A stretch of DNA of 64,000 nt from Ignavibacteria bacterium (lineage in GTDB: Bacteria; Bacteroidota; Ignavibacteria; Tepidaquicellales; OLB5): positions 1 to 64,000 of the forward strand of contig JADZAP010000005.1 of assembly GCA_020852705.1 (NCBI GenBank). The letters are read 5' to 3'. The notes beneath the pieces were generated by a model. That model was not told the origin of the DNA. It saw only the letters and a list, made by a program, of their open reading frames with translations, and did not search any database. How positions within the stretch are numbered: the stretch's first letter is position 1; each line of letters opens with the position of its first letter. The position numbers and the translations under genes were made by a program. This document shows, piece by piece, positions 1 to 64,000 of this stretch.

Positions 1-127
1 GCTTGTGAATCCTTTTGATTTATAAAATCAATTATATTTAATTCGAGTAATTAGTGTAATTCGTGGTTAATCGCTTTTGATTTCATTCCCCTCTCCTTAT
101 AGGAGAGGGGCAAGGGGTGAGGTCATA
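1..127. repeat. Long intergenic direct repeat, copy a (cut by window edge)
   Basis: First of three near-identical copies of a ~127-nt unit; the others are at 1484-1610 and 1686-1812. The unit begins GCTTGTGAATCC, contains the short inverted repeat TTGATTTATAAAATCAA, and ends with the palindrome CCCCTCTCC-ttat-AGGAGAGGGG (88-110) followed by an AAGGGGTGAGGTCATA tail. No coding frame is visible. A shortened derivative appears at 21479-21556. Confidence 0.85.
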
Positions 128-162
128 AACAACTGACTGCTTTGTAAAGGTCAAGTTTTTAA

Positions 163-954
163 TCAAACATAATCTTTCACTATGCTTTCAGATAGATCAA
201 GATCTTTTTCATGCTGAATTTTATGAGCGTTATTCTGTAATTTTACAATACCAATTTTACTAAAAGCTAGTATAATATAATAGGTCAGGTCAAACTCGTA
301 CCACTTAACTCCCATATTTATACTTGCAGGATTGCGGTGATGATCGTTATGGTAGCTTTCACCAAGGAAAAATATATCAAACGGGTACAGATTAGTTGAT
401 GTGTTCTTCATTTCAAAGTTTCTGTATCCTATCTTATGCCCAAACCAATTTACAACTACTGCATGTGCAGGATTCATTACTATAGTAATTGGTAATAACA
501 GGAACTGCCACCATGCAGTTGCAAATATTGCATAAAATGCAATATAAGCAATTACCCATAATGCTTTTACCCAGCGTGAATCAGCCCAGCTATCAAACCA
601 GGGCCAGTCAGGCACATCCTTTTTAAAGCGCGGCTCTATTTCAATATTTTCCCAGTAACATGCTGTGTACATTCTGCGGGTATTTTCCATCATAGCAAAC
701 ATGTTTTTGTGGTTGCTGGGGGAGTGGGGATCCTTTGGCGTATCGGCATAAGCATGATGCATTCTGTGCATTAATGCATAAGCTCTGGGACTCATATAAG
801 TCGCCCCCTGCGTAATAAATGCAAATATATAAAAAAAACGCTCCCAAAACTTATTCATCTTAAATGAACGGTGTGCTGCGTAGCGGTGCTGTAAAAATGT
901 TTGTGAAAATATTGAGGTGTACCATTGGATAATAAAAAAAATGATTATGACCAT
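163..954 (-). CDS. Acyl-CoA / fatty acid delta-9-type desaturase
   Basis: Membrane di-iron desaturase of 263 residues that would put a double bond into saturated acyl chains to tune membrane fluidity. All three histidine boxes of the stearoyl-CoA desaturase family are visible: HRYAAHR (about residues 23-29), HRMHHAY (about 63-69) and HNDHH (about 204-208). Hydrophobic stretches sit at the N-terminus and near 130-165. It is slightly shorter than the usual 280-350 residues because it starts close to the first His box. Start is the ATG at 954; no clear ribosome site. It is a single gene flanked by repeat-rich DNA. Acyl-CoA versus acyl-lipid substrate cannot be decided from sequence alone. Confidence 0.88.
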   Translation of the reverse strand: MVIIIFFIIQWYTSIFSQTFLQHRYAAHRSFKMNKFWERFFYIFAFITQGATYMSPRAYALMHRMHHAYADTPKDPHSPSNHKNMFAMMENTRRMYTACYWENIEIEPRFKKDVPDWPWFDSWADSRWVKALWVIAYIAFYAIFATAWWQFLLLPITIVMNPAHAVVVNWFGHKIGYRNFEMKNTSTNLYPFDIFFLGESYHNDHHRNPASINMGVKWYEFDLTYYIILAFSKIGIVKLQNNAHKIQHEKDLDLSESIVKDYV

Positions 955-1240
955 TGAGTATAATTATAGTAAGCCATTTTTAAATAGAAAACTTATAGTT
1001 TAGTTGTAATTTATGTGATTTTTTGAAGAAATGTTTAATTGGTGAGATATTAACACGGCTCCCGTTGCATGCAATATAGTTATATTAGGTATGAATTGAA
1101 ACTGATTTATAAATTTTATTAGTTAAAAACTTACATTTTACTTTTACTTACTCGTAAAATCTTTTTCTCTGCTTCCAATACAGTCCATATTAGAGAGAAA
1201 ATTCGAAAGAATATCTATGGAGGGATATAGCTTTTTGGTT

Positions 1241-1368
1241 CCCCCTCTCCTTTTAGGAGAGAGGCAAGGGGTGAGGTAAAAAATCCCCCTCTCCTTTTAG
1301 GAGAGGGGTAAGGGGGTGAGGTAAAAAATCAACCTCTCCTTATAGGAGAGGGGCTATGGGAGAGGTCA
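1241..1368. repeat. Cluster of three CCCCTCTCC palindromic elements
   Basis: Three consecutive copies of a short REP-like element (palindrome cores 1241-1264, 1285-1308 and 1331-1353). Each is an ~9-bp stem separated by TTTTA or TTATA and followed by a conserved tail resembling CAAGGGGTGAGGT. Further copies of the family lie at 88-110, 1571-1593, 1773-1795, 21519-21541 and 21660-21682, always in intergenic DNA. Confidence 0.8.
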
Positions 1369-1483
1369 TAAACAAAAGACTGACTTGTAAAGTTTGGTAC
1401 GTAGGCAATAACTCTTGCTTTGTGCCTCTGACTTTTTGTCTTATATAAGTTTTGTGTCTATTCTTCTATACCTTTTCGACTTT

Positions 1484-1610
1484 GCCTGTGAATCCTTTTG
1501 ATTTATAAAATCAATTATATTTAATTCGAGTAATTAGTGTAATTCGTGGTTAATCACTTTTGATTTCATTCCCCTCTCCTTATAGGAGAGAGGCAAGGGG
1601 TGAGGTCATA
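1484..1610. repeat. Long intergenic direct repeat, copy b
   Basis: Second copy of the 127-nt unit described at 1-127, with only a few substitutions (for example GAGAGAGGC in place of GAGAGGGGC). It is separated from copy c by about 75 nt of sequence that is itself duplicated. Confidence 0.85.
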
Positions 1611-1685
1611 TACAAACCTCCATTGCATCCCTAACTTTATGTCTATATAAGTTTTGTGTCTATTCTTCTATACCTTTTCAACTTT

Positions 1686-1812
1686 GCTTGTGAATCCTTT
1701 TGATTTATAAAATCAATTATATTTAATTCGAGTAATTAGTGTAATTCGTGGTTAATCGCTTTTGATTTCATTCCCCTCTCCTTTTAGGAGAGGGGGTTAG
1801 GGGAGAGGTCAT
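1686..1812. repeat. Long intergenic direct repeat, copy c
   Basis: Third copy of the 127-nt unit; its palindrome loop is TTTTA rather than TTATA and its tail reads GTTAGGGGAGAGGTCAT. Copies b and c start 202 nt apart, so this part of the spacer looks like a tandem duplication. Confidence 0.85.
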
Positions 1813-2153
1813 CAAACCTCCTTTGCATCTCTGACTTTTTGCCTTATAAAAGTTTTGTGCCAAAGTTACATTTTCATTGCTCTCCGTTCCCTTAAATGCC
1901 GGCAAAAATATTATTTTTGTACTGCAATTCTATAGTCCCACTCTACAATATTATACATTGAAAATGCTCACAAATAAAGCTATATTACAACTTACTTTAA
2001 TTTAAGTAAATGTTTAACAATATGTTGCAGGAATTTCTTGTTCTGCAGCATTATTTTTTATTTAAAACTTACCTGAATATACTATATCTTAAACTTTCAG
2101 GATGTAAATTAATTTACAGATTTGAAGGATTTCCCTTCGTTTCTATTAATAAT

Positions 2154-5100
2154 ATGTTTAAAGAATTACCCGATAAAATAAATTTTAGTTCACTTGAAAG
2201 GGATGTTCTTTCCTACTGGAAGGAACATGATATATTCAATAAAAGTATTACCTCGCGAGAAGGCTCAGAATCATTCACCTTCTACGAGGGTCCTCCTACT
2301 GCTAATGGTAAACCCGGTATTCACCATGTAATTGCACGAGCAATAAAAGATTTGATGTGCCGCTACAAGACTTTAATGGGATACCAGGTTTACCGAAAAG
2401 CAGGCTGGGATACTCAAGGGCTGCCTGTTGAAATTGAAGTTGAAAAATCACTTGGCATTAAAAGTAAAGATGATATTGAAAAACTTGGTATTGAGAAGTT
2501 CAATAAAGCCTGCAGAGATTCCGTTTTTAAATACCTGGGTGATTGGGAAAACCTTACTGAGCGTATGGGTTATTGGGTGAACCTTAAGGATGCATATATA
2601 ACTTATAAAAATGAATACATTGAATCTGTATGGTGGTCGCTTAAGAAATTTTTTGATGCAGGAAAGATTTACAGAGGTTATAAGATTCAACCGTACTGCC
2701 CTCGTTGCGAAACACCGCTTTCAAGCCACGAAGTGGCACAGGGGTATGAAGATGTTAAAGACCCCAGCGTTTTTGTAAAGTTTAAAATTAAATCCGGCAG
2801 AAATTTAGACGGCTATAGCTTTTTAGTTTGGACAACTACACCATGGACACTAATTTCAAATGTTGCCCTTGCTGTGGGAGCAAATATCACTTATGTTAAA
2901 CTGCAGTTTAAGGATTCAGGTGAAAAAATTCTTCTTGCCAAAGACCGCCTGAGTGTTATTAAAGAAGAATATGAAATACTTGGTGAACTGCTGGGAAGCG
3001 AACTTGAAGGAACAGAATATGAACAGCTTTTTCCATACATCATACCTGAGGGTAATGCATTTTACGTTGTACCTGGTGATTTTGTAAGTACTGAAGATGG
3101 TTCCGGCATTGTACATATTGCACCTGCATTTGGTGAAGATGACTATCAGCTATCAAGAAAGTACAATTTGCCTGTTTTACAGCCCGTTAATGCAAGCGGT
3201 AATTTTACTCCTGAAATAACCGATTTTGCCGGACGATTTGTTAAAGAAGCTGATGACGATATAATCCTGAAGCTGAAATCAGAAGGTAAGCTTTACCGTA
3301 AAGAAAAATTTGTCCATTCCTATCCGCATTGCTGGAGGTGCCACTCACCCTTGCTGTATTATGCCCGTGAAAGCTGGTATATAAATACGCCAAGCTATAA
3401 AGATAGAATGATAGAACTTAACCATAAAATAAACTGGTTCCCGCCTGAAACAGGAAGCGGCAGATTTGGAAACTGGCTCGAAGAAAACCGCGACTGGGCT
3501 TTATCACGAGATAGGTACTGGGGCACTCCGCTTCCAATCTGGGGATGTGATTCAGCTGATTCATCCTGCACATGCGGTGTAAAATATATCGCAATCGGCT
3601 CAATTGAAGAGCTAAAAGAAAAAGCTGTGAATTTCAGGGAAGTTTTCCCAACAGATAATGATATTGATCTTCATAAACCGTTTATTGATAGAATTAAGGT
3701 TTACTGCCCAAAGGGCAAATGTGAAATGACCCGCGTAACAGAGGTAATTGATGCATGGTATGACTCCGGCTCAATGCCTTTTGCACAGCACCATTACCCG
3801 TTTGAAAATAAAGAACTTTTTGAGCGTAACTATCCTGCTGATTTTATTGCTGAAGGAGTTGATCAAACCAGAGGATGGTTTTATTCATTACACGCAATTG
3901 GTACTTTTTTATTTAATGATAGTACATACAAGAACCTTATTGTAAATGATCTGATACTTGATAAAAACGGACACAAAATGAGCAAGCATGTTGGCAACGT
4001 TGTTGATCCGTTTGAAATAATGGATAAATACGGTGCAGATATTCTTCGCTGGTATCTTATAAGTTCATCTCCGCCATGGCGTCCAAAGATGTTTAATACG
4101 GATGATATGATTGAGATTAGAAATAAGTTTTTTGATACAATTATAAATACTTACCGTTTCTTTGTACTTTATTGTAATCTTTCAGGCGTTACAATAGATG
4201 AGCTTCGCAAAACCGAAATACCTTTTAACGAGCGTCCTGAAATTGACAGATGGATACTTTCTGCATTTGAAAAAACAAAAGCTATGTATATTGACCTGAT
4301 GGAGGATTATCAGATAACCAAAGCAGCAAGGCTGCTTTCTGATTTTGCAATTGACGATCTAAGCAATTGGTATGTTAGAAGAAACAGAAAACGTTTCCGC
4401 TTGCCTGAAAATGATAGCGATAAGTTTTCTGCCTACGGCACATTATATGAAGTATTAACTGAACTGCTTAAATTAATAAGCCCTTTTGCTCCGTTTATTA
4501 CTGAGCAGCTTTATATTAATTTAACCGGAGAAGAATCAGTTCATTTAAGCTTTATAAAAACTAATGAAGAAAGAATTGATGCAGAACTTAACTATAATAT
4601 GCATCTTGCAAAACTTATTGTTCAGTTGGCAAGGTTTATGCGGGTTAAAAATGACCTTAAAACAAGGCAGCCCTTAAGGCAGATACTTATTTCTGCAACA
4701 AATGATAGTGAGCAAGAAGCAATTGAATTGATGAAGCAGATAATTCTTGAAGAAATAAACATTAAAGAACTGAAGTTTATAGAAAAAAATTCAAATCTCA
4801 TAAGGCGATCTGCTAAACTTAACTTTAAAGTCGCGGGACCCAAATACGGCAAAGATGTTAAAAAAGTTGCACAGCTTGCAGCAGAACTTCCGCAGGAAAA
4901 TATTAATGAAGTTATTGCCAAAGGCAATACCGCTTACGGCGGTTATGATTTTTCTATTGATGACCTGTTAATTCACACAGAAAATATTGAAGGCTGGGTA
5001 ATTGAGTCTCAGGATAATCTTACAATTGCCCTTGATACAAAACTTGATGATATGCTAATTGCTGAAGGTGTTGCACGAGAGTTCATAAGTAAAGTACAAA

Positions 5101-5318
5101 ATATCCGTAAAGAGCGCAGCATGGAAGTTAATGACAGGATAAAAATAAAATATTTAGGTGATAAAGAACTAAACGGAATTATCAGCTCTCAGTTTAAATA
5201 TATCAGTGAGCAAACAATGGCTGCAGACCTTAAAGCAGTGGATGAAGCAAGTCTTAACGGCTCAGAAGAACTTAATATTAACGGCAGAAACTGCCGTATA
5301 GTGATTGAAAAAGTTTAA
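2154..5318 (+). CDS. ileS: Isoleucyl-tRNA synthetase
   Basis: Class I synthetase that charges tRNA-Ile in the cytoplasm. The HIGH-type signature appears as GKPGIHH (residues 52-58) and the KMSKS loop as KMSKH (608-612), the form seen in the eukaryote-like (type 2) IleRS branch. CPRC and CWRC cysteine pairs flank the editing insertion, and the tRNA-binding C-terminal half follows. From the ATG at 2154 the protein is 1054 residues, normal for the family. The frame is open 48 codons further up to 2010, but those residues are hydrophobic and unlike IleRS, and family members begin close to FKELPDKINF, so 2154 is preferred. The upstream DNA is AT-rich with no strong ribosome site. Confidence 0.95.
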   Translation: MFKELPDKINFSSLERDVLSYWKEHDIFNKSITSREGSESFTFYEGPPTANGKPGIHHVIARAIKDLMCRYKTLMGYQVYRKAGWDTQGLPVEIEVEKSLGIKSKDDIEKLGIEKFNKACRDSVFKYLGDWENLTERMGYWVNLKDAYITYKNEYIESVWWSLKKFFDAGKIYRGYKIQPYCPRCETPLSSHEVAQGYEDVKDPSVFVKFKIKSGRNLDGYSFLVWTTTPWTLISNVALAVGANITYVKLQFKDSGEKILLAKDRLSVIKEEYEILGELLGSELEGTEYEQLFPYIIPEGNAFYVVPGDFVSTEDGSGIVHIAPAFGEDDYQLSRKYNLPVLQPVNASGNFTPEITDFAGRFVKEADDDIILKLKSEGKLYRKEKFVHSYPHCWRCHSPLLYYARESWYINTPSYKDRMIELNHKINWFPPETGSGRFGNWLEENRDWALSRDRYWGTPLPIWGCDSADSSCTCGVKYIAIGSIEELKEKAVNFREVFPTDNDIDLHKPFIDRIKVYCPKGKCEMTRVTEVIDAWYDSGSMPFAQHHYPFENKELFERNYPADFIAEGVDQTRGWFYSLHAIGTFLFNDSTYKNLIVNDLILDKNGHKMSKHVGNVVDPFEIMDKYGADILRWYLISSSPPWRPKMFNTDDMIEIRNKFFDTIINTYRFFVLYCNLSGVTIDELRKTEIPFNERPEIDRWILSAFEKTKAMYIDLMEDYQITKAARLLSDFAIDDLSNWYVRRNRKRFRLPENDSDKFSAYGTLYEVLTELLKLISPFAPFITEQLYINLTGEESVHLSFIKTNEERIDAELNYNMHLAKLIVQLARFMRVKNDLKTRQPLRQILISATNDSEQEAIELMKQIILEEINIKELKFIEKNSNLIRRSAKLNFKVAGPKYGKDVKKVAQLAAELPQENINEVIAKGNTAYGGYDFSIDDLLIHTENIEGWVIESQDNLTIALDTKLDDMLIAEGVAREFISKVQNIRKERSMEVNDRIKIKYLGDKELNGIISSQFKYISEQTMAADLKAVDEASLNGSEELNINGRNCRIVIEKV

Positions 5319-5383
5319 TAAATTACTGTAACTTATGCAGAAAATGGTGATAAAAATCATATATAATCTATTAAAAATTTAAC

Positions 5384-5391
5384 TATATTTG
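5384..5391 (+). promoter_or_regulatory. Putative Bacteroidota-type -7 box upstream of the DksA-like gene
   Basis: TATATTTG matches the TAnnTTTG consensus and lies about 55 nt upstream of the next start. No exact TTTG -33 box is visible at the expected distance, so this is a sequence match only. Confidence 0.4.
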
Positions 5392-5445
5392 TGCCTGAAT
5401 TAAAAAAATAAACAGGCAACGCAATTCACAAAGGGTCTAATTAAT

Positions 5446-6045
5446 ATGGCGGGTATTAACACAAAAACAAAAAAAACCGTAAAATCAAAAAAATCAGGGG
5501 CTAAAACAATTAAAAAATCAGCCCTTAAAAAATCAGCCACATCATTTAAAAACGGAACTGTAAAACCAAAAAAATCGGTTAACAAATCATCAGGAAAAAC
5601 AACTTCTAAAAACAAAGTTATTAAAGAACTTTCAGTGAAGAAATCTGTTTCAGGTAAACCTTTGGGTAAAACTTACCTAAAAGATAAAGACTTAAAGTTT
5701 TTTGCCAAGCTTATTATTGAACAGAAAAATGAGATACTAGAAAATGCCAGAAGACTGCGCGAATCACTGATTGATGAAAACACAGGTGATTACGTTGGCG
5801 ATAACTCAACCTTCAGCATGCACATGGCTGAGCAGGGTACCGATGAAATGGAGCGGGAAAAAGCATACATGTTTATTCAGCGTGATGAAAAACATCTGTT
5901 TTATCTTGAAAGTGCATTGGAAAGAATTGCTAAAAAAACTTACGGTCTCTGTATTTCATGCGGCAAAGCTATAAATAAAGCTCGGCTTGAAGCTGTTCCT
6001 ATTACTTCTCACTGCATTCACTGTAAACAAAGTTTTTCAGGGTAA
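5446..6045 (+). CDS. DksA/TraR-family zinc-finger protein with lysine-rich N-terminal tail
   Basis: 199 residues in two parts. Residues 1-75 are almost only Lys, Ser, Thr and Asn (many KK and KS steps) and probably disordered and nucleic-acid binding. Residues ~80-199 form a DksA-like domain: a helical hairpin (around ERLR-type residues 85-165, with an acidic EMERE stretch) and a four-cysteine zinc site C169-x2-C172-x17-C190-x2-C193. DksA-like proteins act on RNA polymerase through its secondary channel, with or without ppGpp. The coiled coil here is short, so it is closer to TraR/YocK-type proteins than to E. coli DksA. It lies between ileS and lspA; the same order of genes is common in Bacteroidota. 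Confidence 0.85.
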   Translation: MAGINTKTKKTVKSKKSGAKTIKKSALKKSATSFKNGTVKPKKSVNKSSGKTTSKNKVIKELSVKKSVSGKPLGKTYLKDKDLKFFAKLIIEQKNEILENARRLRESLIDENTGDYVGDNSTFSMHMAEQGTDEMEREKAYMFIQRDEKHLFYLESALERIAKKTYGLCISCGKAINKARLEAVPITSHCIHCKQSFSG

Positions 6046-6134
6046 GTAATAATTTAGATCTAATAAATAAAAATTTTATGCAAATATTTTATCAATATTG
6101 CAGAAATTTAAACGTTTAAGTAAAAGGAAAATTT

Positions 6135-6950
6135 TTGAGAGTTTTATTCATTACATTATTTGTTGTTATAGCAGATCAGGTTACTAAGCTTTTAATTAAA
6201 GGCATAAAAATCCCTTCACTTGGGATTAATCTGCCCGGTATGCCTTATGGTTCATCTAAACCGCTGATTGGTGATTTTGTAAAAATTACTTTTATTGAAA
6301 ATCCCGGCATGGCATTTGGAATTGATGTTGGACCTAAAATGTTTCTTACAATTTTTACAATTGCTGCCTCCCTTTTTATCTTCTATTATATTTTTAAACA
6401 CAGAAAAGATGGTATTCTTATACGGCTTTCTCTGGCATTGATACTTGCAGGTGCAATTGGTAATCTTATAGATAGAACTTTTTACGGTGTAATTTTTAAT
6501 TATGCTCCGCTTTTTAATGGTAAGGTTGTTGATTTTATGCAGGTTGAGTTCTGGGATTTTACTATTATGGGAAGAACTTATACTACCTGGCCTATATGGA
6601 ACATTGCTGATGCATCTGTTTCAGCAGGTTTTTTAATTATACTGTTTTTCCATAACAGGATATTTAAAACTAATGAAGGAGATTCTATTGTTAACAGTGA
6701 TGGCTCGCTTGTTTCACAGAATGTTGAAGGCGAATTAAATGCTGAAACATCTGAGATTGTTACCGGAGATAACCTAAATACCTCAAATCAAACTTTATTC
6801 ACTCCAAATAATAACGCAGCTCAAAATAACGTTACAGAAAATTTCAATTCTTTAAATAATACATCCTCATTAAACGGGAAAAGTAAAATTGAAGATACAG
6901 AGGAAAATGGTTCTTCAGGTCCCGGCGGGACAATCGAAGATAAGAATTGA
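6135..6950 (+). CDS. lspA: Lipoprotein signal peptidase (signal peptidase II) with Asn-rich C-terminal tail
   Basis: Inner-membrane aspartyl protease that removes signal peptides from prolipoproteins; the window encodes several lipoproteins it would process. The two catalytic aspartates are seen in GNLIDR (D113) and WNIADAS (D159), with four hydrophobic segments. Core lspA proteins are about 160-200 residues, but this one has 271: residues ~180-271 are a low-complexity Asn/Ser/Glu tail with no recognisable domain. The start is a TTG at 6135 preceded by AAAGGAAA. Its last ~60 nt overlap the next gene in another frame. Confidence 0.93.
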   Translation: MRVLFITLFVVIADQVTKLLIKGIKIPSLGINLPGMPYGSSKPLIGDFVKITFIENPGMAFGIDVGPKMFLTIFTIAASLFIFYYIFKHRKDGILIRLSLALILAGAIGNLIDRTFYGVIFNYAPLFNGKVVDFMQVEFWDFTIMGRTYTTWPIWNIADASVSAGFLIILFFHNRIFKTNEGDSIVNSDGSLVSQNVEGELNAETSEIVTGDNLNTSNQTLFTPNNNAAQNNVTENFNSLNNTSSLNGKSKIEDTEENGSSGPGGTIEDKN

Positions 6951-7881
6951 TAAATACCTAGCTAATCACATTGAAAATTCTTCCCGTACCAAGATAAAAA
7001 ATGCTATGAATGATGGCTTTGTTGAAGTAAACGGCAAAAAAATTAAAGCCAACTACGTTGTTCAGCCCCTTGATAACATCCAAATAATTCTTCCCTATTT
7101 ACCAGATAAAGAAGATGTAAAACCCGAAAATATTCCTTTGGATATTTTATATGAAGATAACTATTTAATGATAGTTAATAAGCCTTCGGGAATGGTAACA
7201 CACCCCGCATACAAAAACTACAGCGGAACCCTTGTTAATGCACTTATGTATTATATGGGTGATTTAGCTTCAAAACTTCCCCGGCTAAATGGTGATGAAG
7301 ATGATGGAGGTGATGAACGTGCAGGTATTGTTCACAGACTTGATAAATTTACATCCGGCATTATGGTGGTCGCAAAGGATGAAAATACTCAGCGGAAACT
7401 TTCAAAGCTTTTTTCTAAACATGATATTGAACGTGAATATCAGTCAATAGTTTGGGGTAAATTTAAAACTAAAAAGGGGCGGATTGAAAAACCGCTTGGA
7501 AGAAACCCAAAAGATCGTAAAAAATTTGCCGTTGTTCAAGAGGGCAAGCATGCGGTAACTGAATATGAAGTACTTAAAGAGTTTGACTTCACTACTCTTT
7601 TAAAACTACGGCTTCATACAGGAAGAACTCATCAAATTAGAGTGCATTTGCACTCTGTTGGTCATCCTGTTTTTGGTGATGAAACTTATGGCGGAAATGA
7701 ACCCTTTGGCATTCAGCTTACTTCAAATCTTAAGGCAAGAATAAACAACTTGCTTGAACTTATGCCCCGTCAAGCGCTGCATGCAAAAGTACTCGGATTT
7801 ACACATCCGGTTACAGGAGAGCCGCTTAGATTTGAAAGTGAACTGCCTGCCGATATGAAAGTTTTATTGAAAAAGTTATAA
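6907..7881 (+). CDS. rluD: RluA/RluD-family 23S rRNA pseudouridine synthase
   Basis: Isomerises uridine to pseudouridine in rRNA. It has an N-terminal S4 RNA-binding domain (RIDKYLANH, near the start) and the RluA catalytic core with the active-site aspartate in HRLDKFTSG (D146 from this start), followed by GRTHQIRVH. The 324-residue length fits RluD. The frame is open up to a TTG at 6889, but the ATG at 6907 has AGAGG four bases before it and matches where the family begins, so it is chosen. The start lies inside the 3' end of lspA (44-nt overlap), suggesting translational coupling. RluD versus RluB/C-like target specificity is not provable here. Confidence 0.9.
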   Translation: MVLQVPAGQSKIRIDKYLANHIENSSRTKIKNAMNDGFVEVNGKKIKANYVVQPLDNIQIILPYLPDKEDVKPENIPLDILYEDNYLMIVNKPSGMVTHPAYKNYSGTLVNALMYYMGDLASKLPRLNGDEDDGGDERAGIVHRLDKFTSGIMVVAKDENTQRKLSKLFSKHDIEREYQSIVWGKFKTKKGRIEKPLGRNPKDRKKFAVVQEGKHAVTEYEVLKEFDFTTLLKLRLHTGRTHQIRVHLHSVGHPVFGDETYGGNEPFGIQLTSNLKARINNLLELMPRQALHAKVLGFTHPVTGEPLRFESELPADMKVLLKKL

Positions 7882-7889
7882 TAATATAT

Positions 7890-8558
7890 ATGCAGATTAC
7901 TCACATAGCTTTTGATCTTGACGGAGTTTTATTTACTGCCGCAGGTTTTATTGAAAGCTCTTATGCCGATGCAATTAAACTCTCAGGCATAAACCGGGAA
8001 GTGCCCTCTGCTGAAAGGATAATTAAAAATTTTGGCAAACCCGGTGCTGATATTTTAAAAGACCTGTTTGGTGAACTAAGTGAATCTGAGCAAACTGCTT
8101 ACCGAAAACATCTGATAGAAAATATAGTTAATAGAATAATGGAAGGTAAGGGTGAGCTTTTTACCGGGATTGAAAATACACTTATCAGCCTTTCAAAATC
8201 ATATACTCTTGCAGTTTGCTCAAACGGAAGCGAAGATTATATTAGTACTGTACTTGAGTGCAAAAATATCAAAAAATATTTTATACCGTTATTAACTCTT
8301 AACAATACTTCAAGCAAAACAAAATCAGAACTGCTGAAAAATTATCTTATTAAAACTTCCACTGCAGGAGAAAACTGGATACTCTTTGGGGACAGGTTAG
8401 CTGATTTAACTGCAGCCAGAAGTAACAACTGTTATTTTATTGGCTGCAATTGGGGATTTGCTGAGCCCGGTGAACTTACCGGCTCTGATATTATTATTAA
8501 TAAGCCCATTGAAATTGAAAATACCGTTAAAAATTTCCGCTCACTTATTCTAAAATAA
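7890..8558 (+). CDS. HAD-superfamily hydrolase (phosphoglycolate phosphatase-like)
   Basis: 222-residue HAD phosphatase. Motif I is FDLDGVLF (D9 and D11), motif II is the serine in CSNGS, motif III the lysine in SKTKSE, and motif IV GDRLADL. A helical cap (subclass C1) lies between motifs I and II. It starts 8 nt after the pseudouridine synthase stop, so the two are probably cotranscribed. The substrate cannot be told; phosphoglycolate, beta-phosphoglucomutase-like or nucleotide substrates are all possible. Confidence 0.85.
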   Translation: MQITHIAFDLDGVLFTAAGFIESSYADAIKLSGINREVPSAERIIKNFGKPGADILKDLFGELSESEQTAYRKHLIENIVNRIMEGKGELFTGIENTLISLSKSYTLAVCSNGSEDYISTVLECKNIKKYFIPLLTLNNTSSKTKSELLKNYLIKTSTAGENWILFGDRLADLTAARSNNCYFIGCNWGFAEPGELTGSDIIINKPIEIENTVKNFRSLILK

Positions 8559-8640
8559 TTTTCATAAATCATTTTTACAAATAAACATTTTTAATTAAAT
8601 TACAATTATTAAATTTATAAATTTATAAATATCTGGCTAA

Positions 8641-10386
8641 ATGAAAAGAAGAGATATGTTATTGGGTTCACTTGCAGCAGGTGCATTGTTATCTATCCCA
8701 AAACCGCTGCAGATATTTGCTAATGAAAAGAAAACGGCTATTCTTACAGAAGTAACAGGTTCAGGTAATCCACTCAGATTTCCTCCCGTATTTACAAACG
8801 GAGGCAATTTAACTCTTGCTCAAACTACCAAACAGGTATGGCCCGGGCAGGATACACAGATTATCACTATCAATGGGTCGTACCCGGGTCCAAGTATTGT
8901 TATTCAGAAAGGACAGACTTTCACCGCAAATGTTATTAATAATTTAAGCGAAGATATCACAACTCACTGGCATGGTGTTTCTGTTCCGGCTAATATGGAT
9001 GGACACCCAAAAGATAAAATTATTCCGGGTGCTTCATATACTTATACTTTCCCTGTTATTAACAGAGGCGGGACTTATTTTTACCATGCCCATGCAGATA
9101 TGCTAACAGCTAAACAGGTGTACAGGGGCTTTGCCGGATTTTTTATTGTGGTTGATCCCGCTGAAAATTATAATCTGCCTTCAGGCAATTTTGATATTCC
9201 TCTCTGCATTCAGGATAGAAGAATTGCCGATATTCCTAACTTTAATTATAACCCGGGAAATTATGAAATGATGTGGGGTATGCTTGGTGATACTGTTCTG
9301 GTAAACGGTACTCCTGATCCATATCTTGAGGTCAGCCGTACATTATACCGCTTTAGACTTCTGAACGGCTCAAATGCTAGGGTTTATAAAATTGCATTTT
9401 CTGATAACAGGTCATTTCATATTATTGGCACTGATGGCGGATTGAAAGATGCACCGGTTACAGCAACTGAATTTATGCTTGCTCCGGGCGAAAGGGTTGA
9501 AATACTAACTGATTTTTCTTCAAATACAATAGGTTCCAATGTAACTCTTAAATCACTTGCTTATACACACGGCGGAATGATGCCTTATAAACAGGGTATT
9601 CCCCTTGATATTATTCGCTTTGATGTTGTTAACAATAATTCATCAGGCGGAATTGTGCCCGCAGCATTTGCTCCTATTTCGTATTACAATCCTGCTGATG
9701 TTGTTAATACCAGAACATTTACTCTAACTATGAGCCCCTCACCGCCAATGCATAAAATTAACGGTCTTACTTTTGATATTAGCAGAATTGACTGGCAAAC
9801 TCCGTTATTAGCTCTTGAAAAATGGAAGATTATTAACGGAACTGCTGATATGCACCCAATGCATACACATGATGCACAGTGGCAGGTTCTTTCAAGAAAT
9901 GGTAATACCAATCTGCCGCCTAATGATAAGGGATGGAAAGATACTGTTAATCTTAACCCCGGTGAAACTGTTGAAGTACTTGTCAAGTTTATTTCATATA
10001 AAGGACTATACCTGTTTCATTGCCATAACTTAGAGCATGAAGATGACGGTATGATGCTGAATTTTGAAGTAACTGACCCGATTGGAATACATCAGATTGG
10101 CACTGAAGTGCCGCAAAGTTTTGAACTTCATCAAAACTATCCTAATCCGTTTAATCCCGAAACTAAAATAAAATTTGATATTGCACAATCTAACAGCAAT
10201 TTAACCGCTGAGCTGAAAATATTTGACATTCAGGGCAGGCAGGTTGCCGAGCTTTATAACGGTAACATTAATGCCGGTAAATATGAAGCTGAATGGAAAC
10301 CCGAATCGTTGCCAAGCGGCACATATTTTGCCAGATTAACGGCAGACAGTTTTTCCAAAACAATAAAATTAGTTTTAACAAAGTAA
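8641..10386 (+). CDS. Multicopper oxidase with Tat-like signal and T9SS C-terminal sorting domain
   Basis: 581-residue exported laccase/CotA/bilirubin-oxidase-type enzyme that would couple oxidation of a phenolic or metal substrate to O2 reduction. Copper ligands are visible as HWHG (H109, H111), YHAH (H149, H151), HPMHTH (about 403-408) and HCHNLEH (about 460-466, containing the type-1 copper cysteine). The N-terminus MKRRDMLLG plus a hydrophobic stretch looks like a twin-arginine signal. The last ~85 residues, from NYPNPFNPETKI to the end, are a type A T9SS sorting domain that would carry the enzyme across the outer membrane. Single gene; its promoter is not obvious. Confidence 0.92.
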   Translation: MKRRDMLLGSLAAGALLSIPKPLQIFANEKKTAILTEVTGSGNPLRFPPVFTNGGNLTLAQTTKQVWPGQDTQIITINGSYPGPSIVIQKGQTFTANVINNLSEDITTHWHGVSVPANMDGHPKDKIIPGASYTYTFPVINRGGTYFYHAHADMLTAKQVYRGFAGFFIVVDPAENYNLPSGNFDIPLCIQDRRIADIPNFNYNPGNYEMMWGMLGDTVLVNGTPDPYLEVSRTLYRFRLLNGSNARVYKIAFSDNRSFHIIGTDGGLKDAPVTATEFMLAPGERVEILTDFSSNTIGSNVTLKSLAYTHGGMMPYKQGIPLDIIRFDVVNNNSSGGIVPAAFAPISYYNPADVVNTRTFTLTMSPSPPMHKINGLTFDISRIDWQTPLLALEKWKIINGTADMHPMHTHDAQWQVLSRNGNTNLPPNDKGWKDTVNLNPGETVEVLVKFISYKGLYLFHCHNLEHEDDGMMLNFEVTDPIGIHQIGTEVPQSFELHQNYPNPFNPETKIKFDIAQSNSNLTAELKIFDIQGRQVAELYNGNINAGKYEAEWKPESLPSGTYFARLTADSFSKTIKLVLTK

Positions 10387-10568
10387 AGCCTGCTTTATAA
10401 AAAATATTCGGAATAGTTAAAGATTAAATAAATCACAAACCACACATAACCCCCTTCAATTGAAGGGGGGACAAGATGCCTGAATATTGTTATAAGCTGC
10501 TATTTAACATTAATTATTGATAAACGAAAAACAACAATGGGGGTTAGTTGCATTTAGCTTGAACCTGT
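10387..10568. repeat. Intergenic region with perfect 20-bp palindrome
   Basis: 10450-10469 is a perfect palindrome, CCCCCTTCAATTGAAGGGGG, unrelated to the CCCCTCTCC family. The stretch 10533-10568, which reads ACAAC then about 31 nt up to the interrupted CRISPR repeat, has the spacing of a repeat end plus a spacer, but the rest of that would-be repeat is not recognisable. Confidence 0.6.
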
Positions 10569-10723
10569 TTGTGATTTGCTTTTCCTTCAACAGCGGAAAC
10601 TAAAATTAAAATATTTTTAATCATTATCGGACATGAAAGTTTTAACATTTATCTAAGATCCCGATTTATCGGGACAAATTGTTCGTGCCTGCCCCGATAA
10701 AATCGGGGACGATATTTGTTACA
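10569..10723 (+). repeat. Orphan CRISPR repeat, interrupted by two palindromic inserts
   Basis: Three pieces of the array repeat lie here in order: TTGTGATTTGCTTT (10569-10582), CAAATTGTTC (10675-10684) and ACGATATTTGTTACA (10709-10723). A 92-nt insert splits pieces one and two, and the 24-nt insert GTGCCTGCCCCGATAAAATCGGGG in compressed form (10685-10708) replaces TTTG between pieces two and three. The same composite, about 90% identical, forms the first repeat of the main array at 13557-13715. The last two nucleotides of the repeat (AC) are missing at the junction with the toxin-like gene. Confidence 0.85.
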
Positions 10724-12108
10724 TCATCAGTCATTGCTTTAGCCCATTTACCGAATTTTATTGTATTATCTCGTAATGATTTTTTCAGATTCTCATAATG
10801 ATATCTGCCGATATCGTAAACCGCCTTCAGTACTTTTGGCTGTGTGATATCCGCCAGCTTGCTTAATCCTCCGAAATCAAGGCTCATATCATTCTTTGCG
10901 TCATCTATAATTTTTTTGCTGATTTTGTAATTGTGATCCCGTGCCTGGCGGTACAGGTTATTAAAGGATTTATCACTTTCGGTTTCAGTTGTTTCTTCAC
11001 CTTTTTTTGTTTCCTGGTGAAATGAATTTTCCAGAAATGCTTTTGTATATTTCTGTAGATCTAAAGGTTTATTTTCTTTTATTGCAGCATCTAACTCATT
11101 TTTAAGGGTTTCTGCGGTTATTACTGTTTCGATTCCTGTTTCTTTATCTGATCCTGTTTTACTAACTCCCTCAATTCCTCCAGATTTTGTGCTTGCTCCT
11201 TGCTCAGTAGTCCCAACCTCTCGTTCTCTTCCAATGCTTCTAATGCCCCCTGTCTCATTGCTTCCTGTATTTCTAAGTCCTCCGGTGTAAGTTCTGTAGA
11301 TTCGTTCGTATTCTGGTCGTTCATTTTTTAACCTTTCTGCTTCTTTTTTAAATATATTAATTATATCATTATACTTATATGATTTTACTTCTTCAATTCT
11401 AATTTTGTTCCCTTTTCCCTTGGTATTATCAAAAACCTTTATCTTTAATTCAGGAAATACTTTCTTCAGTATTTTAATATTATCCGAATTTTTAACATAT
11501 GAATCTGCCTGCTTTTCTAATTTTATTAAATGACCGCCTTTTGATACACGTTTAAACATATTTTCTGTTATAGTTCCTGGATCTGAATATATAAAATGTA
11601 TCTCCGCCTCTAACCCCGCTTCTTGTATCTTATTTATCCTTTTTATTGTTTCGTTCACATCAGTTATATTCGTGTCTAAAACCATTTTGTAAGTCTTTGA
11701 TGTATTTAACTTCTTTGCCATTGTAGTCTTTCCCGAACCCGGAGCTCCAGCTGTTATTACTACTTTTCCCTTTTCATTTTTCTTTTTTAATTCGGTCAAC
11801 TTCTTTTCAAATACCCTGTCTACAACTTCCCATCCCTTTTTATTAAATTTTTCATCAGGTTTTGTCCTGTCATACCCTTCATCTATGAATAATTCACGGG
11901 CTTCATCCTGGCTTATATAATTTTCATTTTTCTCAATATATTCATCAGCCAATTCGTTTATATTACTTTGCGTCTTTGCGTCTTTGCGAGCGTTATCTTC
12001 TGCCTGCTTTAATTCTACATTTTCACTTTGCTCAACTATTTTCCTTAATCCGTTTATCCCTACCAACCCTTGACTGCTACTGAAGTATACTAAATAGAGT
12101 GAGGTCAT
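10666..12108 (-). CDS. Zeta-toxin-like P-loop kinase fused to phage-polyprotein-like C-terminal region; 3' end built from CRISPR repeat
   Basis: 480 codons. Residues ~110-260 form a P-loop kinase with Walker A GAPGSGKT (121-128), a following VLDTN, and RVSKGGH (about 187-193), a pattern typical of zeta toxins/UDP-GlcNAc kinases. Residues ~265-330 are a Gly/Thr/Ser-rich linker. Residues ~400-465 (GRYHYENL ... KFGKWAKAM) resemble the end segments of large phage or conjugative-element polyproteins. The last ~18 residues, from VTNIVPDF to the stop, are encoded by the interrupted CRISPR repeat at 10569-10723, so the natural C-terminus was probably cut and replaced. The N-terminus (MTSLYLVYFSS) is also unlike a family start. 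It may be an orphan polymorphic-toxin or phage fragment; activity unknown. Confidence 0.6.
   Translation of the reverse strand: MTSLYLVYFSSSQGLVGINGLRKIVEQSENVELKQAEDNARKDAKTQSNINELADEYIEKNENYISQDEARELFIDEGYDRTKPDEKFNKKGWEVVDRVFEKKLTELKKKNEKGKVVITAGAPGSGKTTMAKKLNTSKTYKMVLDTNITDVNETIKRINKIQEAGLEAEIHFIYSDPGTITENMFKRVSKGGHLIKLEKQADSYVKNSDNIKILKKVFPELKIKVFDNTKGKGNKIRIEEVKSYKYNDIINIFKKEAERLKNERPEYERIYRTYTGGLRNTGSNETGGIRSIGREREVGTTEQGASTKSGGIEGVSKTGSDKETGIETVITAETLKNELDAAIKENKPLDLQKYTKAFLENSFHQETKKGEETTETESDKSFNNLYRQARDHNYKISKKIIDDAKNDMSLDFGGLSKLADITQPKVLKAVYDIGRYHYENLKKSLRDNTIKFGKWAKAMTDDVTNIVPDFIGAGTNNLSR
11121..11324 (-). CDS. Small acidic protein overprinted on the kinase linker (candidate antitoxin)
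   Basis: 67-codon frame with an ATG start inside the larger toxin-like ORF, in a different frame. Its product is acidic and helix-prone (LTPEDLEIQEAMRQGALEAL, then EENERLG and a Leu-rich end), unlike a random shadow frame. The pattern AMRxGxxxALEExxRLG resembles small partner proteins often encoded next to zeta-like kinases. In the same stretch the long frame encodes only a low-complexity linker. It could be a real antitoxin gene, with the long frame open by chance. No ribosome site decides this. Confidence 0.35.
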   Translation of the reverse strand: MNDQNTNESTELTPEDLEIQEAMRQGALEALEENERLGLLSKEQAQNLEELRELVKQDQIKKQESKQ

Positions 12109-12200
12109 TTTGAGTAGTTCTGCCTATTTTTCCCATTGAAACATTTTTTTATTTTTGTGGTATAATTTTATAAATCATCATTAATATTAAAGGTCAAATC
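12109..12200 (+). promoter_or_regulatory. Divergent promoter region, copy 1
   Basis: Contains TATTTTTG (12150-12157, TAnnTTTG type) followed by TGGTATAATTTTA, upstream of the small membrane-anchored protein. The same block, with GAGTAGTTCT / GAGTAATTCT at its left end, recurs at 12791-12850, showing that the cassette was duplicated. Confidence 0.5.
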
Positions 12201-12521
12201 ATGAATAAACATTATCTCAATCAATTGTTAGTTAGCTGCATTTTAGCAGCACTGTTAATTACCATAGTTTTAATCTTTAACTCTTCTGCTCCGGCTGCTC
12301 AAGCTGATAAATGGATTAAAATTACTTTCGTTAAAAATCAGGCTGATAAATCCCATCTTTCTTCTTCTCATTCTATCCTTGGTTGCGGAAATAAAAGTAT
12401 TAAGTTTTTTCATTCTGATTCTGATATAGTTTTTTTAAATCCTGATATACTTACTGAAAAATACCTCGCTGATTTAAAAAATATCTGCAATAGCGAAAAT
12501 TATCATATGATATTAGAATAA
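12201..12521 (+). CDS. Small membrane-anchored or exported protein, cassette copy 1
   Basis: 106 residues. Residues ~8-30 are a single hydrophobic segment after MNKHYLNQ, followed by an Ala-rich APAAQA stretch that could be a signal-peptidase site; the rest is soluble with two cysteines. No family recognised. The N-terminal 25 residues and the upstream DNA resemble those of the protein at 12927, so the two are paralogs. It ends one base before the stop of the convergent IHTHP-type gene. It might be an immunity protein for the neighbouring toxin-like modules, but immunity genes usually lie on the same strand as the toxin, so this is only a guess. Confidence 0.55.
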   Translation: MNKHYLNQLLVSCILAALLITIVLIFNSSAPAAQADKWIKITFVKNQADKSHLSSSHSILGCGNKSIKFFHSDSDIVFLNPDILTEKYLADLKNICNSENYHMILE

Positions 12522-12776
12522 TTATTTTTTCTTTCGTTTTAATATCTTTAAATCTGCTAAACTCAGTTTTCCTGATTCTAATATTAAATCATTATCCGGA
12601 TTTCTATTATAAAATTTCACATTCCCGTCCTCATCTGTTATAAATGTCTTGTCCCAACCCGTGGATTGTCCCCGGTCTTCGTCTAATCCGCTTGGAACTA
12701 ATGTCTCAAATACATCTTCTTTGTTCGGATGTGTATGTATTTGAAACCCCCTTATAAGCCAGTCTGTTATTCCCAT
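12522..12776 (-). CDS. Orphan IHTHP-type C-terminal module (polymorphic-toxin-like tip)
   Basis: 84 residues with a motif line GFQIHTHP ... PSGLDEDRG, as in the terminal domains of some RHS-like or other polymorphic toxins, ending in a Lys-rich tail. There is no signal sequence or delivery domain, so it looks like an orphan tip rather than a complete effector. ATG at 12776. It is convergent with and directly abuts the small protein at 12201-12521. A related but broken copy lies at 13299-13520. Catalytic activity is not proven; the two histidines could be metal ligands as in JAB-type peptidases. Confidence 0.5.
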   Translation of the reverse strand: MGITDWLIRGFQIHTHPNKEDVFETLVPSGLDEDRGQSTGWDKTFITDEDGNVKFYNRNPDNDLILESGKLSLADLKILKRKKK

Positions 12777-12859
12777 AATCTTTATTTGTTTGAGTAATTC
12801 TACTTATGTATTTTTAGGAAACTTAATTTTATTTTTGTTGTATAATTTTTAAATAATAT

Positions 12860-12920
12860 CTCCCCCCTTGACTGCCTTTGCAGTTTATTAGGGGGAGTAC
12901 CGGCGAAGCCGGGGAGGGGG
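12860..12920. repeat. Double-hairpin intergenic element
   Basis: Two adjacent stems: CTCCCCC (12860-12866) with GGGGGAG (12891-12897) enclosing a small ACTGC-cttt-GCAGT stem, then CCGGC-gaa-GCCGG (12900-12912). It has been inserted between the duplicated promoter block and the start of the small protein at 12927 and is absent from the first copy of the cassette. Confidence 0.7.
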
Positions 12921-12926
12921 TCAATC

Positions 12927-13295
12927 TTGAATAAAAATTATAAATCTCAGTTCTTAATCGGTTCAGTTCTTGCTTTTATTTTAATTCCCGCTGTTTTATT
13001 ATTTTCTGATTCTTCTAAAACTGGAAAAGCTTTATCTTCTAAACAGAAATCTTCACATGAGCCGGAGTGGTTTTCAATTGTTGATGGTAATAAAAATTAT
13101 TCAAATATTTATCTCTTATGTTTAAGTAAAATTAAATACGGTACCGATAAAGCTTCTGTAGATTCCAATCTTGCCCTTATCCGCTACGCTGAGAGTCATT
13201 TGCCTAAAGGCGCTGTTGATGATATCAAATCCAGAATATTTACAGGTAATAAAACTTACTTTGAGCAATATCATTACAAAGATGATCATAATTAA
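12927..13295 (+). CDS. Small membrane-anchored or exported protein, cassette copy 2
   Basis: 122 residues beginning at a TTG (12927). N-terminal (M)NKNYKSQFLIGSVLAF is close to the start of the protein at 12201, followed by one hydrophobic segment (residues ~8-28). The mature parts of the two proteins differ, which fits a duplicated cassette with an exchangeable C-terminal region. No known domain. It is convergent with the broken IHTHP-type fragment just downstream. Function unknown. Confidence 0.5.
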   Translation: MNKNYKSQFLIGSVLAFILIPAVLLFSDSSKTGKALSSKQKSSHEPEWFSIVDGNKNYSNIYLLCLSKIKYGTDKASVDSNLALIRYAESHLPKGAVDDIKSRIFTGNKTYFEQYHYKDDHN

Positions 13296-13298
13296 TTT

Positions 13299-13520
13299 TT
13301 ATCTTTTATTTCCGTCCATATCATATTCAAGAAGTTGTCCAATCTTTTTCCTTCTTTTTCCTTTTGTATCCCAACCTTCAAAATCTTCATTTTCTGGATA
13401 TTGGGTTAAGCCCTGATAATGAGCAATGTAATTTTTTCTACCCATATCTCTATCTGTTATCACTCCTATGTCACCTGATATGCCACTCGGATATGGTTGC
13501 CAACCATGTGTATGAATGTT
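13299..13520 (-). pseudogene. Broken IHTHP/PSG-type toxin-tip fragment
   Basis: Reading on the minus strand gives 73 codons beginning NIHTHGWQPYPSGISGD and ending DGNKR, stop at 13299-13301. The codon just before the first Asn is TAG and there is no usable start codon, so only the C-terminal part of a gene remains. It shares the HTH...PSG pattern and the position (convergent with a small membrane-anchored protein) with the 84-residue gene at 12522. Homology ends about 36 nt before the first CRISPR repeat. Confidence 0.55.
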
Positions 13521-13571
13521 CTAAGCTCTGTATTTTGCTCTGATGTAATGCTGTGAGTTGTGATTTGCTTT

Positions 13572-13664
13572 TCCTACAACAGCGGGATCTAAAATTAACA
13601 AATTTTTAAATCAGTATCGGTAATGAAAGTTTTAACATTAATCTAAGATCCCGATTTATCGGGA
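13572..13664. mobile_element. 93-nt MITE-like insert (P1) in CRISPR repeat 1
   Basis: The insert splits the repeat between its 15th and 16th base. It contains an imperfect inverted repeat: CGGGATCTAAAATTAA (13583-13598) against TTAATCTAAGATCCCG (13638-13653), 14 of 16 bases pairing. It ends with the hairpin TCCCGAT-TT-ATCGGGA. A diverged copy sits in the orphan repeat at 10583-10674. No coding capacity. Confidence 0.7.
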
Positions 13665-13674
13665 CAAATTGTTC

Positions 13675-13698
13675 GTGCCTGCCCCGATAAAATCGGGG
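13675..13698. repeat. 24-nt palindromic insert (P2) in CRISPR repeat 1
   Basis: Replaces the TTTG at repeat positions 26-29 with GTGCCT plus the hairpin CCCCGAT-AAA-ATCGGGG. The same insert is found at 13771-13794 (repeat 2) and 10685-10708 (orphan repeat). Its core, CCCGAT...ATCGGG, is shared with the hairpin at the end of P1, so both belong to one REP-like family. Confidence 0.8.
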
Positions 13699-13770
13699 AC
13701 GATATTTGTTACAACACAAGTAGGCTGGATCACGTGAACACGTGAGTTGTGATTTGCTTTCAAATTGTTC

Positions 13771-13794
13771 GTGCCTGCCCCGATAAAATCGGGG
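13771..13794. repeat. 24-nt palindromic insert (P2) in CRISPR repeat 2
   Basis: Same insert, same position within the repeat as in repeat 1; the rest of repeat 2 matches the consensus exactly. Because it adds 20 nt between the TTTG box and the GATATTTG box of the repeat, it should disrupt the promoter embedded there. Confidence 0.8.
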
Positions 13795-13848
13795 ACGATA
13801 TTTGTTACAACAATGTTTGCAAGAACATCAAATCCTATTCAGTTGTGA

Positions 13849-13880
13849 TTTGCTTTCAAATTGTTCTTTGACGATATTTG
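13849..13880 (+). promoter_or_regulatory. Promoter embedded in each CRISPR repeat (shown for repeat 3)
   Basis: TTTG (13849-13852), 20 nt, then GATATTTG (13873-13880): the Bacteroidota TTTG-N19-21-TAnnTTTG layout with only the first T of the -7 box changed. Transcription would start about 6 nt later, at the repeat/spacer border, so each repeat could start its own crRNA. It recurs every 76 nt to 15862. Confidence 0.55.
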
Positions 13881-15862
13881 TTACAACCAATAAAAAACCT
13901 ACTACGATGCGAGCTTTGTTGTGATTTGCTTTCAAATTGTTCTTTGACGATATTTGTTACAACATTACTTAATTTATTTGAACAAAAACTCAAGTTGTGA
14001 TTTGCTTTCAAATTGTTCTTTGACGATATTTGTTACAACTACGAACCTGTTATTCAGAATAGGGCATTAGTTGTGATTTGCTTTCAAATTGTTCTTTGAC
14101 GATATTTGTTACAACTGAGAGCCGAAGAAAGCCCAGCACGTGCAAGTTGTGATTTGCTTTCAAATTGTTCTTTGACGATATTTGTTACAACACACTATTA
14201 TCATCCTTATTAGGCCAGTATGTTGTGATTTGCTTTCAAATTGTTCTTTGACGATATTTGTTACAACTTGGAAAAATGCAGGGGCAACCACTGATTAGTT
14301 GTGATTTGCTTTCAAATTGTTCTTTGACGATATTTGTTACAACTAAATCCCCAGCTGATATTATAACCTTGTAGTTGTGATTTGCTTTCAAATTGTTCTT
14401 TGACGATATTTGTTACAACGGAAGAAGGGGAAGGTTACGCTGCGCTCCTGTTGTGATTTGCTTTCAAATTGTTCTTTGACGATATTTGTTACAACATGGG
14501 CGTGTAATCTTGAATACCCAGCATTGTTGTGATTTGCTTTCAAATTGTTCTTTGACGATATTTGTTACAACAATCTCATTAAGGTTATCACCGCCTGCAC
14601 TGTTGTGATTTGCTTTCAAATTGTTCTTTGACGATATTTGTTACAACTAAACTGGCAGAGCTTATAAAGCACACCAGGTTGTGATTTGCTTTCAAATTGT
14701 TCTTTGACGATATTTGTTACAACTCTCTGCTCTGGGTTAATATCTGGGAGCTTGTTGTGATTTGCTTTCAAATTGTTCTTTGACGATATTTGTTACAACC
14801 GTTATTATCGCCAAACTATCCTGGCTATAGTTGTGATTTGCTTTCAAATTGTTCTTTGACGATATTTGTTACAACAAATGAAATAAAATTAACCCGTGCA
14901 GATAAGTTGTGATTTGCTTTCAAATTGTTCTTTGACGATATTTGTTACAACTCCAGCAATGACATATGTAGTAAGTCCGTTGTTGTGATTTGCTTTCAAA
15001 TTGTTCTTTGACGATATTTGTTACAACAGCTTTGCCGATCTTACCCAGCTGGTCTATGTTGTGATTTGCTTTCAAATTGTTCTTTGACGATATTTGTTAC
15101 AACCCTTAGCTCCATCCTTCCAGGCTGTCATGTGTTGTGATTTGCTTTCAAATTGTTCTTTGACGATATTTGTTACAACGCATTGAACAAAGCAGTGACC
15201 GGAGAGCCAGTTGTGATTTGCTTTCAAATTGTTCTTTGACGATATTTGTTACAACAACATACTGGAATGCTGAAGCTGTTAACAGGTTGTGATTTGCTTT
15301 CAAATTGTTCTTTGACGATATTTGTTACAACGTAGCCCGTCAGATGGTAGCAGCAGGGATGGTTGTGATTTGCTTTCAAATTGTTCTTTGACGATATTTG
15401 TTACAACGATCCTTGCAAGGTTAACAATTGAGCAACAGTTGTGATTTGCTTTCAAATTGTTCTTTGACGATATTTGTTACAACAGCTGAGATAAAGATTG
15501 TAGCCGTGTATAAGTTGTGATTTGCTTTCAAATTGTTCTTTGACGATATTTGTTACAACTGGTTCCTTATGATGAACTTCCCGAGGAGCGTTGTGATTTG
15601 CTTTCAAATTGTTCTTTGACGATATTTGTTACAACTGCGGTATGAATTGATGAGCTTCTTCAAGGTTGTGATTTGCTTTCAAATTGTTCTTTGACGATAT
15701 TTGTTACAACTATAATAGCCACAGACCCCACAGACCTCAAGTTGTGATTTGCTTTCAAATTGTTCTTTGACGATATTTGTTACAACGTCTTTGTTCATTA
15801 TTTCAGAGCAGCTCCTGTTGTGATTTGCTTTCAAATTGTTCTTTGACGATATTTGTTACAAC

Positions 15863-15934
15863 AGAATCCAGCTATCGTCATTAAAAACAATATACTTACA
15901 GCAGTTTTATGCTTAAAAAAATCGTCAATGAATT
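15863..15934. other. AT-rich flank between last CRISPR repeat and terminator
   Basis: 72 nt with no ORF. The first ~30 nt could be a former spacer with no repeat after it. Otherwise this is a candidate leader or trailer; its role depends on which end of the array grows. Confidence 0.4.
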
Positions 15935-15966
15935 AAACCGTATGCTTATTTGCATACGGTTTTTTT
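15935..15966 (+). terminator. Strong hairpin terminator between array and cas2
   Basis: An 11-bp stem, AAACCGTATGC / GCATACGGTTT, with a 6-nt loop, followed by a T run on the plus strand. It would stop plus-strand array transcripts before they run antisense into cas2. On the minus strand the T run is weaker (TTTAATT), but the hairpin sits 20 nt after the cas2 stop and may work both ways. Confidence 0.85.
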
Positions 15967-15985
15967 ATTTCTGTTTAATAAAAAT

Positions 15986-16327
<342 letters not shown>

Positions 16328-16353
16328 TTATTTGGGAAATATTTATTTAAATA

Positions 16354-17313
16354 TTATGATTCCATTACAGGATATAAAATATTTTTAACTTTTCCTTCAA
16401 AGCATTTTGCAACAGATGAAGTTGTTCTTTGCATTGCTACCATTAGCGGACTTTTTTCTTTATCAATAATTACATCAGCTGCAGGCAGCTCAAGCAGTCT
16501 TTGTTTTATCTGCTTATTCAACTCTTCCTCCCTTATACCGTAATCTGTTAACTCACATACTATTTTATCAGCAAATGGTCTGTATGGCTCCATTATGTCA
16601 TCAGCAAGGCAGTAAGCATTATATTTGTTTCTGTGAAATATACCCAATGTAGGCAGTAAACCGCTTCCTGCAAGTGCCCTTGCAGTAACAGCCCTTAAAA
16701 TTGCATAAGAATAGTTTAGCAGATTGTTTGGAGGAGGTCCGGATCTTGACCTGTAGAAATCAATATTTTCAGAAAATATTGCTTTCCAGTAATAAGCTGC
16801 CGCCCTTGCCTCATGCCCGCCGGTATCACCTGATTTAACTTCCGATGCCCAGCTTATCATATTACCTGTTTCCCTGCCTGCTGAACTTAATAAACCGGCT
16901 TGATTTAAAATTTTTGCCTTAACTGTTTGCTGCCACAATTGTTTTTTTAAAGGCATTGATGATTCAATCTGTGCTCTGAATTTTTCTGATTGTGTTGAAT
17001 TTGAATCTAAATTTAAAAACAAACCTGTCGGGTGATGTGTTTTATTGCAAATTACAATAGCTGAATTATTTTCAAGCAATGCATTTAGCAGATATTGAGA
17101 AATTGTTACTCCGTAATGATCTATAATTATTACCCCTATATCTTCTATTGGTATTGTTTTGTTAAGGTTTTTTCTGTTTTCATATCTTTTTTCGTAATCT
17201 TCATAATCAACAAAGTTCATTTCAAGCTGTTCAGGTTTTAGATTAATAATTAATTGATCCTGCTTACAGCTTAAATAAGCAGGGGAGCCAAAATATAGAG
17301 TTTTTTTAATCAA
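16354..17313 (-). CDS. cas1: CRISPR-associated integrase Cas1
   Basis: 319 residues; integrates new spacers into the array. Metal ligands of the all-helical catalytic domain are visible in GHEARAAAYYW (Glu), GIFHRNKYN (His) and DIMEPYRPFAD (Asp/Glu). Length and motifs fit the type II Cas1 branch (about 290-320). Its ATG overlaps the end of cas9 by 4 nt, so translation is probably coupled. With cas2 also intact, adaptation should be possible. There is no csn2 or cas4, which defines subtype II-C. Confidence 0.97.
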   Translation of the reverse strand: MIKKTLYFGSPAYLSCKQDQLIINLKPEQLEMNFVDYEDYEKRYENRKNLNKTIPIEDIGVIIIDHYGVTISQYLLNALLENNSAIVICNKTHHPTGLFLNLDSNSTQSEKFRAQIESSMPLKKQLWQQTVKAKILNQAGLLSSAGRETGNMISWASEVKSGDTGGHEARAAAYYWKAIFSENIDFYRSRSGPPPNNLLNYSYAILRAVTARALAGSGLLPTLGIFHRNKYNAYCLADDIMEPYRPFADKIVCELTDYGIREEELNKQIKQRLLELPAADVIIDKEKSPLMVAMQRTTSSVAKCFEGKVKNILYPVMES

Positions 17314-20300
17314 CTAAGTTTTACTATTTTGCCTGTTGTAGTAATTTTTATTTTTATCCCCTTGAATGTATTGTATGTCCACCTTATAACAATCGGCTTT
17401 TTATCTTTATCAGCTTTAATATTGCTTAAATTATGAATACCTAAAGTTAAGTTGCCATTTACATCAGATTTAACAAATCTATACAACCTATTGCTTAATT
17501 CAGTTTGATTGCTCCAGTTTATTTCATCAGGATGATTTTCATATACAACAACTAACTCATTTTGAGACAATGTTAATAATAGCTTGTTATCTTCAATTGT
17601 CTGTTTAACTACAGGTTCTTTGTTAATTTTACGTTTAACTGCATCAAAGAATGAAATTGTTTCATATTTTCTTTTACCAGTTTCTTTATTTTCGTATATC
17701 GCCATGCAGAAGTTATTCCCAGAGGATACATATAACTTAGTGTTTTCATTTGGTCTAAGCTGTATCATGTTTTCAGCAGGGTCTATCATTCTTACACAGT
17801 TTATTGGAATTTTTTTCTTTTTATCTTTGCTCAAAATATATATAGGCATCTTTAAGGCTTCTTTTACCTTTTTTTCACCACCGTTTGCTTCTATATGATT
17901 TAAAATGATTTCTCTAATTGCCTTATCAACTATTTTATTAACCTGTTTAATAGTAGTAATATCTATTACTTTTTTTCTAATTACATATACAGGTATTTTA
18001 GTTTCGGGGTGCTGTATTTGACCATATAAAGTATCTTCATGCAATGCCCCTCTAACTGAAAATGTCTTCTGAACATTCGACTTTTTTGAATGTATATATT
18101 TATTCTTTTTCTTTGATATAAGCCTTTTTTTATTCTTATAAGAAATAAGTATTTCTTTTAACTTTTCTTCTGCATCAACCGTAAATGAGCTATAAGGTAT
18201 AGGAAAATGGTCTGTTTTCAGTCTGCCAGTATAATCAAAATGACTTGCAGTGCTTAACAATCTTATATTTTCATTAGTTGTATTCGCAATTACAAGCGCA
18301 TCAATGGCATGGTGTCGGTGGTCATCCCTGCTTTTTTCATTCTTGCCATCAGGGTTCAAGATTTTATTAAGTTCCCATATATTTCTCAGAATGCTTGTTG
18401 TCTGGCCGTTTGAAATATACACATCCCGGCAAATAGTTTTTAGCTTTTTTCTTGCTTCTTTTGCTATATATGCATTATTTGTTAATTGATTATTAAGAAA
18501 ATCATCAGGAATAACTTCCATAGTAAATCTTTCTTGTTTTGCATCGTTAAAATATTTTATTCTTTCCACAAAGTCGTGCAGTTTATCAGGTCTTTCGTTA
18601 AACCAAGTTGCTTTCAGCTGCTTGCCTACTTCATTGTTAAATTCTCTTTCGCAAAGAGTTTTGTTAATAAAAGAATCGTCCATGCTCTTACTGTAAGGTA
18701 TAATATGCTCGATTTCTATTTCTGAGCTGAATAATTTCTCAAGGTTTATAACTTTTCCTGTATATGGCGATATTCTGCCGCATTCCAAATAAAGTCGGTA
18801 TTTTTCATTATCTGATGGCTTTGCTCCCTGAGCAAACTTCTTAAATTCTTCAGCATTAATATCACTGTTTATTTTTTTCAAATCATTTTCGTAGAACTGT
18901 AATTCAAGCCAAAGTTCAAATTTTAAAATATCTGCTTTTGTAACATTTTTCATTTTGAGTTTTTCTTTTAGAAACTCAATATATGCATCTCGTCTCGCTC
19001 TTTTATCGTCATTTGCCCGTTTCATTTTTTCACGGATTTTTTTAGGCTTTTTCATCTCTCGGGCAAGTTCAACCCTTATCTTATCTGGTTTACCATGCTC
19101 TGCAATAATAGCATTAACAAGCCTGTAGGTTTCGCTTAAAGCCTGCTGCACACTTGGATTTTTTAAATCATCGCCTTTATTTCTTTGTATTTTTTCATCA
19201 AGTATTCGTGTTTTACTATCTGTTTCATCATCATATGAATGATGATACCCTGCTAATTCGCAGGCTTTGGCATAATCATACCCTTGTTTCATTAAAGGCA
19301 GTATTTTCGTTATTGCCTTAGCACTGATATTTGAATAATCTTGCTCTAATTCAACCTCAACGTAGCTGTTTGCCTGTTCTTTAGTAAGCCCTAACTTATT
19401 AATTGCATATTCATATAACCATTCCTCATCATTTGCGAAAAACAAAGTATGCCATAATTTGTATTTTGTTTTATGATCAAGCACTTCAAAATACTCTTTG
19501 CCGAAAGCATCAATTAATTTGTGATTTGTTGTGTTCCCTTTAATTTTGTCTGGCATTTCATTAAAAACTGTTTGTTTACTTTTAGGAAATCCTAGCAGTT
19601 TCTTTATTTTATCTTGAGAAATTTCTTTACTAATGCTTAAATAATCCGATAGCATTATCTTTTCATCTAAAGTAAGTTGGCTTCTGTATCTATCATCATA
19701 AGTAACTCTTAAATTATTTATAGTTTGCCATATTCTGAATTCCTGAAATAAAAAAGAGCTTTTTGGAGCTACTCTTTTATTTGGCTCAAACCTGCATTTA
19801 CCTACTAAATGCTTCTGTGATTTCAGTGGGCGTTGGTAAAAAATGCAATTGTTTTTTATTTTATTCTTATTTCCATCAGTTAAAATATCAGGATAAAATT
19901 TATTCTGAGTTTGCCAAATTAAATCGAATTCGATTTCATATAGTTTTCTATATACAAATCTTGTTCGTATTTTCTCTATTGGCTCATAATGATTATGCCA
20001 GTTTTCAATATTATTATTTTCTAGGAATAAGGTATAAAAATACTCCCCAATTGTTCTACAACCACTTTCCTCAACCTTCTTATTTAATTCATTCATTTTC
20101 AATTTCATTTCGCTTTTTTCTTTTTTGGCTTCATCAGTCTTTGTATCTTTTTTATTACTTTTAAAACCTCGCCTTTGATTCAATAACAGGAAAATTCTTC
20201 CAATTTCCTTTAATGAAATCCTTTCATCTATTGCCTTTTTCCTAAGTTTGTATAAGTCTGTTGAAGTGATTTTTAAAATCATTTCTTCAGTTGGCATCAT

Positions 20301-20549
20301 TCCAAGTTCAAGTAAAACCTTTTTTAGAAGTTTTCGCCTCAATTTATATCTGTCATACAATCTTCTAATTCCCCTTGCGTTTCTTCTTGAAGCATTCTTC
20401 GATATTTCAGTGCCGGTCTTTGCATAATCATCTTCATTAACTCCAACAGGGAATATTCTGACACCAATATCTCTAATGTGTTTTCCATCTTCCATTAAGC
20501 ACCATCCGATTGAATTTGTGCCTATATCTAAACCTAGTGTTGTGCTCAT
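17310..20549 (-). CDS. cas9: Type II-C Cas9 (small form), apparently intact
   Basis: 1079-residue RNA-guided DNA endonuclease. RuvC-I GLDIGTNSIGW (D8), arginine-rich bridge helix (about residues 52-80, NASRRNARGIRRLYDRYKLR), RuvC-II IRVELAREMK (E494), HNH EHIIPYS with H615 and FINK with N629, and RuvC-III HHAIDALVIA (H747, D750) are all present, so both nuclease sites look active. The remaining C-terminal ~300 residues hold the wedge and PAM-interacting regions. The size is that of the compact II-C Cas9 group rather than the ~1400-residue Bacteroidota group. Start is the ATG at 20549. A TACTTTTG box on the minus strand (20579-20572) may be its promoter; it lies inside the divergent tracrRNA promoter. 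Confidence 0.98.
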   Translation of the reverse strand: MSTTLGLDIGTNSIGWCLMEDGKHIRDIGVRIFPVGVNEDDYAKTGTEISKNASRRNARGIRRLYDRYKLRRKLLKKVLLELGMMPTEEMILKITSTDLYKLRKKAIDERISLKEIGRIFLLLNQRRGFKSNKKDTKTDEAKKEKSEMKLKMNELNKKVEESGCRTIGEYFYTLFLENNNIENWHNHYEPIEKIRTRFVYRKLYEIEFDLIWQTQNKFYPDILTDGNKNKIKNNCIFYQRPLKSQKHLVGKCRFEPNKRVAPKSSFLFQEFRIWQTINNLRVTYDDRYRSQLTLDEKIMLSDYLSISKEISQDKIKKLLGFPKSKQTVFNEMPDKIKGNTTNHKLIDAFGKEYFEVLDHKTKYKLWHTLFFANDEEWLYEYAINKLGLTKEQANSYVEVELEQDYSNISAKAITKILPLMKQGYDYAKACELAGYHHSYDDETDSKTRILDEKIQRNKGDDLKNPSVQQALSETYRLVNAIIAEHGKPDKIRVELAREMKKPKKIREKMKRANDDKRARRDAYIEFLKEKLKMKNVTKADILKFELWLELQFYENDLKKINSDINAEEFKKFAQGAKPSDNEKYRLYLECGRISPYTGKVINLEKLFSSEIEIEHIIPYSKSMDDSFINKTLCEREFNNEVGKQLKATWFNERPDKLHDFVERIKYFNDAKQERFTMEVIPDDFLNNQLTNNAYIAKEARKKLKTICRDVYISNGQTTSILRNIWELNKILNPDGKNEKSRDDHRHHAIDALVIANTTNENIRLLSTASHFDYTGRLKTDHFPIPYSSFTVDAEEKLKEILISYKNKKRLISKKKNKYIHSKKSNVQKTFSVRGALHEDTLYGQIQHPETKIPVYVIRKKVIDITTIKQVNKIVDKAIREIILNHIEANGGEKKVKEALKMPIYILSKDKKKKIPINCVRMIDPAENMIQLRPNENTKLYVSSGNNFCMAIYENKETGKRKYETISFFDAVKRKINKEPVVKQTIEDNKLLLTLSQNELVVVYENHPDEINWSNQTELSNRLYRFVKSDVNGNLTLGIHNLSNIKADKDKKPIVIRWTYNTFKGIKIKITTTGKIVKLS

Positions 20550-20560
20550 TTTCTATTATA

Positions 20561-20591
20561 TTTGATTTTCACAAAAGTATTTTTATATTTG
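20561..20591 (+). promoter_or_regulatory. tracrRNA-1 promoter, overlapping the divergent cas9 promoter
   Basis: TTTG (20561-20564), 19 nt, TATATTTG (20584-20591): a full match to the Bacteroidota housekeeping promoter. A candidate minus-strand -7 box for cas9 (TACTTTTG) lies within the 19-nt gap. Confidence 0.75.
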
Positions 20592-20595
20592 TAAT

Positions 20596-20667
20596 GAAAG
20601 CTTATCACAATAAAGATGATTCTACAGGCGATAAGCCTTGCCCCCAGTTCTTCTAGGGGCATTTTTA
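20596..20667 (+). ncRNA. tracrRNA-1, cognate to the array
   Basis: Anti-repeat GAAAGCTTATCACAA (20596-20610) pairs with the repeat 5' end: ATCACAA with TTGTGAT, then a TT/TT internal loop, then GAAAGC with GCTTTC. It is followed by the nexus-like segment TAAAGATGATTC, a stem CAGGCGATAAGCCTTG, and the terminator hairpin GCCCC ... GGGGC (20640-20660) with a T-rich tail. Divergent from cas9, which starts 46 nt away. Start estimated from the promoter; the exact ends are not known. Confidence 0.85.
20640..20667 (+). terminator. Rho-independent terminator of tracrRNA-1
   Basis: Stem GCCCC (20640-20644) / GGGGC (20656-20660), then ATTTTTATT. Confidence 0.8.
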
Positions 20668-20877
20668 TTAATCTGTTTATCTTAAACAAAATTTAGATAT
20701 ACAAAATCCCGTTGATATTATTTATCATGCCGCCTCTTACGAATCTCTTATGCAATTGTCTCATCAAATTTAGAAACTAACCATTGTATATGATAAAACG
20801 ATTTCCGTTCTGAATTTTACTCAATAAAAATTCAATATCAATTTTTCGATTTGCATTCTCTTTAATATATCAGTATC
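20668..20877. other. Unassigned relic DNA between tracrRNA-1 and the cas9 stump
   Basis: No intact gene. On the minus strand one frame runs about 57 codons (ending GGMINNINGILYI) with an internal TAG. On the plus strand a frame of ~33 codons ends SYESLMQLSHQI. Neither resembles Cas9 to me. This looks like deletion debris from the loss of the second cas9. Confidence 0.4.
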
Positions 20878-21090
20878 TCAAGATAATAAATAAACCTGAT
20901 AATTTCTTCTTTTCCCCCAGGCATCTGTTCTAGGCTTCACTAAGGGTATTTCTATTCCCTTTTCTTCACCAACACCTTTTTGGAATGTTAATACTCCTTT
21001 ATCTATTATTTGATTTTCTTTTATTGAAGTATCTCTTAATGCCCAGCCAATGCTATGGCTGCCTAAATCTAATCCAAGTATTTTTCCCAT
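20878..21090 (-). pseudogene. N-terminal stump of a second, different Cas9
   Basis: 70 codons starting at ATG 21090. The RuvC-I signature ILGLDLGSHSIGWALRD (Asp at residue 7) is followed by NQIIDKGVLTFQKGVGEEKG and PRTDAWGKRRNYQ, the beginning of the bridge helix. This pattern is that of the large (~1400-residue) Cas9 group common in Bacteroidota, clearly different from the intact Cas9 next door (GLDIGTNSIGWCLMEDGKHI). The frame ends in VYLLS-stop where the bridge helix should continue, and no downstream Cas9 domain is found. Only the first ~5% of the gene is left. Confidence 0.85.
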
Positions 21091-21120
21091 TTTGTTTTTA
21101 GTTTAAAATGTTTAAATTTG
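21091..21120 (+). promoter_or_regulatory. tracrRNA-2 promoter
   Basis: TTTG (21091-21094), 18 nt, TAAATTTG (21113-21120). Same layout as the tracrRNA-1 promoter, and both continue with TAATG. Confidence 0.65.
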
Positions 21121-21124
21121 TAAT

Positions 21125-21232
21125 GTTGTAACAAATATCGTTGAAGTTTACTTTTTGTAAGACTTCTCACAATAAGGCTATAAGCCGAAGATTTTAAATC
21201 TTAAGCACTGCGTATTCCGTAGTGCTTTTTTT
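21125..21232 (+). ncRNA. tracrRNA-2 (orphan, next to the cas9 stump)
   Basis: The first 49 nt align end to end with the reverse complement of the array repeat: GTTGTAACAAATATCGT (21125-21141) is an exact 17-base match, and TCACAA (21167-21172) matches the other end. The middle has diverged. Next come the II-C-like AATAAGGCTATAAGCC segment and the hairpin AGCACTGCG/CGTAGTGCT with a T7 tail. Pairing to the repeat 5' half is poorer than for tracrRNA-1. It lies just upstream of and divergent from the cas9 stump, so it was probably that enzyme's tracrRNA. Confidence 0.75.
21204..21232 (+). terminator. Rho-independent terminator of tracrRNA-2
   Basis: Stem AGCACT (21204-21209) / AGTGCT (21221-21226), followed by a run of seven T. 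Confidence 0.8.
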
Positions 21233-21817
21233 ATATCCAATAGCAATTTCTTTTCAAACAAAAAAAGGGTAACGCTTTAGCGTAAGTACTAAATGTTAAC
21301 CCGCATAGTTTTATATCCCTTAAAATTGTAAATTTATTTGTTTAAATCAAGTCATTGCAGTGCTGTTTTTTCATTATTTTGTTAAATATTGCATTTACTG
21401 CAAAAAAACTTACGTGAACCTTTGTGTATCTTCGAGTGTTTATGTTCTTTTGTATATATTTTAATCTATTTACTTGTAAATGCTTTTGATTTATAAAATC
21501 AATTCTATAAAATTCGTTCCCCTCTCCTTTTAGGAGAGGGGTTAGGGGTGAGGTCAATAACAAACTTCCTTTTAGATAAGGGGATATCGGTCCTATTTTG
21601 TAAATACCTGCCTATGCAGATTTTTGGTGAGGAAGTGTCATAACCGAATATAATTCGTTCCCCTCTCCTTTTAGGAGAGGGGCTAGGGGTGAGGTCAATA
21701 ACAAACTTCCTTTTAGTTAAGGGGTTATCGGTCCTATTTTGTAAAGACCTGACTTGTAAAGATTAGTTAATATACAAACTCCCTATCCTTCGGGGAGGGT
21801 AGGGAGGGGTCCAAGCT
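21233..21817. repeat. Intergenic region with palindromic repeat elements
   Basis: No supportable gene. Two CCCCTCTCC/GGAGAGGGG elements at 21519-21541 and 21660-21682, each followed by a near-identical ~70-nt tail (GTGAGGTCAATAACAAACTT, then CCTTTTAG and ATCGGTCCTATTTTGTAAA). A partial copy of the 127-nt repeat from the left end of the window sits at 21479-21517. A variant CCCTATCC-ttcggGGAGGGT lies at 21781-21800. Confidence 0.75.
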
Positions 21818-22546
21818 TCACCACACCAAGCCGCCATCAACACTCAGCACAGCACCGTTAATAAAATTTGCATCATCACTTGCTAAAAATAAATATGCTT
21901 TGGCAATATCTTCCGGCTTTCCAAGCCGGCCGAGCGGTGTTCTTGTTCTTATTTCATCCAGTATTTTTTGCGGTACTTTATCAATCATACCTGTTTCAAT
22001 AAATCCGGGTGCAACAGCGTTTACTGTAATACCTTTTCTGCCAAGCTCGCGTGCCATTGATCTTGTTAATCCAATAACACCGCTCTTTGATGCTGCATAA
22101 TTCACCTGACCAAAATTTCCGTATTTACCAACAATTGAAGAAGTATTAATTATCCTTCCGTAATTCTTTTCAGCCATTTTTAGGGCAGCATATTTTGACA
22201 TATTAAAAACCCCTTTAAGGTTAATATCAATCACCTTGTCAAAATCTTCAGTTTTCATCTTCATCAAAGTTGAGTCAGCCGTAATACCCGCATTATTTAT
22301 TAAAATATCAGGTCCGCCAAATCTATTTGCTGCTTCATTAATACAAAAATATGCCGATGATTTATCAGCAACATCTGTTTTTAAAAATCTGCAATTTTTA
22401 CCTAATTCTTTGGCAATTGCATTGCCGGCTTCATTTATATCTGCAATTAAAACATTTGCACCTTCACTTAAAAATAATTTTACTGCCTCAAGCCCAATTC
22501 CGCTTGCCCCGCCTGTTATAATTGCCGTTTTATTATGTATTTTCAT
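21818..22546 (-). CDS. fabG: 3-oxoacyl-ACP reductase-type short-chain dehydrogenase
   Basis: 242-residue Rossmann SDR that most likely reduces 3-oxoacyl-ACP in fatty acid synthesis with NADPH. Cofactor motif TGGASGIG (11-18), NNAG (84-87), the catalytic serine in INTSS (133-137) and Y150-x3-K154 are all in place, as is the C-terminal VDGG. Single gene on the minus strand, followed by repeats. Many SDRs share these motifs (for example acetoacetyl-CoA reductase), so the fabG symbol is provisional. Confidence 0.83.
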   Translation of the reverse strand: MKIHNKTAIITGGASGIGLEAVKLFLSEGANVLIADINEAGNAIAKELGKNCRFLKTDVADKSSAYFCINEAANRFGGPDILINNAGITADSTLMKMKTEDFDKVIDINLKGVFNMSKYAALKMAEKNYGRIINTSSIVGKYGNFGQVNYAASKSGVIGLTRSMARELGRKGITVNAVAPGFIETGMIDKVPQKILDEIRTRTPLGRLGKPEDIAKAYLFLASDDANFINGAVLSVDGGLVW

Positions 22547-22733
22547 TTGCTGTTATTTAATGTTTATAATATAACTTTGAAAATTATGTAATTGTATGTA
22601 AATATTTGTAACACAGAAACTTCATTAGCAAAAAATTTATTACATATTAGTAGTTTTCAGTAGTAAATGCCGTGTCAACTTCCTTTCCAAAAAGTTATAA
22701 ATTGTGTATTTTTGAATAATTAAACGGTAAATA

Positions 22734-23810
22734 TTGAATAAGAAAGTAAAGATAATTGCTGTATCTCTTGTAGTTTTGGTTGTACTTGGTTTAATAATTG
22801 TACCAAAATTTATTGCTAAAACAGATAAAGCAGACGATAAAAAACAATCGTCTAATCAACAGTCACAGCAAACAGCAGTAGATGTTTATGTTGTAAAACT
22901 GCAGGTATTGGATAACGATATTAAAACCATAGGTAACATTAAGGCAAACGAAGAAGCTGAAATACACAGTGAAGTATCACGAAAGATTAGAGGTATATAT
23001 TTTAAAGAAGGTACTTATGTAGGCAAGGGTTCAACTTTGTTTAAACTAGATTCAGATGACCTAACAGCAAAGCTGCGCCGGCAGCAAGTTGATGAACGGC
23101 TTGCCATTACAAAGCTTGAAAGAGAAAAGCAATTACTTGATAAAGGGCTAACCTCTCAGCAGGAGTATGATGTACTCGAGTCAACATTAGAACAGATAAG
23201 AGCTGATCAGTCAATTACAAGAATTGATATTTCAAAAACCTATGTGCGTGCACCGTTTTCCGGATTAATTGGCTTGCGTAATGTAAGCAGGGGAGCTTAT
23301 GTAACTCCGCAATTGGTTTTAACAACCATGCAGGATATTAGCAAAGTTAAGATAGATTTTTCTATACCGGAAAAATATATCTACTTCTTTAAAAAAGGGC
23401 AGAAGATAAATTTTATGGTTGAAGGAATTGATGATCAATATGAAGCAGAAATTTATGCTTTTGAGCCAAAGGTAGAAAATAATACAAGAACTCTTGTTCT
23501 AAGGGCAATAACAAATAATCCGGGTAAAAAACTTTTGCCGGGTACTTTTGCAAATGTAACATTTCTTGTAAATGAAAATAAAGATGCAAAAATGATTCCC
23601 TCTGAAGCATTAATACCAAAACTGAAAGGACAGAGTGTTTACGTATTAAGAGATGGTAAAGCTGTTTTAACTGATGTTGATATTGGCGAAAGAAATGAAT
23701 CTTATGTCCAGATTATTTCTGATAAAATAAATTCAGGCGATACAATAATTATTTCTAATATTTTAAGATTAAGAAATAATTCTCCTGTAAAAGTAGAAAA
23801 AGTTAACTAA
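22734..23810 (+). CDS. RND efflux periplasmic adaptor (membrane fusion protein)
   Basis: 358 residues, AcrA/MexA family. It links the inner-membrane RND pump to an outer-membrane channel. N-terminal membrane anchor (residues ~4-25), Gln/Ser-rich linker, lipoyl-like halves around a short helical hairpin (about 105-160, shorter than in AcrA), then the beta-barrel domain. Starts at a TTG (22734) and lies 27 nt before the pump gene. No TolC-type outer-membrane gene follows, so the channel must be encoded elsewhere. Confidence 0.9.
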   Translation: MNKKVKIIAVSLVVLVVLGLIIVPKFIAKTDKADDKKQSSNQQSQQTAVDVYVVKLQVLDNDIKTIGNIKANEEAEIHSEVSRKIRGIYFKEGTYVGKGSTLFKLDSDDLTAKLRRQQVDERLAITKLEREKQLLDKGLTSQQEYDVLESTLEQIRADQSITRIDISKTYVRAPFSGLIGLRNVSRGAYVTPQLVLTTMQDISKVKIDFSIPEKYIYFFKKGQKINFMVEGIDDQYEAEIYAFEPKVENNTRTLVLRAITNNPGKKLLPGTFANVTFLVNENKDAKMIPSEALIPKLKGQSVYVLRDGKAVLTDVDIGERNESYVQIISDKINSGDTIIISNILRLRNNSPVKVEKVN

Positions 23811-23837
23811 CTAATTACCCATAAGAGAAAATAATTA

Positions 23838-26800
23838 ATGAGCTTAAGTGCAATATCAATCAGAAGACCGGTTCTTTCAATTGTATTTTCTCTTATTATT
23901 ATTATTTTCGGGGTTGTATCTTTTACATTTCTTGAAGTTAGGGAGTATCCCGGTGTTGATCCTCCAATTGTTACAGTAACTACAAACTATCCCGGTGCAA
24001 ACTCAGAGGTAATTGAAACCCAGATTACCGAACCGCTTGAAGAATCATTAAACGGTATTGACGGCATAAAAAGTTTAACATCCCAAAGCAAAGAGGGCTC
24101 CAGTCAGATAACCATTGAGTTTACCCTTAACCGTAATCTTGAAGATGCCTCAAATGATGTGCGTGATAGAGTTTCCAGAACATTAGGTACTCTTCCAAAA
24201 GATGTTGATGCACCTATTGTTCAGAAATCTGATGCTGATGACTCGCCAATTATTTTCATGTTTGTGCAGAGCAATACACGTAATATTCTTGAAGTTAATG
24301 CATTTGCCAATGATGTTGTGAAAGAAAGATTGCAGACTATCCCTGGCGTAAGCTATGTAAGAATTTGGGGCGAACGCAAATATGCAATGAGAATGTGGCT
24401 TGACCCCGAAAAATTAGCATCCTATAAACTTACCCCAATTGATGTTAGAACTGCACTTGAAAAAGAAAACGTTGAGCTACCCTCTGGCAGAATAGAAGGT
24501 GATAAAACCGAACTAACCATCAGAACTTTAGGCAGACTTAAAACTCCCGAAGAGTTTAATAACCTTATTATTAAGGAAGTTAACGGCAGTTTGATAAGAT
24601 TTAAAGATATTGGTTTTGCTGTGCTTGGTCCCGAAAATGAAAGACAATCATTAAAACGTGCCGGATTGCTGGGAGTTGGTGTTGCTGTTACTATGCAGCC
24701 CGGAGGAAATGCTATTGAAATTTCGGATGAATTTAAAAAACGATTTGAACAGCTTAAAAAAGATATTCCCGCAGATTATAATATAGAAGTTGGTTTTGAT
24801 TTTTCTGATTATATCAGAACTACAATTTCTGAAGTTGAAGAAACAATTTTTATTGCTTTTGCTCTTGTTATACTTATTATATTCTTATTTCTGCGTGATT
24901 GGCGATCTACCATTATTCCAATTGTTGCAATACCAACATCAATAATATCCGCATTTTTTATAATGTATTTAATGGGATTTTCTATAAATGTGCTTACTCT
25001 TGTTGGCATGATACTTGCAATTGGTTTGGTTGTTGATGATGCAATTGTTGTTTTGGAAAATATTTATTCCAAAATAGAAGAGGGGATGAATCCGTTTGAA
25101 GCTGCTTTTAAAGGATCTAAAGAAATTTATTTTGCTGTAATTTCTATTACTATTTCACTTGCAGCAGTTTTTCTGCCGTTATTATTCATAGAAGGAACGA
25201 CCGGTAAATTATTCAGAGAGTTTGGTGTTGTTATTGCTGGCTCAGTACTTGTATCTGCATTTGTTGCATTAACACTAACACCTATGATGAGCTCCAGACT
25301 TCTTAAAGCACACAGCAAGCATAACTGGTTTTATAATGTTACTGAACCCTTTTTTGTTAAAATGATAGATACTTACCGGAAAATGCTTTTATCCTTTATG
25401 AAAATAAGATGGGCTTCGTTTGTTATAATATTGGCAGTAGGTATTCTTATATATTTCACAGGTTCATCATTAAAAAGTGAGCTTGCTCCGCTTGAAGACC
25501 GTTCAAATATTCGTATTCAGGCAACAGCACCCGAAGGTGCTACATTTGAATACATGCAGAAATATATGGATGACCTCTCTGATCTTGTTATATCAACTAT
25601 CCCCGAAGCACAAACACCAATTTCTGTTACAGGTTCAGGGGGGCAAACAAATACCGGTTTTGTTAGTTTATATATTGTGCCCCCTGATAAAAGAGAAAGA
25701 ACACAGCAGCAGATATATGATAATATTTCTAAGGAAATGAACTCTATAACAGGTATCAGGACTTTTCCCTCTCAACCGCCAACAATTGGTTCAAGATTTG
25801 GAGGTATGCCGGTTCAGTTTGTTCTGCAAGCACCAGATTTTGACAAGCTTACTGAATATATGCCTAAATTTCTTGAAGAAGCTAAAAAACAGCCAGAGCT
25901 TCAGTTTGTTGATGCTAATTTAAAGATTAATAAACCCGAAATAAATCTTTCAATAGACCGGCAAAAAGCATCTGATCTTGGTGTATCCTTCAATGATGTT
26001 GCCTCTACTCTTCAAATTGCATTCGGAAGTCAAAGATTTGGATATTTTATAAAAGAAGGCAAACAATATCAGATACTCGGACAGGTTACACGGGAAAAAC
26101 GTGATAATCCGTATGACTTAAAGTATTTATATGTTAGAAATAAAAACGGTGACTTAGTTCAGCTTGATAACCTTGTTAAACTTACCGAGCAGGCAGCTCC
26201 AACTACGCGATACCGATATAACAGATATTCATCTGCAACTATTTCAGCAGGATTATCACCGGGTTATACCCTTGGTGATGGTATTGTTGCTATGAGAAGA
26301 GTTGCAAAAGATGTTTTGCCGGAAGAATTTAATACCTCACTTGCCGGACAGTCAAAAGATTTTGAAGAAAGTTCTTCAAGTCTTCTTTTTACATTTGTTT
26401 TTGCCTTAATAATAATTTATCTGGTGTTAGCTGCGCAATTTGAAAGTTTCGTTGATCCTTTTATTATACTCTTAACAGTTCCTCTGGCATTATTTGGTGC
26501 ACTTTTATCACTTTGGGTCTTCAATATGACTCTTAACATTTTCAGCCAGATTGGTATTATTATGCTTATTGGACTTGTTACTAAAAATGCAATTCTTATT
26601 GTTGAGTTTGCCAATCAAAAAAAGGAAGAGGGACTTAACATTATGGAGGCTGTTAATCAGGCAGCAGTTCAAAGATTCAGACCTATCATGATGACAAGCA
26701 TAGCTTCTGCTTTAGGGGCACTGCCTATTGCTATTGGTATTGGTGCAGGCAGCCGTGTTTCGCTGGGTGTTGCTATTGTTGGGGGACTTATATTTTCAAC

Positions 26801-26930
26801 TTTCCTTACTCTTTTTATTGTTCCGGCTGTTTATACTTATCTTTCAAGGCACAAAGCAGCTGATCCTGAAATAAAAAGAATGGAAGAAAAAATTGAGCAC
26901 GAAGATGATATTGCAATTCAGCACTCTTAA
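23838..26930 (+). CDS. RND multidrug efflux pump (AcrB/MexB-like, HAE1 family)
   Basis: 1030-residue proton-driven inner-membrane pump. It has the standard layout: TM1 (about 10-30), first periplasmic loop with porter domains, TM2-6 from ~335, second periplasmic loop, TM8-12 to ~1005. The paired aspartates of the proton relay are at D400-D401 (LVVDDAIVV), and RFRPIMMTS lies near TM11. Directly downstream of its adaptor gene. Start ATG with AGAGAAAATAAT upstream. The substrate range cannot be read from sequence. Confidence 0.94.
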   Translation: MSLSAISIRRPVLSIVFSLIIIIFGVVSFTFLEVREYPGVDPPIVTVTTNYPGANSEVIETQITEPLEESLNGIDGIKSLTSQSKEGSSQITIEFTLNRNLEDASNDVRDRVSRTLGTLPKDVDAPIVQKSDADDSPIIFMFVQSNTRNILEVNAFANDVVKERLQTIPGVSYVRIWGERKYAMRMWLDPEKLASYKLTPIDVRTALEKENVELPSGRIEGDKTELTIRTLGRLKTPEEFNNLIIKEVNGSLIRFKDIGFAVLGPENERQSLKRAGLLGVGVAVTMQPGGNAIEISDEFKKRFEQLKKDIPADYNIEVGFDFSDYIRTTISEVEETIFIAFALVILIIFLFLRDWRSTIIPIVAIPTSIISAFFIMYLMGFSINVLTLVGMILAIGLVVDDAIVVLENIYSKIEEGMNPFEAAFKGSKEIYFAVISITISLAAVFLPLLFIEGTTGKLFREFGVVIAGSVLVSAFVALTLTPMMSSRLLKAHSKHNWFYNVTEPFFVKMIDTYRKMLLSFMKIRWASFVIILAVGILIYFTGSSLKSELAPLEDRSNIRIQATAPEGATFEYMQKYMDDLSDLVISTIPEAQTPISVTGSGGQTNTGFVSLYIVPPDKRERTQQQIYDNISKEMNSITGIRTFPSQPPTIGSRFGGMPVQFVLQAPDFDKLTEYMPKFLEEAKKQPELQFVDANLKINKPEINLSIDRQKASDLGVSFNDVASTLQIAFGSQRFGYFIKEGKQYQILGQVTREKRDNPYDLKYLYVRNKNGDLVQLDNLVKLTEQAAPTTRYRYNRYSSATISAGLSPGYTLGDGIVAMRRVAKDVLPEEFNTSLAGQSKDFEESSSSLLFTFVFALIIIYLVLAAQFESFVDPFIILLTVPLALFGALLSLWVFNMTLNIFSQIGIIMLIGLVTKNAILIVEFANQKKEEGLNIMEAVNQAAVQRFRPIMMTSIASALGALPIAIGIGAGSRVSLGVAIVGGLIFSTFLTLFIVPAVYTYLSRHKAADPEIKRMEEKIEHEDDIAIQHS

Positions 26931-26966
26931 TTAATATACTTCATGCATCTCAAATTAAATGATCTT

Positions 26967-28436
26967 TTATCTTCTAACCTGATAATTTGGTGCTTCTTTG
27001 GTAACAATTACATCATGCGGATGTGATTCTTTTAATCCTGCATTGGTAATCTCAATAAACTTTGCGTTTTTCTGCAGCTCTGCAATTGTGGCACAACCGC
27101 AATATCCCATTGCGGCTTTTAAGCCGCCAACCATCTGATAAATTACATCGCTTAGCGGTCCTTTATACGGAACCCTGCCTTCAATTCCTTCCGGCACCAA
27201 TTTATTCAGCTCTGCATCAGCATCCTGAAAATACCTGTCACCGCTTCCTGCTTTCATTGCTTCAATTGAACCCATGCCGCGGTACATTTTAAATACTCTT
27301 CCTTCATAAAGCACTTTTTCGCCTGGTGATTCTTCTGTGCCTGCAAGCAAACCGCCTACCATAATACAATCAGCACCCGCAGCAATTGCTTTGGGAATAT
27401 CACCGGTTTGCTTAATCCCGCCATCTGAAATTACCGGAATTTTATGTTTAGCAGCTTCTGAAACCGCATTAAATACAGCACTAATTTGCGGCATCCCAAC
27501 TCCTGCAACAACACGGGTTGTGCAAATTGAGCCGGCACCAATCCCGACTTTTACTGCATCAGCGCCGCATTTTATCAGGTCAAGTGTGCCTTCTGCTGTT
27601 GCAACATTGCCGGCAATAACATCAATATCAAATTTCCTTTTTATCTCTTTTACAATGTTTAATACCCCTTGTGAGTGTCCGTGAGCAGTATCAACTACAA
27701 CAACATCTGCACCTGCTTTTACTAACTCACCAACCCGCTCAATAGTATCAGGTGCTGTGCCAACTGCAGCTCCGCATAAAAGTCTGCCGTGTGAGTCCTT
27801 TGCAGCAAACGGATGTCTTTTCCGTTTAATTATATCTTTAAAAGTTATCAGCCCCTTTATAATATTGTTTTTATCCACAACAGGAAGCTTTTCAACCTTG
27901 TACTTCTGAAGTATCTTTTCTGCTTTTTCTAATGTAGTGCCAACAGGTGCTGTAACAAGGTTTTCTTTTGTCATCAACTCTGATACCATTGTGTTTTGAT
28001 TTGGCTCAAACCTCAGGTCACGGTTTGTTAATACCCCAATAAGTTTGTTGCTGTCATCAACAATTGGGAAACCTGAAATCTTATACCGCTCCATCAAACG
28101 GTTTGCATCGCCAACAGTTTGGTTCACCTTTAATGTAATTGGGTCAAGAATCATTCCGCTCTCCGACCTTTTTACCCTGTCAACCTCAGATGCCTGCTTT
28201 TCTGCTGACATATTTTTGTGCAGAATACCTATACCGCCCTCGCGTGCCATTGCAATTGCAAGCTCTGACTCCGTAACGGTATCCATTGCCGCCGAAAGAA
28301 TAGGCGTATTTAATCTTATGTTTTTTGTTAAACGTGCTGAAATATTAACGTTCCTTGGTAAGACCTTTGATTTTGCAGGAACCAGCAAAATATCATCAAA
28401 GGTAATTGCTTTTGTGATTATTTTTGTGTGTGCCAT
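26967..28436 (-). CDS. guaB: Inosine-5'-monophosphate dehydrogenase
   Basis: Converts IMP to XMP with NAD+, the committing step of GMP synthesis. TIM-barrel with two inserted CBS domains (about residues 92-205), the catalytic loop GAGSICTTR with Cys305, and the flap near the C-terminus. 489 residues from the ATG at 28436, which gives the usual start [15 protein letters not shown]; the frame is open five codons further to 28451, but family members do not have those residues. Convergent with the RND pump gene. Confidence 0.96.
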
Positions 28437-28830
28437 AGCAAATATACACAAAAAATCTTTAAACTAAAAACCCACAGAATCAGTCATAAAAATACAAATT
28501 TCATCATATCACTTTTATACTCAAATTTGCTGTGTTTTTTATTTATTTTATTTATACAATATACAGCAAATATACCAAATTCATGTTTTAACCATATTTT
28601 ACCCTTGTAATTGCAATCCTTTTTTTCATAAAGATTTGATGAAAATTCTCTTAAACTTCCTGTAGACACAACTGCATTGTGTAATTAATAAAAATTTAGA
28701 GTTATAAAACATGAAAAAACTTAAAGAATTATTTGTATTATTTTCCTCCCGTTGTTGGTGTTCTCACCAACGACATTCATAGGAAGTTCACCAACAACTA
28801 TGAAATAAAAAAAAATTAATATAAATAAAA
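28437..28830. repeat. Intergenic region with GTTGGTG/CACCAAC inverted repeats
   Basis: Mostly featureless AT-rich DNA between guaB and the mS38-like gene. GTTGGTG-ttct-CACCAAC (28754-28771) forms a hairpin, and GTTGTTGGTG (28751-28760) also pairs exactly with CACCAACAAC (28789-28798), giving two mutually exclusive stems. No convincing ORF. Confidence 0.55.
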
Positions 28831-28858
28831 ACAGGGCAGAATTACTCTGCCCTGTTAA
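28831..28858 (-). terminator. Terminator after the mS38/bS22-like gene
   Basis: Perfect stem ACAGGGCAG (28831-28839) / CTGCCCTGT (28847-28855). On the minus strand it is followed by TTTTATTTATATTAATTTTT. Confidence 0.75.
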
Positions 28859-28876
28859 TTAAAAATTCCTAAAAAA

Positions 28877-28972
28877 CTACCTTATACGTTTTTTATGCCT
28901 GTTCTTCCTCAGTCTTTTTTTCCGTTTATGAGTTGCCATTTTATGGCGTTTTCTTTTTTTACCGCTTGGCAT
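28877..28972 (-). CDS. 31-residue AURKAIP1/COX24 (mS38/bS22-like) basic protein
   Basis: A very small gene: ATG at 28972, stop at 28877-28879. The product begins MPSGKKRKRHKMATHKRKKR and ends RIR; two thirds of its residues are Lys, Arg or His and there is no acidic residue. This is the widespread Bacteroidota AURKAIP1/COX24-domain peptide related to mitochondrial mS38 and mycobacterial bS22, which bind the small ribosomal subunit. Just upstream of HU, and followed by a strong terminator. Ribosomal role inferred from the family. Confidence 0.8.
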   Translation of the reverse strand: MPSGKKRKRHKMATHKRKKRLRKNRHKKRIR

Positions 28973-29034
28973 TAATGCTCCTAACTATTATATTTTTTAT
29001 TTATTATAAATTTATTTTCTTTTAAATTCTTTAT

Positions 29035-29331
29035 TTATTTCTTTTTCTCAAGCAATGAGTCATTTACAGCTTTTTTAAATTCCTTTGATACTTTAAACAT
29101 CGGTACAAATCTTCTGCCAAGCTCAACCTTTGCTCCTGTTTTTGGGTTTCTGGCAATTCTGGGCAAACGCTCCTTTACTTTAAAAGTACCAAACCCGCGG
29201 ATCTCTATACTTTCCTTTTCTCTAAGTGCTTCAATTACGCACATTATGAAACCTTCAACAACTGTTTCGGTTTCAACTTTGCTTAAACCCGTTGCATTGG
29301 CAATCTTATTGGCTATATCTGCTCTTGTCAT
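29035..29331 (-). CDS. HU/IHF-family DNA-bending protein
   Basis: 98-residue histone-like dimeric DNA-binding protein. The IRGFGTFKVKER and RNPKTGAKVELGRR segments are the beta-arm with the conserved proline that inserts in the DNA minor groove. Organises the nucleoid. 38 nt after the start of sppA upstream on the same strand, probably one transcript. IHF-beta versus HU cannot be decided; most bacteria of this group carry several such paralogs. In II-C systems an IHF/HU protein may assist spacer integration, but nothing here links it to cas genes. Confidence 0.92.
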   Translation of the reverse strand: MTRADIANKIANATGLSKVETETVVEGFIMCVIEALREKESIEIRGFGTFKVKERLPRIARNPKTGAKVELGRRFVPMFKVSKEFKKAVNDSLLEKKK

Positions 29332-29369
29332 AATTTATAAATATTAATAATGTTCCTGTTTAATCTATT

Positions 29370-30347
29370 TTATGGCTGAAACTTATACTGCAATACCGGT
29401 TCATCAAAAAGTTTCCCTTTTATATCAGTTACATCCTCAATTTTGCTTCCAAGCAGTTCCTCAAAAAAAGAAAATTTCTTTTTTTCTCTTACAATCCTTG
29501 GTTCACCTTCAATCCCTGCCATTTTACTTGTAATGCGTATGGCATCTTCAAATGTACCAAGTGAGTCAACAAGACCATATTCTTTTGCCTGCAGACCTGT
29601 AAACACCCTGCCGTTTGCATATTTAAGCAGGGTTTCCTTATCCATTTTCCTTTCCTTTGCAACTACATCTAAAAACTGTCCAAAGCTGTTATCAACTACA
29701 TCCTGAAAGTATGCTTTATCAGAATCATTCATCTGCCTGAAAGGATTACCTGCATCTTTCAGGTTACCGCTTTTAATAACGGTCTGATTAATACCAAGCT
29801 TATCTGCCAAATCTTTTATGCTTATAAACTGTGCAATTACCCCTATACTGCCGGTAAGTGTTCCCGGATTGGAAACTATTAAACTCGAGCCAACCGCCAC
29901 ATAATAACCGCCGCTTGCTGCAATTGCACCCATTGAAACAACAATTATCTTGCCGCTATCGCGGGTTTTTTTTACCTCTTCATAAATTTCCTGCGAAGCC
30001 GCTACACCGCCTCCGGGTGAATTTATCCTTAAAACAATTGCTTTAATTGATTTATCTTCGCGGTAGAGTTTTATTTGCTCAACAATTTTATCGCTGGTTA
30101 TAATAACATCGTTAAGCTCTACAATTGCAATTTTATCTCCGTTTCCGCCTGTTACAAATTCACCGCCATCTCGTTTTATTGCATTTGCAATTGCAAAAAA
30201 ACTAATTGCAACAATTATCATTGCCAAAATAAATAACGAAAGAAATATTCCCCAAAACCATTTTGATGAGTTATCTTTTTGCACCTTTGTAACGGTAACA
30301 GTATTCTGAACCGGACGGGTTTGGTTATTTTGGCTTTCCTGCTCCAA
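29370..30347 (-). CDS. sppA: Signal peptide peptidase SppA (S49 family, short form)
   Basis: 325-residue membrane-anchored serine protease that degrades cleaved signal peptides. One TM segment (residues ~30-55), then the S49 domain with INSPGGGV (108-115), nucleophile S145 in AASGGYY, and the general-base lysine in the KSGNLKD stretch (192-198). Single-domain form like B. subtilis SppA, not the 67-kDa E. coli form. Its ATG directly follows the stop of the TPR lipoprotein gene (30348), so they form an operon. Confidence 0.93.
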   Translation of the reverse strand: MEQESQNNQTRPVQNTVTVTKVQKDNSSKWFWGIFLSLFILAMIIVAISFFAIANAIKRDGGEFVTGGNGDKIAIVELNDVIITSDKIVEQIKLYREDKSIKAIVLRINSPGGGVAASQEIYEEVKKTRDSGKIIVVSMGAIAASGGYYVAVGSSLIVSNPGTLTGSIGVIAQFISIKDLADKLGINQTVIKSGNLKDAGNPFRQMNDSDKAYFQDVVDNSFGQFLDVVAKERKMDKETLLKYANGRVFTGLQAKEYGLVDSLGTFEDAIRITSKMAGIEGEPRIVREKKKFSFFEELLGSKIEDVTDIKGKLFDEPVLQYKFQP

Positions 30348-31217
30348 TTATTTATTTTCTGATTTTAACCGATCGCGTATCTTAATGGCATCCTGTGCTT
30401 TATCATTCATTCCGAGGTTTGCATAAACCTGAATAAGCAGTTCATAAGCATTAAGTTTATTATCTTTATCACTTGAGTTTGTAAGCTCTTCTAAATAGGG
30501 TAGTGCAGCAGTATATTTATCTTTATAAGAGGCATCATCAGGGTTTGATTCCCTCATTTTTTCACCCCACTTTAAATTAGCAAGACTGATATTATAAATT
30601 ATAACTTCATAAGCTCCTGAACCTTTATTAACCTTGCTTAAACCGTTTGTGTATTCATTTATAGCACCTGCATAATCTCCGGCTTTTTCTAATTCAACAC
30701 CTTTATCAATTGTTGGCTTTACAAGTATAGTGTTTATTCTGCCGTTCAATGCACTAATGTTATCCTTAACAAATGCGCTATCCGGCTGCAGAGCATAAGC
30801 AATTTCAAAGTTATTAAGTGATTCCTGAAATTTTTTAATTGCATCTTCATCTTTACCAGTTTTTGAAAGTTTCTCACCGTCTTCATATTGTTTGTAACCT
30901 CTGTCATACATTGTTCCCCATGCTTCAGTCAGCTCATTTGAAAAAGTTAACTTTCCAAGCTTTCTGTACTGATCCATTGCTTCTTTAACGCCTGTTGCGT
31001 TGCCAAGCTGTGCTCTTGACATTGCAAGGTAAAACCATGCTTCTTCATTTGTTGGATTTTGTTTTGTCTCCTTTGCAAATTCAGTTTCTGCTTTTTTATA
31101 GTCGCCCTGCTGATAAGCTAATTTTGCTGTGGTTTGCTCTGCTGTAGAGCAGCCGCCAAAATAAAACATAATACCTGTAAGAAGAAAAATTACTGATAAA
31201 ATTTTTGCTGTTCTCAT
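30348..31217 (-). CDS. TPR-repeat lipoprotein
   Basis: Start placed at the ATG at 31217 (MRTAKILSV), which gives a clean signal peptide; a further ATG at 31238 would add MEASKIS. A lipobox FGGCS is seen about residue 20-24. The rest is helical with several tetratricopeptide units (AKLAYQQGDYKKAETEFAKE, EEAWFYLAMSRAQLG, and later DYAGAINEYTNGL). Likely anchored in the periplasm and a scaffold for protein contacts. First gene of a set with sppA and HU. No specific function can be named. Confidence 0.82.
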   Translation of the reverse strand: MRTAKILSVIFLLTGIMFYFGGCSTAEQTTAKLAYQQGDYKKAETEFAKETKQNPTNEEAWFYLAMSRAQLGNATGVKEAMDQYRKLGKLTFSNELTEAWGTMYDRGYKQYEDGEKLSKTGKDEDAIKKFQESLNNFEIAYALQPDSAFVKDNISALNGRINTILVKPTIDKGVELEKAGDYAGAINEYTNGLSKVNKGSGAYEVIIYNISLANLKWGEKMRESNPDDASYKDKYTAALPYLEELTNSSDKDNKLNAYELLIQVYANLGMNDKAQDAIKIRDRLKSENK

Positions 31218-31351
31218 ACTTATTTTAGATGCCTCCATATTTATTTATATTTTTTCTTGTAATCGCCTTATTTTTAAGCACTTAAATATACTCAAAAAAA
31301 AGTATTTTTAAAAGTTGAATTTTAATACAAAATTACTTAAATATTGATTTT

Positions 31352-33499
31352 TTAATGCTGATTTATTGATTTGTTAGCTTTTTTTTGCATTATTGAACGT
31401 GATAATATGTATTCAATTATAAAAAATAAAATTGCACCGGCAAGAAAATACTGCCATAAATCACTGCCCGTTCTGTTTGCTGAAATTGATGCTGTAAGGG
31501 GTCTGGAATTTTCAATAACGTTTGCTTCAATCTTTAATTTATCATTGAATAATTTTTTAATTTCATTCGGGCTCATTCTTTCTGTACGCGATTCTTTCTT
31601 ATCAAAATTTACCGGAACTTCCATTGTGCCGCTATTATTCCCTGATATTGTATATACAGAATTTGTTCTGAACATATTTCCTGTATTTATCATACCTGTA
31701 TTTTCTTTCAGAAATAAATTGTTTATGTTACCGTCCTTATTTTCTGATTGGAATTTTAATGAATCTCCTGAGATATTAAATGCAGCGGGTTCAATAAAAT
31801 AATCTTTGCCTGCAATTGCAGGTGCTATGCCATTCAGGTTTGAAGTGTATAAAATTGTTCTAATTGTTACAGGCGAAAAAATATTTTGTTTCGGGAAATC
31901 TGACCAGCTTAAATCGGGCGGTACAGCAAATATTATCATTTTACCTTTCCCTTTTGTGCTTTCAGTCATAAAATTAGTACCGTTAGTAAGATTAATTATT
32001 GAAAATGAATTTTTTCCGGTTCCGGGTGAATATCCCTGAGTTATTTCGGGTGATTCAACCTGCCGGCTTTGGTTATCCCCTGAATTTTTAAATATACCTT
32101 CAAACACAGGGTGCATTAAATCAACCTTATCAAATTTTACTGCTGATGAATTAAATTTATTATTTATATATGGTATGTCAAGTTTATTCATAAGGATATT
32201 GTTATAATTTGATATATCAGTTAATGCCCCCGGGTATAAAATAACTCCGCCTCCTGATTCAATATAGTTGTTTAACTTTTCTGCTTCCTGTTCATTAAAT
32301 GCAGGTTTGTTTATAATTATAACAGAATTGAACTTAGTTAGATCTTCATTGCTTAATGAAGCTGAATTAATTTCTTTGATATTAAATGCTGTTGTAATAT
32401 CCGTACCGGGTGTAATTTCTTTGGATGTATTTAAAACAATTTTAAGATATTCAGCATCAGATAATTGATTTGCTGCAATTAGTATGTTTACTTTTTCCGG
32501 AATAAAAAATACAAAGTTCTGCTTGTTATCACCTGATATTTCATCATCAGAAATATCATTCTGCACCAGCTCTGCTGAACCTGAAATATATCCTGTATGC
32601 TCTGGTTTTACTATAAATTCAGCATCAATAATTGAATTTGCCGGAACATCTATAACCTTTTCCTCATGGTTTGTGCCCATATTTAAAACAAGACTTTTGT
32701 TTAGGGAGTTAAAATTATTTTGGTTATTAACGGAAATTCTAATTTTAACAGGGCGGTTCTTTTCAAAAATTTTTGTAACTATATTAAGAGTATCAAGTGA
32801 TATGTTATTTGCTTTTCTCGAGCCGGTAAGAATTATATTCCAGTGCAGGTTATTGTTGTTTTGTGATGAAAGTGCAAGCTGACTATTAAATGCTGATTGC
32901 TGTCCATCTGTTACAAAATAAACCTCCTGTATGCTGTTAGATGCACCTTCTAGTATAGCATCAGCGTAAAATTTTATATCATTTATATTCCTGGAAATTT
33001 CACTTGTTTTTAACTGCTGAATTGTATCTTTAAGTTTTGAAATATCTCTTACCGGTATAAACGAACGCGGCTCATTAATAGATGAAGCTAAAGCAAAATA
33101 AATCTCATCGTTATTGCCAAGTGCATCAATTATTTCGTATATTTTTCTTTTACCGTTTTCAAAATCACTTCCGTTCTTATCCCGTGACTGCATGCTGAAT
33201 GAGTCATCAAATATTATCAGCACAGAGCTTTTTGCTTTATTAAACGGAGTCCCCAAAAAGCCGGTATCAAACGGTTTTGCAAACATCATTACTAACAGAA
33301 TAATAAAGGCAATTCTTGCCAATAAAATTAATAACTGTCTTAGCTTTATCTTTTTGTATTTTGATTGCTGTATTTCCTTTAAAAACATTAAGGTTGAAAA
33401 TTCTACTTTCTTTGTCCGTTTAAGGTTGAAAATATGTATAAGTATCGGAATTGATACAGCTGCCAAACCCCATAATATTACCGGATTTAAAAATGTCAT
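31352..33499 (-). CDS. BatA-type membrane protein with von Willebrand A domain
   Basis: 715 residues. The N-terminal 85 residues are the BatA/aerotolerance-type membrane domain (FLNPVILWGLAAVSIPILIH, then TLMFLKEIQQSKYKK and a second TM segment). A VWA domain follows with the MIDAS motif DDSFS. The long middle has a glutamine-amidotransferase-like fold (LNNYIESGGGVILYP), and a C-terminal TM segment lies at ~690-710. Family members occur with MoxR ATPases, but none is in this window, so this is a stand-alone copy. Function unproven. Confidence 0.8.
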   Translation of the reverse strand: MTFLNPVILWGLAAVSIPILIHIFNLKRTKKVEFSTLMFLKEIQQSKYKKIKLRQLLILLARIAFIILLVMMFAKPFDTGFLGTPFNKAKSSVLIIFDDSFSMQSRDKNGSDFENGKRKIYEIIDALGNNDEIYFALASSINEPRSFIPVRDISKLKDTIQQLKTSEISRNINDIKFYADAILEGASNSIQEVYFVTDGQQSAFNSQLALSSQNNNNLHWNIILTGSRKANNISLDTLNIVTKIFEKNRPVKIRISVNNQNNFNSLNKSLVLNMGTNHEEKVIDVPANSIIDAEFIVKPEHTGYISGSAELVQNDISDDEISGDNKQNFVFFIPEKVNILIAANQLSDAEYLKIVLNTSKEITPGTDITTAFNIKEINSASLSNEDLTKFNSVIIINKPAFNEQEAEKLNNYIESGGGVILYPGALTDISNYNNILMNKLDIPYINNKFNSSAVKFDKVDLMHPVFEGIFKNSGDNQSRQVESPEITQGYSPGTGKNSFSIINLTNGTNFMTESTKGKGKMIIFAVPPDLSWSDFPKQNIFSPVTIRTILYTSNLNGIAPAIAGKDYFIEPAAFNISGDSLKFQSENKDGNINNLFLKENTGMINTGNMFRTNSVYTISGNNSGTMEVPVNFDKKESRTERMSPNEIKKLFNDKLKIEANVIENSRPLTASISANRTGSDLWQYFLAGAILFFIIEYILSRSIMQKKANKSINQH

Positions 33500-33558
33500 T
33501 AATCAGATTTTATATTCTGCAAAGCTATAAATTATTTATAATTATTGAACTTGATTAA

Positions 33559-33594
33559 TTTATACTTCATTTTATACTTCATTTTATGTTTCAT
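33559..33594. repeat. 12-nt tandem repeat, three units
   Basis: TTTATACTTCAT twice, then TTTATGTTTCAT, in the intergenic region between the divergent VWA and acs genes. It could influence either promoter by copy-number change; no evidence for that here. Confidence 0.65.
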
Positions 33595-33751
33595 AAGTTC
33601 CGTTCTTTTTTAAAGAATTATGATTGAATATTTAATAAAAAAACAAGGTTAAATTTTTAAACCTCTAAATTGTATATTAAATTGCAATTTTATTAAATAA
33701 AAATTATTTTGCTGTTTATACATATAAAAAATAATTACATAAAATAAAAAT

Positions 33752-35701
33752 ATGGATCAAAATAAAATTACTTCATTAGAAAAAGAAAATCGTGTTTTTA
33801 AACCAAACCCGGAGTTTTCTAAAAAGGCATATATCAAATCGCTTTCTCAATACAAAAAAATGTATAATGAATCCATTAAGAACCCTAAGAAGTTCTGGGC
33901 TAAAATTGCCGGTGAGCTATTTTGGTTTAAAAAATGGAAAACTGTTCTTAAATGGAAAGCACCGCACTCCGAGTGGTTTGTTGGCGGTAAAACAAACATG
34001 AGCTATAACTGCATCGACAGGCATTTATCGGGCTGGTGCAGAACCAAAGCTGCTATTATTTGGGAAGGTGAAAATGGTGATACTGCTGCTTGGACATATC
34101 AGGAACTGCACAGACAGGTCTGTAAATTTTCTAATGTGCTAAAAAAAATGGGAATTAAAAAAGGCGATCGTGTTTGTATCTATATGCCTATGATACCCGA
34201 AATTGCCGTTGCAATGCTTGCCTGTACCAGAATTGGGGCAGTACACTCAATTGTTTTCGGCGGATTTTCTGCCTCAGCAATTGTTGATAGAATTAACGAT
34301 GCAAAGGCAAAAATGATAATCACCGCTGATGGCGGATACCGACGCGGTGCAATTGTGAACCTGAAAGCTAATGTGGATAAAGCAATGCCCGACTGTCCTA
34401 CTGTTGAAAATGTTATTGTTGTTAAACGTACAGAAAATCAAATTGATTTCAATATTAAATATGACCACTGGTACAACGAACTTATGATGAGTGTAGATGA
34501 TGATTGCCCTGCTGTACAGCTTGATAGTGAACATCCGCTTTATATTCTCTACACCAGCGGTACAACAGGAAAACCAAAAGGTATTTTGCATACAACAGGC
34601 GGATACATGACACAGAGTTATATTACAACTAAATATGTTTTTGATTTAAAACCTGAAGATATTTACTGGTGCACTGCAGATGCCGGCTGGGTAACAGGGC
34701 ACTCCTATGTGATATACGGACCACTGCTTAATGGTGCTACAACATTAATGTATGAAGGCGCACCTAACTTTCCCAACCCTGACCGTTTTTGGGAAATAAT
34801 TGATAAATTTAAAGTGAATATTTTTTATACCGCCCCGACCGCAATACGTGCATTTATTAAATGGGGTGCTGAGTGGCCCTTAAAGCATAAACTTAATTCT
34901 CTTCGCCTGCTGGGAACTGTGGGTGAACCTATCAATCCCGAAGCTTGGATGTGGTATCATAAAGTAATTGGTAAAGAAAAATGTCCAATTGTTGATACCT
35001 GGTGGCAAACCGAAACCGGAACAATTATGGTTACTCCACTGCCTGGTGCTACACCAACAAAACCCGGTACAGCAACTCTGCCGTTTTTTGGCATTCAGCC
35101 CGAAGTTGTTTCCAAGGATGGAAAAGTATGCAAAACCAATGAAGGCGGGTATTATGTAATAAAACATCCATGGCCCAGTATGCTTCGCACTATTTGGGGT
35201 GATGATGAAAGGTATAAACGGCAGTATTGGTCTGAATTCCCCGGACTTTATTTTACCGGTGATGGTGCAAGGCGTGATAAAGACGGTTACTTCTGGATTA
35301 TGGGCAGGGTGGATGATGTTATAAATGTCAGCGGTCACAGAATAGGTACAGCCGAAGTTGAGTCTGCACTTGTTGCACACAATAAAGTAGCCGAAGCTGC
35401 TGTTGTTGGCAAACCTGATGATTTAAAAGGTACTGCCATAGCTGCATTTGTTACTCTTGAAGGTAAATATAAGCCAAGTGAAGAGCTAAAAGTTGAGCTT
35501 AAGCAATGGGTTACAAACAGAATTGGTGCACTTGCTAGACCTGATGATATTCGTTTTACCGAAGCACTGCCAAAAACACGCAGCGGTAAAATAATGCGCC
35601 GCTTGTTACGTGAAATTGCTGCAAAAGGCTCTGTAAGCGGTGATACTACCACACTGGAAGATTTTTCTGTGCTGGAAAAACTGAGAACCGATGAAGAGTA
35701 A
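33752..35701 (+). CDS. acs: Acetyl-CoA synthetase
   Basis: 649-residue AMP-forming enzyme making acetyl-CoA from acetate, ATP and CoA. The P-loop-like A3 motif [18 protein letters not shown], and the C-terminal regulatory/catalytic lysine in [10 protein letters not shown] (the acetylation site in studied Acs) are all present. Length matches Acs (about 650). Monocistronic, with an AT-rich leader of 250 nt upstream. Acetate use fits a fermenting or organic-acid-using heterotroph. Confidence 0.96.
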
Positions 35702-35802
35702 TTTTTATTGAAATCATTGAGTTAGTTTTGCTGTTATTATTGTAAACTGATTAATTTTCATTCAAGATTAAGAAAATTCCACCTGTAATTATTTTATAAT
35801 TT

Positions 35803-36330
35803 ATGTTTGATGACGAACCTATAATATTAAAAGCTGAATTTAATCCTATAGTTAAAACTTATATTATATTATATATTTTTGGCTTATTGTGTATAACTAT
35901 TATTGGTATTCCTTTTGCTGTTATATGGATATGCGGTGTTGGTCAGTGGTTCAGTAAACATTTTTATGAAAAAATGTTCTGTGCACTTACTGAAAAACAT
36001 TTAAGATTCAGAATGGGTATATTATTCACAGTTGATAAAACCATTCCGCTTGAAAATATTCAGGATCTAACTTTTTACGAAGGACCTGTTCTTAGGTATT
36101 TTAACCTGGCAATGCTAAAAGTTGAAACCGCAGGACAGGCAGAACATTCCGGAAATCAAATGAGGCTAATTGGAATTATAGATGCACATAATTTCCGCAA
36201 GCATGTGCTAAATCAGCGTGAAATTGTTAAATTAAATATGACTGCCGCTAATAAAAATAACCCGCAGGTGATTCTGCTTGAAAAAATTTCTGCATCTCTT
36301 GAAAGAATTGAAGCAAATTTAAAGAAATGA
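35803..36330 (+). CDS. Membrane protein with bacterial PH domain (YdbS/DUF304-like)
   Basis: 175 residues. Two hydrophobic segments (about 23-55) followed by a bacterial PH-like domain with the typical TEKHLRFRMGILFTVDKTIP and LENIQDLTFYEGP pattern. Ends in a short Glu/Leu helix. Such proteins sit in the inner membrane; their biochemical role is unknown. Stands alone after acs. Confidence 0.8.
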   Translation: MFDDEPIILKAEFNPIVKTYIILYIFGLLCITIIGIPFAVIWICGVGQWFSKHFYEKMFCALTEKHLRFRMGILFTVDKTIPLENIQDLTFYEGPVLRYFNLAMLKVETAGQAEHSGNQMRLIGIIDAHNFRKHVLNQREIVKLNMTAANKNNPQVILLEKISASLERIEANLKK

Positions 36331-36577
36331 CTTAATTGGCTATCCTTTTAAAGTCAATATAGATTTTTTAAAAATTTCAGCTCATACCCCTGCAAAAACT
36401 ATATAACTTACCTCTTAATTTTCTTATTGTATTTTTCCTCAGGAATATTTGTGATTAGTATTTCAAAAGTTCATTCATTTACATATTATTGCAGGCTAAT
36501 TGATTTTCCGCTCTATTGCTTTCTTTCGTAAATGAAATGCTGTGTTTTATATTTATTTATAAATAAATTCTTTTATT

Positions 36578-37792
36578 ATGAAGAGATATTCTATTGAATT
36601 TAAATCATTCCTGTTTCTTGTTTTATTGTTATGCTCGTTTAGTTCCTTTTCACAAGAGCAGTTTAATCCTGTTAATGATGTTCACAGTAATGATCAGGTG
36701 CAGATTGATAAGTATGCTTTTGAAACTGCACTTAACAGTGCTGACCGTACTATTACCTTCCTTCAGTGGGTAATTGGAGTTTTTTCGGGGGTTATTACCA
36801 TCCTTTTTGTGATATTTAAATACCGCGATGAAAAATCACTTGAAAAAAACAGAGATGAATTGCGGCTATCACAGGAAAAAATTGAAAAAATCAGGTATGA
36901 ATTACTAGATGAAGAGCAGAAGTTAAACTCAACACTTCAGCGGCTGCAAAAAATGACAAGCGACTATGAAAGCAAAATTGAATACATTGAAAAGAAAATT
37001 CAAAGTCTTGAGCAAAAAAGTGATGAACTAGACAGAAAAACCGATAACATAAACGAAACTAACATGTATTTTTCAATTGCATATAATGCAGTTGAAAACG
37101 GCAACAATCAGGAAGCTGTAAATTATTACACCAAAATAATTGATTCAAAACCTGATGAACATACATTAAAAACTGTACTTAATAACCGTGCTATTGCATA
37201 TCAAAACCTTGGCAAAAGCGAACTTGCTTTGATGGATTATCAGCGGGTAATTGATTTGGACCCTGCACATCCTCAATCATACGGCAACAGAGGTAATGTG
37301 TACGATGCTTCAGGCGATTATATAAAAGCGGTCAATGAATATTCCAAAGCAATTGAACTTAAAAATGATTATGCAGATGCAATTTACAACAGGGGATGTA
37401 CCTACCTAAAATTAAAAAATTATGAAATGGCTGTTAACGATTTTAAATCATTGCTAAAAATTTCTCCCGGTGATATTGACGGAATGTTCAATCTGGCGGA
37501 AACATACTTTTTAACCGGGAATTTTGATGAATCAAAAAAAGTAATTGATCAATTAAACTTACTGAACTTGGAAAACGGGAATGTAACGGTTTTAAAATTC
37601 TTTGAAATGCTTTATAATATTGCTGCCGGCTCAAAATTTATTAAATCGGATGATTTTAAAAATTCTGTTTCTGAAAACGGAAAATTAAAGTGGAATATTG
37701 CTGATTTAAAAGAATGGGCTTTAATTTCAAATTCACTAAATGCTGATAAGAAAAAACAGCTTAAGGAGTTGTTTAAAATTGCTGAAAGTTAA
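36578..37792 (+). CDS. Membrane-anchored TPR protein with coiled coil
   Basis: 404 residues: a signal-like N-terminus (8-26), a periplasmic stretch, a TM segment (about 63-84), a coiled coil (about 90-155, rich in Glu/Lys/Gln), and four or so TPR units (MYFSIAYNAVENGNNQEAVN, AIAYQNLGKSELALMDYQRV, GNVYDASGDYIKAVNEYSKA, GCTYLKLKNYEMAVNDFKSL). Probably a cytoplasmic or periplasmic interaction scaffold. Followed 32 nt later by a DUF3592 gene. Confidence 0.8.
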   Translation: MKRYSIEFKSFLFLVLLLCSFSSFSQEQFNPVNDVHSNDQVQIDKYAFETALNSADRTITFLQWVIGVFSGVITILFVIFKYRDEKSLEKNRDELRLSQEKIEKIRYELLDEEQKLNSTLQRLQKMTSDYESKIEYIEKKIQSLEQKSDELDRKTDNINETNMYFSIAYNAVENGNNQEAVNYYTKIIDSKPDEHTLKTVLNNRAIAYQNLGKSELALMDYQRVIDLDPAHPQSYGNRGNVYDASGDYIKAVNEYSKAIELKNDYADAIYNRGCTYLKLKNYEMAVNDFKSLLKISPGDIDGMFNLAETYFLTGNFDESKKVIDQLNLLNLENGNVTVLKFFEMLYNIAAGSKFIKSDDFKNSVSENGKLKWNIADLKEWALISNSLNADKKKQLKELFKIAES

Positions 37793-37824
37793 GATTTTTT
37801 ATATAAAAATTAAATTATTCGGTT

Positions 37825-38280
37825 ATGACACAGAACGAACTCTATCTTGTATTAGGTGCTAATGGTCTTGTTGCATTCACAATGCTCCTTATCGGGCTTA
37901 TATCATTAATCAGGGTACGGAAATTTCTTTCGTCTGCTGTTGAAACAAAAGGTGTAGTATGTGAATCCGTTTATAAGGGGGCATCAAGTAAGGGAGGCGG
38001 ATCAATGTATTCTCCCAAAATAAAATTCTCTGATTCAATGGGTAAAGAGAACGAATTTACAGAAAACTGGTCAACTAACAGACCTGATTTTAAGGTTGGT
38101 GATGAAGTAATTGTGTATTATGACCCTCAAAATCCGCATAAAGCCCGCCGAGGCGGCAAAAAATGGAAATTTTATTTTGTTGCATGGCTTTTTGGCGGAT
38201 TAGGTATTTTATTTTCTAGTTTGATAATTTTAACTATAATTTTACTTATTGTTTTAAAGGTTAAATTGAGAACCGCCTAA
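37825..38280 (+). CDS. DUF3592 membrane protein
   Basis: 151 residues: TM segment (about 10-30), a soluble beta-rich domain with VVCESVYKG and VGDEVIVYYDPQNPHKARRG (the DUF3592 signature), and a second TM segment (about 117-145). Function unknown in the family. Probably cotranscribed with the TPR gene upstream. Confidence 0.8.
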   Translation: MTQNELYLVLGANGLVAFTMLLIGLISLIRVRKFLSSAVETKGVVCESVYKGASSKGGGSMYSPKIKFSDSMGKENEFTENWSTNRPDFKVGDEVIVYYDPQNPHKARRGGKKWKFYFVAWLFGGLGILFSSLIILTIILLIVLKVKLRTA

Positions 38281-38385
38281 AATATTTGATTTAAATAAAA
38301 CTTTCTTAATAAAGAATAAAGTTCACTGAAAAAAAAGTTTATGGCTGCCTGAAATTTTTACATCTTAATTTCAATTAAAAAATCT

Positions 38386-38393
38386 TAAATTTG
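38386..38393 (+). promoter_or_regulatory. Putative -7 box for the 48-residue membrane peptide
   Basis: TAAATTTG matches TAnnTTTG exactly and lies 30 nt upstream of the small gene; no exact TTTG box is seen upstream. Confidence 0.4.
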
Positions 38394-38423
38394 TAAAATT
38401 TATTATTTGTTTTTATTTATGAA

Positions 38424-38570
38424 ATGGATAGAGTTATTATAATATTTGCGGCAATAAGTATTTTAATGTTTGTTGCTTATATATTTTTCATTATTAAAAC
38501 TTCCTATGATGATGAAAAACAAAAAAAACTGGATAAGATAAAACAGAACGGTTCAAAAGAGCAAATTTAA
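38424..38570 (+). CDS. 48-residue single-pass membrane peptide
   Basis: Small gene with ATG at 38424 and TAA at 38568-38570. Product: MDRVIIIFAAISILMFVAYI followed by FFIIK, then a highly charged Lys/Asp/Glu tail. One TM helix with the charged end probably in the cytoplasm. A promoter-like TAAATTTG lies upstream and a hairpin terminator downstream, which supports an independent gene. No family recognised. Confidence 0.55.
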   Translation: MDRVIIIFAAISILMFVAYIFFIIKTSYDDEKQKKLDKIKQNGSKEQI

Positions 38571-38662
38571 GTTGCTTTTTTCTGATTAATTAGCCAAATT
38601 TAATAGTCTGTTTTTGTGTTTTGCTTTTATTTTTGTATCTAATGCTAAGTTTTTAAAAATAA

Positions 38663-38690
38663 AAAGGAAACTTATTTAAAGTTTCCTTTT
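38663..38690. terminator. Bidirectional terminator between convergent genes
   Basis: 11-bp stem AAAGGAAACTT / AAGTTTCCTTT with loop ATTTA, flanked by A runs on the left and T runs on the right, so it can serve both the small membrane gene (+) and the hydroxylase gene (-). Confidence 0.8.
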
Positions 38691-38712
38691 AAAATTTTTG
38701 CTTTTTTAAAAC

Positions 38713-39375
38713 TTATTTCTTTTTTTCCTGAAGTTCTATATCTGGTACCTTTTTTAAATCCAACAAGTAGCTTGGGACCGATCTGAAAATATAGTCCCAT
38801 AAAGGGGTAGATACACCGTAAGCAGTTTGTTCATCTTCATAATGATGACGTAAATGATAGCTTCTTAAAAATCCGCCAATCTTTCCCTTCAAATTTATAT
38901 GATGTGTTGCATAATGGATGGAGTCATAACTCACATAACCAAGTACAAACCCTGAAAAAATTATCAGGTAGTAATTTCCAAATGCCAGCATAAACATATA
39001 AAAGAAAAATGCCGCCAATGGAATACTTACAAGCAATGGCATTACAAGCCTTGTTGCATCTCTTGGATAGTCATGATGAATTCCATGAACAAGAAAATGT
39101 ATCTTTTTGCCTGTTTCAGTTTTTGGTTCATAATGGAAAACCCACCTGTGGATAACATATTCAATTAAGGTCCACAATAGGATACCTGCAAAATATGCTA
39201 AAATTCCTTTAATCAACGGTACTAATTGAAAGCCGAAGTATGCACAAACAAGTAAAACTGGAACATAAACCACAACCGGAGTAATTGGATGGATGTGTGA
39301 GAAATATTCAAGAAAACTATTCTTAAATAATGGTATGGTTTCGTTCTTATTGGAAACGTACTTTGACTTTGCCAT
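38713..39375 (-). CDS. Fatty acid hydroxylase / sterol desaturase superfamily protein
   Basis: 220-residue membrane di-iron enzyme. Histidine-rich boxes: HRWVFHYE, HGIHHDYPRD, HYATHH and HLRHHYE, the same set as fatty acid 2-hydroxylases (FA2H/Scs7 without the cytochrome b5 domain). Four hydrophobic stretches. Probably hydroxylates acyl chains of membrane lipids such as sphingo- or sulfonolipids; the substrate is inferred from the family. Divergent from the NUDIX gene. Confidence 0.87.
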   Translation of the reverse strand: MAKSKYVSNKNETIPLFKNSFLEYFSHIHPITPVVVYVPVLLVCAYFGFQLVPLIKGILAYFAGILLWTLIEYVIHRWVFHYEPKTETGKKIHFLVHGIHHDYPRDATRLVMPLLVSIPLAAFFFYMFMLAFGNYYLIIFSGFVLGYVSYDSIHYATHHINLKGKIGGFLRSYHLRHHYEDEQTAYGVSTPLWDYIFRSVPSYLLDLKKVPDIELQEKKK

Positions 39376-39454
39376 TTTTTTTAATATGATTATTTACAAA
39401 TTTACAAAAATATGATTGAATTTTCAATAAAACTATGATTAATATCTGCAATTT

Positions 39455-39988
39455 ATGAAATTAAAAAAGTGGAAAAAGCTTGCCACTGAGCTAAAATTTA
39501 CAAATTATTGGTGGAGTTATAAGATTGATAAATATACACTCCCTAATGGTACTGAAGGTGAATATCATTATGCTTTTACGCATGGTTCTGTTTTTATAAT
39601 TCCTGTAACAACAGGTGGTAAAATTATAATGGTTGAGCAATATAGATATCTAAACGACAGATTCAGTATAGAGTTCCCCGGCGGCGGTGTTAAGAATGAG
39701 GACGGACATGATTTGCAGGCAGAAAAAGAATTGGTTGAAGAAACCGGATTTAACGGTGAGCTAAAGTATGCCGCTATGTTTAATCCTTTTAACGGAGTTA
39801 CAAATGAAATTTGCAAAATTTATATTGCAAGGAACTTAACCTGCAGTAATATGTTTAAGAAAGATAATTCAGAAGAATTTATTTTGCATGAATTTACTCC
39901 CTCGGAAATTGATGAAATGATAAGCTCAAACATTATTTATGACGGGATGACACTTGCAAGCTGGGCATTAGTAAAAAACAAATTATAA
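39455..39988 (+). CDS. NUDIX hydrolase (ADP-ribose pyrophosphatase-like)
   Basis: 177 residues. The Nudix box is visible as GGGVKNEDGHDLQAEKELVE followed by ETGF, with the metal-binding Glu residues in place but Lys-Glu in the RE position. Cleaves nucleoside diphosphates linked to another group; ADP-ribose is the likeliest substrate from overall similarity. Followed by a 36-nt gap and a secreted protein gene. Confidence 0.85.
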   Translation: MKLKKWKKLATELKFTNYWWSYKIDKYTLPNGTEGEYHYAFTHGSVFIIPVTTGGKIIMVEQYRYLNDRFSIEFPGGGVKNEDGHDLQAEKELVEETGFNGELKYAAMFNPFNGVTNEICKIYIARNLTCSNMFKKDNSEEFILHEFTPSEIDEMISSNIIYDGMTLASWALVKNKL

Positions 39989-40024
39989 ATTTTTAATAAC
40001 AATTAATAAGAGAGATATATATCA

Positions 40025-40765
40025 ATGAAATTACTTTTAATTATATTATTTATTTCAAGTTCAATATTATTTGGTCAGCCAAAAGATACAAATTTTGTTT
40101 TGGACCTGAATTTTGACGGGAATGAAGAAAATATCAGTTTTAAATATGACCCTGATAACATGCAGTTTATCCTTTCTGCAAACAAATCAACTGTTAACGG
40201 AAAATTTTCTGAAAGTTATGATGCTGATGTTAAAATTATTGATATTAACCGTAACGACGGTTTAAGAGAGATTCTGGTTTGTGGTTATGGTTCTAGCGAC
40301 CAAATTGATATGTATTTTTTTCAATATATTAATGGCTGTCTAACTGAGTGCGGGCATCTGCCTTCAAATTTTAGGATTGAAGTTACCGGTAATTCAGAAA
40401 TTACCGAAAATGCCTGGATGGGGTTTTGGACAGCAAAACTGAAATATAAATTTGATACACGTAAAAAAACTATTACTAAAATTAATGAAGAGTTTTACGA
40501 AGTCGCTCAGGAATGTGTAACTAAAACCTCGTTCAATCTTCTGAAAAACAAAGATGATAATTCAGAAATTTCCGCAGTTTTAAAGCCGGGCACAAAATTA
40601 TTTATTATTAAAGCAGATATTTCACCGGTATGTAACTATGAAAACGGCGAACCGGATAATTATACCTGCGATTGGTATTATTTTAAAACTCAAGATGGCA
40701 AGTACGGGTGGTGCAGATTGAAATTGTTTCAAGATAACGTAGATGGACTTATTTGGGCAGGGTAA
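40025..40765 (+). CDS. Exported protein of unknown function with SH3-like C-terminus
   Basis: 246 residues. Signal peptide MKLLLIILFISSSILFGQ. A beta-rich region (20-150) with DLNFDGNEENISFKYD resembling repeats that describe integrin-like or VCBS-type propeller blades. C-terminal ~60 residues (VLKPGTKLFIIKAD ... GKYGWCRLKLF) look like a bacterial SH3 domain. Six cysteines suggest periplasmic disulfides. No specific function. Confidence 0.65.
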   Translation: MKLLLIILFISSSILFGQPKDTNFVLDLNFDGNEENISFKYDPDNMQFILSANKSTVNGKFSESYDADVKIIDINRNDGLREILVCGYGSSDQIDMYFFQYINGCLTECGHLPSNFRIEVTGNSEITENAWMGFWTAKLKYKFDTRKKTITKINEEFYEVAQECVTKTSFNLLKNKDDNSEISAVLKPGTKLFIIKADISPVCNYENGEPDNYTCDWYYFKTQDGKYGWCRLKLFQDNVDGLIWAG

Positions 40766-40818
40766 AAATACAGATATATTAATACTATAAAAAAAATCCT
40801 ATTTTTGATATATTCAGG

Positions 40819-41496
40819 ATGAAGGAATTGCTTAAGGGTGATTTAAAGCATTTTAAAACGGCTTTAATTAAAGTTTACCCTGTAACATTCCGAAGGCTCT
40901 TTAAATATTGGCAATTTACACTTGCCGGAATATTTGCAATTATCTCAGCATTTTACCTTGACCTTCCGGTAAGAGATTTGGTTAAATCTCTTAACGGTGA
41001 ATTTTTTAACGCGGTTTTTAATTTTGGCAGATGGTACGGAAGCGGAATGCCTACCATTTATCTGTTTTTTGGTTTATATTTGTTTGGCCTTATTTTAAAA
41101 AAATACAAATTTCGCAAAACTGGACTGCTTATTTTAGAATCTTACCTTTTTTCCGGACTGGTTACACTCATCTTAAAATCAGTCTTTGGTAGGTTCCGCC
41201 CTTATACCAATAAAGGCGATTTTGCTTTTTACGGCTGGAACTTGTCAAACAACGATATGTTTTCTTACATATCAGGTCATGCTGCAGTATCGTTTGCTCT
41301 TTCAGCAATATTGGCATCAACAACTGAAAATTATTATCTTAAAACATTTTATTATCTGCTTGCAGTTGTAACTTGCCTCAGCAGGATTTATCATAACCAG
41401 CACTGGTTCAGTGATGTTTTAAGCGGAGCAATATCCGCATACGTTATCAGCCGTGCATTAGTAACACTATTAAAAAAACCTGATACAGATTTCTAA
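40819..41496 (+). CDS. PAP2-family phosphatase (membrane)
   Basis: 225 residues, five or six TM segments. The three PAP2 motifs are present: KSVFGRFRP, SGHAAVSFA and SRIYHNQHWFSDV (the catalytic histidines are in motifs 2 and 3). Probably dephosphorylates phosphatidic acid, undecaprenyl pyrophosphate or a similar lipid phosphate on the periplasmic side. Followed by the DUF2071 gene 27 nt later. Confidence 0.9.
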   Translation: MKELLKGDLKHFKTALIKVYPVTFRRLFKYWQFTLAGIFAIISAFYLDLPVRDLVKSLNGEFFNAVFNFGRWYGSGMPTIYLFFGLYLFGLILKKYKFRKTGLLILESYLFSGLVTLILKSVFGRFRPYTNKGDFAFYGWNLSNNDMFSYISGHAAVSFALSAILASTTENYYLKTFYYLLAVVTCLSRIYHNQHWFSDVLSGAISAYVISRALVTLLKKPDTDF

Positions 41497-41523
41497 TGTT
41501 TAATTTTTTTTATTTTTGAAACT

Positions 41524-42231
41524 ATGAACGAACCAACTGTATTTTTAACTGCCCGCTGGCAGGATTTGATTTTGATTACTTATGATGTTGACCCAAAAAT
41601 ACTTTTACCATTGTGTCCCGCAGGACTTGAACCAGATACAATTAATGGCAGAGGCTTTATAAGTCTTGTTGCCTTTGATTTTATGGATACAAAGGTAAAG
41701 GGTATAAAATTTCCGTTTCATGTTAATTTCCCTGAAATAAATCTTCGCTTTTATGTGAAGGATAATGAAAGACGGGGAGTAGTTTTTATAAAAGAATTTG
41801 TTCCAAAGCAAATTATTCCATTAATTGCAAATACTTTTTATAATGAAAATTATAAAGCTATTACTATGACAAGTGATGTTGATAAAAATGGTCAAATTAA
41901 AATTCATCACAAGATTAAAATTAACGGTAAATTCTACGAAATTAAAGCTGAAGCTGATAATGATCCCGTGATTCCAGAAGATAACTTAGTAGAGAATTTT
42001 TTTAAGGAGCAGGAATGGGGATTTGGTAAAACTAAAGATGGACAAACTTTAATTTATCGCGTGCAGCACCCGGTTTGGAAAATTTACCCGAATGCAAAAG
42101 TTGAACATAATTTTGAGTTCAATTTAATTTATGGTAAAGAATGGAGTTTACTGAATGATAAAAAGCCTTATAATGTTACTATTGCCCGCGGTTCAAATGT
42201 TAAGCTTTTTTCTGCTAAAACTGTTGAATAA
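41524..42231 (+). CDS. DUF2071 (YqjF-like) protein
   Basis: 235 residues. Begins with the family signature TARWQDLILITYDVDP and LLPLCPAGLEPDT, and ends with the GSNVKLFSAKTVE stretch. Related to acetoacetate-decarboxylase-like folds; no reaction is established. The stop lies in a 16-nt direct repeat (CTGTTGAATAAATATT, twice). Confidence 0.8.
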   Translation: MNEPTVFLTARWQDLILITYDVDPKILLPLCPAGLEPDTINGRGFISLVAFDFMDTKVKGIKFPFHVNFPEINLRFYVKDNERRGVVFIKEFVPKQIIPLIANTFYNENYKAITMTSDVDKNGQIKIHHKIKINGKFYEIKAEADNDPVIPEDNLVENFFKEQEWGFGKTKDGQTLIYRVQHPVWKIYPNAKVEHNFEFNLIYGKEWSLLNDKKPYNVTIARGSNVKLFSAKTVE

Positions 42232-42411
42232 ATATTAACTGTTGAATAAATATTCAGCTTGATAATTTTATTTGAATTATAAGAATTTCTGAATTAATCC
42301 CTTACATTTTAATGTTATAATTTTAATATTAAATTTAATTTAATATTAAAAATTCTGCATAATAACAATAATAAAGATTTCAGCATCAATAATAATATAG
42401 AGCATAATAAA

Positions 42412-43377
42412 ATTGCTGAAAGATTTTCTGTTTATACAATATTATTAAAATCTCAAACCGGCTCATTTAAAGAGGATATATTAAATGGGCTTTTATCCTT
42501 TCCTAAAACAATTTCTCCCAAATATTTCTATGACCACAAAGGCTCTGACTTGTTTGAAAAGATTTGTTTAACGCCGGAATATTATATTACAAGAACAGAA
42601 ACAGAGATTTTGAAGGAACATTCCGCACAAATTGCTGATAAGTGTGCTTCAGTTAATGTTATAGTTGAGCTTGGCAGCGGAAGTTCAATAAAAACCAGAT
42701 ATATTCTCGAAGCTTTTCTGAAAAAAGGTAACCTCATTTACGTTCCTATTGATGTTTCTAAAATACTTATCGAATCCGGAAGGTTACTTATAGAAAAATA
42801 CAGCACTTTAAATGTTAATGCAATACTTGGAGAGTATGAACCATCATTATTATTAGCATCAGAACTTTTTAAAGAACCAAAGCTTGTAATTTTCCTTGGC
42901 TCTAGCATTGGGAATTTTGATTTACCTAAAGCAGCAGAATTTATGCAAATTATAGGCAAGAATATAAATAAAGGCGATTTTTTGCTCATTGGATTTGATA
43001 TGGTTAAAGATACCGGAATTCTTAATGCTGCTTATAACGATTCTGAATTAATAACTGCTGAATTTAATCTAAACATACTAAAACGTATAAACCGTGAGTT
43101 AGGTGCTGATTTTAACTTAAATAAATTTTCACATAGGGCATTTTTTAATGAAAACAAAAGCAGGGTTGAAATGCATCTTGTTTCTGATTGCATGCAATCT
43201 GTAAAAATATGTGAAAAGGAAATTCAATTTAATACAGGAGAATCAATTCACACTGAAAATTCATACAAATTTACTGATGAAATGATAAATTCCCTTGCAA
43301 AAGAATCAAGTCTATTAATCCACGATAAATGGTCAGATAAAAATAAATGGTTCAGCATTTATCTTTTTACTAAATAA
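42412..43377 (+). CDS. egtD: L-histidine N-alpha-methyltransferase EgtD-like; start codon non-canonical
   Basis: SAM-dependent enzyme making hercynine from histidine, the first step to ergothioneine. KYFYDHKGSDLFEKICLTPE and YYITRTE are the family's N-terminal signature, and ELGSGSSIKT is the SAM site; NFDLPKAA and a C-terminal WSDKNKWF follow. Normal length is about 320. The first TTG in frame is at 42550, which would cut away FPKTISPKYFYDHKGSD, part of the conserved domain. Coding similarity clearly continues up to about 42412, but no ATG, GTG or TTG exists there before the in-frame stop at 42309; ATT (42412), ATA (42397) and CTG (42355) are candidates. Either a rare start is used or there is an error or mutation at the 5' end. 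Confidence 0.8.
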   Translation: MAERFSVYTILLKSQTGSFKEDILNGLLSFPKTISPKYFYDHKGSDLFEKICLTPEYYITRTETEILKEHSAQIADKCASVNVIVELGSGSSIKTRYILEAFLKKGNLIYVPIDVSKILIESGRLLIEKYSTLNVNAILGEYEPSLLLASELFKEPKLVIFLGSSIGNFDLPKAAEFMQIIGKNINKGDFLLIGFDMVKDTGILNAAYNDSELITAEFNLNILKRINRELGADFNLNKFSHRAFFNENKSRVEMHLVSDCMQSVKICEKEIQFNTGESIHTENSYKFTDEMINSLAKESSLLIHDKWSDKNKWFSIYLFTK

Positions 43378-43390
43378 TTTTTATTATTTC

Positions 43391-44764
43391 TTAGGCATTC
43401 TTAGCACATCTAAATCCGCTTAATAACCAGCGCTCATGAGTTTTAAAGAAATTTCTGTATGTATTTCTTGTTGAGCTTTTTGGTGTACCAAAAGAACCGC
43501 CGCGCAATACTTTTTGATTGCAAAACCACTTATCGTTATATTCAGCAAAACCTGATTTAAACCCGGGATACGGCATAAATTCTGATTGTGTCCACTCCCA
43601 TGCATCACCAATCATTCCATAGAGTCCATAATAACTTTTTCCCGCTTCATAAGCAAATACATCTGCCGGACACCACAATCTTGATTCAAGTAAATTACAG
43701 TTCAACTCAGTTGCATCATCATTTCCCCACGGAAATAAACGTGATGAAGCTGAATCTTCATCCCATGATGCTGCTTTTTCCCATTCAGCCTCACTTGGCA
43801 GCCGTTTGCCTGCCCATTTAGAAAATGCATCTGCTTCAAAATAGCTTACATTGGTAACCGGCTCATCGGGAAAATTCTCAATAAATCTTTTTCCTTTAAA
43901 ATCACATTTATACCAGTTTCCGTTATCATCCTGCTCCCAATACATTGGTGCTTTAATGTTATTATTATTTATCCATTGCCAGCCTTCATCAAGCCAAAAT
44001 TTAAAATTATTATAACCGCCATCTTTAATGAATGCAATATAATCTTCGTTTGTTACCATTGTATTATCAATATAATAATCATTTAGCCACACTTTATGAA
44101 GCGGCATTTCTATATCATAGGCAAACTGTTTTTTGTGTTTTAAAATATCAAAACCCGCTTCATAAATACCTCCGGGTATTTTAATCATTTCTTTTTTTAT
44201 AGAACTTTTGTTTGAGCGGGGAATATCCTTTATTGTTTTTGGAACATATTTATCCTGCAGCAGGTGCTGCAGGTCATATACCATAAGTTCCTGATGCTGC
44301 CACTCATGGTTAAATGCAAGCATAAAATCTTTTAATATATTAAGTTTAATATCATTTGTCTCAAAAAATTTAGCAATTTCCCGGTTTATATAATTCCAAT
44401 ATTCTATGGTTTCCTTAACAGTTGGTCTGGAAATTGTTCCGCGTTTGTTTTTATTGAACGGTTTTCCAAATGCCTGATAATATGAATTAAGATAAAACGA
44501 CAAATCTTTTTTATATGGTTTATAATCGTTATAATATTTTTTCAATAGCTGGTCATAAAACCATGTTACATGTCCAAGGTGCCAGCGGGGGGGACTCATA
44601 AAATTTTCTGTTTGTACAACGTAATCTTCAATTTCTAAAGGCTCGCACAGTTCAATTGTCATTCTTCGCACTTTTTTAAACTGAATAAACATATCTCCTG
44701 AGGCAACCCCGGTGAGTGAGTGTTCAATATCGTTTATATTCAGAACGCTATTTTGATTTTCCAT
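43391..44764 (-). CDS. egtB: Ergothioneine biosynthesis sulfoxide synthase EgtB-like
   Basis: 457 residues: N-terminal DinB-like helical domain and C-terminal formylglycine-generating-enzyme-like domain (from about residue 190). The iron ligands of EgtB are visible in HLGHVTW (one His) and NHEWQHQELMVYDLQH (two). This enzyme joins hercynine to a thiol (cysteine or gamma-Glu-Cys) with O2. Convergent with egtD, 13 nt between the stops. No egtA, egtC or egtE is nearby, as in bacteria that use a short route with cysteine. SelA/SenA- or OvoA-type variants are alternatives, but OvoA carries its own methyltransferase domain, which this lacks. Confidence 0.88.
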   Translation of the reverse strand: MENQNSVLNINDIEHSLTGVASGDMFIQFKKVRRMTIELCEPLEIEDYVVQTENFMSPPRWHLGHVTWFYDQLLKKYYNDYKPYKKDLSFYLNSYYQAFGKPFNKNKRGTISRPTVKETIEYWNYINREIAKFFETNDIKLNILKDFMLAFNHEWQHQELMVYDLQHLLQDKYVPKTIKDIPRSNKSSIKKEMIKIPGGIYEAGFDILKHKKQFAYDIEMPLHKVWLNDYYIDNTMVTNEDYIAFIKDGGYNNFKFWLDEGWQWINNNNIKAPMYWEQDDNGNWYKCDFKGKRFIENFPDEPVTNVSYFEADAFSKWAGKRLPSEAEWEKAASWDEDSASSRLFPWGNDDATELNCNLLESRLWCPADVFAYEAGKSYYGLYGMIGDAWEWTQSEFMPYPGFKSGFAEYNDKWFCNQKVLRGGSFGTPKSSTRNTYRNFFKTHERWLLSGFRCAKNA

Positions 44765-44910
44765 TTAATTATTTTATTAGTAGTTTTACAAAGGTTTATT
44801 TAATGCAATTGTATTTTTGGAGGTTGTAATTTTTCTTATTAAATATAAGTGTTAATTAAAATATATAAAATTCAATTTAAAAAAATATAAATTTATAATT
44901 TCAGCAAAAC

Positions 44911-45639
44911 TTGTCATTAATTGAATTTAAAAACGTATCACATTCTTATGGTAAATGCCTTGCTTTAAACAGACTTTCATTTGAAATTGTTGATAATAAA
45001 ATAACTGCCGTAATTGGCAAAAGCGGGAGCGGTAAGTCAACGCTTCTGCAGGTAATCAACGGTCTAATAAAACCAAATGAAGGCGATGTTATAATTTTTG
45101 GAAGACAATTGAACTACAAAGATATTTATAAAACTCGCCTTAAGATCGGATATTCTGTTCAGGGTACCGGACTTTTTCCGCATTTATCTGTATATAATAA
45201 TATTGCAATTCTTGGAAAAATTACAAACCAATCCAAACACAACATCGAGCGCAGGATTGATACATTAATGAGTTTTGTAAACCTTCCGCCAAACTTTAAA
45301 ACCAAGTATCCCCATCAGCTTTCAGGCGGTGAGCAGCAGCGTGTTGGACTTTGCCGTGCAATGCTGTTAAATCCTCCTGTATTTCTGCTTGATGAAGCTT
45401 TTGCTGCACTTGATCCTCATAACAGAGCAGAAATCCATAATGAACTTCTGCAATTGCAAATTGCAGAACCGCGGACAATTATTTTGGTTACACACGATCT
45501 TAACGAAGCTTTAAAATTGGCTGATTATATAATGATTCTGGATAATGGAGTTTTACAGCAATATAGCACCAAAGAAATTGTTGTTAATGATCCTGCAAAT
45601 GATTTTGTAAGAAATTATTTTGCTGCTCAGTCATTATGA
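44911..45639 (+). CDS. ABC transporter ATPase (OpuCA/ProV/EgtV-like)
   Basis: 242 residues. Walker A GKSGSGKST, Q-loop, signature LSGGEQQRVG, Walker B VFLLDEAF and the switch histidine in VTHDL are all present. Lacks the C-terminal CBS domains of OpuCA. TTG start at 44911; a TATTTTTG box lies at 44812-44819. The stop overlaps the start of the permease-fusion gene by 4 nt. Divergent from egtB. From its partner it imports an osmolyte-like quaternary amine or possibly ergothioneine. Confidence 0.9.
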   Translation: MSLIEFKNVSHSYGKCLALNRLSFEIVDNKITAVIGKSGSGKSTLLQVINGLIKPNEGDVIIFGRQLNYKDIYKTRLKIGYSVQGTGLFPHLSVYNNIAILGKITNQSKHNIERRIDTLMSFVNLPPNFKTKYPHQLSGGEQQRVGLCRAMLLNPPVFLLDEAFAALDPHNRAEIHNELLQLQIAEPRTIILVTHDLNEALKLADYIMILDNGVLQQYSTKEIVVNDPANDFVRNYFAAQSL

Positions 45640-47117
45640 TCAAAAATTTAATTAAAATATTATTTTTAACAGTTCTTTACAGCAGTTCTGTATTTTCGCA
45701 GCAGATTGTAAAAGTTGGTGCAAAACATTTTAATGAATCATATATTCTTGCTGAAATTTTTTCGCAGCTTTTGGAAGCTAACGGTTATAAAGTGGAAAGG
45801 AAATTTAACCTTGGCGGAACTATGGTTTGTTATGAATCACTAGTTAATAATCAGATTGATATATACCCTGAATATACCGGAACTATCAGCGAAGCAATTT
45901 TAAAGCTTCAAAATAAACCCGGACTAAATGAGTTAAATGAACTGCTAAAAGCAAATTACAAGCTTGAGCTGATTGGAAATCTTGGATTTAACAATACTTA
46001 TGCTTTTGCTGTTACTAAAAAAACAAGTGAAAAGTATAATATCAAAAAAATATCTGATCTCAAATTACATCCTGAGCTTAAAACAGCTTTAAGTTATGAG
46101 TTTATTAAACGTAAAGATGGCTGGGAAAACCTTGCAGCCCTTTATAATCTTAAAATTAAACCCGTTGGTATTGATCATGGTCTCGCATATCAATCGCTTG
46201 AAGACGAAAAAATAGAGCTTACCGATGTTTATTCAACCGATGGAGAGATAAGAAAATATGGTCTTGTTATTCTGAAAGACGATATGAATTTTTTCCCTTC
46301 ATATCTTGCTGTTCCCTTTATCAGATCTGATTTAACCCCTGAAATAAAAAATATTATCGCTAAGCTTTCAGGTACTATTAATGATAGTTTAATGCAGAGC
46401 ATGAACGCTGAAGTTTTATTTGAAAACAAAAAGTTTAGTGAAGTTGCCAATGAGTTTCTGAAAAATAAATCTCTGATTTCATCAAATGTTAAGTATAAAA
46501 CAACTTCATCAATTGATGAAATACTTAATAAAACACTTAGGCATCTTTACATTACAATTATTTCTTTATTGCTTGCAATAATTATTGCTTTCCCTGCGGG
46601 GGTTTTACTTTCGGCATTTCAAAAAATTTCCCGTCCTGTTTTATATCTTGCAGGACTGATGCAAACTATACCCTCTATTGCCTTGCTGGCTATTATGATT
46701 CCTGTTTTTGGTATTGGCATAATACCTGCTGTAGCTGCTTTATTTTTATATGCATTGCTTCCTATTCTCAGAAATACAGTGAGCGGTATATATTCCGTTG
46801 ACCCGGTAATTAAGAAAGTTGCCTCCGGTATGGGGCTTACCAAATGGCAAAGGCTCCGTTATGTTGAAATTCCCCTTGCTATACCTGCAATTCTTGCTGG
46901 AATTAAAACCGCAGCTATAATTAACATTGGGACTGCAACTCTGGCTGCATTTATTGGTGCAGGCGGACTTGGTGAATTTATTGTTACAGGGCTTGCACTT
47001 AATGATACTTCATTGATTTTAAAAGGTGCAATCCCTGCTGCAATTCTTGCTGTATTGGCTGAATTCTTTTTTGAGCTTTTGGATAAATTATTAATACCTA
47101 AACATTTGAAACAATAA
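45636..47117 (+). CDS. Fused substrate-binding protein and permease of an Opu/EgtU-type ABC importer
   Basis: 493 residues. Signal peptide (1-22, VLYSSSVFSQ), then an OpuAC-like binding domain (about 23-285: VGAKHFNESYILAEI, DIYPEYTGT), then a permease with five or six TM segments (about 295-485) and the EAA-like loop GMGLTKWQRLRYVEIPLA. Family members bind glycine betaine, choline, carnitine or ergothioneine (EgtU). In those described fusions the permease part usually comes first; here the binding domain is first. The nearest biosynthetic genes are egtB and egtD. Confidence 0.88.
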   Translation: MIKNLIKILFLTVLYSSSVFSQQIVKVGAKHFNESYILAEIFSQLLEANGYKVERKFNLGGTMVCYESLVNNQIDIYPEYTGTISEAILKLQNKPGLNELNELLKANYKLELIGNLGFNNTYAFAVTKKTSEKYNIKKISDLKLHPELKTALSYEFIKRKDGWENLAALYNLKIKPVGIDHGLAYQSLEDEKIELTDVYSTDGEIRKYGLVILKDDMNFFPSYLAVPFIRSDLTPEIKNIIAKLSGTINDSLMQSMNAEVLFENKKFSEVANEFLKNKSLISSNVKYKTTSSIDEILNKTLRHLYITIISLLLAIIIAFPAGVLLSAFQKISRPVLYLAGLMQTIPSIALLAIMIPVFGIGIIPAVAALFLYALLPILRNTVSGIYSVDPVIKKVASGMGLTKWQRLRYVEIPLAIPAILAGIKTAAIINIGTATLAAFIGAGGLGEFIVTGLALNDTSLILKGAIPAAILAVLAEFFFELLDKLLIPKHLKQ

Positions 47118-47133
47118 ATATAAATTAAATTTT

Positions 47134-47448
47134 ATGCAGGGAATCCAGATACTTGAACATAACTATCCGGTTTATATTGCAGTTTGGTTTGTTATTACAG
47201 TTTTTTTGCTTTGGTTTTTTAGGTTTATGTATAAAAAAATGCGTAATACAGATGACAGACAAACAAAAAGTTCATTGTTCACTATTACAATGTTCTTTGG
47301 TATTCCTATATTGATTGCTTCAGTTTTAGGACCTTTGTTTTTTTTGATTGGTGATAAGAATATGCCTGCAGAATACAGGTATTTGTGGTTAGGGCTTATT
47401 GCCGTTTTTATAATTTATTTTTTTATTAAACAAAAAACAAAAAAATGA
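47134..47448 (+). CDS. Small three-TM membrane protein
   Basis: 104 residues with three hydrophobic helices (about 10-32, 50-72, 80-98) and a Lys-rich end. Starts 16 nt after the transporter fusion gene and so may be cotranscribed. No family recognised. Confidence 0.6.
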   Translation: MQGIQILEHNYPVYIAVWFVITVFLLWFFRFMYKKMRNTDDRQTKSSLFTITMFFGIPILIASVLGPLFFLIGDKNMPAEYRYLWLGLIAVFIIYFFIKQKTKK

Positions 47449-47550
47449 TTAAAATTAATTCAATTGGTATAAATTAATTATTTAATATATTAATGTTATA
47501 CAGATTTATATTGCTAATAATTCTCCCCAGTTGAAAAATAACTTCAATCA

Positions 47551-48195
47551 TTAAAATTTTTTTAAATCTTTTGTTGATAATTTTAAAATACCTGTTGGTG
47601 GATTTTCTGCAGAATGTACTATTGCATTTAAAACATTTTTTAATTTTACAGGATATAATCTTTTTGCAGCATCTTTAAATGGCGGAATTATAAAGAATAG
47701 CCAGTATATTGGCAGTATTATATATGGCCAATAATGTCCCGGTCCAAGTACATACCACGGTTTAATAAATACTGCATTTATCCCTGTATCTGAAATTATT
47801 TTTTCTCCGTACTTTCTGATGTTAATAAACTCTTTCATAAACGGAGCTGGCTCTGCAACACTTAAATAAATAAAAAGCTTAACCCCGGTTTCTAATACTG
47901 CTTTTACAGCTTCTTCTACAGATACTTTATCAATTTCATTGAATTCTTTTTCTTTACCCGGTCCCGGATGTGAAACTCCTATCAGATGAATAAATATATC
48001 GCATCCGTTTACGTAAGATATAAAAGTTTTTGAATTAAGAGCATTGCCCAAAACCGGCTCAACTCCTTTTGGAAGTTTTTTTTCTGAACCTTTACGTATC
48101 AAACCTTTTATCTTAAATCCTTTTTGTATTAACAATGGAATAACCCTGCTTCCAATATATCCTGTACCGCCTGTAATAAATATGTTTTTATTCAT
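47551..48195 (-). CDS. NAD(P)-binding epimerase/NmrA-like protein
   Basis: 214 residues with the Rossmann motif FITGGTGYIGSR at the N-terminus and IHLIGVSHPG and IYLSVAEPAPFM further on, as in atypical SDRs (complex I NDUFA9-like, NmrA). The usual YxxxK is replaced by IRKYGEKI. It lies next to nuoB and nuoA on the same strand; NDUFA9-like proteins are complex I partners in eukaryotes, but the link here is only positional. Confidence 0.72.
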   Translation of the reverse strand: MNKNIFITGGTGYIGSRVIPLLIQKGFKIKGLIRKGSEKKLPKGVEPVLGNALNSKTFISYVNGCDIFIHLIGVSHPGPGKEKEFNEIDKVSVEEAVKAVLETGVKLFIYLSVAEPAPFMKEFINIRKYGEKIISDTGINAVFIKPWYVLGPGHYWPYIILPIYWLFFIIPPFKDAAKRLYPVKLKNVLNAIVHSAENPPTGILKLSTKDLKKF

Positions 48196-48252
48196 AAATT
48201 ATTTTAAAAAATTATTATAAATTGGATTTTAAATTAAAAAGGTTTTTTAATT

Positions 48253-48276
48253 AAAAAACCCGGCATTAAACCGGGT
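48253..48276 (-). terminator. Terminator after nuoAB
   Basis: Stem ACCCGG / CCGGGT (48258-48263 with 48271-48276), followed on the minus strand by TTTTTTAATT. The adjoining GGTTTTTTAATTAAAAAACC (48241-48260) is itself a perfect palindrome. Confidence 0.8.
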
Positions 48277-48314
48277 ATAATTATAAATTTTATGTTACTG
48301 TATAAATTTTACAG

Positions 48315-48824
48315 CTAGCTTACCATTTCCTTTACTGATTGTTCAAATAACTTATGCTGTTTTTTGCCTATTTTTTCCTGAACCTGCATTAAACCCTGAA
48401 TCAGTGCATCAGGTCTTGGCGGGCAGCCTGCTACATAAACATCAACCGGCAAAAACTGGTCAATTCCCTGTACAACGGAATAGCTTCTGTACATTCCCCC
48501 CGAAGATGTACATGCACCCATTGCAATACAGTATTTCGGCTCCGGCATTTGATCCCATATTTTTCTTACAACCCAAGCCATTTTATAAGTTACAGTTCCT
48601 GCAACAATCATTAAATCAGATTGCCTTGGTGAAAATCGGAATGCTTCGCTCCCGAATCTTGCTACATCAAATCTTGAAGCAGCAAATGCCATCATTTCTA
48701 TTGCGCAGCAGCTAATACCCATTGGCATTGGCCAAACTGAATTCTTTTTTGCCCAGCCCAATATATCACTGATTTTTGTGGTAAAAAATCCTTCGTTCTG
48801 TAAAGATGTGTTTAAATCAGACAT
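48315..48824 (-). CDS. nuoB: NADH-quinone oxidoreductase subunit B
   Basis: 169-residue peripheral-arm subunit that carries the last 4Fe-4S cluster (N2) before quinone. Cysteine ligands in [19 protein letters not shown] and AGCPPRP are all visible. Starts 12 nt after nuoA. A terminator follows at 48253-48276, so the transcript ends here. Confidence 0.96.
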
Positions 48825-48836
48825 AAATTTAATTTT

Positions 48837-49205
48837 TTAATTCCATTTTAATGCACCTTTTCGGAGCATATAAAAATATCCAATTAACAGCAATCCTATA
48901 AATACCATCATTTCAACTAAAGCGTAAGTTAACATTGCACCTTCAAAGCTCCGGAATGTAACAGCCCATGGATACATAAAAACAACTTCAATATCAAATA
49001 AAATGAATAGCATTGCTGCCATATAATATTTAACAGAAAATCTGGAATGTGCAGTTCCAAATGGTTCAACACCGCTTTCATAAGTTGAAAGTTTTTCTGG
49101 ATTTGGCTTTTTTGGTCCTAATATTTTTGAAACTGTAACATTTATTACTGCAAATGCTACCGCGCCAAACATCATAATTGCAATAGGTATATATGTTTCT
49201 AGCAT
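48837..49205 (-). CDS. nuoA: NADH-quinone oxidoreductase subunit A
   Basis: 122 residues with three TM helices and the conserved loop STYESGVEPFG and LFDIEVVFMYPWA. Part of the quinone-binding membrane arm of complex I. It and nuoB form a two-gene unit; nuoC to nuoN are not next to them. Confidence 0.95.
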   Translation of the reverse strand: MLETYIPIAIMMFGAVAFAVINVTVSKILGPKKPNPEKLSTYESGVEPFGTAHSRFSVKYYMAAMLFILFDIEVVFMYPWAVTFRSFEGAMLTYALVEMMVFIGLLLIGYFYMLRKGALKWN

Positions 49206-49277
49206 TTTCTGTGTATATAATATTACACAAAAATAGCAATAAATAAGGAATTTATCAAAATATTTCAGACTGCCTGT

Positions 49278-51077
49278 TTATTTAACTTTGTAAAAATCAT
49301 CAATAATATGTTTATATTTTGCCTCAATAACTTTTCTTTTTAGTTTTAATGTTGGGGTTAGCTCACCGCTCTCAATTGAGAATGGTTTATCCAGTAATAC
49401 AAATTTTCTGATACGTTCGTATTTTGCAAGAGCTCTTTGCAGTACATCAATTTCAGATTCATAAAAGTTTTGTATAACATCATTAATGCAAAGTTCATTA
49501 ACTGAACTGTATTTTATCCGTAGCTTTTCGGCTATGTTTTTTAGCATATCAAAATTGGGCACTATAAGTGCAGTAACAAAATGCCTATCATCTGATGCAA
49601 TAGAAATTACCTGCTCAATGTATTCGCTTTGCTCTATGGTGCTTTCAATATGAGTGAGAGAAATATATTTACCTCCGGCAGTTTTAATCAGCGTTTTTTT
49701 TCTGTCAGTAATTTTTAAAAAACCATTTCCGTCAATTTGCCCAATATCACCTGTATGAAGCCAGCCGTTAATTTTAATTTCATCTGTATCTTTTTCATTC
49801 TTAAAATATCCCAGCATTACATTATCTCCGTTGACAAGAATTTCACCATCTTCAGCAATTTTTATTTCAACATTTTCAAGCGCCTTACCAACCGTTCCGA
49901 AAATATTATTTTCTAATCTGTTTACAGAAATTACCGGTGATGCTTCAGTCATTCCATAACCCTTCAGTATTAACAAGCCGATTGAATCAAAAAATTCTGC
50001 AGTATCTTTGTTTAATGAAGAACCGCCTGATATGAAAAATTTGATATTTCCGCCAGTACGTTTTCTTATCTCTGAAAATACTTTCTTATTGGCAATCTTC
50101 CAAAAAAGGTTTGATTTGTTTTCTCTGTATTTTTTCCCTGTCTTTAATGCTTGTTTCGTAATAATTCTTTTTATCGCCGGTAATTGCTCTACGTTTTTTA
50201 ATAGTCTTGTCTGTATCCTTGTGAATAACTGCGGAACTGCAAGTACAATTGTTGGCTTTACTTCCTGAATTTGAGCTGAAAGTGTTTCAATGTTTTTAGC
50301 ATAATATATCTTTGCCCCTTTGGAAAGCGGTACATAATATCCGCCTGTTCTTTCGTATGTATGTGCAAGCGGAAGAAATGATAAAAATTTATCTTCCTGT
50401 AATACCGGGAAAGAATCTGTACATTGTTTAACATTTGCAAGTACATTTTTGTGTGAAAGGCATACTCCTTTTGGAACACCTGTCGTTCCTGAAGTATAAA
50501 TAATTGTCAGAAGATCATCAGGTTTTTGATGCTTTGATGCTTCACAGAAATATTCATCAGCTTCAGCAGAGTTGTAGGGCTTTTTATTTCGCAGTATTTT
50601 TCCGCAGATAAGTTCTTCAAAGCTGATAACATTTTCACTTAAATATTCGGGCTTGTTAAATGTGATAATCTTTTTCAGATTTGGCAGTTCATTAAATACA
50701 GCCAATACTTTTTCGGTAAGTAAACTGTTTGAAACAAAACAAATCCTGCTTTCAGAGTGTTCTAAAATAAAGCGTATCTGCTCAGATGTCATACTTGTAT
50801 AAACCGGAACAGTTGCAATATTTTTAGAAATGCATGCAAAATCAGCTGCAACCCACTCAAATCTTGACTCAGAAATTATTGCAGCATTATCACCCGGCTT
50901 TAATCCAAACTGCTCAAATGCTTGTGAGAGCAAATAAACATACTCTTTTAGTTTATTTCCTGAAACAGAGTCATATTTCTCTCCGCTTGTTTCTTTCCAA
51001 AACAATATACCTTTATCGCTGTATCTTTTAACAGCTTCTATGAAAAACTCTGTGAAATTTTTGTATATTGTACCCAT
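49278..51077 (-). CDS. fadD: Long-chain fatty acid-CoA ligase (AMP-forming)
   Basis: About 599 residues from the ATG at 51077 (MGTIYKNF); an in-frame TTG at 51089 adds four residues and seems less likely. A3 motif IYTSGTTGVPKG, A5 GYGMTEASP, A7 LHTGDIG and A10 lysine region (TPTLKLKRKV) are present. Activates fatty acids to acyl-CoA at the membrane for degradation or lipid synthesis. The FadD symbol is used for the broad family; the ~600-residue long-chain branch fits best. Confidence 0.88.
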   Translation of the reverse strand: MGTIYKNFTEFFIEAVKRYSDKGILFWKETSGEKYDSVSGNKLKEYVYLLSQAFEQFGLKPGDNAAIISESRFEWVAADFACISKNIATVPVYTSMTSEQIRFILEHSESRICFVSNSLLTEKVLAVFNELPNLKKIITFNKPEYLSENVISFEELICGKILRNKKPYNSAEADEYFCEASKHQKPDDLLTIIYTSGTTGVPKGVCLSHKNVLANVKQCTDSFPVLQEDKFLSFLPLAHTYERTGGYYVPLSKGAKIYYAKNIETLSAQIQEVKPTIVLAVPQLFTRIQTRLLKNVEQLPAIKRIITKQALKTGKKYRENKSNLFWKIANKKVFSEIRKRTGGNIKFFISGGSSLNKDTAEFFDSIGLLILKGYGMTEASPVISVNRLENNIFGTVGKALENVEIKIAEDGEILVNGDNVMLGYFKNEKDTDEIKINGWLHTGDIGQIDGNGFLKITDRKKTLIKTAGGKYISLTHIESTIEQSEYIEQVISIASDDRHFVTALIVPNFDMLKNIAEKLRIKYSSVNELCINDVIQNFYESEIDVLQRALAKYERIRKFVLLDKPFSIESGELTPTLKLKRKVIEAKYKHIIDDFYKVK

Positions 51078-51258
51078 AATATTTATCAAATTTAACTAAA
51101 AGTTAATATGTTTTAAAGTTCAAAAAGGTAAGCTTTAATTCATCTGAATAAAATGAATATTGAAACATTAAAGTATTTTTTTCCAAGCTTTTTGATAATT
51201 TAATAGTTGATTGTAAATATTTAAGAAACTAAATTGTAAAAAATCCGGAAGGAGAACT

Positions 51259-52008
51259 ATGAAAAACATTTTATATATTTTTTTATTTTTAGCTTTAACA
51301 ATAAATGTTTTGGCACAGGTTGTTAATGTTGAATCACGCAGAATGCGTACCGATACTACCGGATGGTCCGGCACTGCCGAGGGTAGCTTTCAGTATTCAA
51401 AATCAGTTGATGAGATATTTGATTTCGGTGCATTATTTCATCTGCAATATAAGACAAAAAATGATTTATGGCTTTTCTTAAATGAAATGAGAATAATTAA
51501 AGGTGCAGGTAAACAATTTGTAAATACAGGGTTTGCTCACATACGCTATAACAGAAAGATTACAAAAGATTTGCTAAGATGGGAAATTTTTACACAATAC
51601 CAGTATAATAAAGCACTTGATGTTGGTCAAAGAATATTAGCGGGAACAGGTCCCCGCTTTAAAATTTATGATTCTGATATTTTTCATGCTTATTTTGGTG
51701 CTTTATATATGTTTGAATACCAGGAATCTGTTGATAAATCCATAGTTGAGCGTAATCACCGTACTAGCAGTTACATTTCTTTAACACTTCAATTTGAAAG
51801 ATTTGAAATTAGAAATACAACATATTATCAGCCTGATATGATGGAATTAAAAGATTACAGAATTCTGGCACAAACAGATCTGCTGATTATGCTTACTGAT
51901 GAGTTAAGTTTTACAACAGGATTTAATTATAGATTTGATACCCGTCCATTCCCCGGAGCTCCAAAAACGACATATTATTTAAAAAATGGATTGTTGCTTG
52001 AATTTTAA
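51259..52008 (+). CDS. DUF481 outer-membrane beta-barrel protein
   Basis: 249 residues. Signal peptide MKNILYIFLFLALTINVLAQ, preceded by a clear GGAAGGAG ribosome site. The rest shows alternating beta strands ending in a strand with a terminal phenylalanine (GLLLEF), as in outer-membrane barrels. DUF481 proteins are salt-stress-induced barrel proteins of unknown role. Confidence 0.8.
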   Translation: MKNILYIFLFLALTINVLAQVVNVESRRMRTDTTGWSGTAEGSFQYSKSVDEIFDFGALFHLQYKTKNDLWLFLNEMRIIKGAGKQFVNTGFAHIRYNRKITKDLLRWEIFTQYQYNKALDVGQRILAGTGPRFKIYDSDIFHAYFGALYMFEYQESVDKSIVERNHRTSSYISLTLQFERFEIRNTTYYQPDMMELKDYRILAQTDLLIMLTDELSFTTGFNYRFDTRPFPGAPKTTYYLKNGLLLEF

Positions 52009-52205
52009 ATACCTGTTTTTGCAAATTTAAAATTATTCCAGTGTATCTAAATAAAGGAATTTATTTGTATTTCTTACTTGTTTTTATTTAAATATACCTT
52101 ATATTTGTTCAAACAATTTGAAAATTTTTCTAAAATCACACATTTACTGCATAAATTAGCCTATCGAAATTTCTACTTATCGTATTTAAATAAAATTTCC
52201 ACAGT

Positions 52206-53015
52206 TTGCAAAAATTAATATACTTTTTAATACCTCTTTTCCTTGGAATATTTATGTATTCCTGCGAAAAAAACAGCAATGAAGTAATTGATCCGGTGCT
52301 TCATTTTCCAATTGTAACAAACACATATTACACACCGCAGCAATTCAACAGCGATTCAGTTTTAATATATTGCGGTGCAACTGTTCAATCAGAAGATGCT
52401 GTGCAAAAAGTTGAATTCAAATTTTATGACCTTGGTAACAATGTTTTAGCGGTTGCTGAATTATTTGATAACGGAATTTTCCCCGATACATCTGCCGGTG
52501 ACGGCAAATATAACGGAGTAATGAATTATGTATTCCCTTGCCGTCAGGTCGGTTTTCATAAAGTTGAATTTTTAGCTACAAACGTTTCCGGACTAACAAG
52601 TAATCCTATACAAAATACTGCAAATATAATCAGAGTTCCAAATCTGCCTCCGGTTGTATCAGATTTAGTTATTGTACCGGATAGTATTCAGGTAAACAAC
52701 CCTTCTTTTTTTATATTCATGATATCTGCAGTAGATCCAAACGGACCTTGTGATATATCAAAAGTATTTTATACAGGTTTCAGACCAAACGGCGTTCCAT
52801 TAACTTCATCACTTGAACTTTTTGATGACGGAAGCTGCTGCCCTGTTGGAAACACATCTTCAACCAGCGGTGATACTGCTGCGGGCGATAATAAATTTAC
52901 ACGGAAAACTTTCGGTGCTCCTTCCGAAACCGGTTATTACAGATATTACATCAGAGCTGTTGACCGTACAGGTGATACAAGTAATGTATTAGCTGATTCA
53001 ATTTATGTCTATTAA
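52206..53015 (+). CDS. Lipoprotein with Ig-like domains
   Basis: 269 residues from a TTG start. Lipobox MYSC at about residues 18-21 after a hydrophobic signal. Two beta-sandwich-like repeats with LFDNGIFPDTSAGDGKYNGV and LFDDGSC ... DTAAGDNKFTRK, a pattern seen in Bacteroidota surface proteins (choice-of-anchor or Ig-like). Ends directly before the next gene, probably one operon to about 57 kb. Function unknown. Confidence 0.7.
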   Translation: MQKLIYFLIPLFLGIFMYSCEKNSNEVIDPVLHFPIVTNTYYTPQQFNSDSVLIYCGATVQSEDAVQKVEFKFYDLGNNVLAVAELFDNGIFPDTSAGDGKYNGVMNYVFPCRQVGFHKVEFLATNVSGLTSNPIQNTANIIRVPNLPPVVSDLVIVPDSIQVNNPSFFIFMISAVDPNGPCDISKVFYTGFRPNGVPLTSSLELFDDGSCCPVGNTSSTSGDTAAGDNKFTRKTFGAPSETGYYRYYIRAVDRTGDTSNVLADSIYVY

Positions 53016-53024
53016 TTTTTGAAT

Positions 53025-54674
53025 ATGAAAAAAATTCTTCTCTCCATATTAATTTTATCCGGCAGTATTGGGTTTTCTCAAATGATGCCGCAGAATTTTA
53101 AAATTTCTAACGAACTGTTTAAAAACTATAAGATATCTGTTTCAAATGATAAACATAACAATATTATTGGCAGATTTTCTTCAGCTCCTAATAGTTCTCC
53201 CACTATAATTTCAAATTTTATTACTGATATTATTACCGTAAGAAATGCAAACGGTGATACAATTTGGTTCGGTACCGGTAAAGGAATTTCCAGAACTACC
53301 AACAGCGGTTTAACTTTTCAAAATTACTATGGAACTGAACCTTTTGGAGATGATGATGTTTCGGGATTAGCTGTTTATAAAAACTGGGTTGTTGTTGCAA
53401 CTGCTTATTCTCAGTTAATTGGCGAAAATTACGTTCCAACCGGCACCGGAATAAAAGTATCCAGTGACTATGGCTCAACTTGGTCTTCCTACCCACAGCC
53501 TATGGATGGTGTAAATGATACGGCAATCCAATATGGAATTAGTACTATTCATGCTCTGCCTGTTGTAGTTGATGAGTATAATTTATCCTATGATGTACTG
53601 ATAACAAGAAAAAATATTTCAACTGATAGCTTGGTTTTCTGGATAACATCTTGGGCAGGTGGAACAAGGAAATCAACTGATTTTGGTGTAACTTGGCAGC
53701 GTGTTATTTTGCCTCCTGATGCTTTTAACACTATTACACCAACCGGAGGACCCTATAACTTTCAGCTTAATCCCCGTGACCCGCCATTTGGCAATAATAA
53801 TCATAAGGGTTTTTCTCTGGCTGCAGAAAATGATTCTACAATTTATGTTGGTACTGCAAACGGTATAAACCGTTCAAGTGATTGGGGCGTAAGCTGGAAA
53901 AAATATAACTACGATAGCACCGGGCAGGGCACTGGTGTTGCAGGTGATTTTGTAGTTGGATTGGAAGTGCAAAAGTTCGGCAATTATTCAATTGTTTGGG
54001 GGGCAAGTAATTCAACTAAGGCAGGTGAAAAATCAGCTTTTAGTTTCTCCGCTAATGGAGGTTTAACCTGGAGCAACACTCTGGAGGGAGCATTTACTCA
54101 TAATGTTGGATTTAAAGATTCTATTGTTTACGCTGCTACTGATAACGGAATTTGGAGAAGCTTTTTTTCCCCTCCAAACTTTAGTTGGTCAAAACCTTCT
54201 ATAATATACGATGAAGCTATTCGCGACCAGATAAGGACGGATCTTTTCTATGCTGTTGATTCACAAGGTGATTCGGTTTGGGTAGGCTCCGGTGATGGAC
54301 TTGCAAGAACTGCAGATACATTAACAAGTCCCTGGGTTAGCAAATGGAAAATTTTCAGGGCATATAAAAATATTAATGTTGTAAATGAATCTTATGCTGC
54401 ACCAAATCCGTTTTCACCTAAATATGAAGTGTGCAGAATTTACTTTAAAACAGGATCAATAAATTCAAATGTTACAATTAAGATATTTGATTTTGCAATG
54501 TATCCTGTAAGAACAGTTATTCAAAATGCTAACCGCACATCACCTGATGTTATTTGGACTACTTGGGATGGCATGAGAGATGACGGCTCTCAAGCTGCAA
54601 ACGGTGTTTATTTCTACAGGATTGAAATAGATAAAAGTGAGACAGTTTGGGGAAAAGTAATGGTTCTTCAATAA
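53025..54674 (+). CDS. Exported beta-propeller protein with FlgD-Ig-like C-terminus
   Basis: About 550 residues from the ATG at 53025 (a TTG at 53019 is also in frame). Signal peptide MKKILLSILILSGSIGFSQ. Several propeller-like repeats with SSDYGSTW, STDFGVTWQ, SSDWGVSWK and SANGGLTWS (BNR/Asp-box type). The C-terminal ~85 residues (APNPFSPKYE ... GVYFYRIEI) are a FlgD Ig-like or T9SS-like domain. Probably at the cell surface; related to two-component-type or sialidase-like propellers without catalytic residues that I can point to. Confidence 0.75.
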   Translation: MKKILLSILILSGSIGFSQMMPQNFKISNELFKNYKISVSNDKHNNIIGRFSSAPNSSPTIISNFITDIITVRNANGDTIWFGTGKGISRTTNSGLTFQNYYGTEPFGDDDVSGLAVYKNWVVVATAYSQLIGENYVPTGTGIKVSSDYGSTWSSYPQPMDGVNDTAIQYGISTIHALPVVVDEYNLSYDVLITRKNISTDSLVFWITSWAGGTRKSTDFGVTWQRVILPPDAFNTITPTGGPYNFQLNPRDPPFGNNNHKGFSLAAENDSTIYVGTANGINRSSDWGVSWKKYNYDSTGQGTGVAGDFVVGLEVQKFGNYSIVWGASNSTKAGEKSAFSFSANGGLTWSNTLEGAFTHNVGFKDSIVYAATDNGIWRSFFSPPNFSWSKPSIIYDEAIRDQIRTDLFYAVDSQGDSVWVGSGDGLARTADTLTSPWVSKWKIFRAYKNINVVNESYAAPNPFSPKYEVCRIYFKTGSINSNVTIKIFDFAMYPVRTVIQNANRTSPDVIWTTWDGMRDDGSQAANGVYFYRIEIDKSETVWGKVMVLQ

Positions 54675-54705
54675 TGCTGTTAAGCTATCATAATTTTTGG
54701 AATTA

Positions 54706-55092
54706 ATGTATAAATATTTCATAACATTTATTACTTTCATTTCATTTTTATCCATAAATTGTTCAAATACAAACCAGCAATGCAGCTATAATACAGTATA
54801 TGAATTTGAAAAGGGTAAGGTTTTAAAATTTAAAGATTTTGATCTGGTATATACCGGTGAAAGAAAAGTGCAGAAAATGATCTCTGATGGCAGCAAAATT
54901 AATTTTAATTTTTTTGATTTTAAAATTTCAAATGCCTCCGGCTCTTTTAACGTAAGCTGGACCTCAGGTACCGGTGATATAGCACCTCAGCCGTTTGAAT
55001 TTAACGGTAAAGGTTATTTGCTTGAACTTAAAAATTCCGAATTACTGAAAAAGAATTTAGCTGAAAATGAGCTTGTTATAGTTAAAAAGTAG
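54706..55092 (+). CDS. Small lipoprotein of unknown function
   Basis: About 128 residues from ATG at 54706 (a TTG at 54697 is also in frame). Lipobox LSINC near residue 22 follows a hydrophobic signal. The remainder is beta-rich (DFDLVYTGERKVQ, SFNVSWTSGTGD). No family recognised. Starts 31 nt after the propeller gene and ends 5 nt before a PorV-type gene. Confidence 0.65.
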   Translation: MYKYFITFITFISFLSINCSNTNQQCSYNTVYEFEKGKVLKFKDFDLVYTGERKVQKMISDGSKINFNFFDFKISNASGSFNVSWTSGTGDIAPQPFEFNGKGYLLELKNSELLKKNLAENELVIVKK

Positions 55093-55097
55093 ATTAC

Positions 55098-56078
55098 ATG
55101 AAAAATATCAAATATTCATTAATATTAATTTTATTATTATATTCAGCAAATTTATTTGCACAGCTTGGCGGGCTGCCTGCACCATTTTCCAGAATGGGAT
55201 TTAATGCCCGCGGTATTGCTATGGGCAATACAATGAGTTCTGTTACTTACGGAGATCTTAACGGGTTTTACAATCCTGCACTTTCTCCCTTTCAAAACGA
55301 GCATCTTGTGAATCTAAGCTATTCATTCCTTTCGTTTAATAGAAGTTTAAATTTTGTAAGCTATACTAAAAATTTTAAACTTCCTAAGCAAACTGAAGGC
55401 GGGGCAGGGGTAACTTTTGCATGGTTAAATTCTGGTGTTGATAAAATTGATGGACGCGATATAGACGGCGCTTCTATTGGTGAACTTTCTACAAGTGATA
55501 ACCTGTTTCTTTTTGCGCCATCTGTCAGAATTTCTGAAAAAATTTCACTTGGTGTTGGCTTTAAACTTTATTATTCAAAATTGTATGAGGGCGTAACTTC
55601 AACGTCATTTGGATTTGATATTGGTGCTTTATATAAAGTAAATGATAAACTTAATATAGCTGTAACAGCTAAAGATTTTAATTCTGCTTATGAATGGAAT
55701 ACACAAGAGCTTTATGGTTCTGTAAACGGTACTCAAACAAAAGAAAAACTTCCAAAAATATATACAATCGGTGCATCTTATCTTTTGCCAAAAAACTTAG
55801 GTATTGTTTCAATGGAGTATCAGACAAGCAATAAACGGTCTAACATCATCAGGGCAGGGGTAGAAATAAATGCTATTAAAGACCTTAAGTTCAGAGCAGG
55901 TTGGGATAGACTTGACTATAGCTCAAATGATATGTTAGGAGGCTCTAGACCTTCTGCCGGTATTGGTTATCAAAAAACTTTTGGTTCTTACATTGTTGGC
56001 ATTGATTATTCTTTTGCAATGGAGCCGTATTCACATAATCCGTTTCAAACAATTACGGCTGTTATTAAGCTTAAATAA
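55098..56078 (+). CDS. PorV/PorQ-family outer-membrane protein, first copy
   Basis: 326 residues. Signal peptide ending LFAQ, then a family signature: ARGIAMGNTMSSVTYGDLNGFYNPALSP, here given in parts as ARGIAMGNT and FYNPA. Beta-barrel strands throughout. PorV (LptO) and PorQ act in type IX secretion and outer-membrane attachment of cargo; other members have unknown roles. Paired with a second member 35 nt downstream. Confidence 0.78.
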   Translation: MKNIKYSLILILLLYSANLFAQLGGLPAPFSRMGFNARGIAMGNTMSSVTYGDLNGFYNPALSPFQNEHLVNLSYSFLSFNRSLNFVSYTKNFKLPKQTEGGAGVTFAWLNSGVDKIDGRDIDGASIGELSTSDNLFLFAPSVRISEKISLGVGFKLYYSKLYEGVTSTSFGFDIGALYKVNDKLNIAVTAKDFNSAYEWNTQELYGSVNGTQTKEKLPKIYTIGASYLLPKNLGIVSMEYQTSNKRSNIIRAGVEINAIKDLKFRAGWDRLDYSSNDMLGGSRPSAGIGYQKTFGSYIVGIDYSFAMEPYSHNPFQTITAVIKLK

Positions 56079-56113
56079 TTCTTATTTTAGTAAAACTTTT
56101 TTATTGAATTCAC

Positions 56114-57019
56114 TTGAAATCATTATTTAAATATCTTTTCATTATAACTTTTTTAGCTGCCGTTTCTAATGCACAAAATGACGGTGCGGGGAATACCGGA
56201 CTTGCCTTTCTTAAATTAGGAATTTCCTCCCGTTCAATTGCAATGGGCGAAGCAGTTACTGCAAACACTTTTGATGCTTCAGCTACTCATTATAATCCTG
56301 CAGCATTGTTTTTGGGAGATAAAGTAAACCTTGTCTTTATGCATAACCAACAGGTACTTGGAGTCCGCACTGAATTTCTTGCCGGAAAAGTAAAATTAAA
56401 TAAAATTGCAATTGGCTTAAGTCTTAATAATACTTCGGTTGATAATATTCAGTTAAGAGAGATTCCCGGTGAACCTTTGGGCACATTTAATGCTCAAAAT
56501 TTTGCTTTGGGTATTTCATTAGGATATAAGATAAACGAAAATTTATCCGTTGGAGCAACAGGTAAATTTCTTTTCGAAAAAATCTATGTTGATAATGCTT
56601 CCGGCTTTGCTTTTGATATTGGGGGATTGTATGTCAAAGAAAAATTATCGTTTGGTGCTGCAATTTCAAATTTTGGTTCAATGACAGAATTGAGGAATGA
56701 AGCAACTAAACTTCCCGCTTCTTTAAGATTTGGTGCCGCTTATTATTTTGATATTAAAGGTATTAACTCTAAACTTATTGTTGCCGCTGATGGTTTTAAG
56801 GTGCTTAATGGCGGAGATTTTCATGCTAATACCGGTGCAGAACTGCTTTATAAAGAATTTCTTGCATTAAGAGTGGGATATCAGTCAGGATATGAAAATA
56901 AAACTATTACTGCCGGCATTGGTTTAAAGTATAAAGCAATTTCTCTTGATTATGCTTTTGTTCCTTACAAATATTCTCTTGGCTCAAGCCATACTATTAC
57001 AATAGGTACAAGCTTTTAA
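56114..57019 (+). CDS. PorV/PorQ-family outer-membrane protein, second copy
   Basis: 301 residues from a TTG start. Signal peptide ending in SNAQ; SSRSIAMGEAVTA and THYNPAALF match the PorV/PorQ family better than in the first copy, and beta strands run to a C-terminal GTSF. Likely an integral outer-membrane barrel helping T9SS cargo such as the multicopper oxidase. PorV identity not certain. Confidence 0.8.
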   Translation: MKSLFKYLFIITFLAAVSNAQNDGAGNTGLAFLKLGISSRSIAMGEAVTANTFDASATHYNPAALFLGDKVNLVFMHNQQVLGVRTEFLAGKVKLNKIAIGLSLNNTSVDNIQLREIPGEPLGTFNAQNFALGISLGYKINENLSVGATGKFLFEKIYVDNASGFAFDIGGLYVKEKLSFGAAISNFGSMTELRNEATKLPASLRFGAAYYFDIKGINSKLIVAADGFKVLNGGDFHANTGAELLYKEFLALRVGYQSGYENKTITAGIGLKYKAISLDYAFVPYKYSLGSSHTITIGTSF

Positions 57020-57054
57020 GAATTTTCAACTCAAAATTTATTGCGAAGCTGCCG

Positions 57055-58020
57055 ATGGATGTAGTTAGATTTGAGAAAAAATACACAGATAAATGGGAAG
57101 ATTTTGTGAATGATGCTTCCAACGGAACAATTTTTCATTCCCGCAAATTCCTTTCTTACCATGCACCTGATAAATTTATTGATTGCTCCCTGCTTTTTTA
57201 TGAAGATAATAAACTTATCTCTGTACTTCCTGCTATTGAAACAAAGCGTGATGGAATCCCTGCATTATGGTCGCACATGGGTGCAAGCTACGGCGGTTTT
57301 GTGCATTCAGAAAACCTCAGTGTTAAGCAGGCATTTGATTTAACTCAAAGTCTTATTGATTTTTCTCTAAAAGAAAAATTTGGGAAAATTGTTCTTACTA
57401 ATGTTCCCTTAATTTACCATAAAAGATTTAACCAATATATTGATTTTGCTCTTATCAAAAATGGATTTAGTTACTTAAAACGCGAAGTTACAAGTGTAAT
57501 TACCCTAAATGTTTCTGAAGATAATGTAATGAAACTCATTAAACCAGAAGCCAGAACATCAATCCGTAAATCCGAAAAATTGGGTGTTGTAATTAAAAAG
57601 TCAAATGATTTTGATGATTATTACAAAATCCTTAAAAGCAATCTTGCAATGCGGCATAACGTTCAGCCTGCGCATACTTTGGAAGAACTTTACAGATTAA
57701 AGGAACTTTTTCCGCAGAAAATTCACTTATTTGGTGCTTACTTTAAAAATGAAATGATTGCCGGTGTAATTAACTTTTATTGTAATGATAATACTGTTTT
57801 GGTTTTTTACATCAGCCATAATCAGGAGTATCAGCAATACAGAGCTGTGAATCTTTTATTTTACACAATAATGAAAGATGCTGTAAGCCGTGGTCTCAAA
57901 TTTCTTGATTTTGGTTTGTTTACTGTTAATATGGAACCTAATTGGGGACTTGGTAAATTTAAGGAAAGCTTTGGCGCCAGGGGAATTTTAAGAGATTCTT
58001 TTTTTCTTGATCTAAAATAA
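57055..58020 (+). CDS. FemAB-like / GNAT-fold acyltransferase
   Basis: 321 residues with two GNAT-like halves: N-terminal WEDFVNDASNGTIFHSRKFL and C-terminal FGAYFKNEMIAGVINFYCND, YRAVNLLFYTIMKDA and FLDFGLFTVN, the pattern of FemAB/FemX-like peptidyltransferases and exopolysaccharide-associated acetyltransferases. Probably adds an amino acid or acyl group to a glycan or peptidoglycan precursor. First gene of the glycan-cluster run on the plus strand. Confidence 0.72.
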   Translation: MDVVRFEKKYTDKWEDFVNDASNGTIFHSRKFLSYHAPDKFIDCSLLFYEDNKLISVLPAIETKRDGIPALWSHMGASYGGFVHSENLSVKQAFDLTQSLIDFSLKEKFGKIVLTNVPLIYHKRFNQYIDFALIKNGFSYLKREVTSVITLNVSEDNVMKLIKPEARTSIRKSEKLGVVIKKSNDFDDYYKILKSNLAMRHNVQPAHTLEELYRLKELFPQKIHLFGAYFKNEMIAGVINFYCNDNTVLVFYISHNQEYQQYRAVNLLFYTIMKDAVSRGLKFLDFGLFTVNMEPNWGLGKFKESFGARGILRDSFFLDLK

Positions 58021-58027
58021 TATTAAT

Positions 58028-58987
58028 TTGAAGACAAAAAATAAAATTTATTTTTTAGTTTTCTTTATAGCACTTATTTTGGCTTATTTTCAAACCCTTC
58101 GAATTGATGCCCCTAATTATGATCTCAAATTAACTCGTCATACTTCTATTATTCAAAATTCTGCCGAATATCCTTACAAATACCGCTTACTGAATCCGTT
58201 TATCACTAACATTTGGTTCACGGGATTAAAACTTGTGCTTTCTGAAAAAGCAGCATTTATTGGTGCTTATTTTTTTCAGAATATCCTGATTTTCAGTTTT
58301 ATGTTATTTTCTGTTTTCGGTTTTTTTAAATTTTGGTTTGATGATACAGGTGCAGTTGTATCGCTTTTACTTTTCTCTGTTATTGTTCCGCTTTCTTTAA
58401 CGGGATATGATGTACTTGGGGATATGACTACAGCCGGCATTATGTCGCTTGGGTTTACATATATTGTTTCTGGTAAAGAAAAATATTTATATCCTTTGCT
58501 GTTTATTTCTGCATTTAATGAACTGCAGTTAATATTGCTTATTGCTTTTTATTTCTTTTCTAAAATATCAAACTTAAAAGAACCAAAAGTTTACTTAAAA
58601 AGTTTTTTAATGATTGTAATTTTTGCCGCTGCTTATGCTGTTATTTATTTTTTAAGAGGGGGCTATGCTGCCTCAGAAGATGTTAACTGGTATTTTACCA
58701 AAGATGCTGCCTTTAACATTGCTCATAAAGATTGGATACCGTTATGGTTTATTATGATTGCTCCATTGTTTTATTTTGCAATCAAGGGATTCCGCACAAA
58801 ACCGGAATTTCTTAAAAACAGTTTAATTATTGTACTGCCATTATTTTACTTTTGTGCATTTTTCTTTATTGCAAGGCTTCGTGAAATTGATAAAGCTTTA
58901 ACAATATTTGTAATTCTTATACCGCTTGCATTACTTTCAGTTTTACCTTCACATTTAAAGAATTTAAACAAACAAAATAATCTCTGA
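58028..58987 (+). CDS. Polytopic membrane protein of unknown function
   Basis: 319 residues, about eight hydrophobic segments, TTG start. Contains RYKYRLLNPFIT-type text (YPYKYRLLNPFI) and FNELQLILL, similar to membrane proteins of polysaccharide clusters. Its stop overlaps the asnB start by one base (ATG at 58987 from TGATG). Function unknown. Confidence 0.65.
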   Translation: MKTKNKIYFLVFFIALILAYFQTLRIDAPNYDLKLTRHTSIIQNSAEYPYKYRLLNPFITNIWFTGLKLVLSEKAAFIGAYFFQNILIFSFMLFSVFGFFKFWFDDTGAVVSLLLFSVIVPLSLTGYDVLGDMTTAGIMSLGFTYIVSGKEKYLYPLLFISAFNELQLILLIAFYFFSKISNLKEPKVYLKSFLMIVIFAAAYAVIYFLRGGYAASEDVNWYFTKDAAFNIAHKDWIPLWFIMIAPLFYFAIKGFRTKPEFLKNSLIIVLPLFYFCAFFFIARLREIDKALTIFVILIPLALLSVLPSHLKNLNKQNNL

Positions 58988-60813
58988 TGTGCGGAATTTC
59001 CGGAATATACAATTTTAACTCTGCACCCGTAAACGAAGCGCAGCTTCGCGGGATGAACAGAACTATTCATCACCGCGGACCGGATGGTGACGGTATATTT
59101 ATTGATAACAATGCGGGAATTGGCTCAACCCGGCTTGCTATTATTGACCTTCGTGAAATTGCAAATATGCCGTTATATGATAATGAAAACAGATATGTGA
59201 TAGTTTATAATGGTGAAATTTTTAATTACCTTGAGCTTCGCAGGGAACTGATTGAAAAAGGCCATAAATTCAATACAAACTCTGATACTGAGGTTGTTCT
59301 GAATGCTTATATACAGTGGGGTGAAGAGTGTCTGCATAAGCTAAATGGGATGTGGGCAATTGCAATTTGGGATAAACAGGAAAAAACTCTTTTCTGCTCA
59401 CGCGATAGATACGGCATTAAACCCCTTTACTTTTACAAAGATAACCAAAAGCTTATTTTTGCATCAGAAATTAAGCAGATTCTGCATTGTGGAATTGATA
59501 AAACTGTTAATGATGAAATTATTTACGACTATCTGGTATTTCATTTTATTGACCACACAGAAAATACTTTCTTTAAAAATATTACAAAAGTTAAGGCAGG
59601 GCATAAATTCACAATTAAGAATAATGAATTTAAGCTCTCAAAATGGTATAACCTGCCAGTAACAGGTAAAATGGAAAATACCAAAAACCTTTACAGTGAT
59701 TTTTACAACTTGCTAAATGATTCAGTTAAGCTGAGATTAAGAAGTGATGTTGAAGTTGGAAGCTGTTTAAGCGGGGGATTGGACTCATCTGCTATTGTTT
59801 GTTTAATGCATAATATTCTGCTTCAGGAAGGAAAAACTGATATCCAGAAAACATTTACCGCCTGTTATGATGATCCTTTAATTGATGAGAGACAATTTGT
59901 TGAAGAAGTTATTAAACAAACAAATGCCCAAAAATATTATCTTTTTCCCGATATTGCCGGTTTTAAGCAGGATATTGACAAACTAACTTATCATCAGGAT
60001 GAACCTTATACAGGTGCAACTGTTTTTGCACAGTGGAGCGTTTTTAAAAAAATCCATGAAGCGGGAATAAAAGTAGTTCTAGACGGGCAGGGGAGTGATG
60101 AAATACTGCTTGGCTATTTTTCTTTTTTTCCGTTTTACCTAAAGCGTAAACTCTTAAATCCGGTTAAGTTTATTATTGAATACCTGAATGGTGTAAATAC
60201 TACAAATCTTGGTTTTTATAAATTCACTCAAAATCTCATATATTTTAATACAGGCTCAGTCAGATACAGGCATGTTTTAAAAAACAACGCAGCATTTGTT
60301 CAAAGTGAATTTATCAGCCGGTATAACCGGCGTGATTTATTCAATGATATGATAGCAGTCGGTGGACTTGAAGCAAACCGCCTTTCAAATCTTTGGAATA
60401 TTTCACTGCCTTCACTTTTAAGATATGAAGATAGAAACTCAATGGCATTTTCTGTTGAAGCAAGAATACCGTTTCTTGACCACAGACTTGTGGAGTTCAT
60501 ATTTTCGATACCGCTTGATAAACTTATTCACAAGGGCTGGACAAAATTTGCAATGCGTGAAGCATTGAAAGGTAAAATACCCGAAAAAATCAGAATGAGA
60601 AAGGGTAAACTTGCATTTTCAGTTCCGCAAAAAAAATGGCTTGTTGAAATTAAAGATATGCTTCTTGATACTTTTAATAACGATTTCCGTTCAGTAGAAT
60701 TTATAAATAATGAAAAAATTTTAAATTTAATTAATAACGGAAATTTTAATGATAAAATCCTTTACCGTGCATTTGCATTAGAAAAATGGATGAAAGTTTT
60801 TGACCTCAAATAG
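58987..60813 (+). CDS. asnB: Asparagine synthase (glutamine-hydrolysing)
   Basis: 608 residues. N-terminal class II glutaminase with the catalytic Cys2 (MCGISGIY), HHRGPDG; C-terminal synthetase with the PP-loop SGGLDSS (about 261-267) and DGQGSDE. Makes Asn from Asp and Gln, or amidates a sugar or peptide in surface-glycan clusters, where such genes are frequent. Lies in a run of glycan genes and is coupled to the membrane protein upstream. Confidence 0.92.
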   Translation: MCGISGIYNFNSAPVNEAQLRGMNRTIHHRGPDGDGIFIDNNAGIGSTRLAIIDLREIANMPLYDNENRYVIVYNGEIFNYLELRRELIEKGHKFNTNSDTEVVLNAYIQWGEECLHKLNGMWAIAIWDKQEKTLFCSRDRYGIKPLYFYKDNQKLIFASEIKQILHCGIDKTVNDEIIYDYLVFHFIDHTENTFFKNITKVKAGHKFTIKNNEFKLSKWYNLPVTGKMENTKNLYSDFYNLLNDSVKLRLRSDVEVGSCLSGGLDSSAIVCLMHNILLQEGKTDIQKTFTACYDDPLIDERQFVEEVIKQTNAQKYYLFPDIAGFKQDIDKLTYHQDEPYTGATVFAQWSVFKKIHEAGIKVVLDGQGSDEILLGYFSFFPFYLKRKLLNPVKFIIEYLNGVNTTNLGFYKFTQNLIYFNTGSVRYRHVLKNNAAFVQSEFISRYNRRDLFNDMIAVGGLEANRLSNLWNISLPSLLRYEDRNSMAFSVEARIPFLDHRLVEFIFSIPLDKLIHKGWTKFAMREALKGKIPEKIRMRKGKLAFSVPQKKWLVEIKDMLLDTFNNDFRSVEFINNEKILNLINNGNFNDKILYRAFALEKWMKVFDLK

Positions 60814-60907
60814 GTAAATATAAAATTGAACTCAAATTACATTTGATAATTTATTAATGTTTTCCTTTTAATTTATTTTATGCTTTATTATATTTATCTT
60901 AAATATT

Positions 60908-61114
60908 ATGAAATTCAGAATACAAATCAAACAAGATGAAGACGGCATATTTGTTGCCGAAATTCCTTCCTTACCTGGGTGTATAAGCCAAGGTAATACT
61001 CGCATTGAAGCATTAACCAACATTAAGGAGGCTGCTGTAGGATATATTGAAAGTCTGAAAAAACATAATGAACCAATACCTCCTCCAATTTCAGAAGAAA
61101 TTATAGAAATTTAA
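60908..61114 (+). CDS. hicB: HicB-family antitoxin
   Basis: 68 residues. Partial RNase H-like HicB fold with DGIFVAEIPSLPGCISQG and EALTNIKEAAVGYI, the family hallmark. There is no C-terminal DNA-binding helix, so it is the short form. Would bind and inhibit HicA. It precedes hicA by 1 nt, the opposite of the usual hicA-hicB order. Confidence 0.9.
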   Translation: MKFRIQIKQDEDGIFVAEIPSLPGCISQGNTRIEALTNIKEAAVGYIESLKKHNEPIPPPISEEIIEI

Positions 61115-61115
61115 T

Positions 61116-61343
61116 ATGTCAAAGTTACCTGTGGTTTCAGGTAAAGAAATGGTGAAAGCATTAGCAAAAATCGGGTACGATTTTGATCACCAAAAAGGCA
61201 GTCATATTATTTTAAGACAAAAATTTAACCCTTTTAGAAGAATAACAATTCCAAATCATAAAGAAATTGCTAAAGGAACCTTTAGGTCTATTATTAAAGA
61301 ATGTGGTTTAACTGTAGATGAAATTATTAATATACTTAAATGA
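61116..61343 (+). CDS. hicA: HicA-family mRNA interferase toxin
   Basis: 75 residues with a dsRNA-binding-like fold. KIGYDFDHQKGSHIILR contains the catalytic histidine (about residue 28), and TIPNHKEIAKGTFRSIIKE is the family's second motif. Cleaves mRNA when not held by HicB. Its stop overlaps the start of the glycosyltransferase gene by 4 nt (ATGA), so the toxin is translationally coupled to a glycan gene. Confidence 0.92.
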   Translation: MSKLPVVSGKEMVKALAKIGYDFDHQKGSHIILRQKFNPFRRITIPNHKEIAKGTFRSIIKECGLTVDEIINILK

Positions 61344-62449
61344 AAAAATCTGTCCTTCATATTGCACCAGAAAATACTGCCGGAGTACCTTATAATGTTA
61401 TGAAAATGCAGAATCAGCATGGCATGCACTCAAGATTATTAACTTTTTATAAGATACCATTCGATTTCCCGGAAGATGTATGCCTTAACTTTTCAATTCC
61501 ACGCAGCAAAGCTGCCATGATTTGGCGTGAGTTTAAACAAGCCAATCTGCAGGGCAAAGTTGCTAAAAAACAATTTGACCCATGGTCATACCTGCCTTAT
61601 TTCGAACCAAAAAATGCTGCTGAAAAAGCTTATATGAAACTTCGGGAAAACCGTAATAAACCTAAATTTCTGAAAGGTTTAGATGAAATTAATGCCGACT
61701 CATTTGATATTATTCATTTTGACGGAGGTATAGATTTTTTCAGCGATTCTAAACTTGCAAAAGCTTTCAAAATGAAAGGTAAAAAAATTGTGAATTGCTA
61801 TTTTGGGGATGACTTAAGAACACGCGGTATTGTAAGGGATATGGATGAATTAAGTAACCTAAACCTGACATTTGAATATGACCATACATTAAGACATCCC
61901 GATATTAATTTTCTTTTTTTCCCTTTCGAAAACTCCGGTTTAAATTTCATTAATGAAGATGTTTATAATTCTTCATTTAAAGAAAATATTAGGGTTATAC
62001 ATTCACCAACACAAAGAATAGTTAAAGGAACACCTGAAATTATTGCAGCCGTTGAAGAAGCTAAAAAAATCAGGAAGTTTGAGTTTGTATTGATTGAAGA
62101 TACACCAAGAGATGAATTATTAAAAATTAAACAAACCTGTCATATTGCAATTGACCAGATTGGCAACAGAGGCGGTACAGGTTATGGGATAAATTCACTT
62201 GAAAATCTATCTCTGGGAATTCCTTCAATTACAGATATGAACTGCGGTATGGATACCTGGCTTCCTGAAAATCCGTTTATAATTGCAAATAAAGAAACCC
62301 TTGCTGAAAAACTTATTGAATTAATAGATAATGAAGAATACAGATTAAAAAAAAGGAACGATTCCAGAACGTGGGTAAATAAATATCATTCTTATGATTC
62401 TGTATTCAGCAAGTTAAATGAATATTATCTGAATGCCGGAATTATTTGA
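61340..62449 (+). CDS. Glycosyltransferase (GT-B type)
   Basis: 369 residues with a GT-B-like layout: N-terminal acceptor domain (PENTAGVPYNVMKMQNQHGM), DIIHFDGGIDF, NCYFGDDLRTRG, and a C-terminal donor domain with GTGYGINSLENLSLGIPSI, which resembles the EX7E region of family 1-type enzymes. Builds part of a surface polysaccharide. Starts inside hicA's stop and is followed by the flippase after 70 nt. Confidence 0.75.
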   Translation: MKKSVLHIAPENTAGVPYNVMKMQNQHGMHSRLLTFYKIPFDFPEDVCLNFSIPRSKAAMIWREFKQANLQGKVAKKQFDPWSYLPYFEPKNAAEKAYMKLRENRNKPKFLKGLDEINADSFDIIHFDGGIDFFSDSKLAKAFKMKGKKIVNCYFGDDLRTRGIVRDMDELSNLNLTFEYDHTLRHPDINFLFFPFENSGLNFINEDVYNSSFKENIRVIHSPTQRIVKGTPEIIAAVEEAKKIRKFEFVLIEDTPRDELLKIKQTCHIAIDQIGNRGGTGYGINSLENLSLGIPSITDMNCGMDTWLPENPFIIANKETLAEKLIELIDNEEYRLKKRNDSRTWVNKYHSYDSVFSKLNEYYLNAGII

Positions 62450-62519
62450 TCAATATAATTATACAATGTATAAAATAAAATTTATTGAAATTTAACCGGG
62501 GAAAATTACAGACTATAAT

Positions 62520-63980
62520 TTGTCTTCTCAAATAAAGAAAATATTTTCAGATACCGTAATCTACACAATTGGCAGTGTATTTAACAGATTTTTACCGTTC
62601 CTGCTTCTTCCCGTATATACATTTTATTTCCCCCCCGCAGAATATGGTATTTTCTCTCTTGTTTATTCTTTCTGGTTCTTTGTATCTGTGTTTTACTTAT
62701 ACGGAATGGAAACAGCTTTCCAGAAATGTTTCCTTGAAACTGATGATTATGAATCAAAAAAAGGGATATACAGTAATACCTTAATTTTAATATTTTCTAC
62801 TTCAATTATTTTCAGTGCAATTATTTACTTATTAGCAGATTTTATTGCTGAAAAAATTACCGGTACCACACAGAATGCATATCTTATAAGGTTATTGGCT
62901 GTTATTTTAGTTGCTGATTCCCTTTACAGATTCCCTATGATACTTATTAACAGTATTCAGCGTTCAAAATTATATTCTTTTTTGAATATGATTGCTGTAG
63001 TGCTTAATGTTGCCGTAAATCTTATACTCATTATTAATTATAAGTTCGGTATTGAGGCGATATTTTATTCATATCTGGTATCCTATATCTTTTTATTTAT
63101 TATTTCATTTTCCAGTATTCTAAAATATTTTAAATTGTTTATAAATTATTCTTTCATAAAGAATCTTTTAAAAAATGCTCATCTGTTTCTGTATTATGGA
63201 ATTTTCCTGATTTCCATTGATCTGATTGACAGGTTTATTCTCGAGTATTTTAAAGGTTCTGCAGTGGTTGGTATATATTCCGCAAGTTACCGTATTGGCA
63301 TAGTTATGAATCTTGTTATAACAGGATACAAAGTAGCATGGACGCCTTTTTTTATGAACCTTAAAGGAGAAGAAGGGAATAAAGAAATTTTTTCAAAAGT
63401 ATTTACTTATTTTTGGTATGGGGGTTTAATAGTCTTTTTATTTTTCTCATTTCTTGCTGATGACCTTGTTAAAATAAATTATGCCGGTTATACACTGCTG
63501 AATGAAAAATACTGGAGCGGACTTGTAATCATTCCGTATATTCTTCTTGCTTATCTTTTTTCCGGTCTTTATCTTAATCTTAATGTTGCCTCTTTTTTTA
63601 AAAACAAAATTAAATATTTAATTATTTCTTCTGCAGCAGGCTGCATCAGCAATATATTGCTTAACTTTTTACTTATTCCTGAATATTCAATAACCGGAGC
63701 AGCAATTGCGACTATGCTTTCTTATTTCATTATGTTTGCTGTCCTTTATTTCTATTCTCAAAAAATATATAAAATTCAATATGAATGGAATTTAATTTTT
63801 AAAGCAATTTTATTGACTGCTATTTTATATTCAGTAAATTTTTACATCCCAAAAATACTTAATTTAAGTTATATTCACTCAATTTTAATTGAAATTTTGT
63901 TTGTTTGTTTTTTATTTGTTTATTTAATGGGTAAACAAACAATTAATCTGTTATTTTCATTAAAAAGAAATAAAGCTTAA
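62520..63980 (+). CDS. Polysaccharide flippase (Wzx/MATE-like)
   Basis: 486 residues with 12-14 TM segments, TTG start. Begins FSDTVIYTIGSVFNRFLPFL, the usual Wzx/RfbX start, and LISIDLIDRFILEYFKGSAV is the typical mid-protein motif. Moves lipid-linked oligosaccharides across the inner membrane. The gene ends 20 nt before the window edge, so the cluster probably continues. Confidence 0.85.
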   Translation: MSSQIKKIFSDTVIYTIGSVFNRFLPFLLLPVYTFYFPPAEYGIFSLVYSFWFFVSVFYLYGMETAFQKCFLETDDYESKKGIYSNTLILIFSTSIIFSAIIYLLADFIAEKITGTTQNAYLIRLLAVILVADSLYRFPMILINSIQRSKLYSFLNMIAVVLNVAVNLILIINYKFGIEAIFYSYLVSYIFLFIISFSSILKYFKLFINYSFIKNLLKNAHLFLYYGIFLISIDLIDRFILEYFKGSAVVGIYSASYRIGIVMNLVITGYKVAWTPFFMNLKGEEGNKEIFSKVFTYFWYGGLIVFLFFSFLADDLVKINYAGYTLLNEKYWSGLVIIPYILLAYLFSGLYLNLNVASFFKNKIKYLIISSAAGCISNILLNFLLIPEYSITGAAIATMLSYFIMFAVLYFYSQKIYKIQYEWNLIFKAILLTAILYSVNFYIPKILNLSYIHSILIEILFVCFLFVYLMGKQTINLLFSLKRNKA

Positions 63981-64000
63981 AGTAACACTTTAACTGATTT

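Follow-up and report, generated by a model that had tools for sequence, protein, structure and literature searches.

As a rule, exchange of Cas9 effectors is deduced from trees that disagree. Fonfara et al. (2013; PMC3936727) described the horizontal spread of type II loci, a Cas9 tree that largely agrees with the Cas1 tree, and the exchangeability of Cas9 and its dual RNA only among close relatives. Koonin and Makarova (2019; PMC6452270) described exchange in situ, with effector genes shuffled beside an adaptation module and an array that stay, perhaps under the pressure of anti-CRISPR escape. In the window (the whole stretch of DNA analysed here, 64,000 nucleotides of an Ignavibacteria genome), the adaptation module and array of a type II-C locus are likewise fixed and the phylogeny of the effector conflicts with theirs. 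We present evidence that the segment at 20893-21232 is very probably the scar of an effector exchange in this locus, in which a large clade-A Cas9 was replaced by a small clade-C Cas9 (the clade names A, B and C are defined in this analysis). The break points appear to be still readable, the start of the old cas9 and the old tracrRNA having been left in place. The locus consists of the following features.

13842-15862, forward strand: CRISPR array of 27 identical 46-nt repeats, GTTGTGATTTGCTTTCAAATTGTTCTTTGACGATATTTGTTACAAC, with 29-30-nt spacers
15986-16315, reverse strand: cas2 (type II; PADLOC Cas2_II, 9e-48)
16354-17313, reverse strand: cas1 (type II), of the host lineage (PADLOC Cas1_II, 6e-108; tree)
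17310-20549, reverse strand: intact small cas9 of clade C, 1,079 aa (TIGR01865, 3e-182; trees)
20584-20591: -7 motif of tracr-1, TATATTTG
20596-20669, forward strand: tracr-1, of clade-C type, with a 16-nt anti-repeat, scaffold and terminator
20670-20892, no strand assigned: about 220 bp of non-coding DNA, which separate tracr-1 from the stump
20893-21090, reverse strand: the stump, assigned as the first ~64-65 codons (RuvC-I) of a clade-A large cas9 from profile, whole-genome matches, DNA homology and N-terminal profiles
21113-21120, forward strand: Bacteroidota-type -7 motif before tracr-2, TAAATTTG, read from the sequence as a putative promoter
21125-21232, forward strand: tracr-2, with a full-length anti-repeat (21125-21173), nexus GGCTATAAGCC, second hairpin and terminator; clade-A scaffold

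The intact locus is of type II-C, with cas9, cas1 and cas2 only, a divergent tracrRNA and an array; neither csn2 nor cas4 was seen among the adjacent ORFs. Its cas9 overlaps cas1 by 4 bp and encodes the RuvC I-III and HNH motifs. To the left of the array (about 13664-13811) lie two further, outermost repeats, each carrying a 26-nt palindromic insert, GTGCCTGCCCCGATAAAATCGGGGAC, at the identical position. None of the spacers matched any of the sequence fetched, so they are not assignable to either Cas9 by PAM.

The 70-codon ORF that contains the stump (20878-21090, reverse strand) matched TIGR01865 cas_Csn1 over profile positions 2-51 (E 1.8e-8) and the PADLOC Cas9 model (4e-6), and it has the RuvC-I motif, ILGLDLGSHSIGWA, at its N-terminus. 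Its best matches among solved structures in the PDB were Cas9 chains. Profile searches yielded no significant match to other protein families; a non-Cas9 family was rejected, Pfam having given only RuvX-like noise. In a search of 39 related genomes, the best matches were full-length Cas9 ORFs (E 3e-17 to 7e-8), those of G030 (1,460 aa, 60% identity), G025 (1,495 aa, 58%) and G009, from the same genus (1,383 aa, 50%). The clade-A Cas9s, of ~1,400-1,500 residues, are 58-66% identical to the stump, against only 45% (E 1.6e-5) for the window's own intact Cas9, and recent duplication of the latter was rejected on identity. A sequence-only reading had taken the fragment for the start of a large-lineage Cas9 and not for a copy of the intact 1,079-residue protein. 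Both claims held: the fragment closely resembled neither another protein nor the intact Cas9, the two outcomes on which that reading had staked itself. It is thus highly improbable that the stump arose by partial duplication of the intact cas9. The same slight credence attaches to a contig in which two loci were wrongly joined; the assembly is a draft of 75 contigs, but the array that tracr-2 matches lies 5-7 kb from it on the very 132-kb contig from which the window comes, and the same arrangement recurs in unrelated assemblies.

Homology of the stump stops near codon 64, in the bridge helix, and the final codons of the ORF (VYLLS) are a run-on to 20878; 'KRRNYQ' is therefore its true end. 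The HNH, RuvC-II, RuvC-III, REC and PAM-interacting domains are absent. No further part of a clade-A cas9 was found in the host's own genome, and at no locus did we find a C-terminal relic of an old cas9 downstream of the intact gene, between the new cas9 and cas1. An ORF that ends at 70 codons, together with these two negative results, shows the stump to be a remnant and not a working Cas9. DNA homology to G030 spans the stump and tracr-2 as a single block (20899-21234; 65%, E 9e-29), and because it is continuous, the two were inherited together, from the beginning of a clade-A cas9 and the tracrRNA that diverges from it.

Three Cas9 lineages emerged in these Ignavibacteria from a tree of 91 proteins. 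Clade A comprises large proteins (1.37-1.58 thousand residues) and occurs also in Cyclobacteriaceae, Terrimonas, Marinilabiliaceae and Bacteroidales; clade B is the native type of G002 and G013, as of most of the order. Clade C unites the small Cas9 of the window with those of G297, G049 and one G020 locus (support 99/98 in a second, more careful tree). N-terminal profiles gave the stump 73 bits with clade A, 67 and 58 with sister large groups and 44 with clade C, by an assignment that was right for 62 of 69 proteins on leave-one-out. The different lineages claimed for the two Cas9s are thus borne out, by profiles for the stump and by the tree for the intact protein. With 64 informative residues, placement of the stump in clade A rather than in a sister large group is not secure from the protein alone and rests partly on tracr-2.

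tracr-2 lies upstream of the stump in divergent orientation and scored 67.4 bits with profile A, built from the tracrRNAs of other loci, against 36 with the next profile. This scaffold type would settle the clade of the stump as A, and both the N-terminal profile and the adjoining A-type tracrRNA place it among the clade-A large Cas9s. The scaffold, AAGGCTATAAGCCGAAG with minor variants, was found at 13 other loci (L020, L021, L022, L059-L062, L064, L065, L104 and L116, plus G278 and G295), always adjoining a clade-A Cas9. The -7 motif, nexus hairpin, second hairpin and terminator of tracr-2 are all present, and the nexus-like and later hairpin fold shows compensatory change in 5 of 13 consensus pairs; Rfam gave no known RNA family above threshold. 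The tracrRNA-like gene with promoter motif, full-length anti-repeat, nexus and terminator that had been proposed upstream of the fragment is therefore confirmed by its profile score. Chance is excluded as the source of the stump and tracr-2 signals. tracr-1 scored 84 bits with profile C, in whose training set it was itself included, and its scaffold type recurs in G297 and G049. Elsewhere in the order, the B-type tracrRNA upstream of cas9 in L026 (G013) has a full-length anti-repeat that tracks the repeat variant of its own array (-44 kcal/mol).

The adaptation genes have a different history from the effector. The Cas1 of the window groups within the host's order (support 99/98), with those of G002, from its genus, and G013, from its family, and with those of G016 and G018. 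In AU tests, a Cas1 clade joining the window to the clade-C loci L031 and L139 was rejected (p 1e-26), as were the union of the Cas1s from clade-A loci in one clade (p 6e-6) and a Cas9 clade of the window, G002 and G013 (p 1e-6); a shared history of Cas9 and Cas1 is rejected. The repeats track Cas1 and not Cas9, in that Ignavibacteria loci have a near-identical 46-nt repeat whether their Cas9 is of clade A, B or C; at L059, a clade-A locus, the repeat has 36 nt and is of the Flavobacteria kind. Effectors with their tracrRNAs thus appear to be exchanged over fixed cas1-cas2-array modules, and because the Cas9 and Cas1 histories conflict, we interpret this locus as the exchange of a cas9-tracrRNA cassette on a resident cas1-cas2-array. 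The idea of two II-C systems standing side by side is correct for two Cas9 lineages with their tracrRNAs; the single cas1-cas2-array is of the host lineage, and it is the cassette that would have changed hands.

Comparable scars were found at 5 of about 90 loci, the window and four others. In G009, the 51-bp tail of a clade-C tracr-1 comes immediately after an intact clade-A cas9 and its A-type tracrRNA, and is 94% identical over those 51 bp to 20616-20666 of the window. Since ordinary genes of the two genomes have about 71% DNA likeness, a recent move of the clade-C cassette within the genus is probable. The replacement in G009 appears to have run the opposite way, a clade-A cassette replacing a clade-C one. 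The draft of G009 lacks cas1, and a flank common to it and the window, CAAACAAAAAAAGGG, was set aside as too short to claim homology. G020 has two loci with nearly identical Cas1; beyond the new tracrRNA of its clade-C-Cas9 locus lies the terminator tail of the B-type tracrRNA of the other locus, and the next 631 bp are 97% identical between the two. In L059 (Cyclobacteriaceae), a clade-A Cas9 and tracrRNA are followed by a 20-codon stump and a D-type tracrRNA, Cas1 and repeat being also of the D kind. In L064 (Marinilabiliaceae), a clade-A Cas9 and tracrRNA are followed by an 18-codon stump, a small gene and then a B-type tracrRNA. All three stumps (18, 20 and 64 codons), a small sample, retain fewer than 65 of about 1,400 codons.

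Other partial or displaced loci were seen in the survey. Elsewhere in the class, most of the short Cas9 frames lie near contig ends or are longer partial frames. In G672 (L198, 9321-9790), a B-type tracrRNA and the beginning of a B-type cas9, about 100 codons long, are closely followed by a single CRISPR repeat, which is best read as the relic of the deletion of a whole type II-C locus, different from the scar in the window. A ~440-bp repeat flanks a complete type II-C locus of G020 on both sides (L024; 6496-6936, 17679-18135 and 18227-18670), an arrangement that resembles a composite transposon, and also occurs upstream of cas9 in L031. L094 (JAFGUC010000040.1), labelled Woesearchaeota, carries a Flavobacteria-type cas9 and tracrRNA and is probably a binning error.

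The order of events in the window is indicated mainly by the fit of the anti-repeats, the order in G009 being the opposite. The anti-repeat of tracr-2 pairs with the local repeat at -40.3 kcal/mol (z -10.6; shuffles about -11), against -36.0 kcal/mol with the next-best of the repeats extracted. All 22 of its distal 22 nt pair with the repeat, the two differences being G-U wobbles, and this distal part scores 18 with the repeat of this array, the highest of all repeats extracted, against 16 for G013 and 15 for G002. tracr-1 pairs with the repeat at -18.7 kcal/mol through 16 nt common to the order. Because the anti-repeat of tracr-2 is tailored to this array, the large system probably used it first and the small one came later. 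The sequence-only reading had left undecided whether the smaller system replaced the larger or was inserted beside it; the tailored fit favours replacement with take-over of the array. It is unlikely that the large Cas9 instead arrived second, with a clade-A cas9-tracrRNA unit landing next to a small system already in place and later losing its 3' part. The physical order cas1-cas9(small)-tracr-1-stump-tracr-2 would suit such a tandem insertion and deletion, and in G009 a clade-A cassette did enter where a clade-C tracrRNA had stood. Yet it is the distal anti-repeat of tracr-2 that fits this array best of all, that of tracr-1 being generic, and the distal part is missing from the clade-A tracrRNA of G009 itself.

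In the favoured order, from large to small, a clade-A Cas9 and tracr-2 would formerly have served the array at 13.8-15.9 kb, until a small clade-C cas9 arrived as a cassette with its own tracr-1, presumably by recombination. The left border of the cassette would be the cas9/cas1 junction, because the C-terminus of the small Cas9 is of clade-C type down to its last residues; the right border would fall within the 5' portion of the old cas9. The body of the old gene would have been lost, its first ~64 codons, the promoter region and tracr-2 staying behind, and cas1, cas2 and the array would have been retained. The new tracr-1 would pair with the old repeats through its short, generic anti-repeat; because it does so, the small Cas9 could use the old spacers, and the small system may be active at present. 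The best candidate for a donor of the small cassette reached 44%. The sequence-only reading had proposed to look for sister genomes with a full-length large cas9 at this locus; none was found in which a clade-A cas9 is intact at precisely this site, the full-length gene of G009, with its tracr-1 relic, lying at another chromosomal place.

The intact hairpins and promoter motif of tracr-2 would fit either a recent event or the retention of some role, and whether it still acts is the most interesting point raised by this locus. The proximal half of an anti-repeat is the part that Cas9 should need. In tracr-2 this half is weak (-11.8 kcal/mol; two clade-A loci reach -23.7 and -29.6), as expected if the RNA is decaying, and it has probably lost its function. 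We consider it doubtful that tracr-2 still functions, for example as an RNA that, bound to the 3' half of every repeat, guides processing by RNase III or the supply of crRNAs to the small Cas9. Its promoter motif, hairpins and terminator, the complete distal pairing, and the persistence of complete relic tracrRNAs in L059 and L064 would agree with such a role. Scaffold types nevertheless track Cas9 clades, the relics in L022 and L031 are mere tails, and the relic of L059 pairs poorly with its own array (z -1.8). We hold it equally doubtful that tracr-2, freed from its Cas9, became a trans-acting RNA controlling pre-crRNA processing or supply for the small Cas9.

Between the two tracrRNAs, 20670-20892 had no convincing homologue among 44 genomes of the order, and its read-through frames had no Pfam match; short AT-rich matches in four genomes lay beside unrelated genes and were judged to be chance. 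The CRISPR locus sits between two genes (8641-10386 and 21818-22546, the latter an SDR gene) whose counterparts neighbour each other in G008, G012 and G002, congeners without CRISPR at that place. In G002 the CRISPR locus lies elsewhere in the same neighbourhood, between an RND pump and IMP dehydrogenase, and loci thus seem to change position within the genus; the two spots occupied within one neighbourhood (window 13.6-21.2 kb versus G002:C10) suggest that the whole locus moves locally. An element of 107 bp that contains a CCCTCTCCttttaGGAGAGGGG hairpin is present in two copies, 94% alike, at 21507-21613 and 21648-21754, and copies similar to it lie beside the locus region of G002 (L025, 17855-18072).

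With readable scars, three questions become testable: to what extent spacers already stored can be taken over by a foreign Cas9, how the anti-repeat of a tracrRNA comes to fit the array that it meets, and whether swaps are driven by anti-CRISPRs. A short cas9 start with a second tracrRNA of another class is, moreover, a signature searchable at scale. No report of a leftover cas9 start with a second tracrRNA was found in the open-access literature searched, a negative limited to that literature; the event seems to be of a known kind and well preserved, and the type of scar seems undescribed. Like the II-C loci of Flavobacteria and other Bacteroidota, this locus has the order cas9-cas1-cas2, a divergent tracrRNA at the start of cas9 and a repeat within their range of 36-47 nt beginning GTTGTG; unlike them, it holds the tracrRNAs of two Cas9 clades. 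In contrast to the largely concordant trees of Fonfara et al. (PMC3936727), Cas9 and Cas1 here strongly disagree. As in the exchange described by Koonin and Makarova (PMC6452270), cas1-cas2 and the array stay and the effector is swapped, but here both effectors are type II-C Cas9s and the exchanged unit includes the tracrRNA gene. The start of the old effector and its tracrRNA are left as a readable scar, and the scars of two congeners appear to run in opposite directions.
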